From Methanomassiliicoccales archaeon (lineage in GTDB: Archaea; Thermoplasmatota; Thermoplasmata; Methanomassiliicoccales; UBA472): a stretch of DNA of 50,317 nucleotides. The stretch covers positions 1-50,317 of the forward strand of contig DASXVU010000029.1 in NCBI GenBank assembly GCA_036504055.1, written 5' to 3'. A program made the position numbers and the translations under genes. Shown one piece after another: positions 1 through 50,317 of the stretch; position 1 is the first letter of the stretch; every line of letters starts with the position of its first letter. Below the pieces are notes generated by a model. It made no database searches. It was not told the origin of the DNA and was given only the letters and a program-made list of their open reading frames with translations.

Positions 1-159
1 TCGAGATATCGCGATTCCCTCAAGACCGAAGGAACAATCATCCATGATAATCGGACGGTAACCTATATCGTCGAAAAGGAGCCTAGCAAGGTGGAGATAC
101 TTTGCGCTCGAGAGGGAGTTACAGTTTCATCGGATTTGCAGCTGCCTCGTTCGTCATAG
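1..159 (+). CDS. Possible 3' end of an upstream gene (partial, unrecognised)
   Basis: The first reading frame is open from the left edge to a TAG at 157-159 and would encode about 52 residues of polar, ordinary-looking protein with no recognisable motif. It overlaps the next gene by 58 bases, which is more than usual. Either this frame or the TTG start of the next gene could be wrong. The start lies outside the window. Confidence 0.35.
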   Translation, partial: SRYRDSLKTEGTIIHDNRTVTYIVEKEPSKVEILCAREGVTVSSDLQLPRSS

Positions 160-677
160 CCATCTTCTGTCTGATCGTTATCGGAGGCACGAGCGGCTCA
201 CCGCCGTTGTCGGGAAACGGCGAGGTGATCGCCGAAAAAAACTTTAACGCGCTTCCAGTGAATGTAGTGGGGACGGCGAACATCGATTACAGCGTGTCCG
301 TTAGGTCCGGAGGAAACGTTTCCGTCTACCTGATCGATCAATACCAATTGGCCAATCTGGAATCACTGAATTCTTTCCCATGGGATCCGGAATTCTCCTT
401 CCTGGACGTCGGTCATGCTGAGAAGACAGGGAACCTGACCTCAGGGAACTACTACCTGGTGATCGTGAACGGCCTTTCAGTAAATTCGACCGGACCGGTG
501 GTCGTTGACTATCATCTGAACATAGGGGGTCAAAATGGACAGATGACGGTGATCGGATGGGTATGGTCCATAATAGCTCTTGCATCCACGGTGGCCATGG
601 CGATCGGGGTCATCGATCTTAACAGAGGGAAAAGGACGAAGAAGGCCCATCCGAAACGGTCGAACATGTCGAGATGA
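102..677 (+). CDS. Membrane-anchored extracytoplasmic protein, unknown function
   Basis: 191 aa. One hydrophobic segment lies near the N-terminus (about residues 8-30) and a second near the C-terminus (about 151-171). Between them is a polar, Asn/Ser/Gly-rich, beta-looking region likely to lie outside the membrane, and the protein ends in a Lys/Arg-rich tail. The start is a TTG preceded at a good distance by AAGGTGGAG, which matches the archaeal anti-Shine-Dalgarno. An in-frame TAG at 84-86 rules out an earlier start. I do not recognise a family. The topology resembles other small archaeal surface proteins with two membrane anchors. Confidence 0.7.
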   Translation: MRSRGSYSFIGFAAASFVIAIFCLIVIGGTSGSPPLSGNGEVIAEKNFNALPVNVVGTANIDYSVSVRSGGNVSVYLIDQYQLANLESLNSFPWDPEFSFLDVGHAEKTGNLTSGNYYLVIVNGLSVNSTGPVVVDYHLNIGGQNGQMTVIGWVWSIIALASTVAMAIGVIDLNRGKRTKKAHPKRSNMSR

Positions 678-808
678 ATGCCCGACTCCGAACGAAGAAC
701 TATTTGTTCAGAGATCGCCATTTTGTCCGTGACTTTAACGTTCCACCTGGGAACTGTTTTAAGGAGCGTTTGATGACGATCTCTGTTTGCGGATAGGAAT
801 GTGCCTTC

Positions 809-1345
809 TCACTTGTAACCGAACTTGCTGCGGAACAGGTTCAGCGAGTAGGTGATCTCTTCCATGGCAACTTCCTTGCCGGCCCATCCTTCGACAGTGG
901 TGCCCTTGCCCTCTTCCAGACGCTTGTAGCTCTTGAAGAACTCGAATATCTCGTCCAGCATATGCTTGGGCATGTCCTTGAGGTCGAAGTAGTCCTGGTT
1001 CCTGGGATCGCCGGTTGCCACGCACAGGATCTTGTCGTCCCGCCCCTTCTCATCGCTCATCTTCAGCACACCGATGGGGCGCGCCTCCACGACACATCCC
1101 GGGAACGTGGGCTCGGACAATATGACCATGGCATCGATCGGGTCTCCGTCGTCATAATAGGTACGAGGGATCAGTCCATAGGCATGGGGATAGACGACCG
1201 ATGAATGCAGCACCCTGTCAAGCAGTATGCAGTCATACTCTTTGGATACCTCGTACTTGTTCTTGCTGTCCCTCGGGGTCTCGATGATGACATTGACTAT
1301 CTCTGGAGGGTTACGACCTGAGGGTACTTTCTTCCATAACGACAT
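809..1345 (-). CDS. ppa: Inorganic pyrophosphatase (family I, soluble)
   Basis: 178 aa, the usual length for soluble family I pyrophosphatases. It hydrolyses cytoplasmic pyrophosphate to phosphate with Mg2+, pulling nucleotide, tRNA and lipid biosynthesis forward. The family signature is present as DGDPID at residues 66-71 (metal ligands D66, D68, D71). The second acidic group lies at D98 and D103, followed by K105, and Lys-Tyr at 30-31 matches the phosphate-binding region. The gene is monocistronic and divergent from the antiporter gene at 1523. Confidence 0.97.
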   Translation of the reverse strand: MSLWKKVPSGRNPPEIVNVIIETPRDSKNKYEVSKEYDCILLDRVLHSSVVYPHAYGLIPRTYYDDGDPIDAMVILSEPTFPGCVVEARPIGVLKMSDEKGRDDKILCVATGDPRNQDYFDLKDMPKHMLDEIFEFFKSYKRLEEGKGTTVEGWAGKEVAMEEITYSLNLFRSKFGYK

Positions 1346-1481
1346 TTTTCACGCCCTATTGCTTGCTTCGGCGATAGGGGCTAGCTACTTATTGCTTTTG
1401 GCAGAACAATAACGGAAGTCATGATTCAGTGAGGAGACCGGGGCAACGAGCAGACGCGGAAACCCGGAACCCGATTGTAAG

Positions 1482-1490
1482 AATAAATAT
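1482..1490 (+). promoter_or_regulatory. TATA box of the antiporter gene
   Basis: AATAAATAT lies about 36 nt upstream of the ATG at 1523. Archaeal transcription would start about 25 nt downstream, giving a leader of roughly 10 nt. Confidence 0.5.
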
Positions 1491-1522
1491 GGATATCCTG
1501 ATATTGGGTTCGGGATGCGTAC

Positions 1523-2797
1523 ATGGAGTGGATCGTAGATCAGGAATTGGTCAAGCAGGTTCTGCTTCAGCTGTTTGTAATCATATCATTTGCCATGGCT
1601 GCGGCGGTGATCTGTAGATTGATCAAGGTACCTGTGGTGATCGGCGAGATCATTGTGGGAATAATCATCGGCAACAGCGGTATGGTGACCGCATTGCAGC
1701 TCGGGACCGATCACCAGGTCTTCGACGTGTTCAGCCAGCTTGGCGTTATCTTCCTCCTATTCGCGGTCGGACTGGTCACCCCTTTCAGTGAATTGCGCAA
1801 GGTGGGTAAGACCGCGTTCATCGTAGCATCGCTCGGAGTGGTTTTCCCATTGATCGGTGGGTATCTCTTCATGACGTGGCTTGGGTATGGCCTCGTCCCT
1901 GCCCTTTTCGTGGCCGCTGCGATGGTGGCCACCAGTGTTGGCATCACCGCCCGGGTGATAGGAGATATGGGCCTCAGCGATGCCGTCGAGTCTCGCATCA
2001 TCATTGGTGCGGCGGTCATCGATGACGTGCTGGGGATGCTCGTGCTCGCCGTGGTCGTAGGCATCGCGGGAGGGTCCGGAACAGATGTAACCCAGACAGC
2101 GATCGTTGCCATTGAAGGCGTTCTGTTCGTTCTGGCTGTGATAATCATTGGCGGCATGGTCATCCCGAAGGTGCGGAAGACCAAGGAGAAGAAGGTCGAC
2201 ATCGAGCATCCCCTCATGCCGACACCCTCCGCCATCGTAAGCCCTCTGCCATTGGCACTGATAGTCTGTTTCGGCCTATCATTCATCGCCGCCTCGTTCG
2301 GTTTGGCAGCCATCATCGGCGCTTTCCTCGCAGGCATGGCCTTTGCAGAGTTCAGTGACAGATGGCCATGCAAGGAGAAGTTCGAACCGATCAACGAGTT
2401 CCTGGTTCCTTTCTTCTTCATCTTCGTGGGAATACAGGTCAATCTATCGTCGTATTCTGACGCATTGCTCATCGGCATAGGTCTGACCATCATTGCCATA
2501 TTGACCAAGATAATAGGTTGCGGACTTGGGTCCAGGAATCTGGGGGGAAAATCGGCATTGATCGTCGGAGTGGGGATGGTCCCAAGAGGCGAGGTGGGAC
2601 TCATTGTCGCCACGCTCGGCAAGAGCATGAATGTGATCTCCGACAGCATCTATGCCGTCGTCGTTTTCATGTCATTGGTGACGACATTGGTCGCTCCGGC
2701 ATTGCTTACATACTCGTTCAAGGCCAAGTTCAAGAAGAAGGAGAAAACGATCGAGCGCGACGACGCAGATGGACAGCTAAAGTTCCGGGATCGTTGA
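1523..2797 (+). CDS. Na+(K+)/H+ antiporter, CPA2 (NapA/Kef-type) family
   Basis: 424 aa, almost entirely made of hydrophobic segments (about 12-13), with a short charged C-terminal tail and no TrkA-N domain. The paired aspartates of electrogenic CPA2 exchangers are visible as IDD at 166-168, after the conserved TSVGITARV stretch (137-145). In the family these residues carry Na+ and protons through the core domain. The expected role is sodium or pH homeostasis at the cytoplasmic membrane. The ATG start fits the TATA box at 1482. The gene is monocistronic, with Sec61-beta converging from the right. Substrate (Na+ or K+) cannot be decided; the DD pair favours Na+. Confidence 0.93.
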   Translation: MEWIVDQELVKQVLLQLFVIISFAMAAAVICRLIKVPVVIGEIIVGIIIGNSGMVTALQLGTDHQVFDVFSQLGVIFLLFAVGLVTPFSELRKVGKTAFIVASLGVVFPLIGGYLFMTWLGYGLVPALFVAAAMVATSVGITARVIGDMGLSDAVESRIIIGAAVIDDVLGMLVLAVVVGIAGGSGTDVTQTAIVAIEGVLFVLAVIIIGGMVIPKVRKTKEKKVDIEHPLMPTPSAIVSPLPLALIVCFGLSFIAASFGLAAIIGAFLAGMAFAEFSDRWPCKEKFEPINEFLVPFFFIFVGIQVNLSSYSDALLIGIGLTIIAILTKIIGCGLGSRNLGGKSALIVGVGMVPRGEVGLIVATLGKSMNVISDSIYAVVVFMSLVTTLVAPALLTYSFKAKFKKKEKTIERDDADGQLKFRDR

Positions 2798-2852
2798 AAC
2801 TTCTTGATCCGTAAAACAAAACGACCATGCCGTTCCCTGAATGGAACCGGTC

Positions 2853-3020
2853 TCAGGTCGGGAAGATTACCTTGAGCACAGAGACAACGACAATGGTGGC
2901 GACGATCATTCCGATCACGATGTAGGGGCTGATCTTCAGTGCCTTCTCGTCCTCACTGTCGAAGTACCTGATAAGACCTGCAGCGGATTGGAACCCCGAC
3001 CCTTTCTTGTCCTTAGGCAT
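2853..3020 (-). CDS. secG: Preprotein translocase subunit Sec61-beta (SecG)
   Basis: 55 aa, the expected size for the archaeal tail-anchored Sec61-beta that joins SecY and SecE in the protein-conducting channel. A short Lys/Gly/Ser-rich head is followed by the highly conserved GLIRYFD (15-21) and KISPY (29-33) motifs and a single C-terminal transmembrane helix (about 34-53). A TATA box at 3051-3059 lies about 31-39 nt upstream of the ATG, so the leader is very short. The gene converges on the antiporter gene. It is easily missed because of its length. Confidence 0.95.
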   Translation of the reverse strand: MPKDKKGSGFQSAAGLIRYFDSEDEKALKISPYIVIGMIVATIVVVSVLKVIFPT

Positions 3021-3050
3021 GCTGATACCTGAACTCTAACCAGAAATCGC

Positions 3051-3059
3051 ATATAAAAA
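3051..3059 (-). promoter_or_regulatory. TATA box of secG
   Basis: On the minus strand this reads TTTTTATAT and is centred about 35 nt upstream of the ATG at 3020. That places initiation about 10 nt before the start codon. Confidence 0.6.
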
Positions 3060-3145
3060 CGTTGAGGTATTCCATCTGGATGATGGATTTCGTGAATACA
3101 ACAAGCGACCGTCATGAGACCGCAGTAATATTCGCTGGGAACAGG

Positions 3146-3155
3146 GTTTATTAAC
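3146..3155 (+). promoter_or_regulatory. TATA box of lysS
   Basis: GTTTATTAAC is centred about 32 nt upstream of the ATG at 3183, giving a nearly leaderless transcript. No Shine-Dalgarno sequence precedes the ATG, which agrees. Confidence 0.6.
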
Positions 3156-3182
3156 GCTCGTGCGTTTGCCCCGGCGATAAAC

Positions 3183-4724
3183 ATGCAGTGGGCAGACGTC
3201 ATCGCCAAGTCATTGCTCGAAAAGGGTCGAAAGCATCTGCTGTCGACCGGGATCAGCCCTTCTGGTCATATTCATGTGGGCAGCCTGAGGGAAGCGATCA
3301 CCGCCAACGCGGTAGTGAAGGCCCTGCTGGACCAGGGAGCCGACGTCAAGCTGATCTATCTGGTCGATGACTATGATCCCCTGCGGAAGAGGTACCCGTT
3401 CCTTCCCGAATGTTACGAGAAGGAGATCGGCAGGCCTCTGTGCCAGATCCCCTGCCCAGGAGACAAGTGCCACGAGAGCTATGGAGCGCACTTCATCCAG
3501 CCTTTCCTCGACGCCATCGCCGAGATGGGCATACATCCAGAGGTCTTCTGGACGCACAAGGTCTACGAAGAGGGCAAGTTCGCCGAGCTGACCGACCTGG
3601 TGATCCGTGAGAAGGACAAAGTGGCGACGATCCTCCGCGAAGTTACCGGGAGAGAAGTCCCGGCCAATTTCTGGCCGGTATCGCCGCAGTGCGGATCGTG
3701 CGGCCATTTCACCGATCATGTCACTTCCTACGAATATCCCTACGTCCACTACAAGTGCCACTGCGGACACGAGGGCAAGGCCGACCTGAGGATCGGCCAG
3801 GCCAAACTGCCCTGGAGGCTGGAATGGGCCGCGAAGTGGAAGATATTCGGCGTTACCTGCGAACCTTTCGGAAAGGACCATGCCGCCGCGGGAGGCTCGT
3901 ACGAGAGCGGGGTCCGGTTCTGCAAGGAGCTTTTCGGGATCGACCCGCCATACCCGATACCTTACGAGTTCATCCAGTTCAAGGGCAAGGGGCAGATGCA
4001 CAAGTCCACCGGACATGTGGTCACCGGGACCGACGCGCTGAAGATCACTCCCGCCCCGGTGCTCAACTTCAGCGTCCTCCGTTACAATCCCGACCGGCAC
4101 ATCGACTACGATCCCGGACTGGGCATACTGGACGCTGTGGACGAGTACGACCATGTCGAATCGCTCTACTTCAAGGGCGGGGCGGATGAAAAGGAGAAGG
4201 ACCTGCTCCGCGCCTACGAGATCGCCCAGCCCAAGTGCGTCCGCACCAAGCTGCCGATGCAGGTTCCATACCGCCACCTGGTCCATGTGGTCCAGACCGC
4301 GGAGACGTTCGAAGGCATAATGAAGATCATCAACAGGACAGAGGGACTAATGCCGCCGGCACCAGAGGACACAGAGGTGCTCAAGGAGCGCTGCCAGTGC
4401 GTCCGCTATTGGCTGGACAACTTCGCACCCGATGAGGTGAAGTTCGCCGTGGCCAAGCAGATGCCCGAGGTGGAACTGTCCACCCAGGAGAAGGCCTACT
4501 TCACCATGCTGCACGACGCCCTGGCCGGAGCGGACTGGAACCCGGACACGATACACAATGCCGTTTACGACAACGCCAAAGGAGCGGGCATCCTGCCCAA
4601 AGCGGCATTCCAGGCATTATACAAGATCTTCGTCTCCCGCACATCGGGACCGCGCCTAGGATACTTCCTGTCCACCTTGGACAAGTCCTTCGTGATGAAG
4701 AGGCTGGCCGAGGCCAGCTCTTAG
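3183..4724 (+). CDS. lysS: Lysyl-tRNA synthetase, class I
   Basis: 513 aa. Charges tRNA-Lys with lysine. This is the class I form typical of most archaea, unrelated to bacterial class II LysRS. The HIGH-type ATP motif is GHIHVG (28-33) and the KMSKS-type loop is MHKST (272-276) with a histidine variant. A zinc-knuckle-like insertion has C170/C173 and C192/C194. The alpha-helical C-terminal domain binds the anticodon. The length is normal for the family. The stop codon overlaps by 4 bp the stop region of the convergent membrane-protein gene at 4721. Confidence 0.97.
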   Translation: MQWADVIAKSLLEKGRKHLLSTGISPSGHIHVGSLREAITANAVVKALLDQGADVKLIYLVDDYDPLRKRYPFLPECYEKEIGRPLCQIPCPGDKCHESYGAHFIQPFLDAIAEMGIHPEVFWTHKVYEEGKFAELTDLVIREKDKVATILREVTGREVPANFWPVSPQCGSCGHFTDHVTSYEYPYVHYKCHCGHEGKADLRIGQAKLPWRLEWAAKWKIFGVTCEPFGKDHAAAGGSYESGVRFCKELFGIDPPYPIPYEFIQFKGKGQMHKSTGHVVTGTDALKITPAPVLNFSVLRYNPDRHIDYDPGLGILDAVDEYDHVESLYFKGGADEKEKDLLRAYEIAQPKCVRTKLPMQVPYRHLVHVVQTAETFEGIMKIINRTEGLMPPAPEDTEVLKERCQCVRYWLDNFAPDEVKFAVAKQMPEVELSTQEKAYFTMLHDALAGADWNPDTIHNAVYDNAKGAGILPKAAFQALYKIFVSRTSGPRLGYFLSTLDKSFVMKRLAEASS

Positions 4725-5092
4725 GCCTGCCTTCTCCTCAGGGAGAACAGAAGTGCCACGACTGCGAACCAGACCAGCAGCACCACGATCAGTATGACCA
4801 CGTACCCGGGGAAGAAGGTGTTGATGATCAGGACCACCCCGATCATCGCCATAAGGTTTCCCCAGAACAGGAAGTAGTTCGAGTCCGATTTTGTCCAGGG
4901 CATCCCCTGGGCTGGCTTTCCGAGGCTGAACCCGAGGATGAGGACGAACACGCCCAGCTCCAGGAGGATCACCGGCACCAATAGCCACCAGTTATTCAGC
5001 GCGAAGGATACTACTATGGCGACTGCCACCGACAGCAGCACCGCCGCTGTGGATATCCCGGAACTGTTGAACCTGCGATTACCGTCGGTCAT
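4721..5092 (-). CDS. Small membrane protein, unknown function
   Basis: 123 aa with about four hydrophobic helices (roughly 14-32, 35-56, 74-92 and 94-115). A polar loop after helix 2 contains a Lys/Pro/Trp-rich segment, and the C-terminus is basic (RRRQA). No family is recognised. The gene lies directly downstream of top6A on the same strand (47-bp gap), so it could be the last gene of the topoisomerase operon, but nothing ties its function to topoisomerase VI. Its end overlaps the end of lysS. Confidence 0.7.
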   Translation of the reverse strand: MTDGNRRFNSSGISTAAVLLSVAVAIVVSFALNNWWLLVPVILLELGVFVLILGFSLGKPAQGMPWTKSDSNYFLFWGNLMAMIGVVLIINTFFPGYVVILIVVLLVWFAVVALLFSLRRRQA

Positions 5093-5138
5093 AGGAACCG
5101 TATAGCCATTGCCCTGCTGAGATAATAAGATGACCGGT

Positions 5139-6263
5139 CTACTTCTTCAGTAGACCGAGCTCGTTCAGCTTGTCAGGCATGTACTTGTCGGTCACGAAGT
5201 CGAGACCGTACTTCGCCAACGCCTGCTGTTCAGCCTTCTTGTTCAGCTTCAGCATGGTCTCGATCTCGTCCTTCCAGTAACGGTCATTGAAGCGGGGGTC
5301 GTTCAGTTCCGCGTTCAGAGCCCGGACGTCCATGTCGGTCAGCTTGTCGGTGGGCAGGTTGTACTGCATGATGTCCGTCGCGGTGATGCCGATGAACTGG
5401 GCGGATGGGGTGGCCAGATATTCGCTGATATGGGCGGTCTTGATGGCCCCGTAGGCAACGGAGGCGAATATCCTGAAGGACCAGGGGTCACCGTCGGTGA
5501 ACACGATGACCGGGAGGTTCATCTCCTCGTTCAGACGCTTGATGAACCGTCTGGTGCTGCGGGCCGGCTGTCCCTTCAGATGGACCAGGACCGAGTTGTA
5601 GTCCTCTGCGAACCCGTTCTCCACCAGACGGTCGAACATACCGCCGGTCTCGATGGCACAGATGAAATCGGCCCCGCTCTCGATTAGCTTGACCTTCTCC
5701 TTCTCCACGTTGTACGGGATGCCGTATCCGGAGTCGCCCACGTCGTCCAGGCAGTTGATGCGTTTTATCCGGCCTTTCCGGTCGAACTCCTCGATGGTGA
5801 TGTTGCCGATGACGCTGGCCCCGTTCTCCTCCGGCCTGAGCTTGAAGTCCTCGCGCATGCATTTGGTGACGATCTCCAGGTCCTCGGCGAGCAGGTTCGA
5901 TTCATCCTGGCTGTGGAACTTGGCCTTGCCCCAGCCTTCCGAGATGTAGTACATCTCCCTAAGGGTGGAGGACTTGTTCTTGTCGATCATGTCCTCGATG
6001 AGCTCAAGGGTGTACATGGTACGAAGGAGCATCATCGCGCCGTTGGTCTTCTTGGCCGTCCTGGCCCCGGTGGCCGAACCGTACTTGAACACCCCGTGCT
6101 TGGGGTCGAAACGGATGTTGCTCTTCGTCCTGAGCGGCAACACCATCTTCGGGATCTTCCCATGGTCGATCTGGTCGTAGATGGAGTTCGCCACGGAGAA
6201 GAGCGCCTCCACCGCCTTGTTGTCGACCCTCTTTTCCGGTTGCCCTTCGGTTGTCTCAGTCAT
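5139..6263 (-). CDS. top6A: DNA topoisomerase VI subunit A (Spo11-like cleavage subunit)
   Basis: 374 aa. The DNA-cleaving subunit of type IIB topoisomerase; with subunit B it relaxes supercoils and decatenates DNA with ATP. The catalytic tyrosine that attacks DNA lies in the winged-helix (CAP) domain at LREMYY (Y105 or Y106). The Toprim domain supplies Mg2+ ligands E205 (in AIETGG) and D257/D259 (in FTDGDP). The start codon lies inside the end of top6B (8-bp overlap, ATGACTGA), so translation is coupled. Archaeal topo VI is homologous to the meiotic Spo11 complex. Confidence 0.98.
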
Positions 6264-8280
6264 CGCTCAGCGCCTCCGATTTCTCATCATAGTCGACCTC
6301 ATCCTCATCCTCGGCGTCCGGTTTCTCGGGCTCGACCGGCGCCACCTCGGTGATGTTGAGGCCTTTGACGTCCCAGTCGCCCGGCAGCGGATCGGCACCG
6401 ATCACCGAGACCGGGTTGATGCCGCTGGAATAGATCTCGTTCTCCTCGTAGGCCTCCTGGTCCAGGCCGTTCAGGTAGAACGATATCTCCACCTTGCCGG
6501 TGGAGGGGATGGTCTTGATCTCCCAGGTCGTCTTCCCGTCATCCCTGGCCTCCTTGGGGAACATGGCCAGCCCCTGATAGTCGAACGCGCCCTTGGGCAG
6601 GACCATGTGGATGTTGAGCCGCTGCCCGTGCGGCGTGTAGTTGTAGATGGTCACCCGGACCTTGTGACGGCCCTTCTCATAGGTGACATCGTCATCGATC
6701 CAGACCACGTTCATGATCTTGGTGATCGTGCCCGAAAGTGAGGGAACCGGCTTGTCGATGATCTTGGCGCTCTTCTGGGCGATGAGCGGCAGGATGACCT
6801 GGACGATGTCGAACTTCTCCTTGGTGCGGGCCTTGGTGTCCTTCTTGTTCAGATGGGTCTTGAGGGTACGGCCGCAGGTCCTGAGGGCGATCTCTATCTC
6901 GTTCTGGATCGCCGGTATGCTGGCTATCGCCTCCTTGGCCTCGGAGGTGAACGGCACCTTGGTGGAGGCGACATGGACGATGATGATCGCCGGCCCGAAC
7001 GGTATCCCGTTGCCGCCGCGCTGCTCCAGCCCGTACCGGCGCCAGTCCACCGCTTCCACCGCCTTCGTGATGCAGCAGGCACCCTGCTGGTACATCAGCG
7101 GCACCCGGTTCGCGAACCTCAATAACTGGACCGGCTGGTCGGCCGGGATGCCCCCTCCGTAGACGATACCGACCTCGATGAGGAACGGGTTGCCGGCATT
7201 GACCTTGGGGTCGCGCGTGACCGGCGGGCAGTAGAACTCCGGCCTCACGTCCACCAGGACGTTCTTCAGGCCCTTCCTTATCAGGTTCTCCCCGATCGGG
7301 GAAAGGCAGTCGGTCGGGGGACCCATGATCTTCACCGCCCCGATGGCGGTCAGAAGACGTTTGTAATCCTCGAGCTTGAGACCGTTCTTGTTCTTCTCCG
7401 GGTCCCAGCTGCGGATGTTGGTCCGGTCCTCCTCCATCCCGGCCTTTATTGAGATGTCCTTGGCCAAACGGTCGCTTATGCGGCAGAAGTCGGTCTGCAG
7501 GAACTTGGACAATGTCTTCGCCTTGGTCTCGTTGGCCATGTTCATCAGGGTGCCGAGCTCGATGCCCTCCGGATGGGGCTTGATCTCCTTCACCGCCGGA
7601 GGCAGCAGGTCGGTGGCCCTCTCGAACGTTATCCGCCTTCCCTCCGGGTCGACGAAGGATATCTTGGCATGGGGATTGACAATGGCGGTCTGTTTGAGAT
7701 ATTCCATCACCGATTGCTTGCCGGTCATATAGCGGCCGTTCATGAAGAACTCGATCCGGGTGCCGTGCTCCTTGCCGTCCCAGATGACCGGGTTCTCCTT
7801 GAAGACGTCCGGCATGTTCTTCTTGGTGTTGACCATGATGTCGAGTTCCCAGGCGGTGTCCTCATGCGCCACCTTGGACCGCACCGTGGCCGGTTTGCCG
7901 GTGGTGATCTGGCCGAACATGACGGTGGCGGAGATACCGATACCCTGCTGACCGCGGGACTGGCGCACTGCGTGGAACCTTGAACCGTAAAGAAGCCGCC
8001 CGAAGACGTTGGGGATGGCCTTCTTGATGATGCCGGGACCGTTGTCCTCCACGGTCACCTTGTACTCGTTGGCCTCCACCTTCTCGATTCGCACGTAGAG
8101 GTCGGGCAGGATCATCGCCTCCTCGCAGGCGTCGAGCGAGTTATCCACCGCCTCCTTCACGCCCATGATCAGCGACTTGACCTGGGAGTCAAAACCCAGG
8201 ATCTGCCTGTTGCGTTCGAAGAACTCGGAGACGGATATCTCCTTCTGTTTCTTTGCCAGCTCATCTGCTATGGAGTTCAC
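6256..8280 (-). CDS. top6B: DNA topoisomerase VI subunit B (GHKL ATPase)
   Basis: 674 aa. ATP-driven gate subunit of topo VI. The GHKL ATP fold shows the N box (E43, N47 and D51 in [10 protein letters not shown]), the DNGPGI loop (79-84) and the glycine lid GQQGIG (110-115). The H2TH and transducer domains follow. The C-terminus carries an extra immunoglobulin-like domain, as in longer euryarchaeal TopoVI-B, and ends in a very acidic tail. Start: a GTG at 8280 preceded by GAGGGTGAT, a near-perfect ribosome binding site. It is the first gene of the top6B-top6A operon. A T7 run on the minus strand near 8345-8352 may serve both as terminator for the upstream gene and as part of this promoter (TTTAAGTA). 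Confidence 0.98.
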
Positions 8281-8386
8281 GGCATCACCCTCTCGAGATA
8301 TGACTGAACGAATGCATCCCAGCGGGCAGTATCCGCGGGCAGATACTTAAAAAAATGGAGAAAAGTAAGGGGTTTGACGGGAAAGC

Positions 8387-9346
8387 TCACTTCTTTGGCA
8401 GTTCCTTGCCGCAGTTCCAGCATTTGACATCGGACTCGAGGACCTTGGCCTTGCAGAACGGGCATTCCCGTTCCACCGATTCCTCGAACTTCTCGCCGCA
8501 GCGGGGGCATTCCTTCGCGTCGAGCGGAACGTCCGCTCCGCATTCGGAACAGATGAACTTGTCGACCATCTTCTGTCCGTCCTCGCTCTTCTTTTCCTGC
8601 TTGCGGGCCTTGTCGAACTCGGCCATCTTGGACTTCGAGCGGTCCATCCACCATGTCAGGACCAGCAGCAGGTAGAACAGCAGGCCGATCTGGAACAGGC
8701 CGATGAATATGATCCCGTACTGCAGGTATGACCAGAAGACCGCGTCCAAGCTCATGGCGATCGGACCTAATCCGGAATCCGTCAGCACATATCCGCCCGG
8801 GATCAGACCTTGATACTGGAATTGATATATCCCTTCCGTCAGATTGTTAAGCGTCTTGGAGAAGATGGCATTGGTACCATCCATTCCCACGTAGCTCATG
8901 GAATAGTTCAGAGTGGTGGTCGAAGCCCCATTGACCGCCAGCAGATATACGATGCTGGCGTTATTACCGTTCACCACTTCGACGGTGAAATTGTAGGAAT
9001 CGCTGGGCAATCCCTTCACCGGAGCGACCTGACCGGCGATGAGGTCGTTGTTCTCCGAGTGGAGCACCTGCCCGTTGAACCCGTTGATGTAGTAGTAGAT
9101 GTTGAGGCCGAACACCACGCCCAATAACAGGATCAGGAGCGTTCCGAAGACCGCCAGTTTCTTCCGGTTCTTGAGCCCGAAGTAGTATGGTATGCCATAC
9201 GCGATCAGGGCTATCAGCATGGGAATGAAACACAAGGAAATTGCATACAATGTCAATGCCAGGGTGAGCAGGACGGTCACCGCGAGCCCTATCGGCACCG
9301 CGTACTTCTGCTTCCTGAATTTCTTGAAGCTTTCCATAAACGACAT
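8387..9346 (-). CDS. Membrane protein with C-terminal double zinc ribbon
   Basis: 319 aa. Two to three N-terminal membrane helices (about 15-90) are followed by an extracytoplasmic beta-rich region (about 90-200) and another pair of hydrophobic helices (about 205-235). A charged Lys/Glu linker then leads to two cytoplasmic zinc ribbons with CxxC pairs at C266/C269, C280/C283, C295/C298 and C309/C312. Double zinc ribbons of this kind usually mediate protein or nucleic-acid contacts. The function is unknown. A TATA box (TTTAAA, about 9371-9377) lies close to the start, consistent with a short leader. The gene lies upstream of top6B on the same strand but is separated from it by a likely terminator. 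Confidence 0.8.
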   Translation of the reverse strand: MSFMESFKKFRKQKYAVPIGLAVTVLLTLALTLYAISLCFIPMLIALIAYGIPYYFGLKNRKKLAVFGTLLILLLGVVFGLNIYYYINGFNGQVLHSENNDLIAGQVAPVKGLPSDSYNFTVEVVNGNNASIVYLLAVNGASTTTLNYSMSYVGMDGTNAIFSKTLNNLTEGIYQFQYQGLIPGGYVLTDSGLGPIAMSLDAVFWSYLQYGIIFIGLFQIGLLFYLLLVLTWWMDRSKSKMAEFDKARKQEKKSEDGQKMVDKFICSECGADVPLDAKECPRCGEKFEESVERECPFCKAKVLESDVKCWNCGKELPKK

Positions 9347-9483
9347 TGACGCGCAATCAGGTGTTCAACCTTTAAATCTTTTGAGAACAGCGGAAGGGTT
9401 TCCACTTCATTCCTGAACTCTTTGAGTGGTTTTTATGCAGGTGGCAAAATGATGGACCGGATCGGATTGGACGATGATGCATT

Positions 9484-9830
9484 TCAATCCCCTTCCATCC
9501 GTGCCCTTACCAACTTCTTAATGAGGTCCATAGGCAGGTCCTTGTCCAGGGGAATGCGGATCGTTCCCTTGAAAGCCAGGTAAGGGCCGACCTCTTCCTT
9601 GTACCTCTCAATGACCGGGCCGATAACCCGTAGAGACCGATGTGAGCCTTCGCTATCCCGAAGTAGACCGTCCGCCCTTTCTCACCATAGGTGGGCATCC
9701 CATAGCTGATCCGTTCTGGTGCGTTAGGAGCGATCTCCCTGATGGCCGCGCGAAGCTCGCGCAACTTGGACCTGGAACCACCTGGCGCGTTCTCGATGTA
9801 CTCGTCCACATCTTTGGGGGAAGGCTTCAT
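9484..9830 (-). pseudogene. DUF1801 (YdhG-like) protein, interrupted by a one-base frameshift
   Basis: From the ATG at 9830 the frame encodes a typical DUF1801 N-terminal half: a helical segment, then ERISYGMPTY, then KAHIGLYG. After that the frame turns into unlikely Arg/Ser/Trp-rich sequence. A different frame on the same strand continues the family exactly, with a VIGPVIERYKEE stretch, GTIRIPLDKDLP and LIKKLVRARMEG, ending at a TGA at 9484-9486. One missing base near the CCC at 9627-9629 (GGG on the coding strand) explains it. Family members are small proteins (about 115 aa) of uncertain function, some linked to iron handling. Either the gene is recently broken or a base was lost in sequencing. 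Confidence 0.85.
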
Positions 9831-10022
9831 CGACGAACGACCGGATCAGCCATGATAATAACCTTGCCACCCAAACATTTCGATGGCTCCATGAGAACAC
9901 GCTCAATGGATCGAGTTCATGATCGGTATTTGATTCACCTATCGTGATTGTGGTCCGAACCATTAAGTTGCGTAAAGCGCAGTCAATTCAACGTTGCACC
10001 AACGAAACTAGGTGGGGAGATC

Positions 10023-11804
10023 ATGGTCGACGAGGAAGGAAGGTCCGATCCAAACCGGGATATCTATCGTGTTCTTGATGATGATTATGTTCCTGTCAAA
10101 GACAGGCTGGCTCCCGCAGAGGACGAACAGATAGATCCGCATAATTTTCAGGCCAGGGTTCCCGTGGGAGGGACCGATGCCCATGATATCTCCAGATCGA
10201 GAGGTTCAGGCAGGAAGGCTTGGGCGGTGGCCTGCGTTTTCCTAGTGGTCTGCCTCATCATTTCAGCGGGAATTGTATCTGGATGGTTCAAGATAAATAA
10301 TGGCGGCCTTAACGGAGAAGCCTCCACCAAGGAGATCGCTGTGGGAGATTTCGATTCGGTCTTTCCAGATAATGGTTCGGTGATCAAAACCGATGATATC
10401 CAATTGATCTGGACACCGGCAGAGAACGCAAAAATGTACGAGATCATGCTCGACACCGGTCCTACGTTCATGCATCCCATCACCGCCCAGACGGATGGTA
10501 ACTGTTACAGAATGAACTTGACAGACGGCACATACTATTGGAAGGTAGGGGCCGGAGGAGCGGGATCACCATCGAACTGGACCTCGGTCAAGAGCTTCTT
10601 GAAGATAACCGCCTTAGGTACGACCGGTTTGATATCACCACTGAACGATTCATTGGTCACAAACACGGATCTGTCATTTCTCTGGTCGGCCGTGGACCAT
10701 GCTGCGCTGTACCGGCTTCAGGTGGACAGTGACCGCGATTTTTCATCCCCCGTAATAGACACCTTGACCAACGGGACGAACTACCCTATCAACTACCAAT
10801 ACCAGAACGGGGAGACATACTCCTGGAGGGTGATGTCGACGAACGGCGAGCTCGAAAGCGAATGGACCGCGGCGCGATCCTTCCATGTCAACATCAGACT
10901 TCCTGCCCCGTCATTGACCGGACCCGATGATGATGCGATGATCACTGCCGATAATCTGACATTGAACTGGACTGACGTCAATGGGGCATATGTCTATCGA
11001 CTTCAGGTGGACCGTTCCAGCAATTTCTCTTCGCCGGCCATAGATGTTTTGACTCTGTCCTCGGAGTACAGAGCCACAGATCTGCAGGATAATGTAACAT
11101 ACCACTGGCGAGTGATGGCATCGAACGATCACTATCATAGCCCTTGGAGCACGACATCCGGATTCTTCAAGGGATTCGATCACCTATTGAGAAGCTATTC
11201 GTGGAACTATGGCGGACACGGCTTTCATCTGAACCTGAGCATCTCCGGACCCGCCTATTATGCACAAAAGAACGAGAACGGGCAGCCATTGAACCTTCTC
11301 TACCCCAATTTCGCCGCCCACGTAAATTCCAGCTCGGACTTTGTCAGGCAGGCAGCCTCGGAAATCAAGAAGTACGCTGCTTCGTTGGGATATAATCAGG
11401 AGCAGACCTTGAACCTGGCAATGGCATTCGTCCAGTCGATCCCATACGGTCTCGATCTCAACACCACCGGACATGTCGAATACCTGCGATATCCGGTGGA
11501 AACCCTGGTGGATGGAGTGGGAGACTGTGACTGTACCTCGATCCTTCTATTGAGCCTGATCCAAACACCTGAACTAGGATATGACGGCGTATTGCTGGAG
11601 TATGATGGATCCAATGGTGACTCCGGACATATGGCTGTGGGCGTCGCCGGGCAGTTCTCTGGCATGTATCACACCTACACCTACTACACGTTCTTAGGGG
11701 TGAAATACTACTATTGCGAGAGCACGAGCGAAGGATATCTGGCGGGAATGATCCCCGACGAGATCTCATCGAAATGGAACTCGGCCAAGATCATTCAGGT
11801 ATAG
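10023..11804 (+). CDS. Surface protein with Fn3-like repeats and a transglutaminase-like domain
   Basis: 593 aa from the ATG at 10023. This start follows AGGTGGGGAG at ribosome-binding distance and is preferred over in-frame upstream codons. A cytoplasmic acidic head (about 60 aa) is followed by one membrane helix (about 66-90). Then come three tandem beta-sandwich repeats of about 90 aa, each with an LxWxxVxxAxxYRLQVDxxxxFSSP-like core and a TYxWRV strand. The C-terminal domain has a transglutaminase/protease-like core: Cys in GDCDC (about C502), His in SGHMAVGV (about H536), then a YYYCEST segment giving the third acidic position. It is probably exported with the catalytic domain outside, acting in surface-protein or S-layer processing. 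Substrate unknown. Confidence 0.82.
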   Translation: MVDEEGRSDPNRDIYRVLDDDYVPVKDRLAPAEDEQIDPHNFQARVPVGGTDAHDISRSRGSGRKAWAVACVFLVVCLIISAGIVSGWFKINNGGLNGEASTKEIAVGDFDSVFPDNGSVIKTDDIQLIWTPAENAKMYEIMLDTGPTFMHPITAQTDGNCYRMNLTDGTYYWKVGAGGAGSPSNWTSVKSFLKITALGTTGLISPLNDSLVTNTDLSFLWSAVDHAALYRLQVDSDRDFSSPVIDTLTNGTNYPINYQYQNGETYSWRVMSTNGELESEWTAARSFHVNIRLPAPSLTGPDDDAMITADNLTLNWTDVNGAYVYRLQVDRSSNFSSPAIDVLTLSSEYRATDLQDNVTYHWRVMASNDHYHSPWSTTSGFFKGFDHLLRSYSWNYGGHGFHLNLSISGPAYYAQKNENGQPLNLLYPNFAAHVNSSSDFVRQAASEIKKYAASLGYNQEQTLNLAMAFVQSIPYGLDLNTTGHVEYLRYPVETLVDGVGDCDCTSILLLSLIQTPELGYDGVLLEYDGSNGDSGHMAVGVAGQFSGMYHTYTYYTFLGVKYYYCESTSEGYLAGMIPDEISSKWNSAKIIQV

Positions 11805-12051
11805 GGGCGATATGGTTCGGACGACATGCCTATCCGCTATCATCCGGAATTCCATGCCTGATCCACCGAAATATGGACATGGGGTCAAGCTCTGGGGGCA
11901 AGACATCCGAAGCCCCAATCCAGTTGGAACCTGTACCAATAATCATATAATGGTGTCCGGTATTGAAGCGTCTTACTCAGAGAAGGAACATGTTCATTTC
12001 CAAACGTTCACAAATATCCTATCCGAAATTCCGACCCGTGGGTGATTGCTA

Positions 12052-13164
12052 ATGGCAACCATCGAGGATTCCATCAAAGAGGTGGAGGCAGAGATCGCCA
12101 AGACCCAGGTCAACAAGCACACCGAGTACCACATCGGCAAGCTAAAGGCGAAGATCGCCAGGCTCAAGGATGAGCAGGAGAAGAGGCGCTCCACCGGTGG
12201 CGGCGGAGGGAAAGGTTACTCGGTCAAGAAGTCGGGGAACGCCACCGTGGCACTGGTGGGGTTCCCGTCGGTCGGTAAGTCCACATTATTGAACCGGCTT
12301 ACTGGGGCGGAGAGCGAGGTCGGTGCTTACGATTTCACCACCATCGATGTCGTTCCCGGCATAATGGAGTACAACAGCGCCAAGATCCAGATATTGGACC
12401 TTCCAGGTCTGATACGGGATGCTTCCAAGGGCAAGGGGAGAGGACGTGAGGTCCTATCCGTCGTCCGTTCCGCGGACCTGATCCTGTTCGTTCTGGATAC
12501 CTTCGACACCAACCTCCAGGTGCTGACCGGGGAACTGGAAACGGCTGGAATACGGATCAACACGCATCCGGCGGATGTCGTTATCACCAGGACCGAGTCA
12601 GGCGGCATCGAGATCAAGCCAACCGTCACCCTGACCAAGATCGATATAGACCTGGCCACCGCGGTCGTCTCGGAGTACGGCTTCACGAACGCCGAGGTCG
12701 TGATCAGAGAGGACGTCAACGTGGACCAGTTGATCGATGTCCTGACCGGCAACCGGGTCTATTCCAAGGCCATCCTGGCCATCAACAAGATCGACCTGAC
12801 CGACAAGACCCACGTAGACGCGGTCATGGAGAAGTTCAAGGACTGGAAGCCCGTGCCGATCTCGGCCCAAGGCAAGGTCGGCATAGATGAGCTGAAGGCC
12901 CGCATCTTCGAATCCATAGACCTGATCCGCATATACCTGAAGAGACAGGGGCAGGAAGCGGACATGAAGGAACCGCTCATCATCCGGAGGGGCGCCACCA
13001 TCGGAGAGGTCTGCGATTCCCTGCATCGGATATTCAGGCAGAATTTCCGATACTCCCTGGTTTGGGGAAAGAGCGCCAAGTTCCCCGGCCAGATGGTCGG
13101 ACTCGACCATGTTCTGCAGGACCGGGACATACTGTACATCGTTGTGAAGAGGACCGGGGAGTGA
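12052..13164 (+). CDS. DRG-family GTP-binding protein (Obg-like, TGS domain)
   Basis: 370 aa from the ATG at 12052, which is preceded by GGGTGAT. An N-terminal helical/coiled segment rich in Lys/Glu is followed by a Gly-rich hinge. The G domain has G1 GFPSVGKS (70-77), G3 DLPG (116-119) and G4 NKID (245-248), with a DRG-typical insertion between them. The C-terminal TGS domain occupies about 285-368. Archaeal and eukaryotic DRG GTPases associate with ribosomes or translation factors. The protein is a conserved core archaeal gene of normal length. A TATA-like CAAATATCC near 12011 could drive it. Confidence 0.96.
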   Translation: MATIEDSIKEVEAEIAKTQVNKHTEYHIGKLKAKIARLKDEQEKRRSTGGGGGKGYSVKKSGNATVALVGFPSVGKSTLLNRLTGAESEVGAYDFTTIDVVPGIMEYNSAKIQILDLPGLIRDASKGKGRGREVLSVVRSADLILFVLDTFDTNLQVLTGELETAGIRINTHPADVVITRTESGGIEIKPTVTLTKIDIDLATAVVSEYGFTNAEVVIREDVNVDQLIDVLTGNRVYSKAILAINKIDLTDKTHVDAVMEKFKDWKPVPISAQGKVGIDELKARIFESIDLIRIYLKRQGQEADMKEPLIIRRGATIGEVCDSLHRIFRQNFRYSLVWGKSAKFPGQMVGLDHVLQDRDILYIVVKRTGE

Positions 13165-13245
13165 ATCGGTCAGAACGGGCTGCCCGGGAGGAAAGGCTTT
13201 CGGATGTAGCGACGTTACACCTGATTCATCTCAAGGTGATCCATT

Positions 13246-14241
13246 TTGACGACGGACAATGACCGACCGGATGCAGCGGAGATGGACTACTGGGAGGGGA
13301 TGCTCTCCAATATGAATAGGGAAAAGAGGAAAGCGACGCTTCCTGCCACCGTCGGCGTGTTCTTCCTGCTGAACCTGACCGCCTTTCTGATGACCGATCA
13401 ATACGCGGTGGTCTGGATATTGTCCAGCCTGTTGTTCTGCGTGTTCTCCGTCCTTTTCCTGATCATGCCGACGACCAGGCCCTCCAAGGTCCGTGAACCG
13501 GCGGAGCGCAAGCTGCGTTTGGACAAGGCCAATGTCATCGAAAACAAGGAGCTGCTCGGCCTGGCCATGTGGAACGGTTTCTTCATGAACTCCCAGCCGA
13601 TGGCGTTCGGCGTCGTCGCCATATTCTCGTTCGACATCTCCCTGATCCTGTACCTTGGGATCATCGGCCAGGTGCTCACCGCAGAGGTCACTGGTCTGTT
13701 GTTGTTGCAATCGGCCGGGATCATCCTCTTCTACATCGGGATCGTTAGGATCAAGCCCTACGACGTTGGCTTCCTGGAAGAGGTGTGGTCGATCGGAAGA
13801 TCGGTCAAGGATGTCCTCAAAGGCCGGTCGGTCAGGCGGTTCAGGAACGTTTTCCTCACCGTGTTGGTCCTGTCAGTGTTCGTCGCCTCGCTGGTCATCG
13901 CCATGCTCCTGCCCGGTTCATCCATCAAGATGTTGAGGGGTGATTCCAACGTAGACCTGGCGAAGGTGATGGCCCCTATTGTCCTGATCTTCCTATCCCA
14001 GTTCATACTGGTAAGGGTCACACAGGGCCTTTCGAGCCGGAGGATGGCGGAGGACATGCTTAGGAGAAAACTGTCATTGTTGAGGTCACGGCATGATGTC
14101 AGGGGGACCGGTATCGAAGACCTGGATGAGCACATGCCCATGTACTTCAAGGTGGTCAGGCACGACATCCTGGGATTCTTTCCGGTCTATATGATGAGCC
14201 CAGACCTGGCAGCGATCCTCGGAGAAAAGGGTACGCAATAG
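13246..14241 (+). CDS. Polytopic membrane protein, unknown function
   Basis: 331 aa from a TTG at 13246, supported by GGTGAT at 13235-13240 and lying 81 bp downstream of the DRG gene. After an acidic N-terminus there are about seven hydrophobic helices (two near 27-80, three near 105-165, one near 205-225, one near 240-260). A soluble C-terminal region of about 75 residues follows. No motif is recognised. It may be cotranscribed with the DRG gene, but the spacing also allows its own promoter. Confidence 0.7.
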   Translation: MTTDNDRPDAAEMDYWEGMLSNMNREKRKATLPATVGVFFLLNLTAFLMTDQYAVVWILSSLLFCVFSVLFLIMPTTRPSKVREPAERKLRLDKANVIENKELLGLAMWNGFFMNSQPMAFGVVAIFSFDISLILYLGIIGQVLTAEVTGLLLLQSAGIILFYIGIVRIKPYDVGFLEEVWSIGRSVKDVLKGRSVRRFRNVFLTVLVLSVFVASLVIAMLLPGSSIKMLRGDSNVDLAKVMAPIVLIFLSQFILVRVTQGLSSRRMAEDMLRRKLSLLRSRHDVRGTGIEDLDEHMPMYFKVVRHDILGFFPVYMMSPDLAAILGEKGTQ

Positions 14242-14266
14242 CGTCCCGCAAGCGCTCTTCCTCACC

Positions 14267-14321
14267 TCGGCCACGGCCTTGGCGCTGTCGAGGTGGCCGA
14301 CACGTGGCATGGGTCATTTTT
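14267..14321 (+). terminator. Possible terminator hairpin with T5 run
   Basis: An 8-bp inverted repeat (TCGGCCAC at 14267-14274, GTGGCCGA at 14293-14300) is followed by a T5 run at 14317-14321, just downstream of the membrane-protein gene. The loop is long (18 nt) and the T-run is not directly adjacent, so this is weak. Confidence 0.3.
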
Positions 14322-14408
14322 CAACGGAGAACCTACTAATATCGAGACCTAGGAAGAAGGTTCAGGGACTCGCCGCCAGCATCGCGACCTTCCCCAGATG
14401 GAATCAAG

Positions 14409-14864
14409 ATGTCTATCGCCGATTCGATAAAGACCGACCACACCGAGTTCAGAAGCATGATTGCGACCTTGCAGAAGACCTCCAGGGAGGATTTCGAACT
14501 GAGGAGGAGAACATTCTCCGACCTCAGGCGGAAGGTCTCCGCCCATTTCCTGGCCGAGGAGGACACCGTCATCAAGGAGATGGCAAAATTGACCGAACTG
14601 AGACCGTTGGCCCTGGAACTGTTGGAGGAACACCAGGCGATCCGCGACCTGTTCGATGTGCTGTGGGCGACAAACTGTGACGACGAAGTATGGCTGCCGA
14701 GGCTCTCTCCGATAGCCGAACTGTTAGCCATCCACATGGGCAAGGAGGAGAACATAGTCATACCCGCCGCCCCGAAATACTTCACAGATGCCCAGCTAGA
14801 TGCGCTGGGAAGGGTATTCGACAAGGTCGAGGCTCAGGAGATGGGTCAGCTGTTAAAGGCGTAG
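14409..14864 (+). CDS. Hemerythrin HHE-domain protein
   Basis: 151 aa, one four-helix bundle. The di-iron ligand pattern of HHE/hemerythrin-like proteins is present: H11, H46 and E50 (HFLAEED), H75 (EEHQAI), and H109 with E113 (IHMGKEE). Such proteins bind O2, NO or iron and often serve in oxygen or nitrosative stress sensing. No signal peptide is present, so it is cytoplasmic. A TATA-like ACTAATATC lies near 14334. A short possible gene follows 10 nt after the stop codon. Confidence 0.88.
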   Translation: MSIADSIKTDHTEFRSMIATLQKTSREDFELRRRTFSDLRRKVSAHFLAEEDTVIKEMAKLTELRPLALELLEEHQAIRDLFDVLWATNCDDEVWLPRLSPIAELLAIHMGKEENIVIPAAPKYFTDAQLDALGRVFDKVEAQEMGQLLKA

Positions 14865-14874
14865 GGGCAGCAGA

Positions 14875-15090
14875 ATGAAGAAGAAACAGCATGGCATCGA
14901 AAAGGAACCGCACGGGGCGGAGCCGCCCCTCTTCATCTGCCAGGACCGGCAGTGCCACAGCCCGATGATGACCCGGGTCTACATCCCGGAGGGCTCCCCG
15001 CCGTTGGATGAAAGATGGGGATCCGGGGACCTCAGGGAAGACATACCGGTCAAGAAACGGATCCCTAATGACCGCCCAGACCGCTATTAG
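14875..15090 (+). CDS. Possible 71-aa small protein downstream of hemerythrin-like gene
   Basis: The ATG lies 10 nt after the hemerythrin-like stop codon, with a G-rich stretch (AGGGGCAG) as a weak ribosome binding site. The product is Lys/Arg/Pro/Asp-rich, with one CxxxxC pair (in ICQDRQCH) and no hydrophobic segment. It has no recognised family. If it is not coding, the stretch 14865-15192 holds only a TATA-like TAATTATTT near 15141 for the peptidase gene. Confidence 0.35.
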   Translation: MKKKQHGIEKEPHGAEPPLFICQDRQCHSPMMTRVYIPEGSPPLDERWGSGDLREDIPVKKRIPNDRPDRY

Positions 15091-15192
15091 CACTATAGAT
15101 CCTTGGAGGATGCCGGTCATCGAACAGGGTCCTTCGGGCAGTAATTATTTGGTCTTGACCGTCCCTTCCGGGAGAACTGAGGAGTTTCGCTC

Positions 15193-16971
15193 ATGAACGA
15201 CGTCAAATGGGACCTGTCTCAGCTTGTCAAGAGCACAGACCAATCGGAGATCGTCAAGGAACTCGACGCACTGGTGGAGGAGGCCGGAAAGAAGGCTACC
15301 GAATACCGGGGCAATATCAAGGACCTGGACGCCAAGGGTCTGAAGGCGCTCTTCGAGCAGAAGGAAGAGATGCAGCTGCGATATGAAGGCGCCATCATGT
15401 ACAGCCGCCTGAGGTATTCGGCCGACACCACGGATGTGGTCTCGAAACAGCTGAACGACGCCGTCAGCAAGGCCGGCACCAAGGTCGGTCAGCAGCTCGC
15501 TTTTATGGACATCGAGCTGAGCTATCTGCTAAAACAAAGACCGGAACTGGTAAAGGACCCGGTCTTGGCCGAGTTCAGGCATGCCTTGGAACGGACCCTC
15601 AGGGCAGCCCCGTATCTGCTCTCCGAGGAGGAAGAGCAGATCATCATGTCCAAGGACCAGAACGGCGCGCACGCCTGGTCGCAGCTGCAAAGGGAATGGC
15701 TCAGCACCAGAACGTTCCCGATAGAGGTCGAGGGGAAGAGGAAGAGATTGCCTTACGGGCAGATAATCGGATTGTACGGATCGCCGGAAAGGAGACTGAG
15801 GAGGGATGCCAACCGGATCGTGTACGGACGGCTGGGCAAGGACGAGATCATCTGGTCCACGGCACTGCGCTCGATCTGCGATGACCACCTGCAGAACTGC
15901 GACCTGAGGAAGTACCCGACACCGGAGACGTCCAGCCTCATCTATAATGACGTTGAACCGGAGGCCGTCGATGCGCTCATGACCACCATGAAGGACAATG
16001 TTGGCGTGTACCGCAGGTACCTCAAGCTCAAGGCCGAGATGATGGACCTGGACCGACTGGGCAACTGGGACATCATGGCACCGCTGCCCAAGGCGCCCAA
16101 GATGACCTTCACCTGGGACCAGGCGCATGAGACGGTCGTCAAGGCCTATGGCGGTTTCGATCCCCAGCTTGGCGAATGGGCCGAGGACATGTACCAGAAG
16201 AAGCACATAGACGCTGAGGTGCGCCAGGGCAAAGTCAGCGGCGCATTCTGTTCTGACTGGTACGGCGGCCGGTCCGCCTATGTGCTCCAGAGCTTCAACG
16301 GCCGCCTGGACGATGTCTACACGCAGGCGCATGAGATGGGGCACTCCATGCATGCCTACCTGACCTCCCGGGCGCAGCGGGCCACCAACACCGCCATCAG
16401 CTATTGCATAGCCGAGTGCGGCTCGATCTTCGGCGAACTGCTGTTGACGGATCACCTGATCGGCAAGGCCAAGGACGTCAAGGAGAAGCAGGCGGTCCTG
16501 ACCCAGGTCATGGACGGGTTCGGGCAGGCGGCTTTCCAGGTGAGCGCCCGGTACTTCTTCGAGAAGAGCCTGTACCAGGCCATCCGGGACGGAAGATATC
16601 TGGACGGGGAGACGATATCGTCGCTATGGGTCAAGGCCAGGGATGATGTGTACGGGGACTCGGTGGAATGGCTGCCGGAGATGAAGTGGGAGTGGACGAT
16701 GAAGATGCACTACTACATCCCGGAACTCCGCTACTACAACTATCCCTATGTGTTCGCCCAGCTGTTCGTGTTCTCCATGTATCGCCTGTACCAGGAGCAG
16801 GGCAAGGCCTTCGTCCCCAAGTTCAAGGGCCTGCTGTCGGCCGGATCGAGCCGCTCCGCGGCGGATCTGGCATCGGGGCTCGGTTTCGACATCGGGAAGG
16901 AGGGATCGTGGCAGAAGGGAATGATCCAAGCTGAGACCTTCATCGAAGAGCTGGAGGGTACGCTCAAATAG
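15193..16971 (+). CDS. pepF: Oligoendopeptidase F (peptidase family M3)
   Basis: 592 aa, the usual PepF length. A cytoplasmic zinc metallopeptidase that cuts oligopeptides of roughly 7-17 residues. The zinc motif is HEMGH at 380-384 (H380, catalytic E381, H384), followed by the third ligand in IAEC (E408) and the M3-typical SIFGE. An N-terminal helical lobe covers the active-site channel. The ATG is preceded by GAGGAG (about 15179-15184). It is monocistronic. Confidence 0.96.
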   Translation: MNDVKWDLSQLVKSTDQSEIVKELDALVEEAGKKATEYRGNIKDLDAKGLKALFEQKEEMQLRYEGAIMYSRLRYSADTTDVVSKQLNDAVSKAGTKVGQQLAFMDIELSYLLKQRPELVKDPVLAEFRHALERTLRAAPYLLSEEEEQIIMSKDQNGAHAWSQLQREWLSTRTFPIEVEGKRKRLPYGQIIGLYGSPERRLRRDANRIVYGRLGKDEIIWSTALRSICDDHLQNCDLRKYPTPETSSLIYNDVEPEAVDALMTTMKDNVGVYRRYLKLKAEMMDLDRLGNWDIMAPLPKAPKMTFTWDQAHETVVKAYGGFDPQLGEWAEDMYQKKHIDAEVRQGKVSGAFCSDWYGGRSAYVLQSFNGRLDDVYTQAHEMGHSMHAYLTSRAQRATNTAISYCIAECGSIFGELLLTDHLIGKAKDVKEKQAVLTQVMDGFGQAAFQVSARYFFEKSLYQAIRDGRYLDGETISSLWVKARDDVYGDSVEWLPEMKWEWTMKMHYYIPELRYYNYPYVFAQLFVFSMYRLYQEQGKAFVPKFKGLLSAGSSRSAADLASGLGFDIGKEGSWQKGMIQAETFIEELEGTLK

Positions 16972-17163
16972 TCCGGTGTCGGTGGAGGAACCACTGGGAT
17001 ATCCAGGACCAAACCGTTTTTCCATACATTTGGAGAAGGATCTCAGAAAAGGCCGATGAGCCAGCGATTGTCCTTCTCCTCCAATCACTCTTCATTAAAA
17101 TCAATTTAAATACTAGTACATTATTGGTGTTATTATCCCAAGAGTCGTTTCACGGTTTTTGAG

Positions 17164-17171
17164 ATATAAAC
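17164..17171 (+). promoter_or_regulatory. TATA box of the small CxxC protein gene
   Basis: ATATAAAC lies about 20-26 nt before the ATG at 17190. A second TATA-like site, TTTAAATAC, lies near 17104-17112, so two start sites are possible. AAGGT at 17177-17181 could be the ribosome binding site for the longer transcript. Confidence 0.45.
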
Positions 17172-17189
17172 AAACAAGGTAGAGTAAAA

Positions 17190-17372
17190 ATGTACGGTGG
17201 TAACAGAGGCAACAGCTATGGACGCCCAAGGAACGACGGACCGCGCGAGATGCACAACGTAAAGTGCTCAGACTGCGGAGCCGAGACCCAAGTCCCATTT
17301 AAACCGACCGAGGGAAGGCCGGTTTACTGCAGGGAATGCTTCCAGAAGCACAAGCCCAAGGACAGGTTCTAA
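17190..17372 (+). CDS. Small CxxC...CxxC zinc-binding protein
   Basis: 60 aa. An N-terminal Gly/Asn/Arg-rich flexible head (about 20 aa) is followed by a compact zinc domain with CSDC (27-30) and CREC (47-50), 16 residues apart. This resembles the CxxC-x17-CxxC-type domain found in small archaeal and bacterial proteins of unknown role. The basic, Gly-rich head suggests nucleic-acid or ribosome contact (inference). Strong flanking signals (TATA box and terminator) indicate an independent, possibly highly expressed unit. Confidence 0.88.
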   Translation: MYGGNRGNSYGRPRNDGPREMHNVKCSDCGAETQVPFKPTEGRPVYCRECFQKHKPKDRF

Positions 17373-17423
17373 ACCTGTTCTAAAAATATTTCAAAAACCA
17401 TAATCAAAAATAGGCAAATCAGT

Positions 17424-17460
17424 CTGCCCAGTCCTCGAAAGGGGGCAGGGTTCTTTTTCT
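17424..17460 (+). terminator. Intrinsic-type terminator after the CxxC protein gene
   Basis: A 6-bp GC stem (CTGCCC at 17424-17429, GGGCAG at 17443-17448) is followed within 3 nt by a T-rich run (17451-17460). Archaeal terminators need only the T-run; the hairpin makes this one unusually bacterial-looking. Confidence 0.6.
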
Positions 17461-17572
17461 AATAAATTCCTCAGAACACCGAAAGGTCAATCAACCTAAG
17501 GATTTGTTCAGATCATTCTCCGAGGTTAATCTCTAATATCAGCTGTTGCCAATCGACATCCGAGGTTGCTCA

Positions 17573-18289
17573 ATGGCAAACGAGAAGATAGCGGTGGTGA
17601 CTGGCGCCACGGGTTCCCTTGGCAGTGCGGTCACTAAAGGGCTGCTCACGCAGGGGATACATGTCATCGTCACATATCGGACCGAAGGGTCATTGGCCGG
17701 TCTGCGTGACGAAATCGGCACCGAGGCGGACAAGATCGAGCCCCGGAAGGCCGATGTGACCGATGAGAAGGATGTCGCCGAACTGTTCGACGCGGTCAGA
17801 CAACAACATGGCCGAGTGGACATATTGATCAACAACGTCGGCGCCTACAGCGGAGGGAAGGAGATCTGGAACACCCCGGTGAAGGAGTGGGACGACATGT
17901 TGATCGTCAACCTGCGCTCGGCCTTCCTGTGCTGCCGGGCGGCCTTGCCCATGATGGTCGAGCAAAATTACGGGAAGATCGTCAACATAGCGGCCCGTCC
18001 GGCCCTGGAGAAGCGCTACCGGGCCAAGTCGGGGGCCTATTCGGTCTCAAAGGCGGGCGTGCTGGTATTGACCGAGACCATCGCCGAGGAGGTAAGGAAA
18101 CTGGACATCAACGTCAACGCGGTCCTGCCCAGCACCATCGACACACCGGAGAACCGCAAGGCCATGCCGCAGGCCGACTTCTCCAAATGGGTACCGCCGG
18201 CAGAGATAGCCATGGTGATCATGGGCCTGGTATCAGACAACATGAGACCGGTGAGCGGTTCGGCGGTCACGGTGTACGGTAAGGCATAG
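17573..18289 (+). CDS. Short-chain dehydrogenase/reductase
   Basis: 238 aa from the ATG at 17573 (GAGGTT upstream). A Rossmann NAD(P)-binding oxidoreductase with TGATGSLG (10-17), NNVG (87-90) and the catalytic YxxxK pair (Y156, K160). The serine normally about 13 residues before the tyrosine is not visible; that stretch reads AARPAL, as in a subset of SDRs that lost it. The substrate is unknown. A TATA-like CTAATATC lies near 17533. Confidence 0.88.
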   Translation: MANEKIAVVTGATGSLGSAVTKGLLTQGIHVIVTYRTEGSLAGLRDEIGTEADKIEPRKADVTDEKDVAELFDAVRQQHGRVDILINNVGAYSGGKEIWNTPVKEWDDMLIVNLRSAFLCCRAALPMMVEQNYGKIVNIAARPALEKRYRAKSGAYSVSKAGVLVLTETIAEEVRKLDINVNAVLPSTIDTPENRKAMPQADFSKWVPPAEIAMVIMGLVSDNMRPVSGSAVTVYGKA

Positions 18290-18360
18290 GCACGAACGAA
18301 GGCTGGAACGGCGAGGGGTTCACCCTCTGTCCGTTGCGCCCCCTCCACGCCATTCCTTGA

Positions 18361-19497
18361 CTACCGGCCCATCTCCTTCTCCTTGGCCTTCCGTTCACGG
18401 CGCTGCTGCTTCAATAGCGCGTCGTCCACCGGCCTGAACCCGTTCTGTACCCAGTCCTTCCGATAGATGAACGCCTCAACTGCCCAATAGATGCCCCACA
18501 GTGCCGCCGCGAAGATGAACAGCCAGAGCAGCGGTTCGAAGTTGAGGTTGAAATGGATGTTGGTGTTGAACACGTCCATCGAAACGGTGACATGGCCTTC
18601 GAGCGCGGCGAAGAATATCCAAGTGCAGATCAGCGCCACCACGACCAGGGCGAAGGTTAGCCTGGAGACCGAGCCCTTGGGATAGAAGCCCTTGAAGAAT
18701 GACAGCACGGCTATCGGCAGGCCGATGTACAGAAGCAGATTGGCCAGCCTGTCCAGAGTGGCCGAGCCCAGCCCGAGAATGCCGTCGCTGTTGCCGCCCA
18801 TGCTGTTCGCCAGGCCCTGCAGCATCCCCTGGGTGGCTTGGATGACCCCACCAAGCAGGATGATGAACAACAGCGGGAAGATCACGAACTTGAGCAGCGC
18901 CCTGTCCGCCTCTGCCATTCCCGGCAAGAACCTTCCGTAACGGATGCGGAAATCCTGCAATAACGTGTGCCGCTGCGGATCCTCCGCCGGGAGCGGCTCG
19001 GGCCATTCGACCCCAGGGTAGGTCCTGGCCATCCATTCCAGGAACGGTCTGCGGAAATCGATGAACTCCGCCAGCTTATAGAACGATTTGAAGACGATGA
19101 ACAGGGTCAGCAGCCACAGGACCAGATCGAACCTGAAGGGGAAACCGGCATCGCTGAAGGCCGGACCCATCCTCCCGCCCATGTCGAAAGACCACACCAT
19201 CAGGACATAGAACGGGATCATTGCCATGTCGAACGTTAGGCGGGAGACCGAACCCCTGGGATAGAACCCTTTCAGACCCGCCAATATCGTCAGCGCCGCA
19301 CCGAACAGCAGGATATAGATGCGATAGTCCATGAACAGCTGGGCCAGATGCCTGGCCGAAGAGGAATTGAACCCGTTGAGGACCGAACCGATGACCAGGA
19401 AGATCAAGAATGGGACGATGATGAACTTGATCGCCGCAAAGGTCACCGCCCAAATGGCCTTCGATACCGATCCTAGTTCCAGCTTGAACTCGTTCAT
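18361..19497 (-). CDS. Internally duplicated membrane protein, unknown function
   Basis: 378 aa from the ATG at 19497, chosen because it overlaps the upstream stop as ATGA and has GGTG five nt before it. About eight helices are arranged as two homologous halves. Each has a KFII/KFVI-P-F/LL opening and, about 60 residues later, the motif KGFYPxGSVSRLTF, which appears twice. Between the halves lies a cytoplasmic segment rich in Pro/Glu/Arg, and the tail is strongly basic (Arg/Lys/Glu). Pseudo-twofold duplication is common in channels and transporters, but I do not recognise the family. It is cotranscribed with the surface protein at 19494. Confidence 0.75.
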   Translation of the reverse strand: MNEFKLELGSVSKAIWAVTFAAIKFIIVPFLIFLVIGSVLNGFNSSSARHLAQLFMDYRIYILLFGAALTILAGLKGFYPRGSVSRLTFDMAMIPFYVLMVWSFDMGGRMGPAFSDAGFPFRFDLVLWLLTLFIVFKSFYKLAEFIDFRRPFLEWMARTYPGVEWPEPLPAEDPQRHTLLQDFRIRYGRFLPGMAEADRALLKFVIFPLLFIILLGGVIQATQGMLQGLANSMGGNSDGILGLGSATLDRLANLLLYIGLPIAVLSFFKGFYPKGSVSRLTFALVVVALICTWIFFAALEGHVTVSMDVFNTNIHFNLNFEPLLWLFIFAAALWGIYWAVEAFIYRKDWVQNGFRPVDDALLKQQRRERKAKEKEMGR

Positions 19498-20336
19498 AGC
19501 ACCGGGCTCCATTGATAATCGACGGTCTTGTACACCGAGGCCGACATGAAACCGGCCTGGACCTTGAAATGCAGCTGATCCGAGTGGGTCGCCAGATATT
19601 GACCGGTCTGGCTGGTGAGGTTCAGAACGATATTGCCATTGTTCTGCGGACGCAATACGATCTGCTGGTCGCTGGTGGCCATCACGCCGGAATTGTTGCT
19701 CATGGTCACCTTGAGATCCATCGGGGCCCCGGAGACCATGCTGGAGACGCTGACATGATAGGGGATCGTCATCGTGTATTGACCTCCGCTCTGGCTCACC
19801 CGGGCATGGCTCGTGTCGATCCCATAGTCAGAGACCAGCGGTGGCCAATCGGTGGAGGAGTTACCTCCAATGCTGGCCGAGACCCATCCAAGGGGATAGG
19901 TGGCGCCGATCTCCAGCGCCATGTTGACCTTCGTTTGGTTGAATACAAAGGAACTGAGCGCGGTGCCGTTCATCTTGTTTAGGTCAATGGTCATCTTCAA
20001 GGGCAGATTGCTCCACTGACCGGAGCGGATGTCCGTATGGCCTGTGGTGTAATTGCCCAGGCTGGTGGCATTGGCGTCGGTCATGCCTAGCACGAGGAAG
20101 AAATCCTTGACATCGAACATCGCACCGTTGTATACACCGACCGACGAACCCAGCTTCAGAGTACCGTTGTCGAAGCTCCATGCCGCATTGTTCAGCTCCG
20201 GAGCGTTCACCTTAACCCCTCCGGTCATCGGGGTGATCAGCGCCAGCACCAATATCACGATTATGACGATCTTGAATGCCAGTATGCCCAGCCGGGTAAC
20301 TACGAGCTGCCATCTCGAATCGGAAAAGAGTCCCAT
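19494..20336 (-). CDS. Membrane-anchored extracytoplasmic protein, unknown function
   Basis: 280 aa from the ATG at 20336 (a TTG at 20348 is also possible). One membrane helix (about residues 15-38) is followed by a large Asn/Ser/Thr-rich, beta-strand-like exterior region with many N-x-S/T sites. That region contains repeated hydrophobic/polar alternation but no enzyme motif. A weak TATA-like CATTATTACC near 20361-20370 would give a leaderless transcript. The stop overlaps the start of the next membrane protein by four bases, so the two probably form a pair. Confidence 0.7.
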   Translation of the reverse strand: MGLFSDSRWQLVVTRLGILAFKIVIIVILVLALITPMTGGVKVNAPELNNAAWSFDNGTLKLGSSVGVYNGAMFDVKDFFLVLGMTDANATSLGNYTTGHTDIRSGQWSNLPLKMTIDLNKMNGTALSSFVFNQTKVNMALEIGATYPLGWVSASIGGNSSTDWPPLVSDYGIDTSHARVSQSGGQYTMTIPYHVSVSSMVSGAPMDLKVTMSNNSGVMATSDQQIVLRPQNNGNIVLNLTSQTGQYLATHSDQLHFKVQAGFMSASVYKTVDYQWSPVL

Positions 20337-20461
20337 CGGCGCGAACAACGCCTTGCCCGGTAATAATGGATTCCATTATGGATGATGTTCGAAAAAAAAG
20401 GCCGGTACTGCGTACCAGGCCCAAAAGATCGTTTGGCTTGATGGCTTTTCCTTACAGAAGC

Positions 20462-20902
20462 TCACATAAGGCCGAGCTGCTTCATCATTCCGACGACGTC
20501 GTAGAATAGCCGCTCCTCGACGATCTCGCCGTCCTTCCAGGTCGCTACCGTACAGAACTCCAGTTTCGCTGTCTTTCCGGCCGGCACCATCTTCCCGTCG
20601 GCTCCCTTCATCGGCACCTTGGTCGTTACCGTCCAATCGGCGACGGTGCAGGTATGGTCTCCCAGACCTATGGCGATCTTATATGGGTTGTTCACAAGCC
20701 GGTTGTCGAAGTTCTTGAAGAACTCGGTGGCCTCCACATCATGGTTATGCCTTCCCTTGGTGGGCAGAGGCTGGTTCGGCCAGTATACGAGGACGTCCTC
20801 CTTGTGGCGTTTCTTGAAGGTATCCCACAAGGGACTTCCCGGTCCGGCGTTCCAGGCATCGTCCAAGGTCTTCATCAACTTCAGGTTCTCTTCAACTGTC
20901 AT
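20462..20902 (-). CDS. SnoaL-like (NTF2-fold) ester cyclase-type protein
   Basis: 146 aa, a single NTF2-fold cone. Features fitting the SnoaL-like/ester cyclase group are the N-terminal helix with a DDAWNAG stretch, a YWPNQP segment, a GRHNHD turn, and the late WKDGEIVEERLFYD strand pair. Members range from polyketide cyclases to proteins of unknown function, so the substrate is open. GGTGA lies five nt before the ATG, and TTAAAT near 20937 is a likely TATA box. Confidence 0.82.
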   Translation of the reverse strand: MTVEENLKLMKTLDDAWNAGPGSPLWDTFKKRHKEDVLVYWPNQPLPTKGRHNHDVEATEFFKNFDNRLVNNPYKIAIGLGDHTCTVADWTVTTKVPMKGADGKMVPAGKTAKLEFCTVATWKDGEIVEERLFYDVVGMMKQLGLM

Positions 20903-20977
20903 TTTTTCACCAATGATTCGACCGTAGTCCGAAGGATTTAACGGTTACTCCTCGACAAGATTCTCAATGGTGACGGT

Positions 20978-21541
20978 CTAAAGGCCAAGATCGGAGGCCC
21001 TGGCCTGCATCCCTTCGAGGCATAGCGATAAGAATTCCTCCTTTCCTATCCCGATCTGTTCGCATACCATTATCCGTTCCCGGCTCACGCCTTTGGCGAA
21101 ATCCTTCGCCCCGAACTTCTTCACCAACGATTCAGGGCGGACGTCCGAAAGCTTCTTTGATGGCGTCACCAGCGCGCAGGCGGTCACCAGGCCTGAGGCG
21201 GCGTCGCAAGCTATCAGCCCTTTCTTCATGGGCGTGTCCGGAGCCACGCCGGTGTGCTCGTGATTATGGGCCATGATGGCATCGATCAGCTCCTGGTCGA
21301 CCAATCCCTCCAGAATGCCCTTGGCCCTGATCGTGTGGTCTTCGATGCCTTTGCATACCTCGAAATCGACATCGTGAAGTATGCCCACCAATTCCCACCG
21401 TTCTGGATCATGGCCCAACCGGAAGGCGACCGCCCTCATTGCTGCCCCTACGGCGATCATATGCTTCACATTGTTCTCTTTAGACACATGTCTCCGGACA
21501 AGAAGAAGAGCATCATCTCGGGAGATGTCTTTGATCATCAT
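20978..21541 (-). CDS. HD-domain phosphohydrolase-like protein
   Basis: 187 aa from the ATG at 21541. An earlier in-frame start (up to 21676) exists but would place a TATA-like CAAATTATGG (about 21555-21564) inside the coding region. The HD metal motif is visible: H27, then H56-D57 in ILHDVDFE, with a further HNHEHTG histidine cluster. HD proteins hydrolyse phosphate esters of nucleotides or signalling molecules. The later AASGLVTACAL region matches small HDIG-type proteins of prokaryotes. The substrate is unknown. Confidence 0.85.
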   Translation of the reverse strand: MMIKDISRDDALLLVRRHVSKENNVKHMIAVGAAMRAVAFRLGHDPERWELVGILHDVDFEVCKGIEDHTIRAKGILEGLVDQELIDAIMAHNHEHTGVAPDTPMKKGLIACDAASGLVTACALVTPSKKLSDVRPESLVKKFGAKDFAKGVSRERIMVCEQIGIGKEEFLSLCLEGMQARASDLGL

Positions 21542-21798
21542 CGCATCTATGTAGGAACCATAATTTGACCTTTCACATAGGATCAATGATCCTACGATAT
21601 ATCGCAAACCCATGAAGGGTCGACAGGGCTCCTGGATTGTCCCAATTCTGAATGGTAATATAACTTCTGTTTTCATTTATGGATTCGATATCTGATCGGA
21701 TGGACGCCGTCTCACTTCGATCGATCCACCTAAAATTTCATGGCATTTGAAATAGGTTTAATATTGAATTAACCGAATCCTTGACGGGCTTATCCTCA

Positions 21799-24603
21799 AT
21801 GATGAACCAAAATAGCATCTCGGTCCTTTATATCGACGATGAAGAGGATATGCTGGACGTCTGCAAGCTCTATCTTGAACTTTCTGAGGACATCCGCATT
21901 GAGACCGAGGTCTCGGTCGATCGGGCGGAAAGGAGGCTCGACGATGAACGGTTCGATGCGATTATCTCCGATTACCAGATGCCGGAAATGAGCGGCATCG
22001 ATTTCCTCAAACGGCTTCGGGCGAAAGGCAACGACATCCCGTTCATACTTTTCACTGGCAAGGGAAGAGAGGAGGTGGTTATCGAGGCCATCAACTCCGG
22101 GGCCGATTCCTACGTCCAAAAGGGAGGGGAAGCAAGGTCCCAATTCGTGGAATTGGGCCATAAGGTCAGGAAGCTGGTGGAGAAGAAGAGGGCCGAACGG
22201 TCGCTGAAGGAGAGCGAGGAGAGATACCGGATGCTATTCGAGGGCATCCAGGAAGGAATGGCCTATTGTCAGATGCTGTATGACCAGAACGGAGAACCCA
22301 TAGATTGGCGCTATTTGAAGGTCAACGCCCAGTTCACCGCGCTGACCGGTCTGGAGGACATCGAGGAGAGGAACGCGACGGAGGTCATCCCCGGGATAAT
22401 GGAACAGGACCGGGACCTTCTGGCCGCCTACGACCGGGTTGCCTCCACCGGGGCCCCGGACAAGTTCGAGATCTACTTCAACTCGTTGGCAATATGGCTG
22501 GACATCTCCGTCATCAGCCCGACCAGAGGATTCTTCATAGCGATCTTCGAGAATGTCACTGCCCGGAAACTGGATGAACAGGAGAGAGAGACCACCATAG
22601 AGTTCCTGAGGCTGGTCAACACCTGCAAGAACGTGAAAGAGCTGGTCGGATCCGCCATCACCTTCTTCCGGAAACAATCTGGCTGTGAGGCGGTTGGCAT
22701 CAGGCTGAAAGACGGGTTCGATTACCCTTACTACGAGACGAGGGGTTTCGATGAAGGGTTCGTGCTGCTCGAAACGCATCTATGTTCCTATGATGACCAT
22801 GGCGAGCTGTGCATGGATGGGAACGGATATCCGATCCTGGAGTGCATGTGCGGCAACGTGATCTGCGGCCGTTTCGACGTGACGAAGGACTTCTTCACGG
22901 CCAACGGAAGCTTCTGGACGAACAACACCACCAAGCTGCTGGCGACATCAACGGAGGACGACCGCCATTCCAGGACCAGGAACCGCTGCAACGTGGAAGG
23001 CTACGAATCGGTGGCCCTTATCCCCCTATCCATGGGAAGGGAACGGTATGGCCTCCTGCAGATGAACGATCGCAGGATCGGCATATTCTCGCCCCAGCTC
23101 ATCGCCCGGTGGGAACGCCTGGCCGGATATCTTTCCGTAGCCTTATCGAAGTTCCTGGCCGACGAAGCGCTCATCGAGAGCGAGGTAAAATACCTCAACC
23201 TGTTCGAATCGATCGAGGAGTCCGCGGGGTTCTTCGAGTACGTACTGGACGGGGGAGGAGAGGTGGCCGATTTCATATGCCGGGACGTGAACCCGGCGGC
23301 ATTGGCGGCGATGGGATACGACTCCAAGGAGGACGTGCTAGGGAGAAGGATGGGAGGTCTGGGTCCAGAGAGGACTCTTGCGCCCCCGGTAGCGGCGATA
23401 GCCGAGATGAGAAGAACTGGAAAGACGGTCATAACGAATATCCATCTCACGGCCCGGAATCGGGACTTCATAACCGCCATCATTCCCATCGATGAGGATC
23501 ATTTCATCCTTACCAGCAGGGACGAGACAGATGTCGTGGAGATGAAGAGGATGGCCGATAACGATGCGTCCCGGATGAAGGCGATCATGGACGTCCTGCC
23601 GATCGGACTCATCCTCACGGACGAGACCGGTGCGATCATGGCGATCAATGACATCGCGAGGAAATTGTGGGGCGGATCATTCCCCATGGCTGAGAACGTG
23701 GCGGGCTACGGCATCTACAAAGGCTGGTGGCGTGACACCGGGAAGGAGATATCACCTGACGAATGGGGGGCGGCCCAAGCCATCAGCGAGGGAAGGACGG
23801 TGCTCGGCCAGGTCCTAACGATCCAAGGGTTCGATGGGGTCATGAGGTCGATGGTCAACAATGCGGCCCCGATAAGGACGAGGGAAGGCAGGATCGTGGG
23901 AGCGGTGGCGGCCACCCAGGACATCACGGAAAGCATGCTTCAGGAAGAGTCCCTACGCATCGCCAATGGGAAGCTGAAGCTTCTGGACAAGATCAACCGG
24001 CATGATATACGGAACCAATTGACGGTGTTGAGAGGAAGCCTGGAGCTAGTGAGAAGGATGATCTCCGACTCCGAAGGCCTCAAGCGCCTGGAGCAAGCCG
24101 GAAAGGCGGCGGAGATGATAGAAAAGCATGTGAACTTCGCAAAGCAGTATCAGGAGCTGGGGAGAACCTCACCGACCTGGCAGTCATTGAAAGTGGAAAT
24201 AACCAAGGCATCGGAGGGCTTCGAACAGATCGATCTACGGATGGACGGTGAGCAGATATGCAACCCTGAAATTCTTGCCGATCCCATGCTTCCCAAGGTC
24301 TTCCAGAATCTGTTTGAGAACAGTCAGCGATACGCAGACAGACCGACCAGAATAAAGGTCCATTGTGAGAGGGACGGAACGGACCTCCTGGTCGTCTATG
24401 AGGACAGAGGTCAGGGAATACCAGGGCCAGAGAAGGAAAAGGTCTTCGAGAAGGGTTATGGCAAAGGATCCGGAATGGGACTTTTCCTGATCCGTGAGAT
24501 CCTCGCCATCTCAGGCATCGAGATCAGCGAGAACGGTATCCCGGGACAGGGGGCCAGGTTCGAGGTCAGGGTCCCTCCGGGACGTTTCCGCAACTGCGGG
24601 TGA
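21799..24603 (+). CDS. Sensor histidine kinase with N-terminal receiver (REC-PAS-GAF-PAS-PAS-HK)
   Basis: 934 aa from the ATG at 21799. A TATA-like TTTAATATT near 21753 supports this over a TTG at 21781. A receiver domain comes first (D13/D14, phospho-acceptor D58 in ISDYQMPE). PAS (about 130-240), GAF-like (about 245-430) and two further PAS domains follow. The kinase core has the phospho-accepting H735 in NRHDIRNQ, the N box around N841 and DRGQG at 869. No transmembrane segment is present, so it senses cytoplasmic signals. The HDIxNQ box is an archaeal-type variant. It is a paralogue of the kinase at 31335. Confidence 0.93.
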   Translation: MMNQNSISVLYIDDEEDMLDVCKLYLELSEDIRIETEVSVDRAERRLDDERFDAIISDYQMPEMSGIDFLKRLRAKGNDIPFILFTGKGREEVVIEAINSGADSYVQKGGEARSQFVELGHKVRKLVEKKRAERSLKESEERYRMLFEGIQEGMAYCQMLYDQNGEPIDWRYLKVNAQFTALTGLEDIEERNATEVIPGIMEQDRDLLAAYDRVASTGAPDKFEIYFNSLAIWLDISVISPTRGFFIAIFENVTARKLDEQERETTIEFLRLVNTCKNVKELVGSAITFFRKQSGCEAVGIRLKDGFDYPYYETRGFDEGFVLLETHLCSYDDHGELCMDGNGYPILECMCGNVICGRFDVTKDFFTANGSFWTNNTTKLLATSTEDDRHSRTRNRCNVEGYESVALIPLSMGRERYGLLQMNDRRIGIFSPQLIARWERLAGYLSVALSKFLADEALIESEVKYLNLFESIEESAGFFEYVLDGGGEVADFICRDVNPAALAAMGYDSKEDVLGRRMGGLGPERTLAPPVAAIAEMRRTGKTVITNIHLTARNRDFITAIIPIDEDHFILTSRDETDVVEMKRMADNDASRMKAIMDVLPIGLILTDETGAIMAINDIARKLWGGSFPMAENVAGYGIYKGWWRDTGKEISPDEWGAAQAISEGRTVLGQVLTIQGFDGVMRSMVNNAAPIRTREGRIVGAVAATQDITESMLQEESLRIANGKLKLLDKINRHDIRNQLTVLRGSLELVRRMISDSEGLKRLEQAGKAAEMIEKHVNFAKQYQELGRTSPTWQSLKVEITKASEGFEQIDLRMDGEQICNPEILADPMLPKVFQNLFENSQRYADRPTRIKVHCERDGTDLLVVYEDRGQGIPGPEKEKVFEKGYGKGSGMGLFLIREILAISGIEISENGIPGQGARFEVRVPPGRFRNCG

Positions 24604-24678
24604 ACCGTTCATCGAGAGTGATATGTCTCGGTCCGATACATGGCGCCGAACAACGATCGAAATTGAAAAGGAAACGGT

Positions 24679-24692
24679 CGATAACATTATCG
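24679..24692. promoter_or_regulatory. Perfect 6-2-6 palindrome upstream of the isoprenoid cluster
   Basis: CGATAACATTATCG has two perfect 6-base arms with a 2-base spacer, 43-56 nt before the ATG at 24735. Its AT-rich core may also act as the TATA box. It is a candidate regulator binding site. Confidence 0.35.
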
Positions 24693-24734
24693 TCATGATG
24701 CTGGAATTGTATCATTCAGACGAGGTGTCAAACG

Positions 24735-25709
24735 ATGAAGGTGGCGATCGCAGGCGCCGGGATGGCCGGTTCCTATCTGTATAAAAGGTTGAAGGACCAG
24801 GGTCTTCACGATGTGGACCTATATGATGTAAGGAAGACCACTGCCTGCGGGTGCCGGCCCTGCGCCTGGGGGATAGCGCCGACATCGGGCTATCGGGAAA
24901 TGATATCCAAGGTATCCGATCCATCCATTTTCGAAAGGCACCATTCATCCCAGGTCTCCGTCGACGGCGTCATGATACGTTCGGACATGATGACCATCGA
25001 CAAGCCGGGCCTTATCCGAGAGCTGACCAAAGATGCGGCCATCCGAGAAGGCCAGATCGACCTGGACAATTATGACCGTGTCATCGATGCCACCGGTGTG
25101 AGCCGGGCTTACCTGCCGGACATAGAGAACGACATCATCGCCGATTGCGTACAATACCGGATAAGGAGCGAGGAGACGATGGACCTGTGGTTCAGGACAT
25201 CATCCCTGGGGTATGAATGGTGCTTCCCTCTGGGAAACGGCGAGTATCATGTTGGGTTCGGCAACCTCAAGACCGATGTGAATGGTTACCGGCCTGCGTT
25301 GCTGAACGAGGCCGATAAGGGATCGAAGCAGGTACGCTGCAGATGCCAGAGCCGGGTGAGGCTGTCCTCACCGTTCTTTTCACAACCGTTCGTCAAGGAC
25401 GGTAAGATCGTAGGGATCGGGGAGAGCATAGGGGCCGTCGGCCCGCTGGCCGCAGACGGGAACATCTATGCCCTGCAGACGGCGGAGATGCTGCTGGAGA
25501 ACTGGGACGACCTGGACCAATACACCGAAAGGGTGCTTCAGAGATTCGATTGGATGAAAAGGGAACGGAAGGCGGCGGAGAAGCTGAGGGACGGGATCAT
25601 GCCCAGCATGGCGGATGCGCTGGTGTTCAAGAGGCACAGCAACATGGTCGGCATCGAAATGAACACGCTGCACATCCTAAGACTGTTCAGAAGGTCATTG
25701 GAGCATTGA
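24735..25709 (+). CDS. FAD-dependent reductase, geranylgeranyl reductase family
   Basis: 324 aa. An N-terminal FAD Rossmann loop GAGMAG (7-12) is followed by a cysteine cluster CGCRPCAWG (38-46) at the place where family members carry their conserved Cys motif. DATG (118-121) contacts FAD, and YEWCFP (160-165) matches the substrate-binding YxWxFP motif of archaeal geranylgeranyl reductases. Known relatives saturate isoprenoid chains of membrane lipids or other prenyl compounds. The ATG is preceded by GAGGTG. It is the first gene of a four-gene isoprenoid run, so the substrate is likely a prenylated product made by the next genes. Confidence 0.88.
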   Translation: MKVAIAGAGMAGSYLYKRLKDQGLHDVDLYDVRKTTACGCRPCAWGIAPTSGYREMISKVSDPSIFERHHSSQVSVDGVMIRSDMMTIDKPGLIRELTKDAAIREGQIDLDNYDRVIDATGVSRAYLPDIENDIIADCVQYRIRSEETMDLWFRTSSLGYEWCFPLGNGEYHVGFGNLKTDVNGYRPALLNEADKGSKQVRCRCQSRVRLSSPFFSQPFVKDGKIVGIGESIGAVGPLAADGNIYALQTAEMLLENWDDLDQYTERVLQRFDWMKRERKAAEKLRDGIMPSMADALVFKRHSNMVGIEMNTLHILRLFRRSLEH

Positions 25710-25723
25710 ACGGGGGTGGACAG

Positions 25724-26425
25724 ATGTCGGGGCCAATGAAGGCGTCGGAAACACTGGTAATTAATAGAGATCTTGGTTGGTATCGGTATCTGGTGCATAA
25801 CCGGTCGGTGACGGGAAGCCTGTTCACCCTGCTGCACCTGCCCTTCATGCTCGCGTTCCTCTCCCTCGTGCTGCTGGGAACTTTCACGGTGGCCAAGATC
25901 GACCAGACGGTCCTCCTTTTGTCACTTGCTGCGGTGGCGGCCATGCTCTACGGCGAGCATATGATGGATGATACCACGCAGGTGGGAAAGCCGTGGAGGA
26001 CCGTCTTCTCCGATCGGACGCTCACCTTCCTGGGGATCGGTCTGGATGTCGTGGCGGCGGGGATCGGCCTATATGCCAGCTATCGTTTTGGGACGGCCCT
26101 TCCGATCGTGGGGGTGTCGCTGGGGATCGTGTTCTGCACCCTCTATGGGCTAGAAAAGTGGAAGTTCCATCAGGTCTGGTTCGGCGCGCTCGGGATGGGG
26201 GCGATCGCCATGTTCTCATATCTTGCCCAGACAGTGATAGCCGGACAGACCCCGGATGCACCGGTGACCCTACTGCTCCTCGGCACCGGTTTCACTTTCA
26301 GCTATGTGCTGCTAGGGCTTTACGAATACACCAAAAGGGACGGAAGCCGGGTCATATGGAACATACTGGGCGGACAGTTCGCTTTGTCATATCTCCTGGG
26401 ATTGGCCGTTCTGTGGTTCAGGTGA
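25724..26425 (+). CDS. Polytopic membrane protein resembling a divergent UbiA-type prenyltransferase
   Basis: 233 aa from the ATG at 25724 (GGGGGTGG upstream), 14 bp after the reductase. About six to seven helices. After the second helix the segment EHMMDDTTQVGKPWR sits where UbiA enzymes carry their NDxxDxxxD metal site, and the following helix order is UbiA-like (LYGLEKWKF at the position of the family's LYS..LK segment). Only one adjacent Asp pair (D82-D83) remains, and no second DxxxD is seen. Either the active site is remodelled or the protein is a non-catalytic partner of the canonical UbiA encoded next. The resemblance is by eye; another membrane family is possible. Confidence 0.6.
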   Translation: MSGPMKASETLVINRDLGWYRYLVHNRSVTGSLFTLLHLPFMLAFLSLVLLGTFTVAKIDQTVLLLSLAAVAAMLYGEHMMDDTTQVGKPWRTVFSDRTLTFLGIGLDVVAAGIGLYASYRFGTALPIVGVSLGIVFCTLYGLEKWKFHQVWFGALGMGAIAMFSYLAQTVIAGQTPDAPVTLLLLGTGFTFSYVLLGLYEYTKRDGSRVIWNILGGQFALSYLLGLAVLWFR

Positions 26426-26628
26426 TGTAAAGCTCCGTAACCCCGGGAGACGGGCCGGAACCTTAATTGCCCTTGTGCTCAGAACTCTACCACGGTGAAT
26501 CCAAATAGAGATCGGAGGGACTTCGCAATTTCCGGAAAGAAGGTGCTCCCGGCAAGGCCAAGAGAAGCTCAGACTCCGTTGCGAACAGGGGAATCCCACG
26601 AATCTCTAGACAGCCGAAGGGGCGTTCC

Positions 26629-27567
26629 ATGAAACCGGTTTCCCTGTTCTATTTCGCCAGGATAAAACCGATGGCGGCATGGACCATCAGCGGATCGCTG
26701 TTGGGTGTGGCGTTGGCAGGCTATCTGACCGGCTGGCATATCATCGATGGTTTCTCCACGTTCCTGGCAGCCATCGTCGTCGTCCTCATGCAGTATGTGG
26801 CCCATCCGATGAACGACATCATGGACTACGAGCTTGACCGACAGGCCCCCATAGAGGCGACCGGCCGGGTCAAGCCTCTGGTAGACGGCATGATCACCAG
26901 GAAGGAGACCAAGTGGTTGAGCCTGTCCATAGTGCTGTTGATCGTTGTCATAATGGCATATCTGATCTGGCTCCGTCCGGTCCTGATCCTGCCGGCGGCC
27001 TATGGTATGGCCGCTTTGATCGGCTATAATCATAAGGCGACAAAGCTGGCCTACAGACCCTACAGCGAACTATACATCAGCATGCCGATCAACGCCATCG
27101 CCGTCTTCGTCATTTCCTACATCGGTTCAGGTCAGCTAAGCCAGGTGGCTACGGTCGTGGGCGTCTGCTTCGGATTCGCCTCCAGCTCGTTCTTCGTGAG
27201 CATGATGAGCATGGATTTCCCAACCGACAGAGAGAACGGAAAACGGACCACGATCGTGACCCATCCCCGGCTGAGATGGTGCATGTACTACCCACTGACG
27301 GGTCTGTTCTTTACCATTGTTTCCGCCCCATTGATAATGGATGCCCTCCCACCGTTCCCGGCAGCGGCATTCCTCGGGGTGACGGTCGTGGTCTTCGCGC
27401 TCTTGGCACTGCTCGGCTCAAAGGTGGACAGGATCAGGCTGGATTACCTGGCAGGGAGGACCTCGAACATGGAAGGGGCGACCGGGGCGGGCAGATTGTA
27501 CCAACTTTACCTATCGGTCGTCTATGCTCTTTCGCTGGCGGCCCTTTTCGCATACCTGAGGATGTGA
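26629..27567 (+). CDS. UbiA-family prenyltransferase
   Basis: 312 aa with about nine helices. Both metal/diphosphate motifs are intact: NDIMDYELD (N62, D63, D66, D70) and DFPTD (D196, D200). UbiA enzymes move a polyprenyl chain from its diphosphate to an acceptor such as an aromatic ring, a heme or a glycerol phosphate. The acceptor is not identifiable here. The next gene encodes a prenyl diphosphate synthase, four bases after the stop, so donor supply and transfer are coupled. The 203-bp gap upstream contains no gene; a TATA-like CTTAATTGC near 26463 may give an internal promoter. Confidence 0.93.
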   Translation: MKPVSLFYFARIKPMAAWTISGSLLGVALAGYLTGWHIIDGFSTFLAAIVVVLMQYVAHPMNDIMDYELDRQAPIEATGRVKPLVDGMITRKETKWLSLSIVLLIVVIMAYLIWLRPVLILPAAYGMAALIGYNHKATKLAYRPYSELYISMPINAIAVFVISYIGSGQLSQVATVVGVCFGFASSSFFVSMMSMDFPTDRENGKRTTIVTHPRLRWCMYYPLTGLFFTIVSAPLIMDALPPFPAAAFLGVTVVVFALLALLGSKVDRIRLDYLAGRTSNMEGATGAGRLYQLYLSVVYALSLAALFAYLRM

Positions 27568-27571
27568 TCTT

Positions 27572-28609
27572 ATGGGACTCGTAAAAGCAACCGGACCAAG
27601 CCGAGAAGCCGCCATTGTTGAGCCGATGATGAGGAGATGCTCCTCATATCCCGTCTACCTGGAAAGGATCAAGCCCGCCATCGATGAACGGATCATGCGA
27701 TCGGTCTGCAATGATGCGAATGGTGCATTGGACCGAAGGCTGGAGAACCCTTTGAGGCAGGGGAAGAGGATGAGGGCGGGATTGCTCATGCTCATATTCG
27801 AAACGTACGGTCAGGAAAGATACCGCGATATGGCCCTCGACCTGGCATCGGCCATCGAGATCGCCCATGCCGCCAGCCTTATAGTGGATGACATGCTGGA
27901 CGAGGATGTGACCAGGCATGGATCGCCGACCATGCATATCACCGCCGGGCATAAGAGCGCCATACTGGGCACCATCGGTCTTATCTCCTATCCCTACCAG
28001 ATCACTTCCAGATATGGTGAGGAATACGTCCTGGGCATGGCCAGGACACATCGGGCCATGGTTCAGGGGGCCAGCCGCGAAATGCGTGGCGCACCTTCTG
28101 TCGGTGTGAAGGAGACCTATGACGGCATAATCGAGATGAAGACCGGCCAACTGTTCGGACTGGCCGCCCGCTATGGTGCGTTGGTGGCCGGATGCACCCC
28201 CGAAGTGACGGAGATGTGTTCTGAGTTCGGGAACCTTACCGGCAGGGCGATGCAGATCGCCGATGACGTGACCGACCTGGAAGCATTGTTGAACGGAAAG
28301 AAGGCGGGCATCAGAGGATCCGAGGCGATACTGCTCAGATGCTGCCTCGGTCGGATCGGGGAACCGCCGGAGGAGGTGGAACGTGACGTTGGCGGGGATG
28401 TCGGTCCATTGGACAAGGCGCACCGTCAGGACATAGAGAAGGCGCTTGGCGGATACCTTGAGGCTGCCATCAAGAATGCCGTGGGGGCGGTCCATAGGCT
28501 CATGGAAGGGATCGGACCTCAGGTTCAGGATAATGGCAATCAAAAATTACCCGAGCTGGGCAGTGTACCGGCCGAGATCGCGGCGATGGTGCTCAAAGAG
28601 GCCAAATGA
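27572..28609 (+). CDS. Polyprenyl diphosphate synthase (trans-isoprenyl type)
   Basis: 345 aa. Condenses isopentenyl diphosphate onto allylic diphosphates. The first Asp-rich motif is DDMLDED (106-112) and the second is DDVTD (231-235); GKRMRAG precedes them. The residues four and five before the first motif are small (Ser, Ala), which in this family allows products of C20 or longer. The C-terminal part departs from standard GGPP synthases, so product length is uncertain. Translation is coupled to the UbiA gene: GGATGTGAT, containing the UbiA stop, acts as the ribosome binding site. Confidence 0.92.
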   Translation: MGLVKATGPSREAAIVEPMMRRCSSYPVYLERIKPAIDERIMRSVCNDANGALDRRLENPLRQGKRMRAGLLMLIFETYGQERYRDMALDLASAIEIAHAASLIVDDMLDEDVTRHGSPTMHITAGHKSAILGTIGLISYPYQITSRYGEEYVLGMARTHRAMVQGASREMRGAPSVGVKETYDGIIEMKTGQLFGLAARYGALVAGCTPEVTEMCSEFGNLTGRAMQIADDVTDLEALLNGKKAGIRGSEAILLRCCLGRIGEPPEEVERDVGGDVGPLDKAHRQDIEKALGGYLEAAIKNAVGAVHRLMEGIGPQVQDNGNQKLPELGSVPAEIAAMVLKEAK

Positions 28610-28814
28610 TCCTGACCGTCCGTTCTGTCAGCAAGGACCTGACGAAGAGAACATCTCAAAGAAAAAGAGGACAGGCTGCCATTCCGACATGAGCTGGTCG
28701 GTCGGTTCGATCAAACCCGCGTCCAGAACCGCATGAATAAACCGGCCAGAACGGTTCAGATGTGTCCAGTGCCTGAGGTGCAGGTCTTTTCGGACCGACC
28801 CTGTCATTGACGGT

Positions 28815-29006
28815 TCAACGGTACGCGATGACCGTGGCGCCGATGTCCTTCTCCACCTTCTGAAGTTCCTTAACTTGACCATTGGACAGTTCCGCAAACT
28901 CCAGGGGCTTGTAGGCCATGAGGACCACTCCGAGCTCCTTCTCGAGGGAGTTGATCTTCTTTATGTCCGAGGCAGAAACGTCGGCTAGCTTGTTCAGGCA
29001 AACCAT
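28815..29006 (-). CDS. Small conserved-looking protein, unknown function
   Basis: 63 aa, one short helix, then Lys/Glu-rich helices with two parallel phrases (EKELGVVLMAYKP and EKDIGATVIAYR), which suggest a small two-fold alpha/beta repeat. No family is recognised. Clear signals support it: GGTGA five nt before the ATG and a TATA-like AAATAAGG near 29045-29052. It is divergent from the MFS gene. The 205-bp stretch 28610-28814 to its left has no visible gene. Confidence 0.7.
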   Translation of the reverse strand: MVCLNKLADVSASDIKKINSLEKELGVVLMAYKPLEFAELSNGQVKELQKVEKDIGATVIAYR

Positions 29007-29157
29007 TTTTTCACCTATGGGCTCATGGCCAGTCGTATTATTTTAACCTTATTTATCTGGTCCATACATCCAACCTGAGAACTAGTGAATGACCATGTGG
29101 CATGTTACAACGACACAAGGTTTAACAGAACCCTTGCCTTGCCTTCGTGCAGGAACG

Positions 29158-30582
29158 ATGGCAAATATTCCGGAGACCGACGAGGGCAGGAAGGATCGGT
29201 ACCTCATACTGGTGGTGGTCCTAGCTGGAGTGTTCATGTCGGTGCTCGACGGGGTGGTTGTCACCATCGCGCTGCCGAGCATCACCTCCTACTTCCGAGT
29301 CGGAGTGGCGGAGTCCCAATGGGTGGTGACCACCTATCCGGTCATCGAGACGGCTTTCATCATCATCTTCGGGAAGGTGGCCGAGCGCACCGGCAAGGCC
29401 AAGATGTTCACTGGGGGGCTGGTCCTCTTTACCGTCTCATCACTGATGTGCGGAGTATCTGGCTCATTGGAACTGCTGATCCTATTCCGGGTGGTCCAGG
29501 GCATGGGTGCGGCGATGCTGTTCTGCATCGCGGCGGCGATCCTTTTCCAGGTGTTCCGTCATGAGGACCGAGGTAAGGTCATGGGACTCCTCGGGTCCGC
29601 GGTGGCGGTGGCCATGCTGGCAGGTCCGGCCATCGGCGGCTTCATCGTAGGAGGGCTGGGATGGCAATACATCTTCTGGATCAACGTACCGGTGGGAGTG
29701 TTCGCCGCCGCTCTGGCGTTCAAGACCCTGCGGCTTAACGAGATGGTGGTTAGGCATCTCAGGATGGATTATGCAGGTTCTGTGCTATGGATCATCGCGA
29801 TCGTGACACTGATGCTCACCCTGGGCGAAATGGCGTCTGCCGGTGAGGTCACCGTGACCGCCTTGGCCTTCATGATCGCCTTCGCCTTATCATTGATCGG
29901 TTTCACTTTCTGGGAGAAACGCGCGCCCTATCCGTTGTTGGACATCTCGGTATTCCGGGTGAGGGCATTCACCTTCGCCGGATTGAGCATGGCCATGTTC
30001 TTCATCAGCTCCAACATCGTCTCGGTGGTCGGTCCGTTCTATTACGAAGGAGTGCTGGGTTATGGCCCTGAGACGGTGGGTCTCATCTTCATGATACTGC
30101 CGGCAGTGATGATCTTCGGTTCGCCGATCACTGGCAGAATGTATGACCGGACGCATTCGCGGCATTACAGCCCGATAGGGCAGATAATCCGGGCCGGATC
30201 CCTGTTCCTGCTGGCCCTGGGCGTCTTCTGGCAGGATCTGATCACCATGCTGCTGGCATTCGCCATAATGGGAGGAGGCAGCGCTCTTTTCAAGAGCGTG
30301 AACGACACCGAGGTCATGATCACGCTGCCGAAGGAGAAGGCGGCGGTGGCCTCGAGCGTCTCGGCCACGTTCCGAAACCTCAGTATTCCCATCGGGACCT
30401 CGCTGGGCACCATGCTGCTGGTCTTCCAGATGGGGAAAGCGGACCTGACTGGAACGTTGGGATCGGAATTATCATCCAATCTAACAGCAGCGGCGACCGT
30501 TTCGGTCCTGGTTGCCGGTTCGCTTTCGCTGGCAGGAGCGGTCATTTCATATCTGGGAAATCGCAGGACTATTGAACCGTGA
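29158..30582 (+). CDS. MFS drug exporter, DHA2 (14-helix) family
   Basis: 474 aa from the ATG at 29158 (AGGAAC before it; TATA-like TTTAACAG near 29121). About 14 membrane helices, the DHA2 count. The first helix carries the family's VFMSVLDGVVVTIALPSI pattern, and the helix 4-5 region has FRVVQGMGAA followed by the LGWQYIFWINVP signature. Such proteins export drugs or toxic amphiphiles with proton influx. The substrate is unknown. A longer in-frame start (29089) is less likely because the promoter would lie inside it. Confidence 0.93.
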   Translation: MANIPETDEGRKDRYLILVVVLAGVFMSVLDGVVVTIALPSITSYFRVGVAESQWVVTTYPVIETAFIIIFGKVAERTGKAKMFTGGLVLFTVSSLMCGVSGSLELLILFRVVQGMGAAMLFCIAAAILFQVFRHEDRGKVMGLLGSAVAVAMLAGPAIGGFIVGGLGWQYIFWINVPVGVFAAALAFKTLRLNEMVVRHLRMDYAGSVLWIIAIVTLMLTLGEMASAGEVTVTALAFMIAFALSLIGFTFWEKRAPYPLLDISVFRVRAFTFAGLSMAMFFISSNIVSVVGPFYYEGVLGYGPETVGLIFMILPAVMIFGSPITGRMYDRTHSRHYSPIGQIIRAGSLFLLALGVFWQDLITMLLAFAIMGGGSALFKSVNDTEVMITLPKEKAAVASSVSATFRNLSIPIGTSLGTMLLVFQMGKADLTGTLGSELSSNLTAAATVSVLVAGSLSLAGAVISYLGNRRTIEP

Positions 30583-30662
30583 AGCTATTTGGATCACGAT
30601 CGTATAAATGAAAAAAGAAAGAAACGGTCAGGCAAGAGCCTGTCCCGCTGGTTGTTTGAAGA

Positions 30663-31244
30663 TCACTTCAGTATGCCCATCTTGAGGGCTCCGCCGGCCA
30701 GACCGACCATGCCCGCGGCGACGAGGAATCCGCCGTCAATACCGATGCTGCTGCCGAAACTTGCCGCCAGTCCCCAAAGGAAGAACAGAGCCGATATCCC
30801 GAGCATCACATAGGTCATGATGTCGTCCATGCCCTTGATCAGGTTGGGCATGATGACCATGGCGAGCATGAACAGACCTGCCAGGATGGCTATGATCCCC
30901 AAGAGGATGTAAGCTCCGGGAATGAACCTGACGGAGAGGTAGCCTAGATTGTCGAACCCTGCTCCCAAGAGCAGCACTCCTGAGAACAGGAACAGTATCT
31001 CGGTCAAACCCACGCTCTTTACGGTCGCCACTCGGGCCGGCCTTGGTGGCGGCTGCGGTGGGTAGTATTGCTGCGGTGGGGGCTGCTGGTACTGCTGCTG
31101 CGGGGCCGGCTGTTGGTACTGCGGTTGCGGGGCAGCTTGCTGAGTACTGTCCCAGTTGCCTGGCGTTAGCAACGAAGCACCGCAGTTCGGACAGTGCACC
31201 GCGTCGCTGACGATATTGTCCATTCCACAATTACTGCATTTCAT
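30663..31244 (-). CDS. Zinc-ribbon membrane protein with Pro/Gln-rich linker
   Basis: 193 aa. An N-terminal zinc ribbon (C3, C6, C18, C21) is followed by a low-complexity Pro/Gln/Tyr-rich linker (about 33-70) and then four to five hydrophobic helices. This zinc ribbon, flexible linker and membrane layout recurs in archaeal proteins of unknown function. The linker DNA is a short-period repeat prone to length change. GAGG lies 8 nt upstream of the ATG. The gene converges on the MFS gene. Confidence 0.85.
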   Translation of the reverse strand: MKCSNCGMDNIVSDAVHCPNCGASLLTPGNWDSTQQAAPQPQYQQPAPQQQYQQPPPQQYYPPQPPPRPARVATVKSVGLTEILFLFSGVLLLGAGFDNLGYLSVRFIPGAYILLGIIAILAGLFMLAMVIMPNLIKGMDDIMTYVMLGISALFFLWGLAASFGSSIGIDGGFLVAAGMVGLAGGALKMGILK

Positions 31245-31334
31245 AGGGAAAACCTCATTCCTCCAGCGTTGGATTGGTGGATGGGGGTTAATAGTTATCG
31301 GATAGGCCGTGTCAACGACGATCGAGCAGGACCT

Positions 31335-33188
31335 TCACTTCTTGAACATCTGAATCGGGATGCATATCTCGAACCTGGCCCCCTGACCGTATGTTCCATT
31401 CTCCCTGATGGTTATCCCGGTGATGGCCAATATCTCCCTGGAAAGGAAAAGTCCGAGGCCGGTCCCTTTGCCGAACCCTTTCGCGAATATCTTCTCCTTT
31501 TCCTCGTCCGGTATACCTGACCCCCTGTCCTCATAGATGAGGTTCATAACGCCGTCCGCAGATTCGCATCTGATGCTGATCAAAGTGGGTTTACCGGAGT
31601 ATCGGACCGTGTTCTCGATCAGGTTGTTGAACACCTTAGGTAACATCGGATCGGCATAGATCGAGAGCCTGGCCGCCTCCTCGCTGATCTTAATGTCCTT
31701 GGCCAGTGGATTGGGGCGCACAGCATCGGCTACCATCTGCCACTGTGGGGCGGTGCTTCCCATGTCCTGGTATTCCTTGGTGAAACGGATCTGGTCCAGG
31801 ATGTTCCGGCTGCTGTTATCCACCTTCTGGAGCATGGCTGAAATTTCCGGATCGGGGACCTTCATACGAACCAGGTCCAAATTGCCCCGGAGCACGGATA
31901 TCTGATTGGTGATGTCGTGCCTCGTTATGCTGTTCAGCAGGCTGAGCTTCCGGTTCGCCCTTTCGAGGGCCACCTCTGCCTTCTTCCGATCGGTGACGTC
32001 CTGGTTGGCACCATACAAATGGAATGGGCGGCCCTGGGCATCCCTCTCCACCTCCACGCAGACGATGAGGTCCCTCACCTGACCGTCCCGGCGGACCATG
32101 CGGTGTTCCAGCTGATTGACGCCTATGGGAGAGAACAGATTGATCTCTATGATCTTGGCGACCCGGGGCCGGTCCTCAGGATAGACGAAGTTGTTGGTGT
32201 AGTCGTCCACCTTCATGAGATAACCGCCCTCCGCCTCTGCCGTCGTTCCGTAGAGCGAATAGAATGCGTCATTGAAAATGAACCGGTCCTTTTCCAGGTC
32301 CATGTCCCAGTAGACCAGCTTGGCCAGGTCCATCGCCACCGCCAGCTTGTGCTTGGCCGCCCGCAGGTCCTCCTCCGCGGCGGAGATCTGCGAATAGGAG
32401 GCTATCAGCTCATCGTTCTTCTCACGTATCTCCATCTCGGCCTTCTTCCGTTCCGTGATGTCCTGGAGAACGCCGAAGACGATCCTATTGACGGGATCGT
32501 ATTCCGCCCTTGAATAGACCTCCACTGTTCTTCCATCAGAAGTGCGTTTGATCTTGAACTCGATATCGTAAGGTATGCCCTTCTGGATCAGATCGGCCAT
32601 CGCAGTATCGAGCTGCGATCGGTATTCGGGCAATGGTATCTGCTTCACAAGCTCGTACGACTCATGCTTCCATTCTGTGCCATAGATCATCTTGGCACCC
32701 GACGATGCGAACATCTCTTTGGTGTCCAGGTGGAGTTCCCAGTGCCCGAACCCGGCGATCTCTTCTGCCCGGGTCAAGCGACTTTCGCTCTGCTTCAATG
32801 CGATGGCCGCCCTGCGCCTCTGAGCGGCCTGATCTATACGGTGTGCCAGTTCTGTGAACTGAGGGGTAGGGAGGCCACCTTTCTGCAAATAGGAATCGAC
32901 ACCCTCGTTCAGTGCTTGTATGACCACCTCCTCCCTTCCCTTTCCCGTGAAAAGGATGAATGGGATGTCGTTACCGGACCTTCTGAGTGTTCTGATGAAT
33001 TCTAGCCCGTCCATTTCCGGCATCATGTAGTCAGAGACCACCACGTCGATGTCCCCCTTCTGGATCATCTTGATACCGTTGAAGGCGCTTGTGGTCGTCT
33101 CCAGGACGATCTCTCCGGAGGATTCCAAGAACTCTTTGGCCAATTCCAGGAGGGGCTCTTCATCATCGACGTAAAGGACCTTGATCAT
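31335..33188 (-). CDS. Sensor histidine kinase with N-terminal receiver (REC-PAS-PAS-HK)
   Basis: 617 aa from the ATG at 33188. An upstream in-frame start (33242) would include a TATA-like TTTTATGAAC near 33226, so the later one is chosen. The receiver has D8/D9 and phospho-acceptor D53; two PAS/PAC units end in DITERKKAE and DVTDRKKAE. The kinase has H424 in TRHDITNQ, an N box (NNLIEN) and a DRGSG loop. No membrane helix is present. Receiver and kinase segments closely match the protein at 21799 (for example GNDIPFILFTGKGREEVVI), so the two are paralogues with different sensor domains. Confidence 0.93.
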   Translation of the reverse strand: MIKVLYVDDEEPLLELAKEFLESSGEIVLETTTSAFNGIKMIQKGDIDVVVSDYMMPEMDGLEFIRTLRRSGNDIPFILFTGKGREEVVIQALNEGVDSYLQKGGLPTPQFTELAHRIDQAAQRRRAAIALKQSESRLTRAEEIAGFGHWELHLDTKEMFASSGAKMIYGTEWKHESYELVKQIPLPEYRSQLDTAMADLIQKGIPYDIEFKIKRTSDGRTVEVYSRAEYDPVNRIVFGVLQDITERKKAEMEIREKNDELIASYSQISAAEEDLRAAKHKLAVAMDLAKLVYWDMDLEKDRFIFNDAFYSLYGTTAEAEGGYLMKVDDYTNNFVYPEDRPRVAKIIEINLFSPIGVNQLEHRMVRRDGQVRDLIVCVEVERDAQGRPFHLYGANQDVTDRKKAEVALERANRKLSLLNSITRHDITNQISVLRGNLDLVRMKVPDPEISAMLQKVDNSSRNILDQIRFTKEYQDMGSTAPQWQMVADAVRPNPLAKDIKISEEAARLSIYADPMLPKVFNNLIENTVRYSGKPTLISIRCESADGVMNLIYEDRGSGIPDEEKEKIFAKGFGKGTGLGLFLSREILAITGITIRENGTYGQGARFEICIPIQMFKK

Positions 33189-33378
33189 CAGTCGTTCTCT
33201 CTTCTGAATCGGCCGTTTCGGTTCATAAAACCTCATTCCCAATAATCAAAATACCGAACTGACCCGCGTCCTGTTGTAATACCAGATGTGCAATTGACCG
33301 AAGGTTCGGAGAATTCCAACGTAATTTGAGTAACATTCCTGACGAATGGATAGCATGTCCGGATCTCGGTCGATCGTT

Positions 33379-34044
33379 TCAGAACGGCTCGAAAGGGCTT
33401 CCATGCTCAGCCAGCATAACCTGGATGCTGGGTGCTTCGGCCAACCTTGCCTTGAGCTCCGCGATCGGCGTCCTCAGGTTATGCATCGGCACCACGATCG
33501 GTGCACCGATCGCCCTTGCAGCCTCGGCCGCCGCTTCCACATCCATCGTGAACGTACCGCCGATGGGAAGCAATGCCAGGTCAACATGACCGAGCTGCCT
33601 CATCTCCGGAATGAGATCGGTGTCTCCAGCATGGTAGATCGTCCTTCCCTCGATGGTGAGCAGATAACCCACGCACTTCCCCTTCTTGTGAAAGATGTGG
33701 CCTTTGAGACCGAGGTTGTACGCGTAGACCGCTTTGAGCTTGACCCAGCCCAGGTCATGTTCCTTCCCCGGTTCGGTGACCACGACATTTCTCAACTGTC
33801 CCGATCTCCCTGCGACCTTGCTGGGCGCTATGATGATGGTGGAGTCGCCGGCGAGCGCTGACACGGTTCCCTTCTGGAAATGGTCACCATGTGCATGCGT
33901 GACCAGCACCAGGTCTGCCTTGTCGTTCAGCTCAGGTCCCGGAGCATGTCCTTTGGGAGAATATGAGGGATCGATGTGGATGATCTTGCCGCCGGCCCTT
34001 ATACGGAACCAGGAATTGCTCCCCTCGACCCAAGTAAGCTCCAT
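33379..34044 (-). CDS. MBL-fold metal-dependent hydrolase (UPF0173/UlaG-like)
   Basis: 221 aa from the ATG at 34044. A TATA-like CATATAATG at about 34076-34084 favours this over 34062 or 34077. The metallo-beta-lactamase motif THAHGDH is present; later HAGDTD and MHN supply the remaining metal ligands. This subgroup hydrolyses diverse small substrates and is often annotated only as a metal-dependent hydrolase. The substrate is unknown. It is divergent from the nitroreductase gene. Confidence 0.92.
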   Translation of the reverse strand: MELTWVEGSNSWFRIRAGGKIIHIDPSYSPKGHAPGPELNDKADLVLVTHAHGDHFQKGTVSALAGDSTIIIAPSKVAGRSGQLRNVVVTEPGKEHDLGWVKLKAVYAYNLGLKGHIFHKKGKCVGYLLTIEGRTIYHAGDTDLIPEMRQLGHVDLALLPIGGTFTMDVEAAAEAARAIGAPIVVPMHNLRTPIAELKARLAEAPSIQVMLAEHGSPFEPF

Positions 34045-34155
34045 GAGTATCTTCCTGGTCATGATTGGTCGATTCATTATATGAAAGTCGTCCGCACCTT
34101 CAGAGATTATTTATCGCTTGTTGTGCCCTTGACCGCCACAACAGGACGCACCAAC

Positions 34156-34896
34156 ATGGACGAAGAGTTGCTTTATCAGACCATATTCAAGAGGAAATCG
34201 ATCAGAAAGTATGAACTTGCCCCGTTGGACAACGGCACGATGGAAATGATACTTTCAAGGATCGCCACGTTGAAACCTATGATCGCCGGGATCAGGACCG
34301 AGATAAGGATGCTGAAGGGCGAAGAGGTCAAGGGGATGTTCAGGGCGGACGCCCCTCATTACCTGGCCATCTACTCGGAGGATAAGGAAGGATTCCTGGC
34401 GAACGCCGGCTTTATCCTGCAACAGCTGGACCTCTTCTTCAGCGCCAACGGGATCGGCTGCTGCTGGCTGGGCGGTAGCAAACCGACCAAGAAGGTCGAA
34501 CCGCTGGCAGGCCTGGAGTTCGTCATCATTCTGGCGTTCGGAAAGCCCACTGAAACGCTTCAGAGGAACAGCGTGACCGAGTTCAAGAGGCGGGCTCTTT
34601 CGGATATCTCCGACATAAAAGGAATGGACGATCTCATGGAGCCGTTGCGTTTGGCCCCTTCGGGAATGAACAATCAATCCTGGTATTACCGCGGGGACGC
34701 GAACCGGATCGACGCGTACTATGCAAAATCGATGATGGCCGATCAAATGAACCAGATCAACCTGGGCATTGGTCTGTGCCATCTCTGGCTGTCGGCGGTG
34801 CACTTCAAGAAGGAGATCGAATTCCTCATCGAGAGGCCGGATGAGGGCCGCACCCCGAAAGGATACCGGTATGTGGTCTCGGCGAAGATGCATTAG
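34156..34896 (+). CDS. Nitroreductase-family protein (TM1586-type)
   Basis: 246 aa from the ATG at 34156 (TATA-like TTATTTATC near 34107). The opening YQTIFKRKSIRKYE is typical of FMN nitroreductases (Arg contacts to FMN), and LAPSGMNNQSWYYR is the second flavin-binding signature. The chain seems to contain two half-domains, as in the TM1586-type group, which packs two nitroreductase-like units in one polypeptide. Probably reduces a flavin-accessible substrate with NAD(P)H. The substrate is unknown. Confidence 0.88.
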   Translation: MDEELLYQTIFKRKSIRKYELAPLDNGTMEMILSRIATLKPMIAGIRTEIRMLKGEEVKGMFRADAPHYLAIYSEDKEGFLANAGFILQQLDLFFSANGIGCCWLGGSKPTKKVEPLAGLEFVIILAFGKPTETLQRNSVTEFKRRALSDISDIKGMDDLMEPLRLAPSGMNNQSWYYRGDANRIDAYYAKSMMADQMNQINLGIGLCHLWLSAVHFKKEIEFLIERPDEGRTPKGYRYVVSAKMH

Positions 34897-34964
34897 CCGT
34901 TGCATCTTCGGAGTTGATCGATCGAGGCGGGCCCTTTGAGGCTCTGGACAATTTCCTTTACCCC

Positions 34965-34972
34965 TTTTTTTT
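34965..34972 (+). terminator. T8 terminator after the nitroreductase gene
   Basis: An uninterrupted T8 run about 70 nt after the stop codon, the kind of signal that ends archaeal transcription. It lies before a TATA-like AGTAAATTAAG near 34981 that would drive the response regulator gene. Confidence 0.5.
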
Positions 34973-35038
34973 ATTGACAATAGTAAATTAAGGGCAAAGG
35001 TTCAAGATTCTTTCGTGCATATCTTTTCAGAGGATGTC

Positions 35039-35614
35039 ATGAACGACTGCATTCGGAAGCCCCGGCTCCTTCTGGTGGAGGACAACCGAGGGGACACTTT
35101 CCTAATCAAAGAGATGCTCCGGGACACCGGGATCGAGCTAAATATCACGGTGGCAGAGGACGGTCAGAAAGCGTTGGAGATCCTGGACCGTGCCAACGGG
35201 AATACGGAAAGACCTATCGACTTCGTCATACTGGACCTCAATCTGCCCAAGGTCAACGGGTTCGAGGTGCTGTCCTACATGAAGAGAATGCACGGGATGA
35301 GGGACATACCGGTCGTCGTCATGACCGGGTCCTTGAACAAGGATGACCGGATCAAGGCCACCTCGATGGGGGCGACCAACTTCCTTATCAAACCGTCCTC
35401 GAACAGCGAGTTCGAGGCTATCGTCGATTGGATGAAGGGAACGCTGATCGGTCTGGACAGGACCTCGGCGGAGAAGTGTCCGCCTGGGGTCAATGAGCTC
35501 AAGGCATGTCCAGGTGACCGATCCGTTCCGTACAGGGGATCGTCAAGGCCCACCGACCGGTCCGATGTGAACGATAGAACATCGAATCCTAACGGCCGTT
35601 TCGGTCCATTTTGA
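35039..35614 (+). CDS. Single-domain response regulator
   Basis: 191 aa from the ATG at 35039, behind AGAGGATG. One receiver domain of the Rcp1-like type: acidic pair E14/D15, phospho-acceptor D66 in ILDLNLP, Thr in VMTGS and Lys in LIKPSS. About 60 C-terminal residues are polar and disordered-looking (Pro/Ser/Asp/Asn/Arg). There is no output domain, so it likely acts by protein contact or as a phospho-relay for kinases such as those at 21799 and 31335 (inference). Confidence 0.93.
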   Translation: MNDCIRKPRLLLVEDNRGDTFLIKEMLRDTGIELNITVAEDGQKALEILDRANGNTERPIDFVILDLNLPKVNGFEVLSYMKRMHGMRDIPVVVMTGSLNKDDRIKATSMGATNFLIKPSSNSEFEAIVDWMKGTLIGLDRTSAEKCPPGVNELKACPGDRSVPYRGSSRPTDRSDVNDRTSNPNGRFGPF

Positions 35615-35656
35615 TGATCAGTTGGACGATCACTTAACCGCCTGGTGCCCTGACCT

Positions 35657-36295
35657 CTAATCCTCATGAACCGTGCTTGCTGCAAGCTCCTTGGTCATCG
35701 CCAGGCTCTGCTGCAGTATCTCCGGGGTCCCCAGCCTGCATTCATGCCTGAGGTTCAGCTCGACCGCGAACTGCTTGGAGAGCGCCACATACTTCTCGAT
35801 GTCACCAAGGCCATCGTCGATGAAAAGGACGCGGGAGTAGCCGTCGAACATCTTCTGCAGGTACCAGTCAAGGGAGATCCCCAGCTCCTCGTAGTTTGGC
35901 ATTTGTTCGCGCATCTTCTTCTCGAACCATTCGCGGTTCATTAGGGCAAAGTAAGGGGTGTGGTACATGGTACCGGCGCACTTCTTCCGCTCGGCCGCAT
36001 ATTCCTCCGGCGTTATGAGCACCCCGATGCAGTCATCGCCCCTGAGCTGGATCGTGGGGACCTTCAGCTGCTGGGTTATGTCCTTCAGCGAATTGCATAT
36101 CCCGTAACCGAGGAGGACCGCGTCCACTTTGCCCTCCAGGGAGTTCACCTTTTCGATGACCTTCTTCTTTAGCTCCTCCGGGTATTCGTGGAGTCCGAAC
36201 TCCAGGTATTCCTTGTAGACGATGTCTTGGTCGTCCTTGATCAAGGGTTCGAGGTTCCTTTCGAACGTTTCGCAGGAGATTATGCCTATCCTCAT
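35657..36295 (-). CDS. DUF1638 protein
   Basis: 212 aa. Matches DUF1638 by eye: ISCETFERN near the start, VLLGYGICNSL, and the RGDDCIGVLIT stretch with a conserved Asp-Cys pair, followed by GTMYHTPYF. DUF1638 proteins occur in methanogens and anaerobes, often near corrinoid methyltransferase genes; no such gene lies nearby here. GAGGTTGAG precedes the ATG. The promoter region overlaps that of the divergent regulator at 36385, which is the obvious candidate controller. Confidence 0.85.
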   Translation of the reverse strand: MRIGIISCETFERNLEPLIKDDQDIVYKEYLEFGLHEYPEELKKKVIEKVNSLEGKVDAVLLGYGICNSLKDITQQLKVPTIQLRGDDCIGVLITPEEYAAERKKCAGTMYHTPYFALMNREWFEKKMREQMPNYEELGISLDWYLQKMFDGYSRVLFIDDGLGDIEKYVALSKQFAVELNLRHECRLGTPEILQQSLAMTKELAASTVHED

Positions 36296-36384
36296 TTTCT
36301 CAACCTCTGCTTTCGCGATTGATGATAGGTCTCCGAAATATTAAAGTATTATCATGGCATATTATTCTATTACGATGGTCTTTC
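36296..36384. promoter_or_regulatory. Overlapping divergent promoters, DUF1638 gene and ArsR-like gene
   Basis: An AT-rich core near 36336-36352 (AATATTAAAGTATT, nearly self-complementary) holds TATA-like sequence on both strands. A regulator bound here could control both genes. Confidence 0.45.
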
Positions 36385-37101
36385 ATGCAGGCAGATGATA
36401 TCCGGGAACAGATCGAGGCGCTCCGCCAAGAGGTGCGCGGGCTGAGCAATTCCATACTCAACCTAAGGCAGGACGATATGCGCAAGGTGTTCGGCGACCA
36501 GATCAGACCGGTGCTGATGGACCGGATAGAGCGCCATTATTCCCGTTTGACGATTTCCGAAATTCAAGCAGCCACCCCCAGGTCCTCCCTGACCGAGCTG
36601 GTGGACCAGACGATCGCCACCTTCCAGCAAGAGGGAAGATCGAGAGCGCTGGACAAGGTCGAGGAACTCGAGAAGGGACTGGCCCATGGCGACAGCCGTT
36701 TCGAAGCCGAGCTCATAGCCCAACTGAGAGAGTATATCCAGTTGTCGGAGACGATATTCAACCAAACTGTCCCCGAGGTCCAGGTCGAACGGGACGCAAG
36801 GAACGGCTTAGGGTCGAGATCGATCTCCCCGGATTCGTTCGAAAGGTTACTTGCCCCTCTTTCTAACGCCAAGCGCGTCCAGGTCATGATGCTCCTTTCC
36901 AGGGAGAGCAACAGCCTGGCGGAGCTGTGCAAGGAGCTTGAGCTGCAAAAGGGACATCTGCAGTTCCACCTGAAGGCGCTGCTCGATGTGAACTACATCC
37001 GTTTCGACCGGAAGAGCCGGCTCTATTCCATGACGCCCCGGGGGACGATGGTCCTGGAACGGGTCGCAAAACTGATGGATGACCTGATGGCGTTGCCTTG
37101 A
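36385..37101 (+). CDS. ArsR-like winged-helix regulator with N-terminal coiled coil
   Basis: 239 aa from the ATG at 36385. The N-terminal half is a charged helical/coiled-coil region (about 1-145). The C-terminal third is a winged helix: LLAPLSNAKRVQVMMLL, the recognition region LCKELELQKGHLQFHLKAL, then a wing with RLYSMTPRG. This layout appears in archaeal ArsR-type repressors. It faces the DUF1638 gene across 89 bp and may regulate it and itself (inference). No metal-binding cysteine motif is seen. Confidence 0.86.
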   Translation: MQADDIREQIEALRQEVRGLSNSILNLRQDDMRKVFGDQIRPVLMDRIERHYSRLTISEIQAATPRSSLTELVDQTIATFQQEGRSRALDKVEELEKGLAHGDSRFEAELIAQLREYIQLSETIFNQTVPEVQVERDARNGLGSRSISPDSFERLLAPLSNAKRVQVMMLLSRESNSLAELCKELELQKGHLQFHLKALLDVNYIRFDRKSRLYSMTPRGTMVLERVAKLMDDLMALP

Positions 37102-37264
37102 TACGATCCGATAGAAAGATGCCGGCTTTAAGCTCACGCCGCTCGGGACGATGGCATTGGATGGATCCGCAGCTCAACGGAATCCATTTCGCCGGCAAAC
37201 ACCCGGACTGGATGGACCTCCGAGCCCATACCGGCACGGCGATCCGTTCCAAGGTCGATCGGTC

Positions 37265-37672
37265 TCAGGCAATTACCATCTCTGGCATCAGGACCCGGTC
37301 TATGACGTGGACAACACCGTTGTCGCACTCGATGTCCGGCTGGACCGCCAGTGCCTCCCCGATCCTCAACCCCTCGCTCCTGTCCGCGTTGATCCAACCT
37401 CCGTTCTGAAGTTTCACGCCGCTCCTGATGGTATCGGCCTTGTGCTTTCCGTTCATGGTGTGGCCTTTGACCAGTTCGGCGGCGCTGTTCCGGTCTCTCA
37501 GCAGTTCGTCCATCTTTTCCTTCAGGGCCCCTGCAAACGCCTCGTCCGATGGGGCAAAGAGGGTGAAATCTCCGCCTCTCACGAAGGTATCCCTCAAGCC
37601 GGCTATGTCGATCGCTTCCACAAGGGTCGTGAAGTTCCCGTTCTCTTTCAGTGTGTCGTATATGTTCTTCAT
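37265..37672 (-). CDS. Fasciclin (FAS1) domain protein
   Basis: 135 aa from the ATG at 37672, a single FAS1 domain with the H1 box (FTLFAPSDEAFA) and H2 box (DIECDNGVVHVIDRVLMP). No signal peptide is visible from this start; a longer in-frame start (37774) adds a basic, non-hydrophobic stretch, so secretion is not supported. FAS1 domains mediate adhesion when exported, and the role here is unknown. A TATA-like GAATTAATA lies near 37704-37712. Confidence 0.88.
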   Translation of the reverse strand: MKNIYDTLKENGNFTTLVEAIDIAGLRDTFVRGGDFTLFAPSDEAFAGALKEKMDELLRDRNSAAELVKGHTMNGKHKADTIRSGVKLQNGGWINADRSEGLRIGEALAVQPDIECDNGVVHVIDRVLMPEMVIA

Positions 37673-37879
37673 GACAAACCCTCGTGTTTCTCTTGTACCT
37701 AGAGGTATTAATTCTTGTTTCACGCTGGGGGCGCGTTCCTGGGCATAACGAGGCTTTTCCGGCGCTCCTGGCATGTCCGAACCTTCGGCCGTTGGTCGTG
37801 TACGGCCAAGCGGTCATCTATTAAGGGTTAAAACGTGATTGAGTGCGCATTGATGGGTCGTCATAACGGGAGAGGGAAC

Positions 37880-38704
37880 ATGTCGAAAGTGATCTTGATA
37901 ACGGGGTGCTCCAGCGGCATCGGCCATGCCACGGCGCATTTCTTCGCGGACGAGGGATGGAGCGTGGTGGCGACCATGCGCCACCCGGAGCAGCGGCAGA
38001 CCGACCTGAAGGGCATGGACAATGTCGACCTGCTGCATCTCGATGTCACGGACCTCGGGTCGGTCAGGGACGCGGTCCGGAGAACGATAGAGAAGCACGG
38101 GAGGATAGACGTCCTGGTCAACAACGCTGGTTACGCCGTGGAGGGCGTGTTCGAGGCAACGACACCGGAACAGGTCCGAAGGCAGTTCGAAACGAACGTT
38201 CTCGGGCTCATGGACATCACCAGGGAGGTCATCCCGATCATGAGGGCCCAGAATGGCGGTACCATCGTCAACGTCTCATCGATAAGCGGCAGGATCGGCG
38301 CTCCGCTACACTCCGTCTATGACGGGGCCAAGTTTGCCGTGGAAGGTTTCTCGGAGGGGCTGCAGTATGAGCTGCGCCCGTTCAACATCAGGGTCAAGCT
38401 CATCGAACCGGGCGTGATCAGGACCGATTTCTATACCCGGTCCATGGACTTCGCGAAAAAGGAAGGCCTGACCGAGTACGATGCGATGGTGACAGCGGAG
38501 AAAAAGAGCGCCGAGCAGAAGATAAGGGTCGGTTCACCGCCGGAACGCATCGCCCTGTGCATCTTCGAGGCGGTCAATGACATGAACTGGAAGCTGCGCC
38601 ACCACGCCGGCAAGTACTCAGGGCTGATGCTGGCACTAAGAAGGATCCTGCCGGACCGGGCGTTCTTCGCGCTCATACGGCGCTCTTCTCTGCCGAAGAA
38701 GTGA
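37880..38704 (+). CDS. Short-chain dehydrogenase/reductase
   Basis: 274 aa from the ATG at 37880 (AGAGGGAAC before it; TATA-like GTTAAAACG near 37827). Classical SDR: TGCSSGIG (8-15), NNAG, a catalytic Ser in VNVSSISG, and the YxxxK pair in VYDGAKFAVEG. The stretch after YxxxK (LRPFNIRVKLIEPGVIRTDF) is typical of NAD(P)-dependent dehydrogenases acting on sterol/retinol-like or carbonyl substrates. The substrate is unknown. Confidence 0.92.
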   Translation: MSKVILITGCSSGIGHATAHFFADEGWSVVATMRHPEQRQTDLKGMDNVDLLHLDVTDLGSVRDAVRRTIEKHGRIDVLVNNAGYAVEGVFEATTPEQVRRQFETNVLGLMDITREVIPIMRAQNGGTIVNVSSISGRIGAPLHSVYDGAKFAVEGFSEGLQYELRPFNIRVKLIEPGVIRTDFYTRSMDFAKKEGLTEYDAMVTAEKKSAEQKIRVGSPPERIALCIFEAVNDMNWKLRHHAGKYSGLMLALRRILPDRAFFALIRRSSLPKK

Positions 38705-38719
38705 CCTGCCTAGGTGAGT

Positions 38720-39313
38720 TCATGGCCTTTCGGGCAGACGGTCCCCGCAATCGGCACAGGGCCCGAAGTACTCGATGGCACAGGCGAACGGCCGGGTCTC
38801 CGGAACCCGCACCGGCCTCTCGGCCAGGATATCGTCCAGTGCATTCCTCAGGTCGTGGACGGTCACCAGGTCGGGGTCCCTCGAATCATCGATCCTTCCC
38901 CGATAGCGGATGAGCCGTTCCCGGTCCAGCACGAAAGCGTGCAGGGTCACCAACGCCCCGTACGATCTCGCGAGGTCCTGGCTCTCGTCCTTCAGATAGG
39001 GGAAGGTGAAGCCCCTCTCCTGGGCGATCCGCACCATCTCCGGATATGTCTCCGTGGAAAAAAGATACTGGCTGTCGGAGTTCACCGCTACCAGCTGGAC
39101 CCCTCGTCCGCCATAATCACGCTGGATGGAGTTCATCCTATCCGTGTAGACACGGGCGGTGGGGCAGCGGTTGGCCATGAACATGATCACCAGCACGTCC
39201 TTGCCGTCGAACGAGGAGAGCGAGTATTCCTTCCCGTCGACGCCTCTCAGACCAAAGAAATCGGGCGACCGGGTCATGAGCTGCATTGGATATTGGAGCG
39301 GCGGGAGGGTCAT
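38720..39313 (-). CDS. Thioredoxin-fold (AhpC/TSA-like) protein
   Basis: 197 aa. Thioredoxin-like fold with C50 in ANRCPTARVY, where peroxiredoxin/ResA-like proteins carry the active cysteine, followed by VQLVAVNSD and the conserved cis-Pro-side stretch ALVTLHAFVLD. A C-terminal pair, C186 and C189 (GPCADCG), may resolve a disulfide or bind metal. Likely reduces peroxides or disulfides in the cytoplasm. It lies 11 bp downstream of the helical protein at 39325, probably in the same transcript. Confidence 0.85.
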   Translation of the reverse strand: MTLPPLQYPMQLMTRSPDFFGLRGVDGKEYSLSSFDGKDVLVIMFMANRCPTARVYTDRMNSIQRDYGGRGVQLVAVNSDSQYLFSTETYPEMVRIAQERGFTFPYLKDESQDLARSYGALVTLHAFVLDRERLIRYRGRIDDSRDPDLVTVHDLRNALDDILAERPVRVPETRPFACAIEYFGPCADCGDRLPERP

Positions 39314-39324
39314 CGGGTTCCGCC

Positions 39325-39867
39325 CTAGTCCTTGAACATCTCAGGGTGCTGCTTGATCACGCCATCGGACAGTGTGTCCGCTATCACCATCGCCTCGGTG
39401 AAGATCTCGTCGAAGGTCTTCACGTCGTCGTCCCAGTTCTTGGTCAGCCTGGCCACCGCCTCGTTCTTGGTCAGCTTCAGGTGCAGGTAGAGCAGGTCGG
39501 CGACATCCTTCTTCGGCCAGTTGGGGTTGGCACTGCTGAGGAAGGCGGCGATGTCGTCGGCATTGGCGGTCCATTTCTTGTCGTATTCCGCGAACTTGGC
39601 CGTGTCGTTCGCCTTGGCCGCGGCGACCAGGTCGACGGCGATCATGATATGCTGCTTCAGCAGCCCGGTCAGCTTCTCTCCGGCGTCCTGGCCATAGACC
39701 GGGACGATAGCGTTGCCGATGTCGTCCTGATTCCTCAGGAGCCTCCCGGCGGCGGCATTGGTGTCGGGAGCGCCGTCCACGGCCGCGATGATGTACAATC
39801 TGGTCCAGAAAACATGGTCTGACCAAAGCTTTCGCATTCCTTGTCTGAGGGAAAATCCGGGTGTCAT
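39325..39867 (-). CDS. All-helical protein of unknown function (sometimes mis-annotated as a transferase)
   Basis: 180 aa with long amphipathic helices. Recognisable family phrases are LWSDHVFWTR, RLLRNQDDIG, PVYGQDAGEKLTGLLKQHI, ANPNWPKKD and LHLKLTKNEAVARL. This family is widespread in bacteria and some archaea, and carries unsupported labels such as glycosyltransferase in databases. Conserved His, Asp and Glu residues would suit a four-helix metal or cofactor bundle, but that is inference. A TATA-like ATAATTACTTTA near 39893-39904 supports the start at 39867. Confidence 0.8.
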   Translation of the reverse strand: MTPGFSLRQGMRKLWSDHVFWTRLYIIAAVDGAPDTNAAAGRLLRNQDDIGNAIVPVYGQDAGEKLTGLLKQHIMIAVDLVAAAKANDTAKFAEYDKKWTANADDIAAFLSSANPNWPKKDVADLLYLHLKLTKNEAVARLTKNWDDDVKTFDEIFTEAMVIADTLSDGVIKQHPEMFKD

Positions 39868-39993
39868 GCTGTAAAATACTTCATGAGCGCCCTAAAGTAA
39901 TTATGGGAAGGAATCAAGTGCGATGAACTGGCAACACCTGAGAATGATTATTAGATTTAGAGGCACCGTCAGCCATACCCATGATGATAGGTG

Positions 39994-40158
39994 CTATTTC
40001 TTCATCCTGGATTCGAGCCTAAGGAACTTCTCCGGGTCGTCGTCGAACTCCTCTTTGCACATCTTGCCACAGAAGTAGAATCTTCTCCCTTTGTACTCGG
40101 AGAAGAACTTGGCCGTCCGCTCGTCCACGTTCATACCACAGACCAGATCGATCGCCAT
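39994..40158 (-). CDS. YHS-domain protein, copy 1
   Basis: 54 aa from the ATG at 40158. YHS metal-binding domain: VCGMNVD near the start, a YKGRRFYFC strand, C30 and C34 (CGKMC), and an FDDDPEKFL helix. YHS domains are found with heavy-metal pumps and metal-responsive enzymes. A TATA-like TTTAATAG lies near 40190 and GGTGG precedes the start. A close paralogue lies 158 bp upstream on the same strand, which shows a tandem duplication. Confidence 0.9.
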   Translation of the reverse strand: MAIDLVCGMNVDERTAKFFSEYKGRRFYFCGKMCKEEFDDDPEKFLRLESRMKK

Positions 40159-40315
40159 GCTATCGGAGTATCCCACCGGAGCGCCTGGCTATTAAACGTT
40201 TTGAACGTTTGGTCTATGCTTCATCTTTTCTGACGAAAAGGAGCTTGTTGCCTGATCGGGCGGGTGTTAAGTCTCGTTCGGCGCTCATCGCGGCCGAAGA
40301 AGTGAACGGCGGCGG

Positions 40316-40489
40316 TCACTCTATCTTTCGCTTCAGGGTCGCTTCCATCCAGAGGAACTTTTCCGGTTTCTCGTCGAACTCTCCTTTACACATTTTGGTA
40401 CAGAAGTAGAATCTCCGTCCATTGTATTCACTGAAGAATTTCGCCTTCTGCTCGTCGACGTTGTTGCCGCAAACCAGATCGATCGCCAT
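40316..40489 (-). CDS. YHS-domain protein, copy 2
   Basis: 57 aa from the ATG at 40489. It closely matches copy 1: the same MAIDLVCG opening, then NNVDE in place of MNVDE, GRRFYFC, a CTKMC pair (C30, C34) and EKFL. The methionine of the CGM motif is replaced by Asn, and the C-terminus is longer. Both copies keep three cysteines. A TATA-like CATTTAACAT lies near 40524. The duplicate may bind a different metal or be in drift. Confidence 0.88.
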   Translation of the reverse strand: MAIDLVCGNNVDEQKAKFFSEYNGRRFYFCTKMCKGEFDEKPEKFLWMEATLKRKIE

Positions 40490-40843
40490 GCTAATCGATC
40501 GTTTTTAGCCTGCGATGGATGTTAAATGTTTCGTTGGACGACCAACCATAGGAATACGCCTTCATCATAGGTAGAATTGCCAGAAGCAGTGCCGGAAGAA
40601 AACGCCCAGACAGTCACTGATGAGGTGACAAACGCCCCCTTCCGACAATAAGACGATACCTGATCACCTTTTTATTAATGACGGTCGAGGACTCGCCACT
40701 TTATCCAGCTATATGTGCACGAAAGGACAACGTATCGAGGACGAGAAATACGTTAGGCTGGTCAGTGCAAGGGGGCATAAGAACCTCAAATTTTTTAAGG
40801 CAGAAGTATATCAAAGTGGGTAAACTCAAGGGGGGAAGGGATC
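40490..40843. other. 354-bp stretch without a convincing gene
   Basis: Contains the YHS copy 2 promoter at its left end and TATA-like sequences near 40668 (TTTTTATTAATG), 40792 (TTTTTTAAGG) and 40805 (AGTATATCAAAG). The last two could drive the small gene at 40844. No RNA gene or repeat was recognised. Confidence 0.5.
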
Positions 40844-41014
40844 GTGACAACAAAAGGGAACGGAAAGCGATTAACCAGGCGAGAGATCGAACGAATAGAT
40901 GCGGCCATAAACGGCGGCATGACAGTTCAGGACATGATAGCGGACGGCACGATACCATCGGCCAAAATGGACGATACGGTCGAACGTTACAATCTAAAAC
41001 AACCGGGCGATTGA
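40844..41014 (+). CDS. Small basic/acidic helical protein, unknown function
   Basis: 56 aa from a GTG at 40844, preceded by GGGGGGAAGGGAT at ribosome-binding distance and by TATA-like AGTATATCAAAG near 40805. The product has a basic head (KGNGKRLTRRE), a helix ERIDAAINGGMTVQDMIADG and a polar tail. The NGGMTVQDMI phrase resembles helix-turn-helix-like segments of small DNA-binding proteins, but I cannot name a family. Codon use looks normal. A longer overlapping frame from 40678 is rejected as it encodes implausible sequence. The stretch 41015-41292 to the right holds nothing recognisable. Confidence 0.55.
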   Translation: MTTKGNGKRLTRREIERIDAAINGGMTVQDMIADGTIPSAKMDDTVERYNLKQPGD

Positions 41015-41292
41015 AATAGTATGCATCGATTCTCGCATTTTTCGCAGAAGTGAAGAATAATCACTGCCGCTGTCCGCCGAGCCGACAGTCTGCATGAACT
41101 GGCCGAACAAATGGGCGAAATGACGCGAATATTGTAGAAGGAAAAGGTATCGATGGAACAGCGGATCGCTGATGGCCGGTCGTGTAGCCTTGTTTGCGTT
41201 GTGCGGGGCTCGCTGATTAACTAATGGGATCATGTCGACGTAGGACTGATCGTCAGCAGGAAGTGGCGAAAAGGGTTTGAGTGTGAGATCGT

Positions 41293-41817
41293 TCAGACCA
41301 GGGATGCGGCCCATTCCCTGATCTCGTCCCATTTTCGGAAATCGTACGGTTTGGACGGGTCCGCTCCACGTTCCTCGATGGTCTTCCTGGCGTTCTTCAT
41401 GATCGCCTTGACCAGGAAGCCATACTGCTCGAAGTCCATGACGCCGCCGAAGAGCGCCGTCGAGATGGGCTCGATGCCGTACTTGGTGCCGACCTCGGTG
41501 ACGTACTTTCTCTTCCATTCCGCGGCCTGTTCCTTCTTGAACTCCACGTCCCCGCAGCAGGCGAAGAGGGCTATCTTCCGACCCTTCATTTCGTCCCTGT
41601 TCTTGTCCAGGAACCGCAACGATTCCTTAGACCAGGAACCGGCCATTATGCCGCTGCCGACGACCACGAGCTGGTAGGAGGAGACAGTCTCGTTCTTCCT
41701 CGAACGGAGGTCCAGGACCTCGGTGTCGATGCCGTTCGAACGGAGCACGGTAGCGATCTCGTTCGCCACCGCCTCCGTCGAACCATACCTAGTTCCGAAC
41801 GCCACCAACGCGTTCAT
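41293..41817 (-). CDS. Flavodoxin-domain protein
   Basis: 174 aa. Flavodoxin fold with the FMN phosphate loop GTRYGSTEAVA at residues 8-18, then VVVGSGIMAGSWSKE and LFACCGD loops that cup the isoalloxazine ring. It is of the short protoporphyrinogen-oxidase-like (HemG-type) flavodoxin group common in anaerobes. Probably an electron carrier or flavin reductase. Its start overlaps the end of the upstream membrane-protein gene by 29 bp, so the two are cotranscribed. Confidence 0.9.
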   Translation of the reverse strand: MNALVAFGTRYGSTEAVANEIATVLRSNGIDTEVLDLRSRKNETVSSYQLVVVGSGIMAGSWSKESLRFLDKNRDEMKGRKIALFACCGDVEFKKEQAAEWKRKYVTEVGTKYGIEPISTALFGGVMDFEQYGFLVKAIMKNARKTIEERGADPSKPYDFRKWDEIREWAASLV

Positions 41818-42208
41818 CGACCCTCACCCCGGCGACGAAGTCGTTCCGGACCAGGAAGAGATAGCCGATGAACACGACCGGCAGGATGATACCGAGCAGC
41901 GCCGTCGGCTGCACCGCGAATATCGCCCAGACGTCGAACACTATGGTTATGGCGCTGATGCCGATAGTACCGATGTATCCCCATCTCCTTCCCTCGAACA
42001 GCCCGTAGGTCAGCACGATCCCGCCGATCCCGAGCAGCAGGAACATGACGTTAATGAACAGCTCCACGTCCGATGATACGGCATGCTCGGTAGCCGGCCA
42101 CCCGTTCTGCAGAACGACTCCCAGTATCCCAAACCTCAATGCGCTCTGGACCAGTGCGAGCACGCACACCGCCAGCAATCCCTTCTTTCTGTTCTCCGTG
42201 ATCGTCAT
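41789..42208 (-). CDS. Small membrane protein, unknown function
   Basis: 139 aa from the ATG at 42208, with GGTGAAAATC before it. Four hydrophobic helices separated by short loops; no cysteine or charged motif within the helices. No family is recognised. It is translated just ahead of the flavodoxin gene with overlap, which suggests a common membrane redox role, but this is inference. Confidence 0.75.
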   Translation of the reverse strand: MTITENRKKGLLAVCVLALVQSALRFGILGVVLQNGWPATEHAVSSDVELFINVMFLLLGIGGIVLTYGLFEGRRWGYIGTIGISAITIVFDVWAIFAVQPTALLGIILPVVFIGYLFLVRNDFVAGVRVDERVGGVRN

Positions 42209-42344
42209 TTGATTTTCACCTATATGGGCGAAGGAAGGCGGGGTTGATGAGCTCGCGTCAAATGACCGGACGAAGATATGGAACAAGGACGGGGAAGAAG
42301 TACCGGTTCTTAGTAGAAATCCGGAAGATGTGGTAATGGACGGT

Positions 42345-43268
42345 TCAGCCAGTGCTCTTGCCCGAAATCTTGGGCGAGGCGAGCATCTCCTTGAGATAGG
42401 AAGTCCGATGGTCCTCGTAGTAGTAGATCGCCTGCAGGATGTTCGGAACGACGGAGACGAACACGCCCTCCTCTTCCAGCTCCTGGCATACCCGGTGCGT
42501 CTCCCGGTTGTTGTGCGTCCAGAGGGTTATGATCAGCTGGTTCGGGAGATTGCTGAAAGACATCGTCCGGATGACCCCGGCCGACAGCCTCTTGATCAGG
42601 GTGAAGGCCACCTTCTCCTTCTACACATCCTCCCGTACCGTCAGGTGGATGTTGGTGATGGGGTCGGGCTGAGAATCCAGGCGCCAGTGGATGGAATGGA
42701 CGATCAGGCCCTGCTCGGTCATCCGGTCCAGCCGTTTCCGGGCCGTCTTGACGGTGACGCCGACCTCCTCAGCCACGTCCTTTATCGGCCGGCGGGCATC
42801 CGATTCCAGCGCCTTGACGATGCGCAGGTCGAGGTTGGTGAACGCATCCCTTGGTGACGGAGAAGGTGTTGGCAGGATGCCCACCTGCACCTCGTGCATG
42901 ATGGCCTCTCTCTGCACCATGGAGACGAAACGGGCCATGTCGCTCGCGTCCCTGACCAGGCCATGGATGTAGACGAAGTTGCCGCTGGCCACGAAGATCA
43001 CGGCAACGTTTCGCTCCTTCTCCAGTCTCGCCGCCAGCTGGTCCATGGAGGTAGCGCGGGACCAGCCGAAGACCACGACCCACATGTTGCCATGGTAGCG
43101 CTCGCTGATGTAGGTGCCGGTGTGGGTGATGATGCCGGCGTCCATCAGCTCCTGGACGCGGTGATGGACGGCCTGAGGGGTCAGCCCGAGGGACTTCCCT
43201 AGATCGGAATAGGACATCCTGGAGTTCAGCATCAGGCTGCGGCCGATGGCGATGTCGATCTCGTCCAC
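42345..43268 (-). pseudogene. Tandem Lrp/AsnC-like regulator interrupted by an in-frame TAG
   Basis: From a GTG at 43268 the frame encodes HTH (about 2-50), a sensing domain (about 60-132), and a second HTH (about 144-190). It then reaches TAG at 42621-42623, inside the second sensing domain. The same frame continues for 91 sense codons with clear domain sequence (FSNLPNQLIITLWTHNNRET, then EEEGVFVSVVPNIL), ending at 42345. A GTG at 42611 with AAGGAG before it could restart translation and give a separate sensing-domain fragment. TAG is an ordinary stop here, so nonsense mutation or sequence error is likelier than recoding. Confidence 0.75.
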
Positions 43269-43290
43269 GGGTCCGATATCGGATGTGGGA

Positions 43291-43298
43291 ATATTAAA
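43291..43298 (-). promoter_or_regulatory. TATA box that decides the start of the Lrp-like gene
   Basis: TTTAATAT on the minus strand lies inside the longest open frame (TTG at 43301), so that start cannot be used. Initiation about 26 nt downstream falls at the GTG at 43268, giving a leaderless message. Confidence 0.6.
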
Positions 43299-43396
43299 CA
43301 AGTGGACACAACGATAATTGTCCTGGCATCAACGATCTAGTGAATTAGGAAAAGACGGAAAGGGTTTGTATCACCTCTCGACCCGTAGCGAGTGTC

Positions 43397-44209
43397 TTAG
43401 AACTGTTTCCTCCTGAACAGGACCGTTGAGACCAGCAGCGACACTACGATGTAACCGATGAGCACCATTGCCGCTCCGGTCTCGGAGGGGACGAATGTCG
43501 TCGACGACATATCCCCCATCAGAGTGGTGTGCGTGACTGGATAGGGGTCCTGCAGCGAGAACGATATCGTTCCCGAGGCATTCGACGCCAGGAAGAACGG
43601 GTCCACGCCCGACATCGACAGTAGCTGCGACACTATGGTCATCACCATCAGGAAGGTTAGCACGGTGGCGACGATGGCTGCGGTGTTCGTCTTCAGCAAT
43701 GCACTGAACAGGAACGCCACCGCACATACCGCCGCCCCGTAGAGCATAGCGAGACCGAACGATATCAGGATCGCCCCCGGGATGGAACCGACTATCGCCA
43801 GGGACATAAGGCTCACGAGCACATAGTAGATGCCCAAGGCCACCCCTGTCATTATGATGCTGGACAGGTACTTTCCCATGAGATAGGTCGTTCTCTTCAC
43901 CGGTTGGGGGAACATCAAAAGGCCGGTCCTCCTCTCGAACTCGGAGGAAAGGGCGCCGCTGGCGAACGCTACCGCCGCGATCAGGACGATTATCTCGATC
44001 CAAGTGGTATAGTTCTGGACGAAATCCACCGCGTTGCTCGAAAAGCTCAGGCCCAACGCGGGCATAGCGACCGTCATGAGGGCCAGGACCGCCATGACCA
44101 GTGCGATTATGCCGACGAATGCCCGACTCTGGAGATGCTTCTCCACTTCGTACCTGGTGGAGATCAGTACCTGTTCGAGATCGCTGGGTATATCATTCCT
44201 TGTGGTCAT
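43397..44209 (-). CDS. ABC-2 type transporter permease
   Basis: 270 aa from the ATG at 44209; the strong site GAGGTGAT overlaps the stop of the ATPase gene. About six helices: one near 30-50, an exterior loop, then paired helices around 60-85, 100-135, 140-170 and 235-260. This is the ABC-2 topology with a polar extracytoplasmic loop between the last two. It forms a membrane dimer driven by the ATPase. Export of a drug, lipid or peptide is likely; the substrate cannot be read from sequence. Confidence 0.9.
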   Translation of the reverse strand: MTTRNDIPSDLEQVLISTRYEVEKHLQSRAFVGIIALVMAVLALMTVAMPALGLSFSSNAVDFVQNYTTWIEIIVLIAAVAFASGALSSEFERRTGLLMFPQPVKRTTYLMGKYLSSIIMTGVALGIYYVLVSLMSLAIVGSIPGAILISFGLAMLYGAAVCAVAFLFSALLKTNTAAIVATVLTFLMVMTIVSQLLSMSGVDPFFLASNASGTISFSLQDPYPVTHTTLMGDMSSTTFVPSETGAAMVLIGYIVVSLLVSTVLFRRKQF

Positions 44210-44214
44210 CCTGA

Positions 44215-45147
44215 TCACCTCGATTCCTTGATCAAGCTCAGATACAAAGATTCCAGCGGGTTCCCCGAATCATAAAAGGCGGTGACCTTCACATCGGAAT
44301 CGATGCTCCTGAGCAGGGCATTCCTTTCGTCCGGACCACCCTTGAAGTCCACCACTATCTGGTTATTGGAACAGACCTCTATGTCAATGACGCACGGAAG
44401 TTTGGCGTATAGCTTGACCCGGTCCCCGTCGATTTCCCTTATCGTCTCGATCTGCAACCTGACGGCGCCGCTGTTCTTCTTCATATCCTCGACCGATTGA
44501 TGGAGCAACATCTTCCCGCGGTTCATCATCACCACGGAATCGCACAATCCGTTGACCTCGTTCAACAAATGAGAGGACATGAACACCGTAATGTCCTGCT
44601 TCTTCAGCGACATCAGGATGTCGCGGACCTCCACCATGCCCCTCGGGTCCAGCCCGGAAGTCGGCTCGTCGAGGATTATGATCGACGGATCGAACATGAG
44701 CGCCTGAGCAATCGCCACTCTCTGCTTCATACCCTTGGAGAACTTGCCGATCTTCTTTTTCGCCTCTTCATCCATCTTGACCATTTCCAGGACCTCTTTC
44801 GTCCTGCCGGGGATCTCGGCACGTTTCATACCCCGTAGCCTGGCAATGTACTCCAGGCTCTTCTCCGGCGTTAGGTATGGGTAGAACTCAGGCGTCTCGA
44901 CCACCGCCCCGACCTCTGCCAATGCCCTCTTGGGATCGGCCACGACGTCGATCCCGTTCAGGTAGGCCTTGCCGGATGTGGCACGGGTCAGATTGGTAAG
45001 CATCTTGATCGTGGTGGATTTGCCTGCACCATTGGGTCCCAGGAAACCAACGAAACGGTTCTTCTGTATCTTCATCGAAAGAGAATCGACCGCGACGAAG
45101 TCCTGATATGTTTTAGTCAAGCCTTCAATCTCTATGACATCGCTCAT
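44215..45147 (-). CDS. ABC transporter ATP-binding protein
   Basis: 310 aa from the ATG at 45147, behind GGTGAAAC. Walker A GPNGAGKST (37-45), a signature that reads FSKGM (136-140) instead of LSGGQ, Walker B IIILDEP (156-162), then the H-loop region MSSHLL. The C-terminal 90 residues form the extra domain common in CcmA/NatA-type exporter ATPases. It precedes the ABC-2 permease with no gap, so together they are one exporter. A TATA-like GATAAAGG near 45168 would leave only a very short leader. Confidence 0.95.
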   Translation of the reverse strand: MSDVIEIEGLTKTYQDFVAVDSLSMKIQKNRFVGFLGPNGAGKSTTIKMLTNLTRATSGKAYLNGIDVVADPKRALAEVGAVVETPEFYPYLTPEKSLEYIARLRGMKRAEIPGRTKEVLEMVKMDEEAKKKIGKFSKGMKQRVAIAQALMFDPSIIILDEPTSGLDPRGMVEVRDILMSLKKQDITVFMSSHLLNEVNGLCDSVVMMNRGKMLLHQSVEDMKKNSGAVRLQIETIREIDGDRVKLYAKLPCVIDIEVCSNNQIVVDFKGGPDERNALLRSIDSDVKVTAFYDSGNPLESLYLSLIKESR

Positions 45148-45492
45148 CTGTTTCACCTTTGATCCTTTATCAGCGGACACTTTCGGTCCACGAGGTGCTC
45201 ATCGTTAGAGATGTCTTAACCTGTTCCAAAACAATGGTCGGGGGCGTCGATCAGCCTGGGGATGAACTGATGGACAAGGACTGGGACGATCGCTCGGCGA
45301 ATGCTGGACCCGTACCAAAAGTGTTCTATTCCCCGACCGTGTACCTTCCTCCCGTCCAAAGTCTCGGAGCGGATTCTCGCCTACCTTTGTTCTGGAACAA
45401 GGGATAAGGAGTGGTGCCATTCGACAGGACATGGGTGAAAGGCCATCGGCAGATCTTCAGAATACCGGTCCAGCAACATCATCATCCAGAAC
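45148..45492. other. 345-bp intergenic region between divergent genes
   Basis: Holds the ABC exporter promoter at the left and a strong palindrome at 45384-45403 about 90 nt before the wHTH gene. No coding sequence is convincing. Confidence 0.5.
45384..45403. promoter_or_regulatory. Palindromic candidate operator upstream of wHTH gene
   Basis: CCTTTGTTC and GAACAAGGG flank a TG spacer and are complementary at 8 of 9 positions. A related but less perfect CTGTTCCAAAACAA lies near 45222. A dimeric winged-helix regulator could bind here. Confidence 0.4.
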
Positions 45493-45750
45493 ATGCTCGA
45501 GCGGATCATCCGGCATGACCCCCGGGAAGGAGGGATAGTGAAGACCCACCTCATCCAGGAATGCGGCCTGAAGGCCGCGACCGCTGAGAAGTACCTCGAG
45601 AAGCTGGAAGAGGCCGGTTACATCCAATCCTATGAGGAGGTGTGGGGCGAAAGGACTAGGATACGGTACCGCGCGCTCCCGTTGGGCGTGGAAAGGTACA
45701 GCTGGTTCCTGAGGATCAACGCCGAGCTCTACATCGGGGGAGGATTCTGA
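45493..45750 (+). CDS. Winged-helix DNA-binding protein
   Basis: 85 aa from the ATG at 45493. A winged HTH with DPREGGIVKTHLIQECGL, recognition helix KAATAEKYLEKLEEAGYI and a short wing with the RIRYRALPLGVERY strand. The in-frame codons before the ATG (RSSNIIIQN-like) also read as the start of such a domain, but no start codon is available before a TGA, so the annotated start may trim the natural N-terminus. Its stop overlaps the next ATG by one base, which suggests it controls or works with the membrane protein. Confidence 0.8.
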   Translation: MLERIIRHDPREGGIVKTHLIQECGLKAATAEKYLEKLEEAGYIQSYEEVWGERTRIRYRALPLGVERYSWFLRINAELYIGGGF

Positions 45751-46379
45751 TGGCTGGAGAGATCCTGCGTTCGATCGTCGATGCCGGCGAATCGGAGACG
45801 CAGAGCCACATGGAGTTCATGAGGAAGAGCATCGTGATGGACCTGCTCTTCACCACATTGATCATAGTGGTCGTATCGGCCAATATGCTGACAGCGGTCG
45901 ATATGGGCGTGCCCCTGGACAACATCAGCCTGGTGCTATTCCTCAACCCGCCCCCGATGCTGTTCATCGCCCTGTCGATATCGGCCCTGGTCGAACTGTA
46001 CATGCTAAGGAAATTGAGAAGGAGCCTGAGGGAGCTCTCGGAGGTCCGGTCGAACGGTGCCGTACCGGGCCAGACTCGTAAGAGCATGACCGACATCAAC
46101 TATGGGATGGTGGAGGCTATGCAGAAATCGCTCAGGATATGGCCGGTCATCGCCATCCTGTTCGTCATCTATTTCATCGGGGTCGCCGAGAACGTCACCG
46201 AACTGACGCTGGGCATCACCTACTGGTCTATCAATTGGATCGCAGTGCTGAACATGTTCACCGCGTCCATGGCCGTCCTCTTCTTCTCCATCCAGACCCT
46301 TAGATGGCGGACCAGGAGGGGGAAGCTCAGAAAGCTGAGGCGGATGGAGATGACCATACTGGAAGAGCTTCACATCTGA
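45750..46379 (+). CDS. Four-helix membrane protein, partner of the wHTH protein
   Basis: 209 aa. Two pairs of hydrophobic helices (about 30-50 with 60-82, and 128-148 with 160-182) are separated by a charged cytoplasmic loop; the C-terminal tail is strongly basic (Arg/Lys-rich). No family is recognised. The one-base overlap with the wHTH gene (TGATG) implies translational coupling, a layout seen for membrane proteins that regulate or are regulated by a DNA-binding partner (inference). Confidence 0.75.
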   Translation: MAGEILRSIVDAGESETQSHMEFMRKSIVMDLLFTTLIIVVVSANMLTAVDMGVPLDNISLVLFLNPPPMLFIALSISALVELYMLRKLRRSLRELSEVRSNGAVPGQTRKSMTDINYGMVEAMQKSLRIWPVIAILFVIYFIGVAENVTELTLGITYWSINWIAVLNMFTASMAVLFFSIQTLRWRTRRGKLRKLRRMEMTILEELHI

Positions 46380-46391
46380 CGTGGTCGACGT

Positions 46392-49047
46392 TCAGAGCGC
46401 GACCAGCGCCTTGTGGATCGCGTCCTGCAGCTGTTTCATGGTGTACGGCTTCGGCAGCACGCCCTTGAATCCGTAGCTTATGTAGTTCGCGGTTATCGGG
46501 TCGTTCGAATAGCCGCTGGAGACGATGGCATTGACGTTGGCGTATCTTTCCTGGAGCCTCCTTATGGTCTCTCGGCCGCCGAGCCCGCCGGGAATGTTGA
46601 GGTCCATGATGACCACGTCGAACGGTTCGCCGGCCGCATCCGCCTGCTCGTATAGGTCGATGGCCTCCCCGCCTTCCTTGGCCGCCACCACCTGATGTCC
46701 CAAGGACTCCACCATGTTGGACAGGACGTCCAGCACGCTCTCGTCATCGTCCATGATGAGCACTTTGGCCGGACGTTCTAGCAGATATTTCGATCGGACC
46801 GCTGGGGCGTTGACGCATTCCGACCAGGCCATGAGGTAGACGCTGAAGTTCGAGCCCTTGGTCGAGGTGTTCATTACCATGAACCCGTCGTGCCTTCGGA
46901 TGATGGAGTTGGCGATAGCAAGGTCGAGGCCCTGCTTCTCGTCCAGCTCTGAACCGTTGGCCGGGGAGCTATCGCTCTCCGACCTCTTCGATATCCAGTT
47001 GGGTGCCTCCATCTTCACGAGCACGTATCGGATAGGGGTGATAGAAGCGGCCTTGGCGTTGTCAATCTCCTGATAGGACAGGGAGATATCGAGCACGATG
47101 CCGGACGGCGCGCTGGTCTGGGCATTGGAGATCAGGTTCGAGAATGCCTGGCCTATCTGGACCTCGTCCGCGTTCACCATGTATCGTCCGTTCTCCGATG
47201 AGACCTGGACCTCGATCCTGGAACCGTCGGAGTATCTTATGCCGATGTCCCTCAGCAGGTCCAGCACCGAGATGCACCTTCTCACCGGTTCCCCTCCCCG
47301 GGCGAACGTCAGCAGCTGGTTCGACAGGTCCTTGGCCTTCATGGCCGCCACCCTTACTTCGTTGAGGCGGGCCTTCCGGTCGGCTTCCTCCAGTTCTACA
47401 TAACTGAGCATCTCGATGTTGCCCAGTATCGATGTCAGGACGTTGTTGAAGCTGTGTGCGATTCCGCCGGCCAGCTGTCCGATGGAATCCAGCCGCTGCG
47501 CTTCGGAGACGGCCCTCTGCAGTCGGACCTCGTCGGTTATGTCACGGAAAGCGATGACGTATCCCATCACCCGGCCGGCCTTGTCCTTGACCGGAGCCGA
47601 ATTGTATGAGAGGTCGCGCCGGCCATTGAGGTTGACCAGATCCCTTTCTGTTCGGAGACGCAATCGTTTTCCCGGGCGACCCAGTAGGATGTGAGGACCT
47701 CCTCCGTCATCGGGTCCAGTAAGGGAAGGACTTCACTTATCTTGAGACCGGTGATCTGACCGGCGAAGGCACATTTGTCCTCGGCTATCTGGTTGGCCAG
47801 TAGGATGGTGCCCTCGGTGTCGATGACTATCACCCCTTCCCCGATGCTGCGGATGGTGACATCCAGCCTCTCCTTCTCCTGGAACAGCTTCTCCTGCGCC
47901 TCCTTGGTCCGCTTCACCTCCTCCGCAAGACGCTCGGTGACGTTGGTAAGGTCCTTGGTGCGTTCCTTGACCTTTCCCTCGAGGTCGTTGGCATATGATC
48001 TCAGTGCCTCGATCATCCGGACCTTCTGGATGGACAGCAGGGAAAGGTTGGCGAGCGATTGGAAGGGCCCCATCCGGTCCTTGGTGAACCATTCCGGATC
48101 GGGATGGCCGAAGACCATGGCCCCGATGACCGTTCCATCCTCTATGAGTGGAATCACCGCCCAGGCCATATCGCCGTGGACGATCGTCCGGGGGTTCGGG
48201 TCCGCCTTGTCGACTACCGTGGAGAGCTCGAATTCCGGCGGAGTCCCCTTTTGAGCGATCGTTGTCATCTTTCCTGATGGGTCGAGATCATAGACGAGGG
48301 CCGAGGAGGCCTGCAGCCGCTCCACAGCCACGCCGCAGATGCTCTCCAGCGAGTCCGTGGCCATTTCTGAGCCGATGTTCTTCCGGGAAACGTCGTAGAG
48401 CGCTTCCAGCTCCTCCGCCCTTCTGGCCAGCTGGATCGTGCTCTCCTTCTGCTCGGTCACGTCATGGATCATTCCAGGACGTACCTTTCGGAGCCGGTCT
48501 CATCCGATATCGGTGTGGAGACACGCTGGACCCATATTGGCTTGCCGTTCTTGCGGGAGAAACGCGCGACGCCGTCATGGAAAGCAGGGGTCGAGCTCTG
48601 CTCGGGGATGATATCCGTCGTATGTACCACGAAATCCTTCAGGTTGGAACCTATAAGCTCGATCGAACTGGTGCCGAGGATCTCGTTCGCCTTTAGGTTG
48701 GCACGGATGATGAAACCGTTCTCGTCACTTTCGATGATGCCGTAGGGGGCACGCTCGATCATAACACGGATGCGACGCTCGATCTTGCGAAACGAGGCTT
48801 GCGAGGACCTCAGCGAATCGAAACCCTTCTTGACCAGGTAATATAGCAGAAGAGATGTCAGGATGATGAAGGCCAGGCCCTTGACGAGGGAGATGTTGTA
48901 TCTCATTGAGGGGTCTTCGATCATGACATAGACGATGTTATCCGATAGGAATATCTAGATGGCGGAAACGACGAGATAGACCAGTACTATCTCTAGCGGT
49001 CTCTCGAACAATCTGCGTCTCGCCCGATCGGCGTTCGTCTTCTCCAT
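46392..49047 (-). pseudogene. Hybrid histidine kinase, broken by one amber codon and two frameshifts
   Basis: The original frame starts at the ATG at 49047. The first membrane helix stops at TAG (48955-48957) where family members have Trp in a WIxxSD motif, then reopens into a second helix and a PAS domain. A missing base near 48470 shifts the frame inside the PAS/PAC unit (RYVLE, then MIHDVTEQK). GAF, coiled coil and PAS follow. A second missing base near 47646 (AAAGGG on the coding strand) shifts again. The final part has the His box GGIAHSFNN, a kinase domain without a clear DxGxG loop (the region reads MEAPNWISK), and a receiver (VLIMDDDES, D in IMDLNIPG). Intact length would be about 885 aa. 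Probably a decayed sensor. Confidence 0.85.
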
Positions 49048-49316
49048 TCCCCTTACCGGTCCTTACCGATTGTTACAGTATGGGAGGTCATTGCATATAA
49101 AAGGCCGATTGGGGCAGTTATCTTAGGAGTTTATATTGTTGATGATTTCTTTTAGAGTCAATCGTTTCACTATCTGGCATACGAGTGTTATGGAGTACTT
49201 ATCATACCCAGAAAGGGCTATTAGAGTTCTTGTCTAGGTTGGATTGCTATTATGAAAGGCAATATATATAATTTATATTTATTATTAAATTTTCCTTTTT
49301 TGGTTACTATACCAAA
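49048..49316. other. AT-rich junction between native and foreign DNA
   Basis: GC drops sharply within about 49130-49290 (for example a long A/T run near 49262-49295). A TATA-like TTTTATATGC near 49097-49106 probably belonged to the broken kinase. No tRNA or direct repeat is visible at the boundary. Confidence 0.45.
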
Positions 49317-50317
49317 TTAATTTCTTATTGCAGCCAAAGCCTTTTCCAGAATATGAGAAGGAATCGGTTTCTCAAGTCTCCAAATTATACTAATTGGTTT
49401 GTTACCTTGATGACTTTCATAATTTGCTTTCCCTAAGAATGTATAAGATTCAGATTTAATATCTCTAACAAATAGTAATACTCTTCCACCCATCTTTCTA
49501 TCCTTTATGTAGCGTTGTCCAGTTATCGAAGTATCACTTGTCTTGCTCTGACTCTGCCAATGGAATAGTCTATCACTTATTGCATAATCTTCATACATTG
49601 TTGTAGGCGAAAATTCTTTCTCACTCTTCTGCAAATTGATGAAAAATATGTCAAGGTCTCTTTCCTTAAAATAAAAGACCCCTTCACGTGATTCTTGACG
49701 ATGATCAAACGAATTGACTCCTAACCCAGTTAATATTTCTTCTCTAGAATATGTACAATGTAAATCTAGAGCATTTTCATAACCAATATCCACAGTTTCG
49801 TCTAGAAATTTGATCTTATTATATCGATAATTTAGAAGTTGATTTAACTCCTCACAGAATACAGAATCCGCCTTGATTTTTTGAATAACTTTAATCAGGT
49901 CTTGGAATCCAACATCGACCGGTTTTTTATTGTAGAAATTGTAAAATAACATTAGAATCATTTTTTCTTGAATGGAGTTTATTGTTTTAATATCGTTATT
50001 TAACAAATACTTGATTGTGGAAATCCATCTTCTACTATCAATATGAGATAGTCTAAGAAATGCTTTGGAGTAAAATCCATTTTTTTCATTGTCTAGATCT
50101 TCTGTAAGAATTCCTGCCTCTTTGTACAAACCTGACAAAGTGCTTCTCGTGTAGATATCTCTGGGAGTCAGTCCGTAATAGTCTAAAAACTCACTATAGT
50201 GTACTCTATCACTTGGCTCTCCTTCATATGTTTTGATTTTATTGATTATGTTATTTTTATTAATTATAGCATTATGAATATTGTCCAATATATATTCCCT
50301 AGCTAACTTTTCTAGTT
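49317..50317 (-). CDS. Helicase-type protein, C-terminal part with DUF3427 domain (partial)
   Basis: The frame is open to the right edge, so at least 333 residues of a longer protein are present. The C-terminal domain matches DUF3427: YAISDRLFHWQSQSKTS, TGQRYI, RVLLFVRD, YTFLGKANYESHQGNKPISIIWRLE. In its family this follows a PLD-like nuclease and a superfamily II helicase; those parts would lie beyond the window. The helical stretch before it (YSEFLDYYGL, DIYTR) fits the family linker. GC is about 30 percent against well above 50 percent in neighbours. A horizontally acquired defence or mobile-island gene is likely. Confidence 0.85.
   Translation of the reverse strand, partial: LEKLAREYILDNIHNAIINKNNIINKIKTYEGEPSDRVHYSEFLDYYGLTPRDIYTRSTLSGLYKEAGILTEDLDNEKNGFYSKAFLRLSHIDSRRWISTIKYLLNNDIKTINSIQEKMILMLFYNFYNKKPVDVGFQDLIKVIQKIKADSVFCEELNQLLNYRYNKIKFLDETVDIGYENALDLHCTYSREEILTGLGVNSFDHRQESREGVFYFKERDLDIFFINLQKSEKEFSPTTMYEDYAISDRLFHWQSQSKTSDTSITGQRYIKDRKMGGRVLLFVRDIKSESYTFLGKANYESHQGNKPISIIWRLEKPIPSHILEKALAAIRN

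Follow-up and report, generated by a model that had tools for sequence, protein, structure and literature searches.

Organization of the locus

The stretch of DNA analysed here (hereafter the window) comprises 50,317 bases of a single contig (C29) from a genome of 2.66 Mb in 49 contigs. As the first-pass annotation had described, a reductase, a UbiA-like protein, a UbiA and a prenyl synthase are encoded side by side in it, by four open reading frames on the same strand:

24735..25709, + strand: prenyl-reductase-like flavoprotein, short form, 324 aa (TIGR02032 E 1.7e-9, below the cut-off; motifs; AlphaFold pLDDT 88; best PDB match 3oz2)
25724..26425 (ATG at 25724), + strand: UbiA-like integral membrane protein, optional, 233 aa (no Pfam match; about seven hydrophobic helices; weak UbiA-fold match)
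26629..27567, + strand: UbiA prenyltransferase with MenA-like leanings, 312 aa (PF01040, 64.9 bits; best NCBIfam matches to MenA or unnamed prenyltransferases, below the cut-offs; clade apart from the other UbiAs of the genome)
27572..28609, + strand: trans-isoprenyl diphosphate synthase, 345 aa (PF00348, 118.4 bits; both DDxxD motifs; closest solved relative by E-value 3ipi)

Spacing was also found to be tight between most of the genes, with gaps of 14 nt between the reductase and UbiA-like genes, 203 nt between the UbiA-like and UbiA genes and 4 nt between the UbiA and synthase genes. Consistent with the same annotation, a profile scan recognised no ring-forming gene among the scanned neighbours within the window. 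Scanned for Rfam families and tRNA genes, the window gave no matches, and a search for plasmids found nothing. The GC content of the window (55.3%) was in line with that elsewhere in the genome (54–56%), so the window is not an obviously foreign island. A downstream MFS transporter gene was considered as part of the unit and rejected, since it is not kept beside the cluster in relatives. The arrangement itself recurs in other genera of the order at 46–57% UbiA identity, and is thus beyond chance.

Properties of the encoded proteins

The synthase passed the Pfam cut-off for PF00348 (27 bits) and has two intact DDxxD motifs. In archaeal C20 (GGPP) synthases, a bulky aromatic residue at position −5 of the first DDxxD motif limits the product to C20 (PMC9385802). 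This position is occupied by Ala in the window synthase and by A, S, V or I in all cluster members, so that the aromatic residue characteristic of archaeal type I GGPP synthases is missing from the cluster synthases and their product is, judging from this position, probably longer than C20. The closest solved structure by E-value, barely ahead of others, was 3ipi, which we take to be a Methanosarcina mazei protein.

The cluster UbiA also exceeded the Pfam cut-off for its family (34.2 bits), and the NDxxDxxxD and DxxxD motifs (N62, D63, D66 and D70; D196 and D200) were invariant across eight cluster UbiAs. Weak NCBIfam matches were mostly to MenA and unnamed prenyltransferases, all below the cut-offs (for example, 25.1 bits for the MenA model TIGR00751, cut-off 102.15). 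In a phylogenetic tree with unresolved deep branches, from which weak matches in wrong reading frames (L108, L110 and probably L100) were disregarded, the cluster UbiAs formed a clade apart from the three other UbiAs of the genome. The latter, identified together with their neighbours by reading the sequences, comprise a DGGGPS whose gene adjoins that of GGGP synthase, a UbiA domain next to a canonical GGR, and a UbiA-ABC permease fusion next to UbiD. Thus, the cluster enzyme has in common with the MenA/UbiA lipoquinone prenyltransferases (PF01040; TIGR00751, PRK06080) the superfamily, both Asp motifs and weak MenA-type profile matches, whereas it differs from them in falling far below curated cut-offs, in its separate clade, in belonging to a host group that lacks Mqn genes and in having a prenyl synthase of its own as a constant partner. 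It is predicted to join a prenyl chain to a small aromatic acceptor.

The MenA-model matches, all of them below the cut-offs, and a UbiE-like partner (see below) might be taken to indicate a second MenA acting on a menaquinone precursor. However, MqnA/MqnD (PF02621) could be identified above the cut-off in none of 61 genomes, whereas the control genomes gave matches, a result that covers the futalosine route. Futalosine-derived menaquinone was therefore rejected, and we regard a second MenA as highly improbable.

The 233-aa UbiA-like protein matched no Pfam family, including PF01040, and nothing else that was searched at the sequence level. Its AlphaFold model, of moderate confidence (pLDDT 74), was best matched by the UbiA-fold structures 6m31, 7bpu and 4tq6 (TM about 0.5; weak E-values of 0.02–0.09), and a profile comparison with the cluster UbiA gave no significant match (probability 0.8%). 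Neither NDxxDxxxD nor the second DxxxD motif is kept; should the protein be related to UbiA, it would therefore probably be no ordinary transferase, and it may be an optional accessory subunit or a paralogue that has lost its activity.

The reductase falls, as a distant member, within the geranylgeranyl-reductase superfamily. It was not filed in TIGR02032, as its score (37.8 bits) lies below the curated cut-off (158.8). An AlphaFold model built from 16 sequences had 3oz2, the geranylgeranyl reductase of Thermoplasma acidophilum, as its top PDB match. The FAD-binding GxGxxG, PCxxG and GYxWxFP...GxG motifs are present, and the PC-containing motif aligns to the equivalent position in the GGR of S. 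acidocaldarius. In addition, Cys38 and Cys202-x-Cys204 were invariant in all cluster-linked reductases and in their stand-alone relatives within the order, and both Cys38 and the CxC pair were absent from the short reductases found in f22, a related family in the same class (presumably Thermoplasmatales). Compared with archaeal geranylgeranyl reductases (3oz2, 3atq) and the menaquinone reductase MenJ, the cluster reductase shares the FAD fold, the Cys of PCxxG and GYxWxFP...GxG, but is approximately 70–130 residues shorter, carries the extra invariant Cys38 and CxC and scores below the family cut-off. Saturation of prenyl double bonds by this enzyme is a plausible prediction.

Distribution and conservation of the cluster

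Genome searches were carried out on 60 relatives or drawn samples, several of which were incomplete MAGs. Of 61 genomes, 10 had UbiA, in one of them (G047) as an apparently broken copy, and 17 had the reductase. UbiA and synthase genes were adjacent in every relative whose contig extends far enough, representing at least five genera and two families. The reductase gene was found beside or near UbiA in all UbiA clusters except that of G035, which has UbiA and synthase only; in G047 the two genes lie at contig ends. The UbiA-like gene was present in only 4 of 147 genomes of the order, in each case between the reductase and UbiA genes. Thus, as to whether the four genes stay together, the answer is yes for UbiA and synthase and usually for the reductase, and no for the UbiA-like gene: the core of the cluster is UbiA plus synthase, and the UbiA-like gene is optional.

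In one family of the order (f6), the block mostly occupies a single site among housekeeping genes, with Nre, radical SAM and thermosome genes on one side and GNAT and PolX-like genes on the opposite side; the window cluster has a different genomic setting. Two genomes (G038 and G053) retained the reductase at the f6 site and lacked UbiA and synthase. Named genomes with the same UbiA were Methanomassiliicoccales or Methanomassiliicoccus MAGs, which makes it very probable that the host of the window is a member of this order. Outside the order, a UbiA-reductase-synthase trio was found on the short contig L064, which comes from a different family in the class. A MAG contig that we consider bacterial on the basis of the record title and flanking gene content (L050) carries a UbiA of 61% identity together with the same reductase type (42%). 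A search of 59 relatives of this bacterial host yielded no close homologue and one weak match.

These data bear on the possibility that the core is a UbiA-synthase pair, whereas the reductase, as an enzyme of general prenyl reduction, acts on another lipid and is only a frequent neighbour. Eight of the 17 reductase-carrying genomes lack UbiA, including the two that keep the syntenic place, in one genome the UbiA-synthase pair occurs with no reductase, and the related family of the same class has distant short reductases that stand by themselves. On the other hand, the reductase is again found with UbiA in two unrelated clusters, L050 and L064, and these two reductases share the extra Cys motifs that are missing from the distant stand-alone family. 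We therefore consider a purely general reductase possible but doubtful, and suggest that the enzyme probably has other substrates as well. The proposal of the first-pass annotation that the genes together saturate the chain was accordingly retained as plausible and stripped of exclusivity.

A remote UbiE-like methyltransferase

On the bacterial contig, four genes lie head to tail, encoding a PhzF-like protein, a methyltransferase of class I, the reductase and, following it, a UbiE-like methyltransferase; a different prenyl synthase gene and UbiA adjoin them. When the UbiE-like protein was used as a query against the order, close relatives were detected in 6 of 147 genomes (164–196 bits; next best 79), and all six carry the cluster UbiA; UbiA status was established for only part of the 147, and the close UbiE-like protein was absent from all the others. 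Over the 61 genomes searched for both proteins, the six UbiE-like carriers fell within the ten UbiA carriers (p about 4e-6 unstratified; 0.0006–0.002 when stratified within families and 0.02 within genera), that is, the co-occurrence is weak after control for genus. Three genomes with intact UbiA (G005, G041 and G055) have no UbiE-like gene. In archaea this gene, exemplified by G000:C48:148296-148967, is not beside the cluster; its contexts mostly differ, and no ring genes were recognised around it. Scores against TIGR01934 (65–68 bits in archaea and 95.6 in the bacterial protein) did not reach the cut-off of 158.35, and the designation is hence limited to UbiE-like. This link points to a methylated carrier.

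Lipid and electron transfer context of the hosts

Every protein family of the cluster has cousins in lipid pathways, and the order is reported to make butanetriol- and pentanetriol-based tetraethers. It might thus be supposed that the cluster enzymes are paralogous to those of the standard archaeal ether-lipid pathway and perhaps serve to make unusual tetraethers. However, GGGP synthase with DGGGPS, and a canonical GGR, are encoded elsewhere in the same genome, so the standard route is already present; moreover, the cluster UbiA leans to MenA models rather than DGGGPS, and the distribution of the cluster is patchy. Standard lipid synthesis was therefore rejected as its role, and paralogues of that pathway appear very unlikely. 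The suggestion of the first-pass annotation that the cluster makes and attaches a prenyl chain is supported by the location of those lipid genes and by the adjacency of synthase and UbiA wherever the contig allows.

A more specific candidate for the product is methanophenazine or a close analogue. The chain of methanophenazine is long and partly reduced; small residues at −5 and −4 of the synthase, its closest solved relative (3ipi) and the PhzF-like gene of the bacterial operon are consistent with such a product. However, the synthase reached only 83.1 bits against the geranylfarnesyl diphosphate synthase model GFPS_Meth (NF040627; cut-off 600), and a scan of named genomes for UbiA, limited by its patterns, gave no methanogen outside the lineage. 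To our knowledge, methanophenazine is not C-methylated, and the UbiE-like partner would thus be left unexplained. In addition, cytochrome b561-type proteins (VhtC; PF01292) were detected in none of 61 genomes, whereas the M. acetivorans control gave a match, and the order lacks HdrE (PMC10804542). On balance, methanophenazine is an unlikely product. A cytochrome partner was likewise rejected, as none was found in these 61 genomes. Compared by profiles and features, the cluster and the methanophenazine system of Methanosarcina are alike in that methanophenazine synthesis would also call for three enzymes: a synthase for long chains, a prenyltransferase that acts on an aromatic compound, and a prenyl reductase. 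The cluster hosts differ in lacking cytochrome b561, in having a UbiE-like partner and in a synthase that falls outside GFPS_Meth.

A membrane liposoluble electron carrier of undefined nature was previously proposed for Methanomassiliicoccales, with a gene set of ispA, ubiA and ubiE given for all three genomes of that study (Borrel et al., 2014; PMC4153887), whereas later work favours direct electron transfer from Fpo to HdrD (PMC10804542). The present cluster resembles the earlier set in its proposed role, a membrane electron carrier beside the Fpo-like complex, but it is an additional set, restricted to few genera and associated with a different UbiE-like protein (PMC4153887).

Proposed function

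Our preferred explanation, to which we attach about even confidence, is that these genes form a module dedicated to prenyl tailing, whose product would be a prenylated and probably methylated aromatic compound, likely a membrane redox carrier. The synthase would make a prenyl diphosphate, probably longer than C20, and UbiA would move this chain onto a small aromatic acceptor supplied from elsewhere. One or more isoprene units may then be saturated by the reductase, and in at least some hosts the ring may be methylated by the UbiE-like C-methyltransferase encoded elsewhere. The product would likely be a redox carrier soluble in the membrane, of the type of a quinone or phenazine, that functions in the absence of b-type cytochromes. 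We infer the catalytic steps, chain length, redox role and acceptor from gene content, motifs, synteny and co-occurrence; for the redox role in particular, we draw on the UbiE-like partner and on the liposoluble carrier proposed earlier for the order (PMC4153887). The polyprenylated redox carrier suggested by the first-pass annotation is thus favoured by the UbiE-like methyltransferase, whose gene lies close by in the bacterial MAG and co-occurs with UbiA across the order. Against our explanation stand the lack of both MqnA/MqnD and cytochrome b561 in the 61 genomes searched, the frequent presence of the reductase in genomes that have no UbiA and its loss from one cluster. The UbiE-like gene itself also weakens the case through its distance from the cluster in archaea, its absence from three intact UbiA carriers, its scores below the curated cut-offs and its weak co-occurrence within genera.

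More tentatively, some cytochrome-free methanogens might make a new redox carrier, a C-methylated aromatic bearing a long and partly saturated prenyl chain, by means of a dedicated synthase, UbiA, a Cys-rich prenyl reductase and a remote UbiE-like methyltransferase, and a bacterium might have an equivalent pathway. The use of a membrane-soluble electron carrier by Methanomassiliicoccales is still disputed (PMC4153887; PMC10804542). The cluster supplies specific and patchily distributed candidate genes, so that relatives with the cluster can be set directly against those lacking it.

Occurrence of the UbiA-like gene

A UbiE-like methyltransferase was found on a bacterial metagenome-assembled contig (L050) in the following arrangement:

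L050:4944-8257, PhzF-like gene, class I methyltransferase gene, reductase gene and UbiE-like gene, head to tail with short gaps

Close relatives of this UbiE-like protein are encoded away from the cluster in archaea, and their occurrence appeared to be opposite to that of the optional UbiA-like gene (p about 0.05, with small numbers of 4 versus 5 clusters). Where an intact cluster lacked the UbiA-like gene, the relative was present in every case (five of five), whereas it was missing in three of the four genomes possessing that gene (G005, G041 and G055), unlike the source genome of the window. The gap between the UbiA-like gene and UbiA was 203 nt in the window (26426-26628) and about 30-100 nt in relatives.

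Other UbiA and reductase loci

In G047, the UbiA gene (L057:452-1595) could be matched in separate pieces only, as if broken or misassembled, and an intact synthase gene adjoins it. On another contig of the source genome, one ORF (L117:11110-12744) apparently fuses a UbiA domain to an ABC-transporter permease, flanked by an ABC ATPase gene and a UbiD-family gene; neither MqnA nor MqnD was found in this genome. Four genomes with the reductase but without UbiA (L034, L035, L036 and L038) had a DUF116 membrane protein gene after the reductase.

Reductase cysteines

Four cysteines (C38, C43, C202 and C204) were invariant in cluster-type reductases, including those of the window (24735-25709), L050 and L064 (another family of the same class), and three of them were missing in short-form reductases from a related family. 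These cysteines might bind a metal or an Fe-S cluster.
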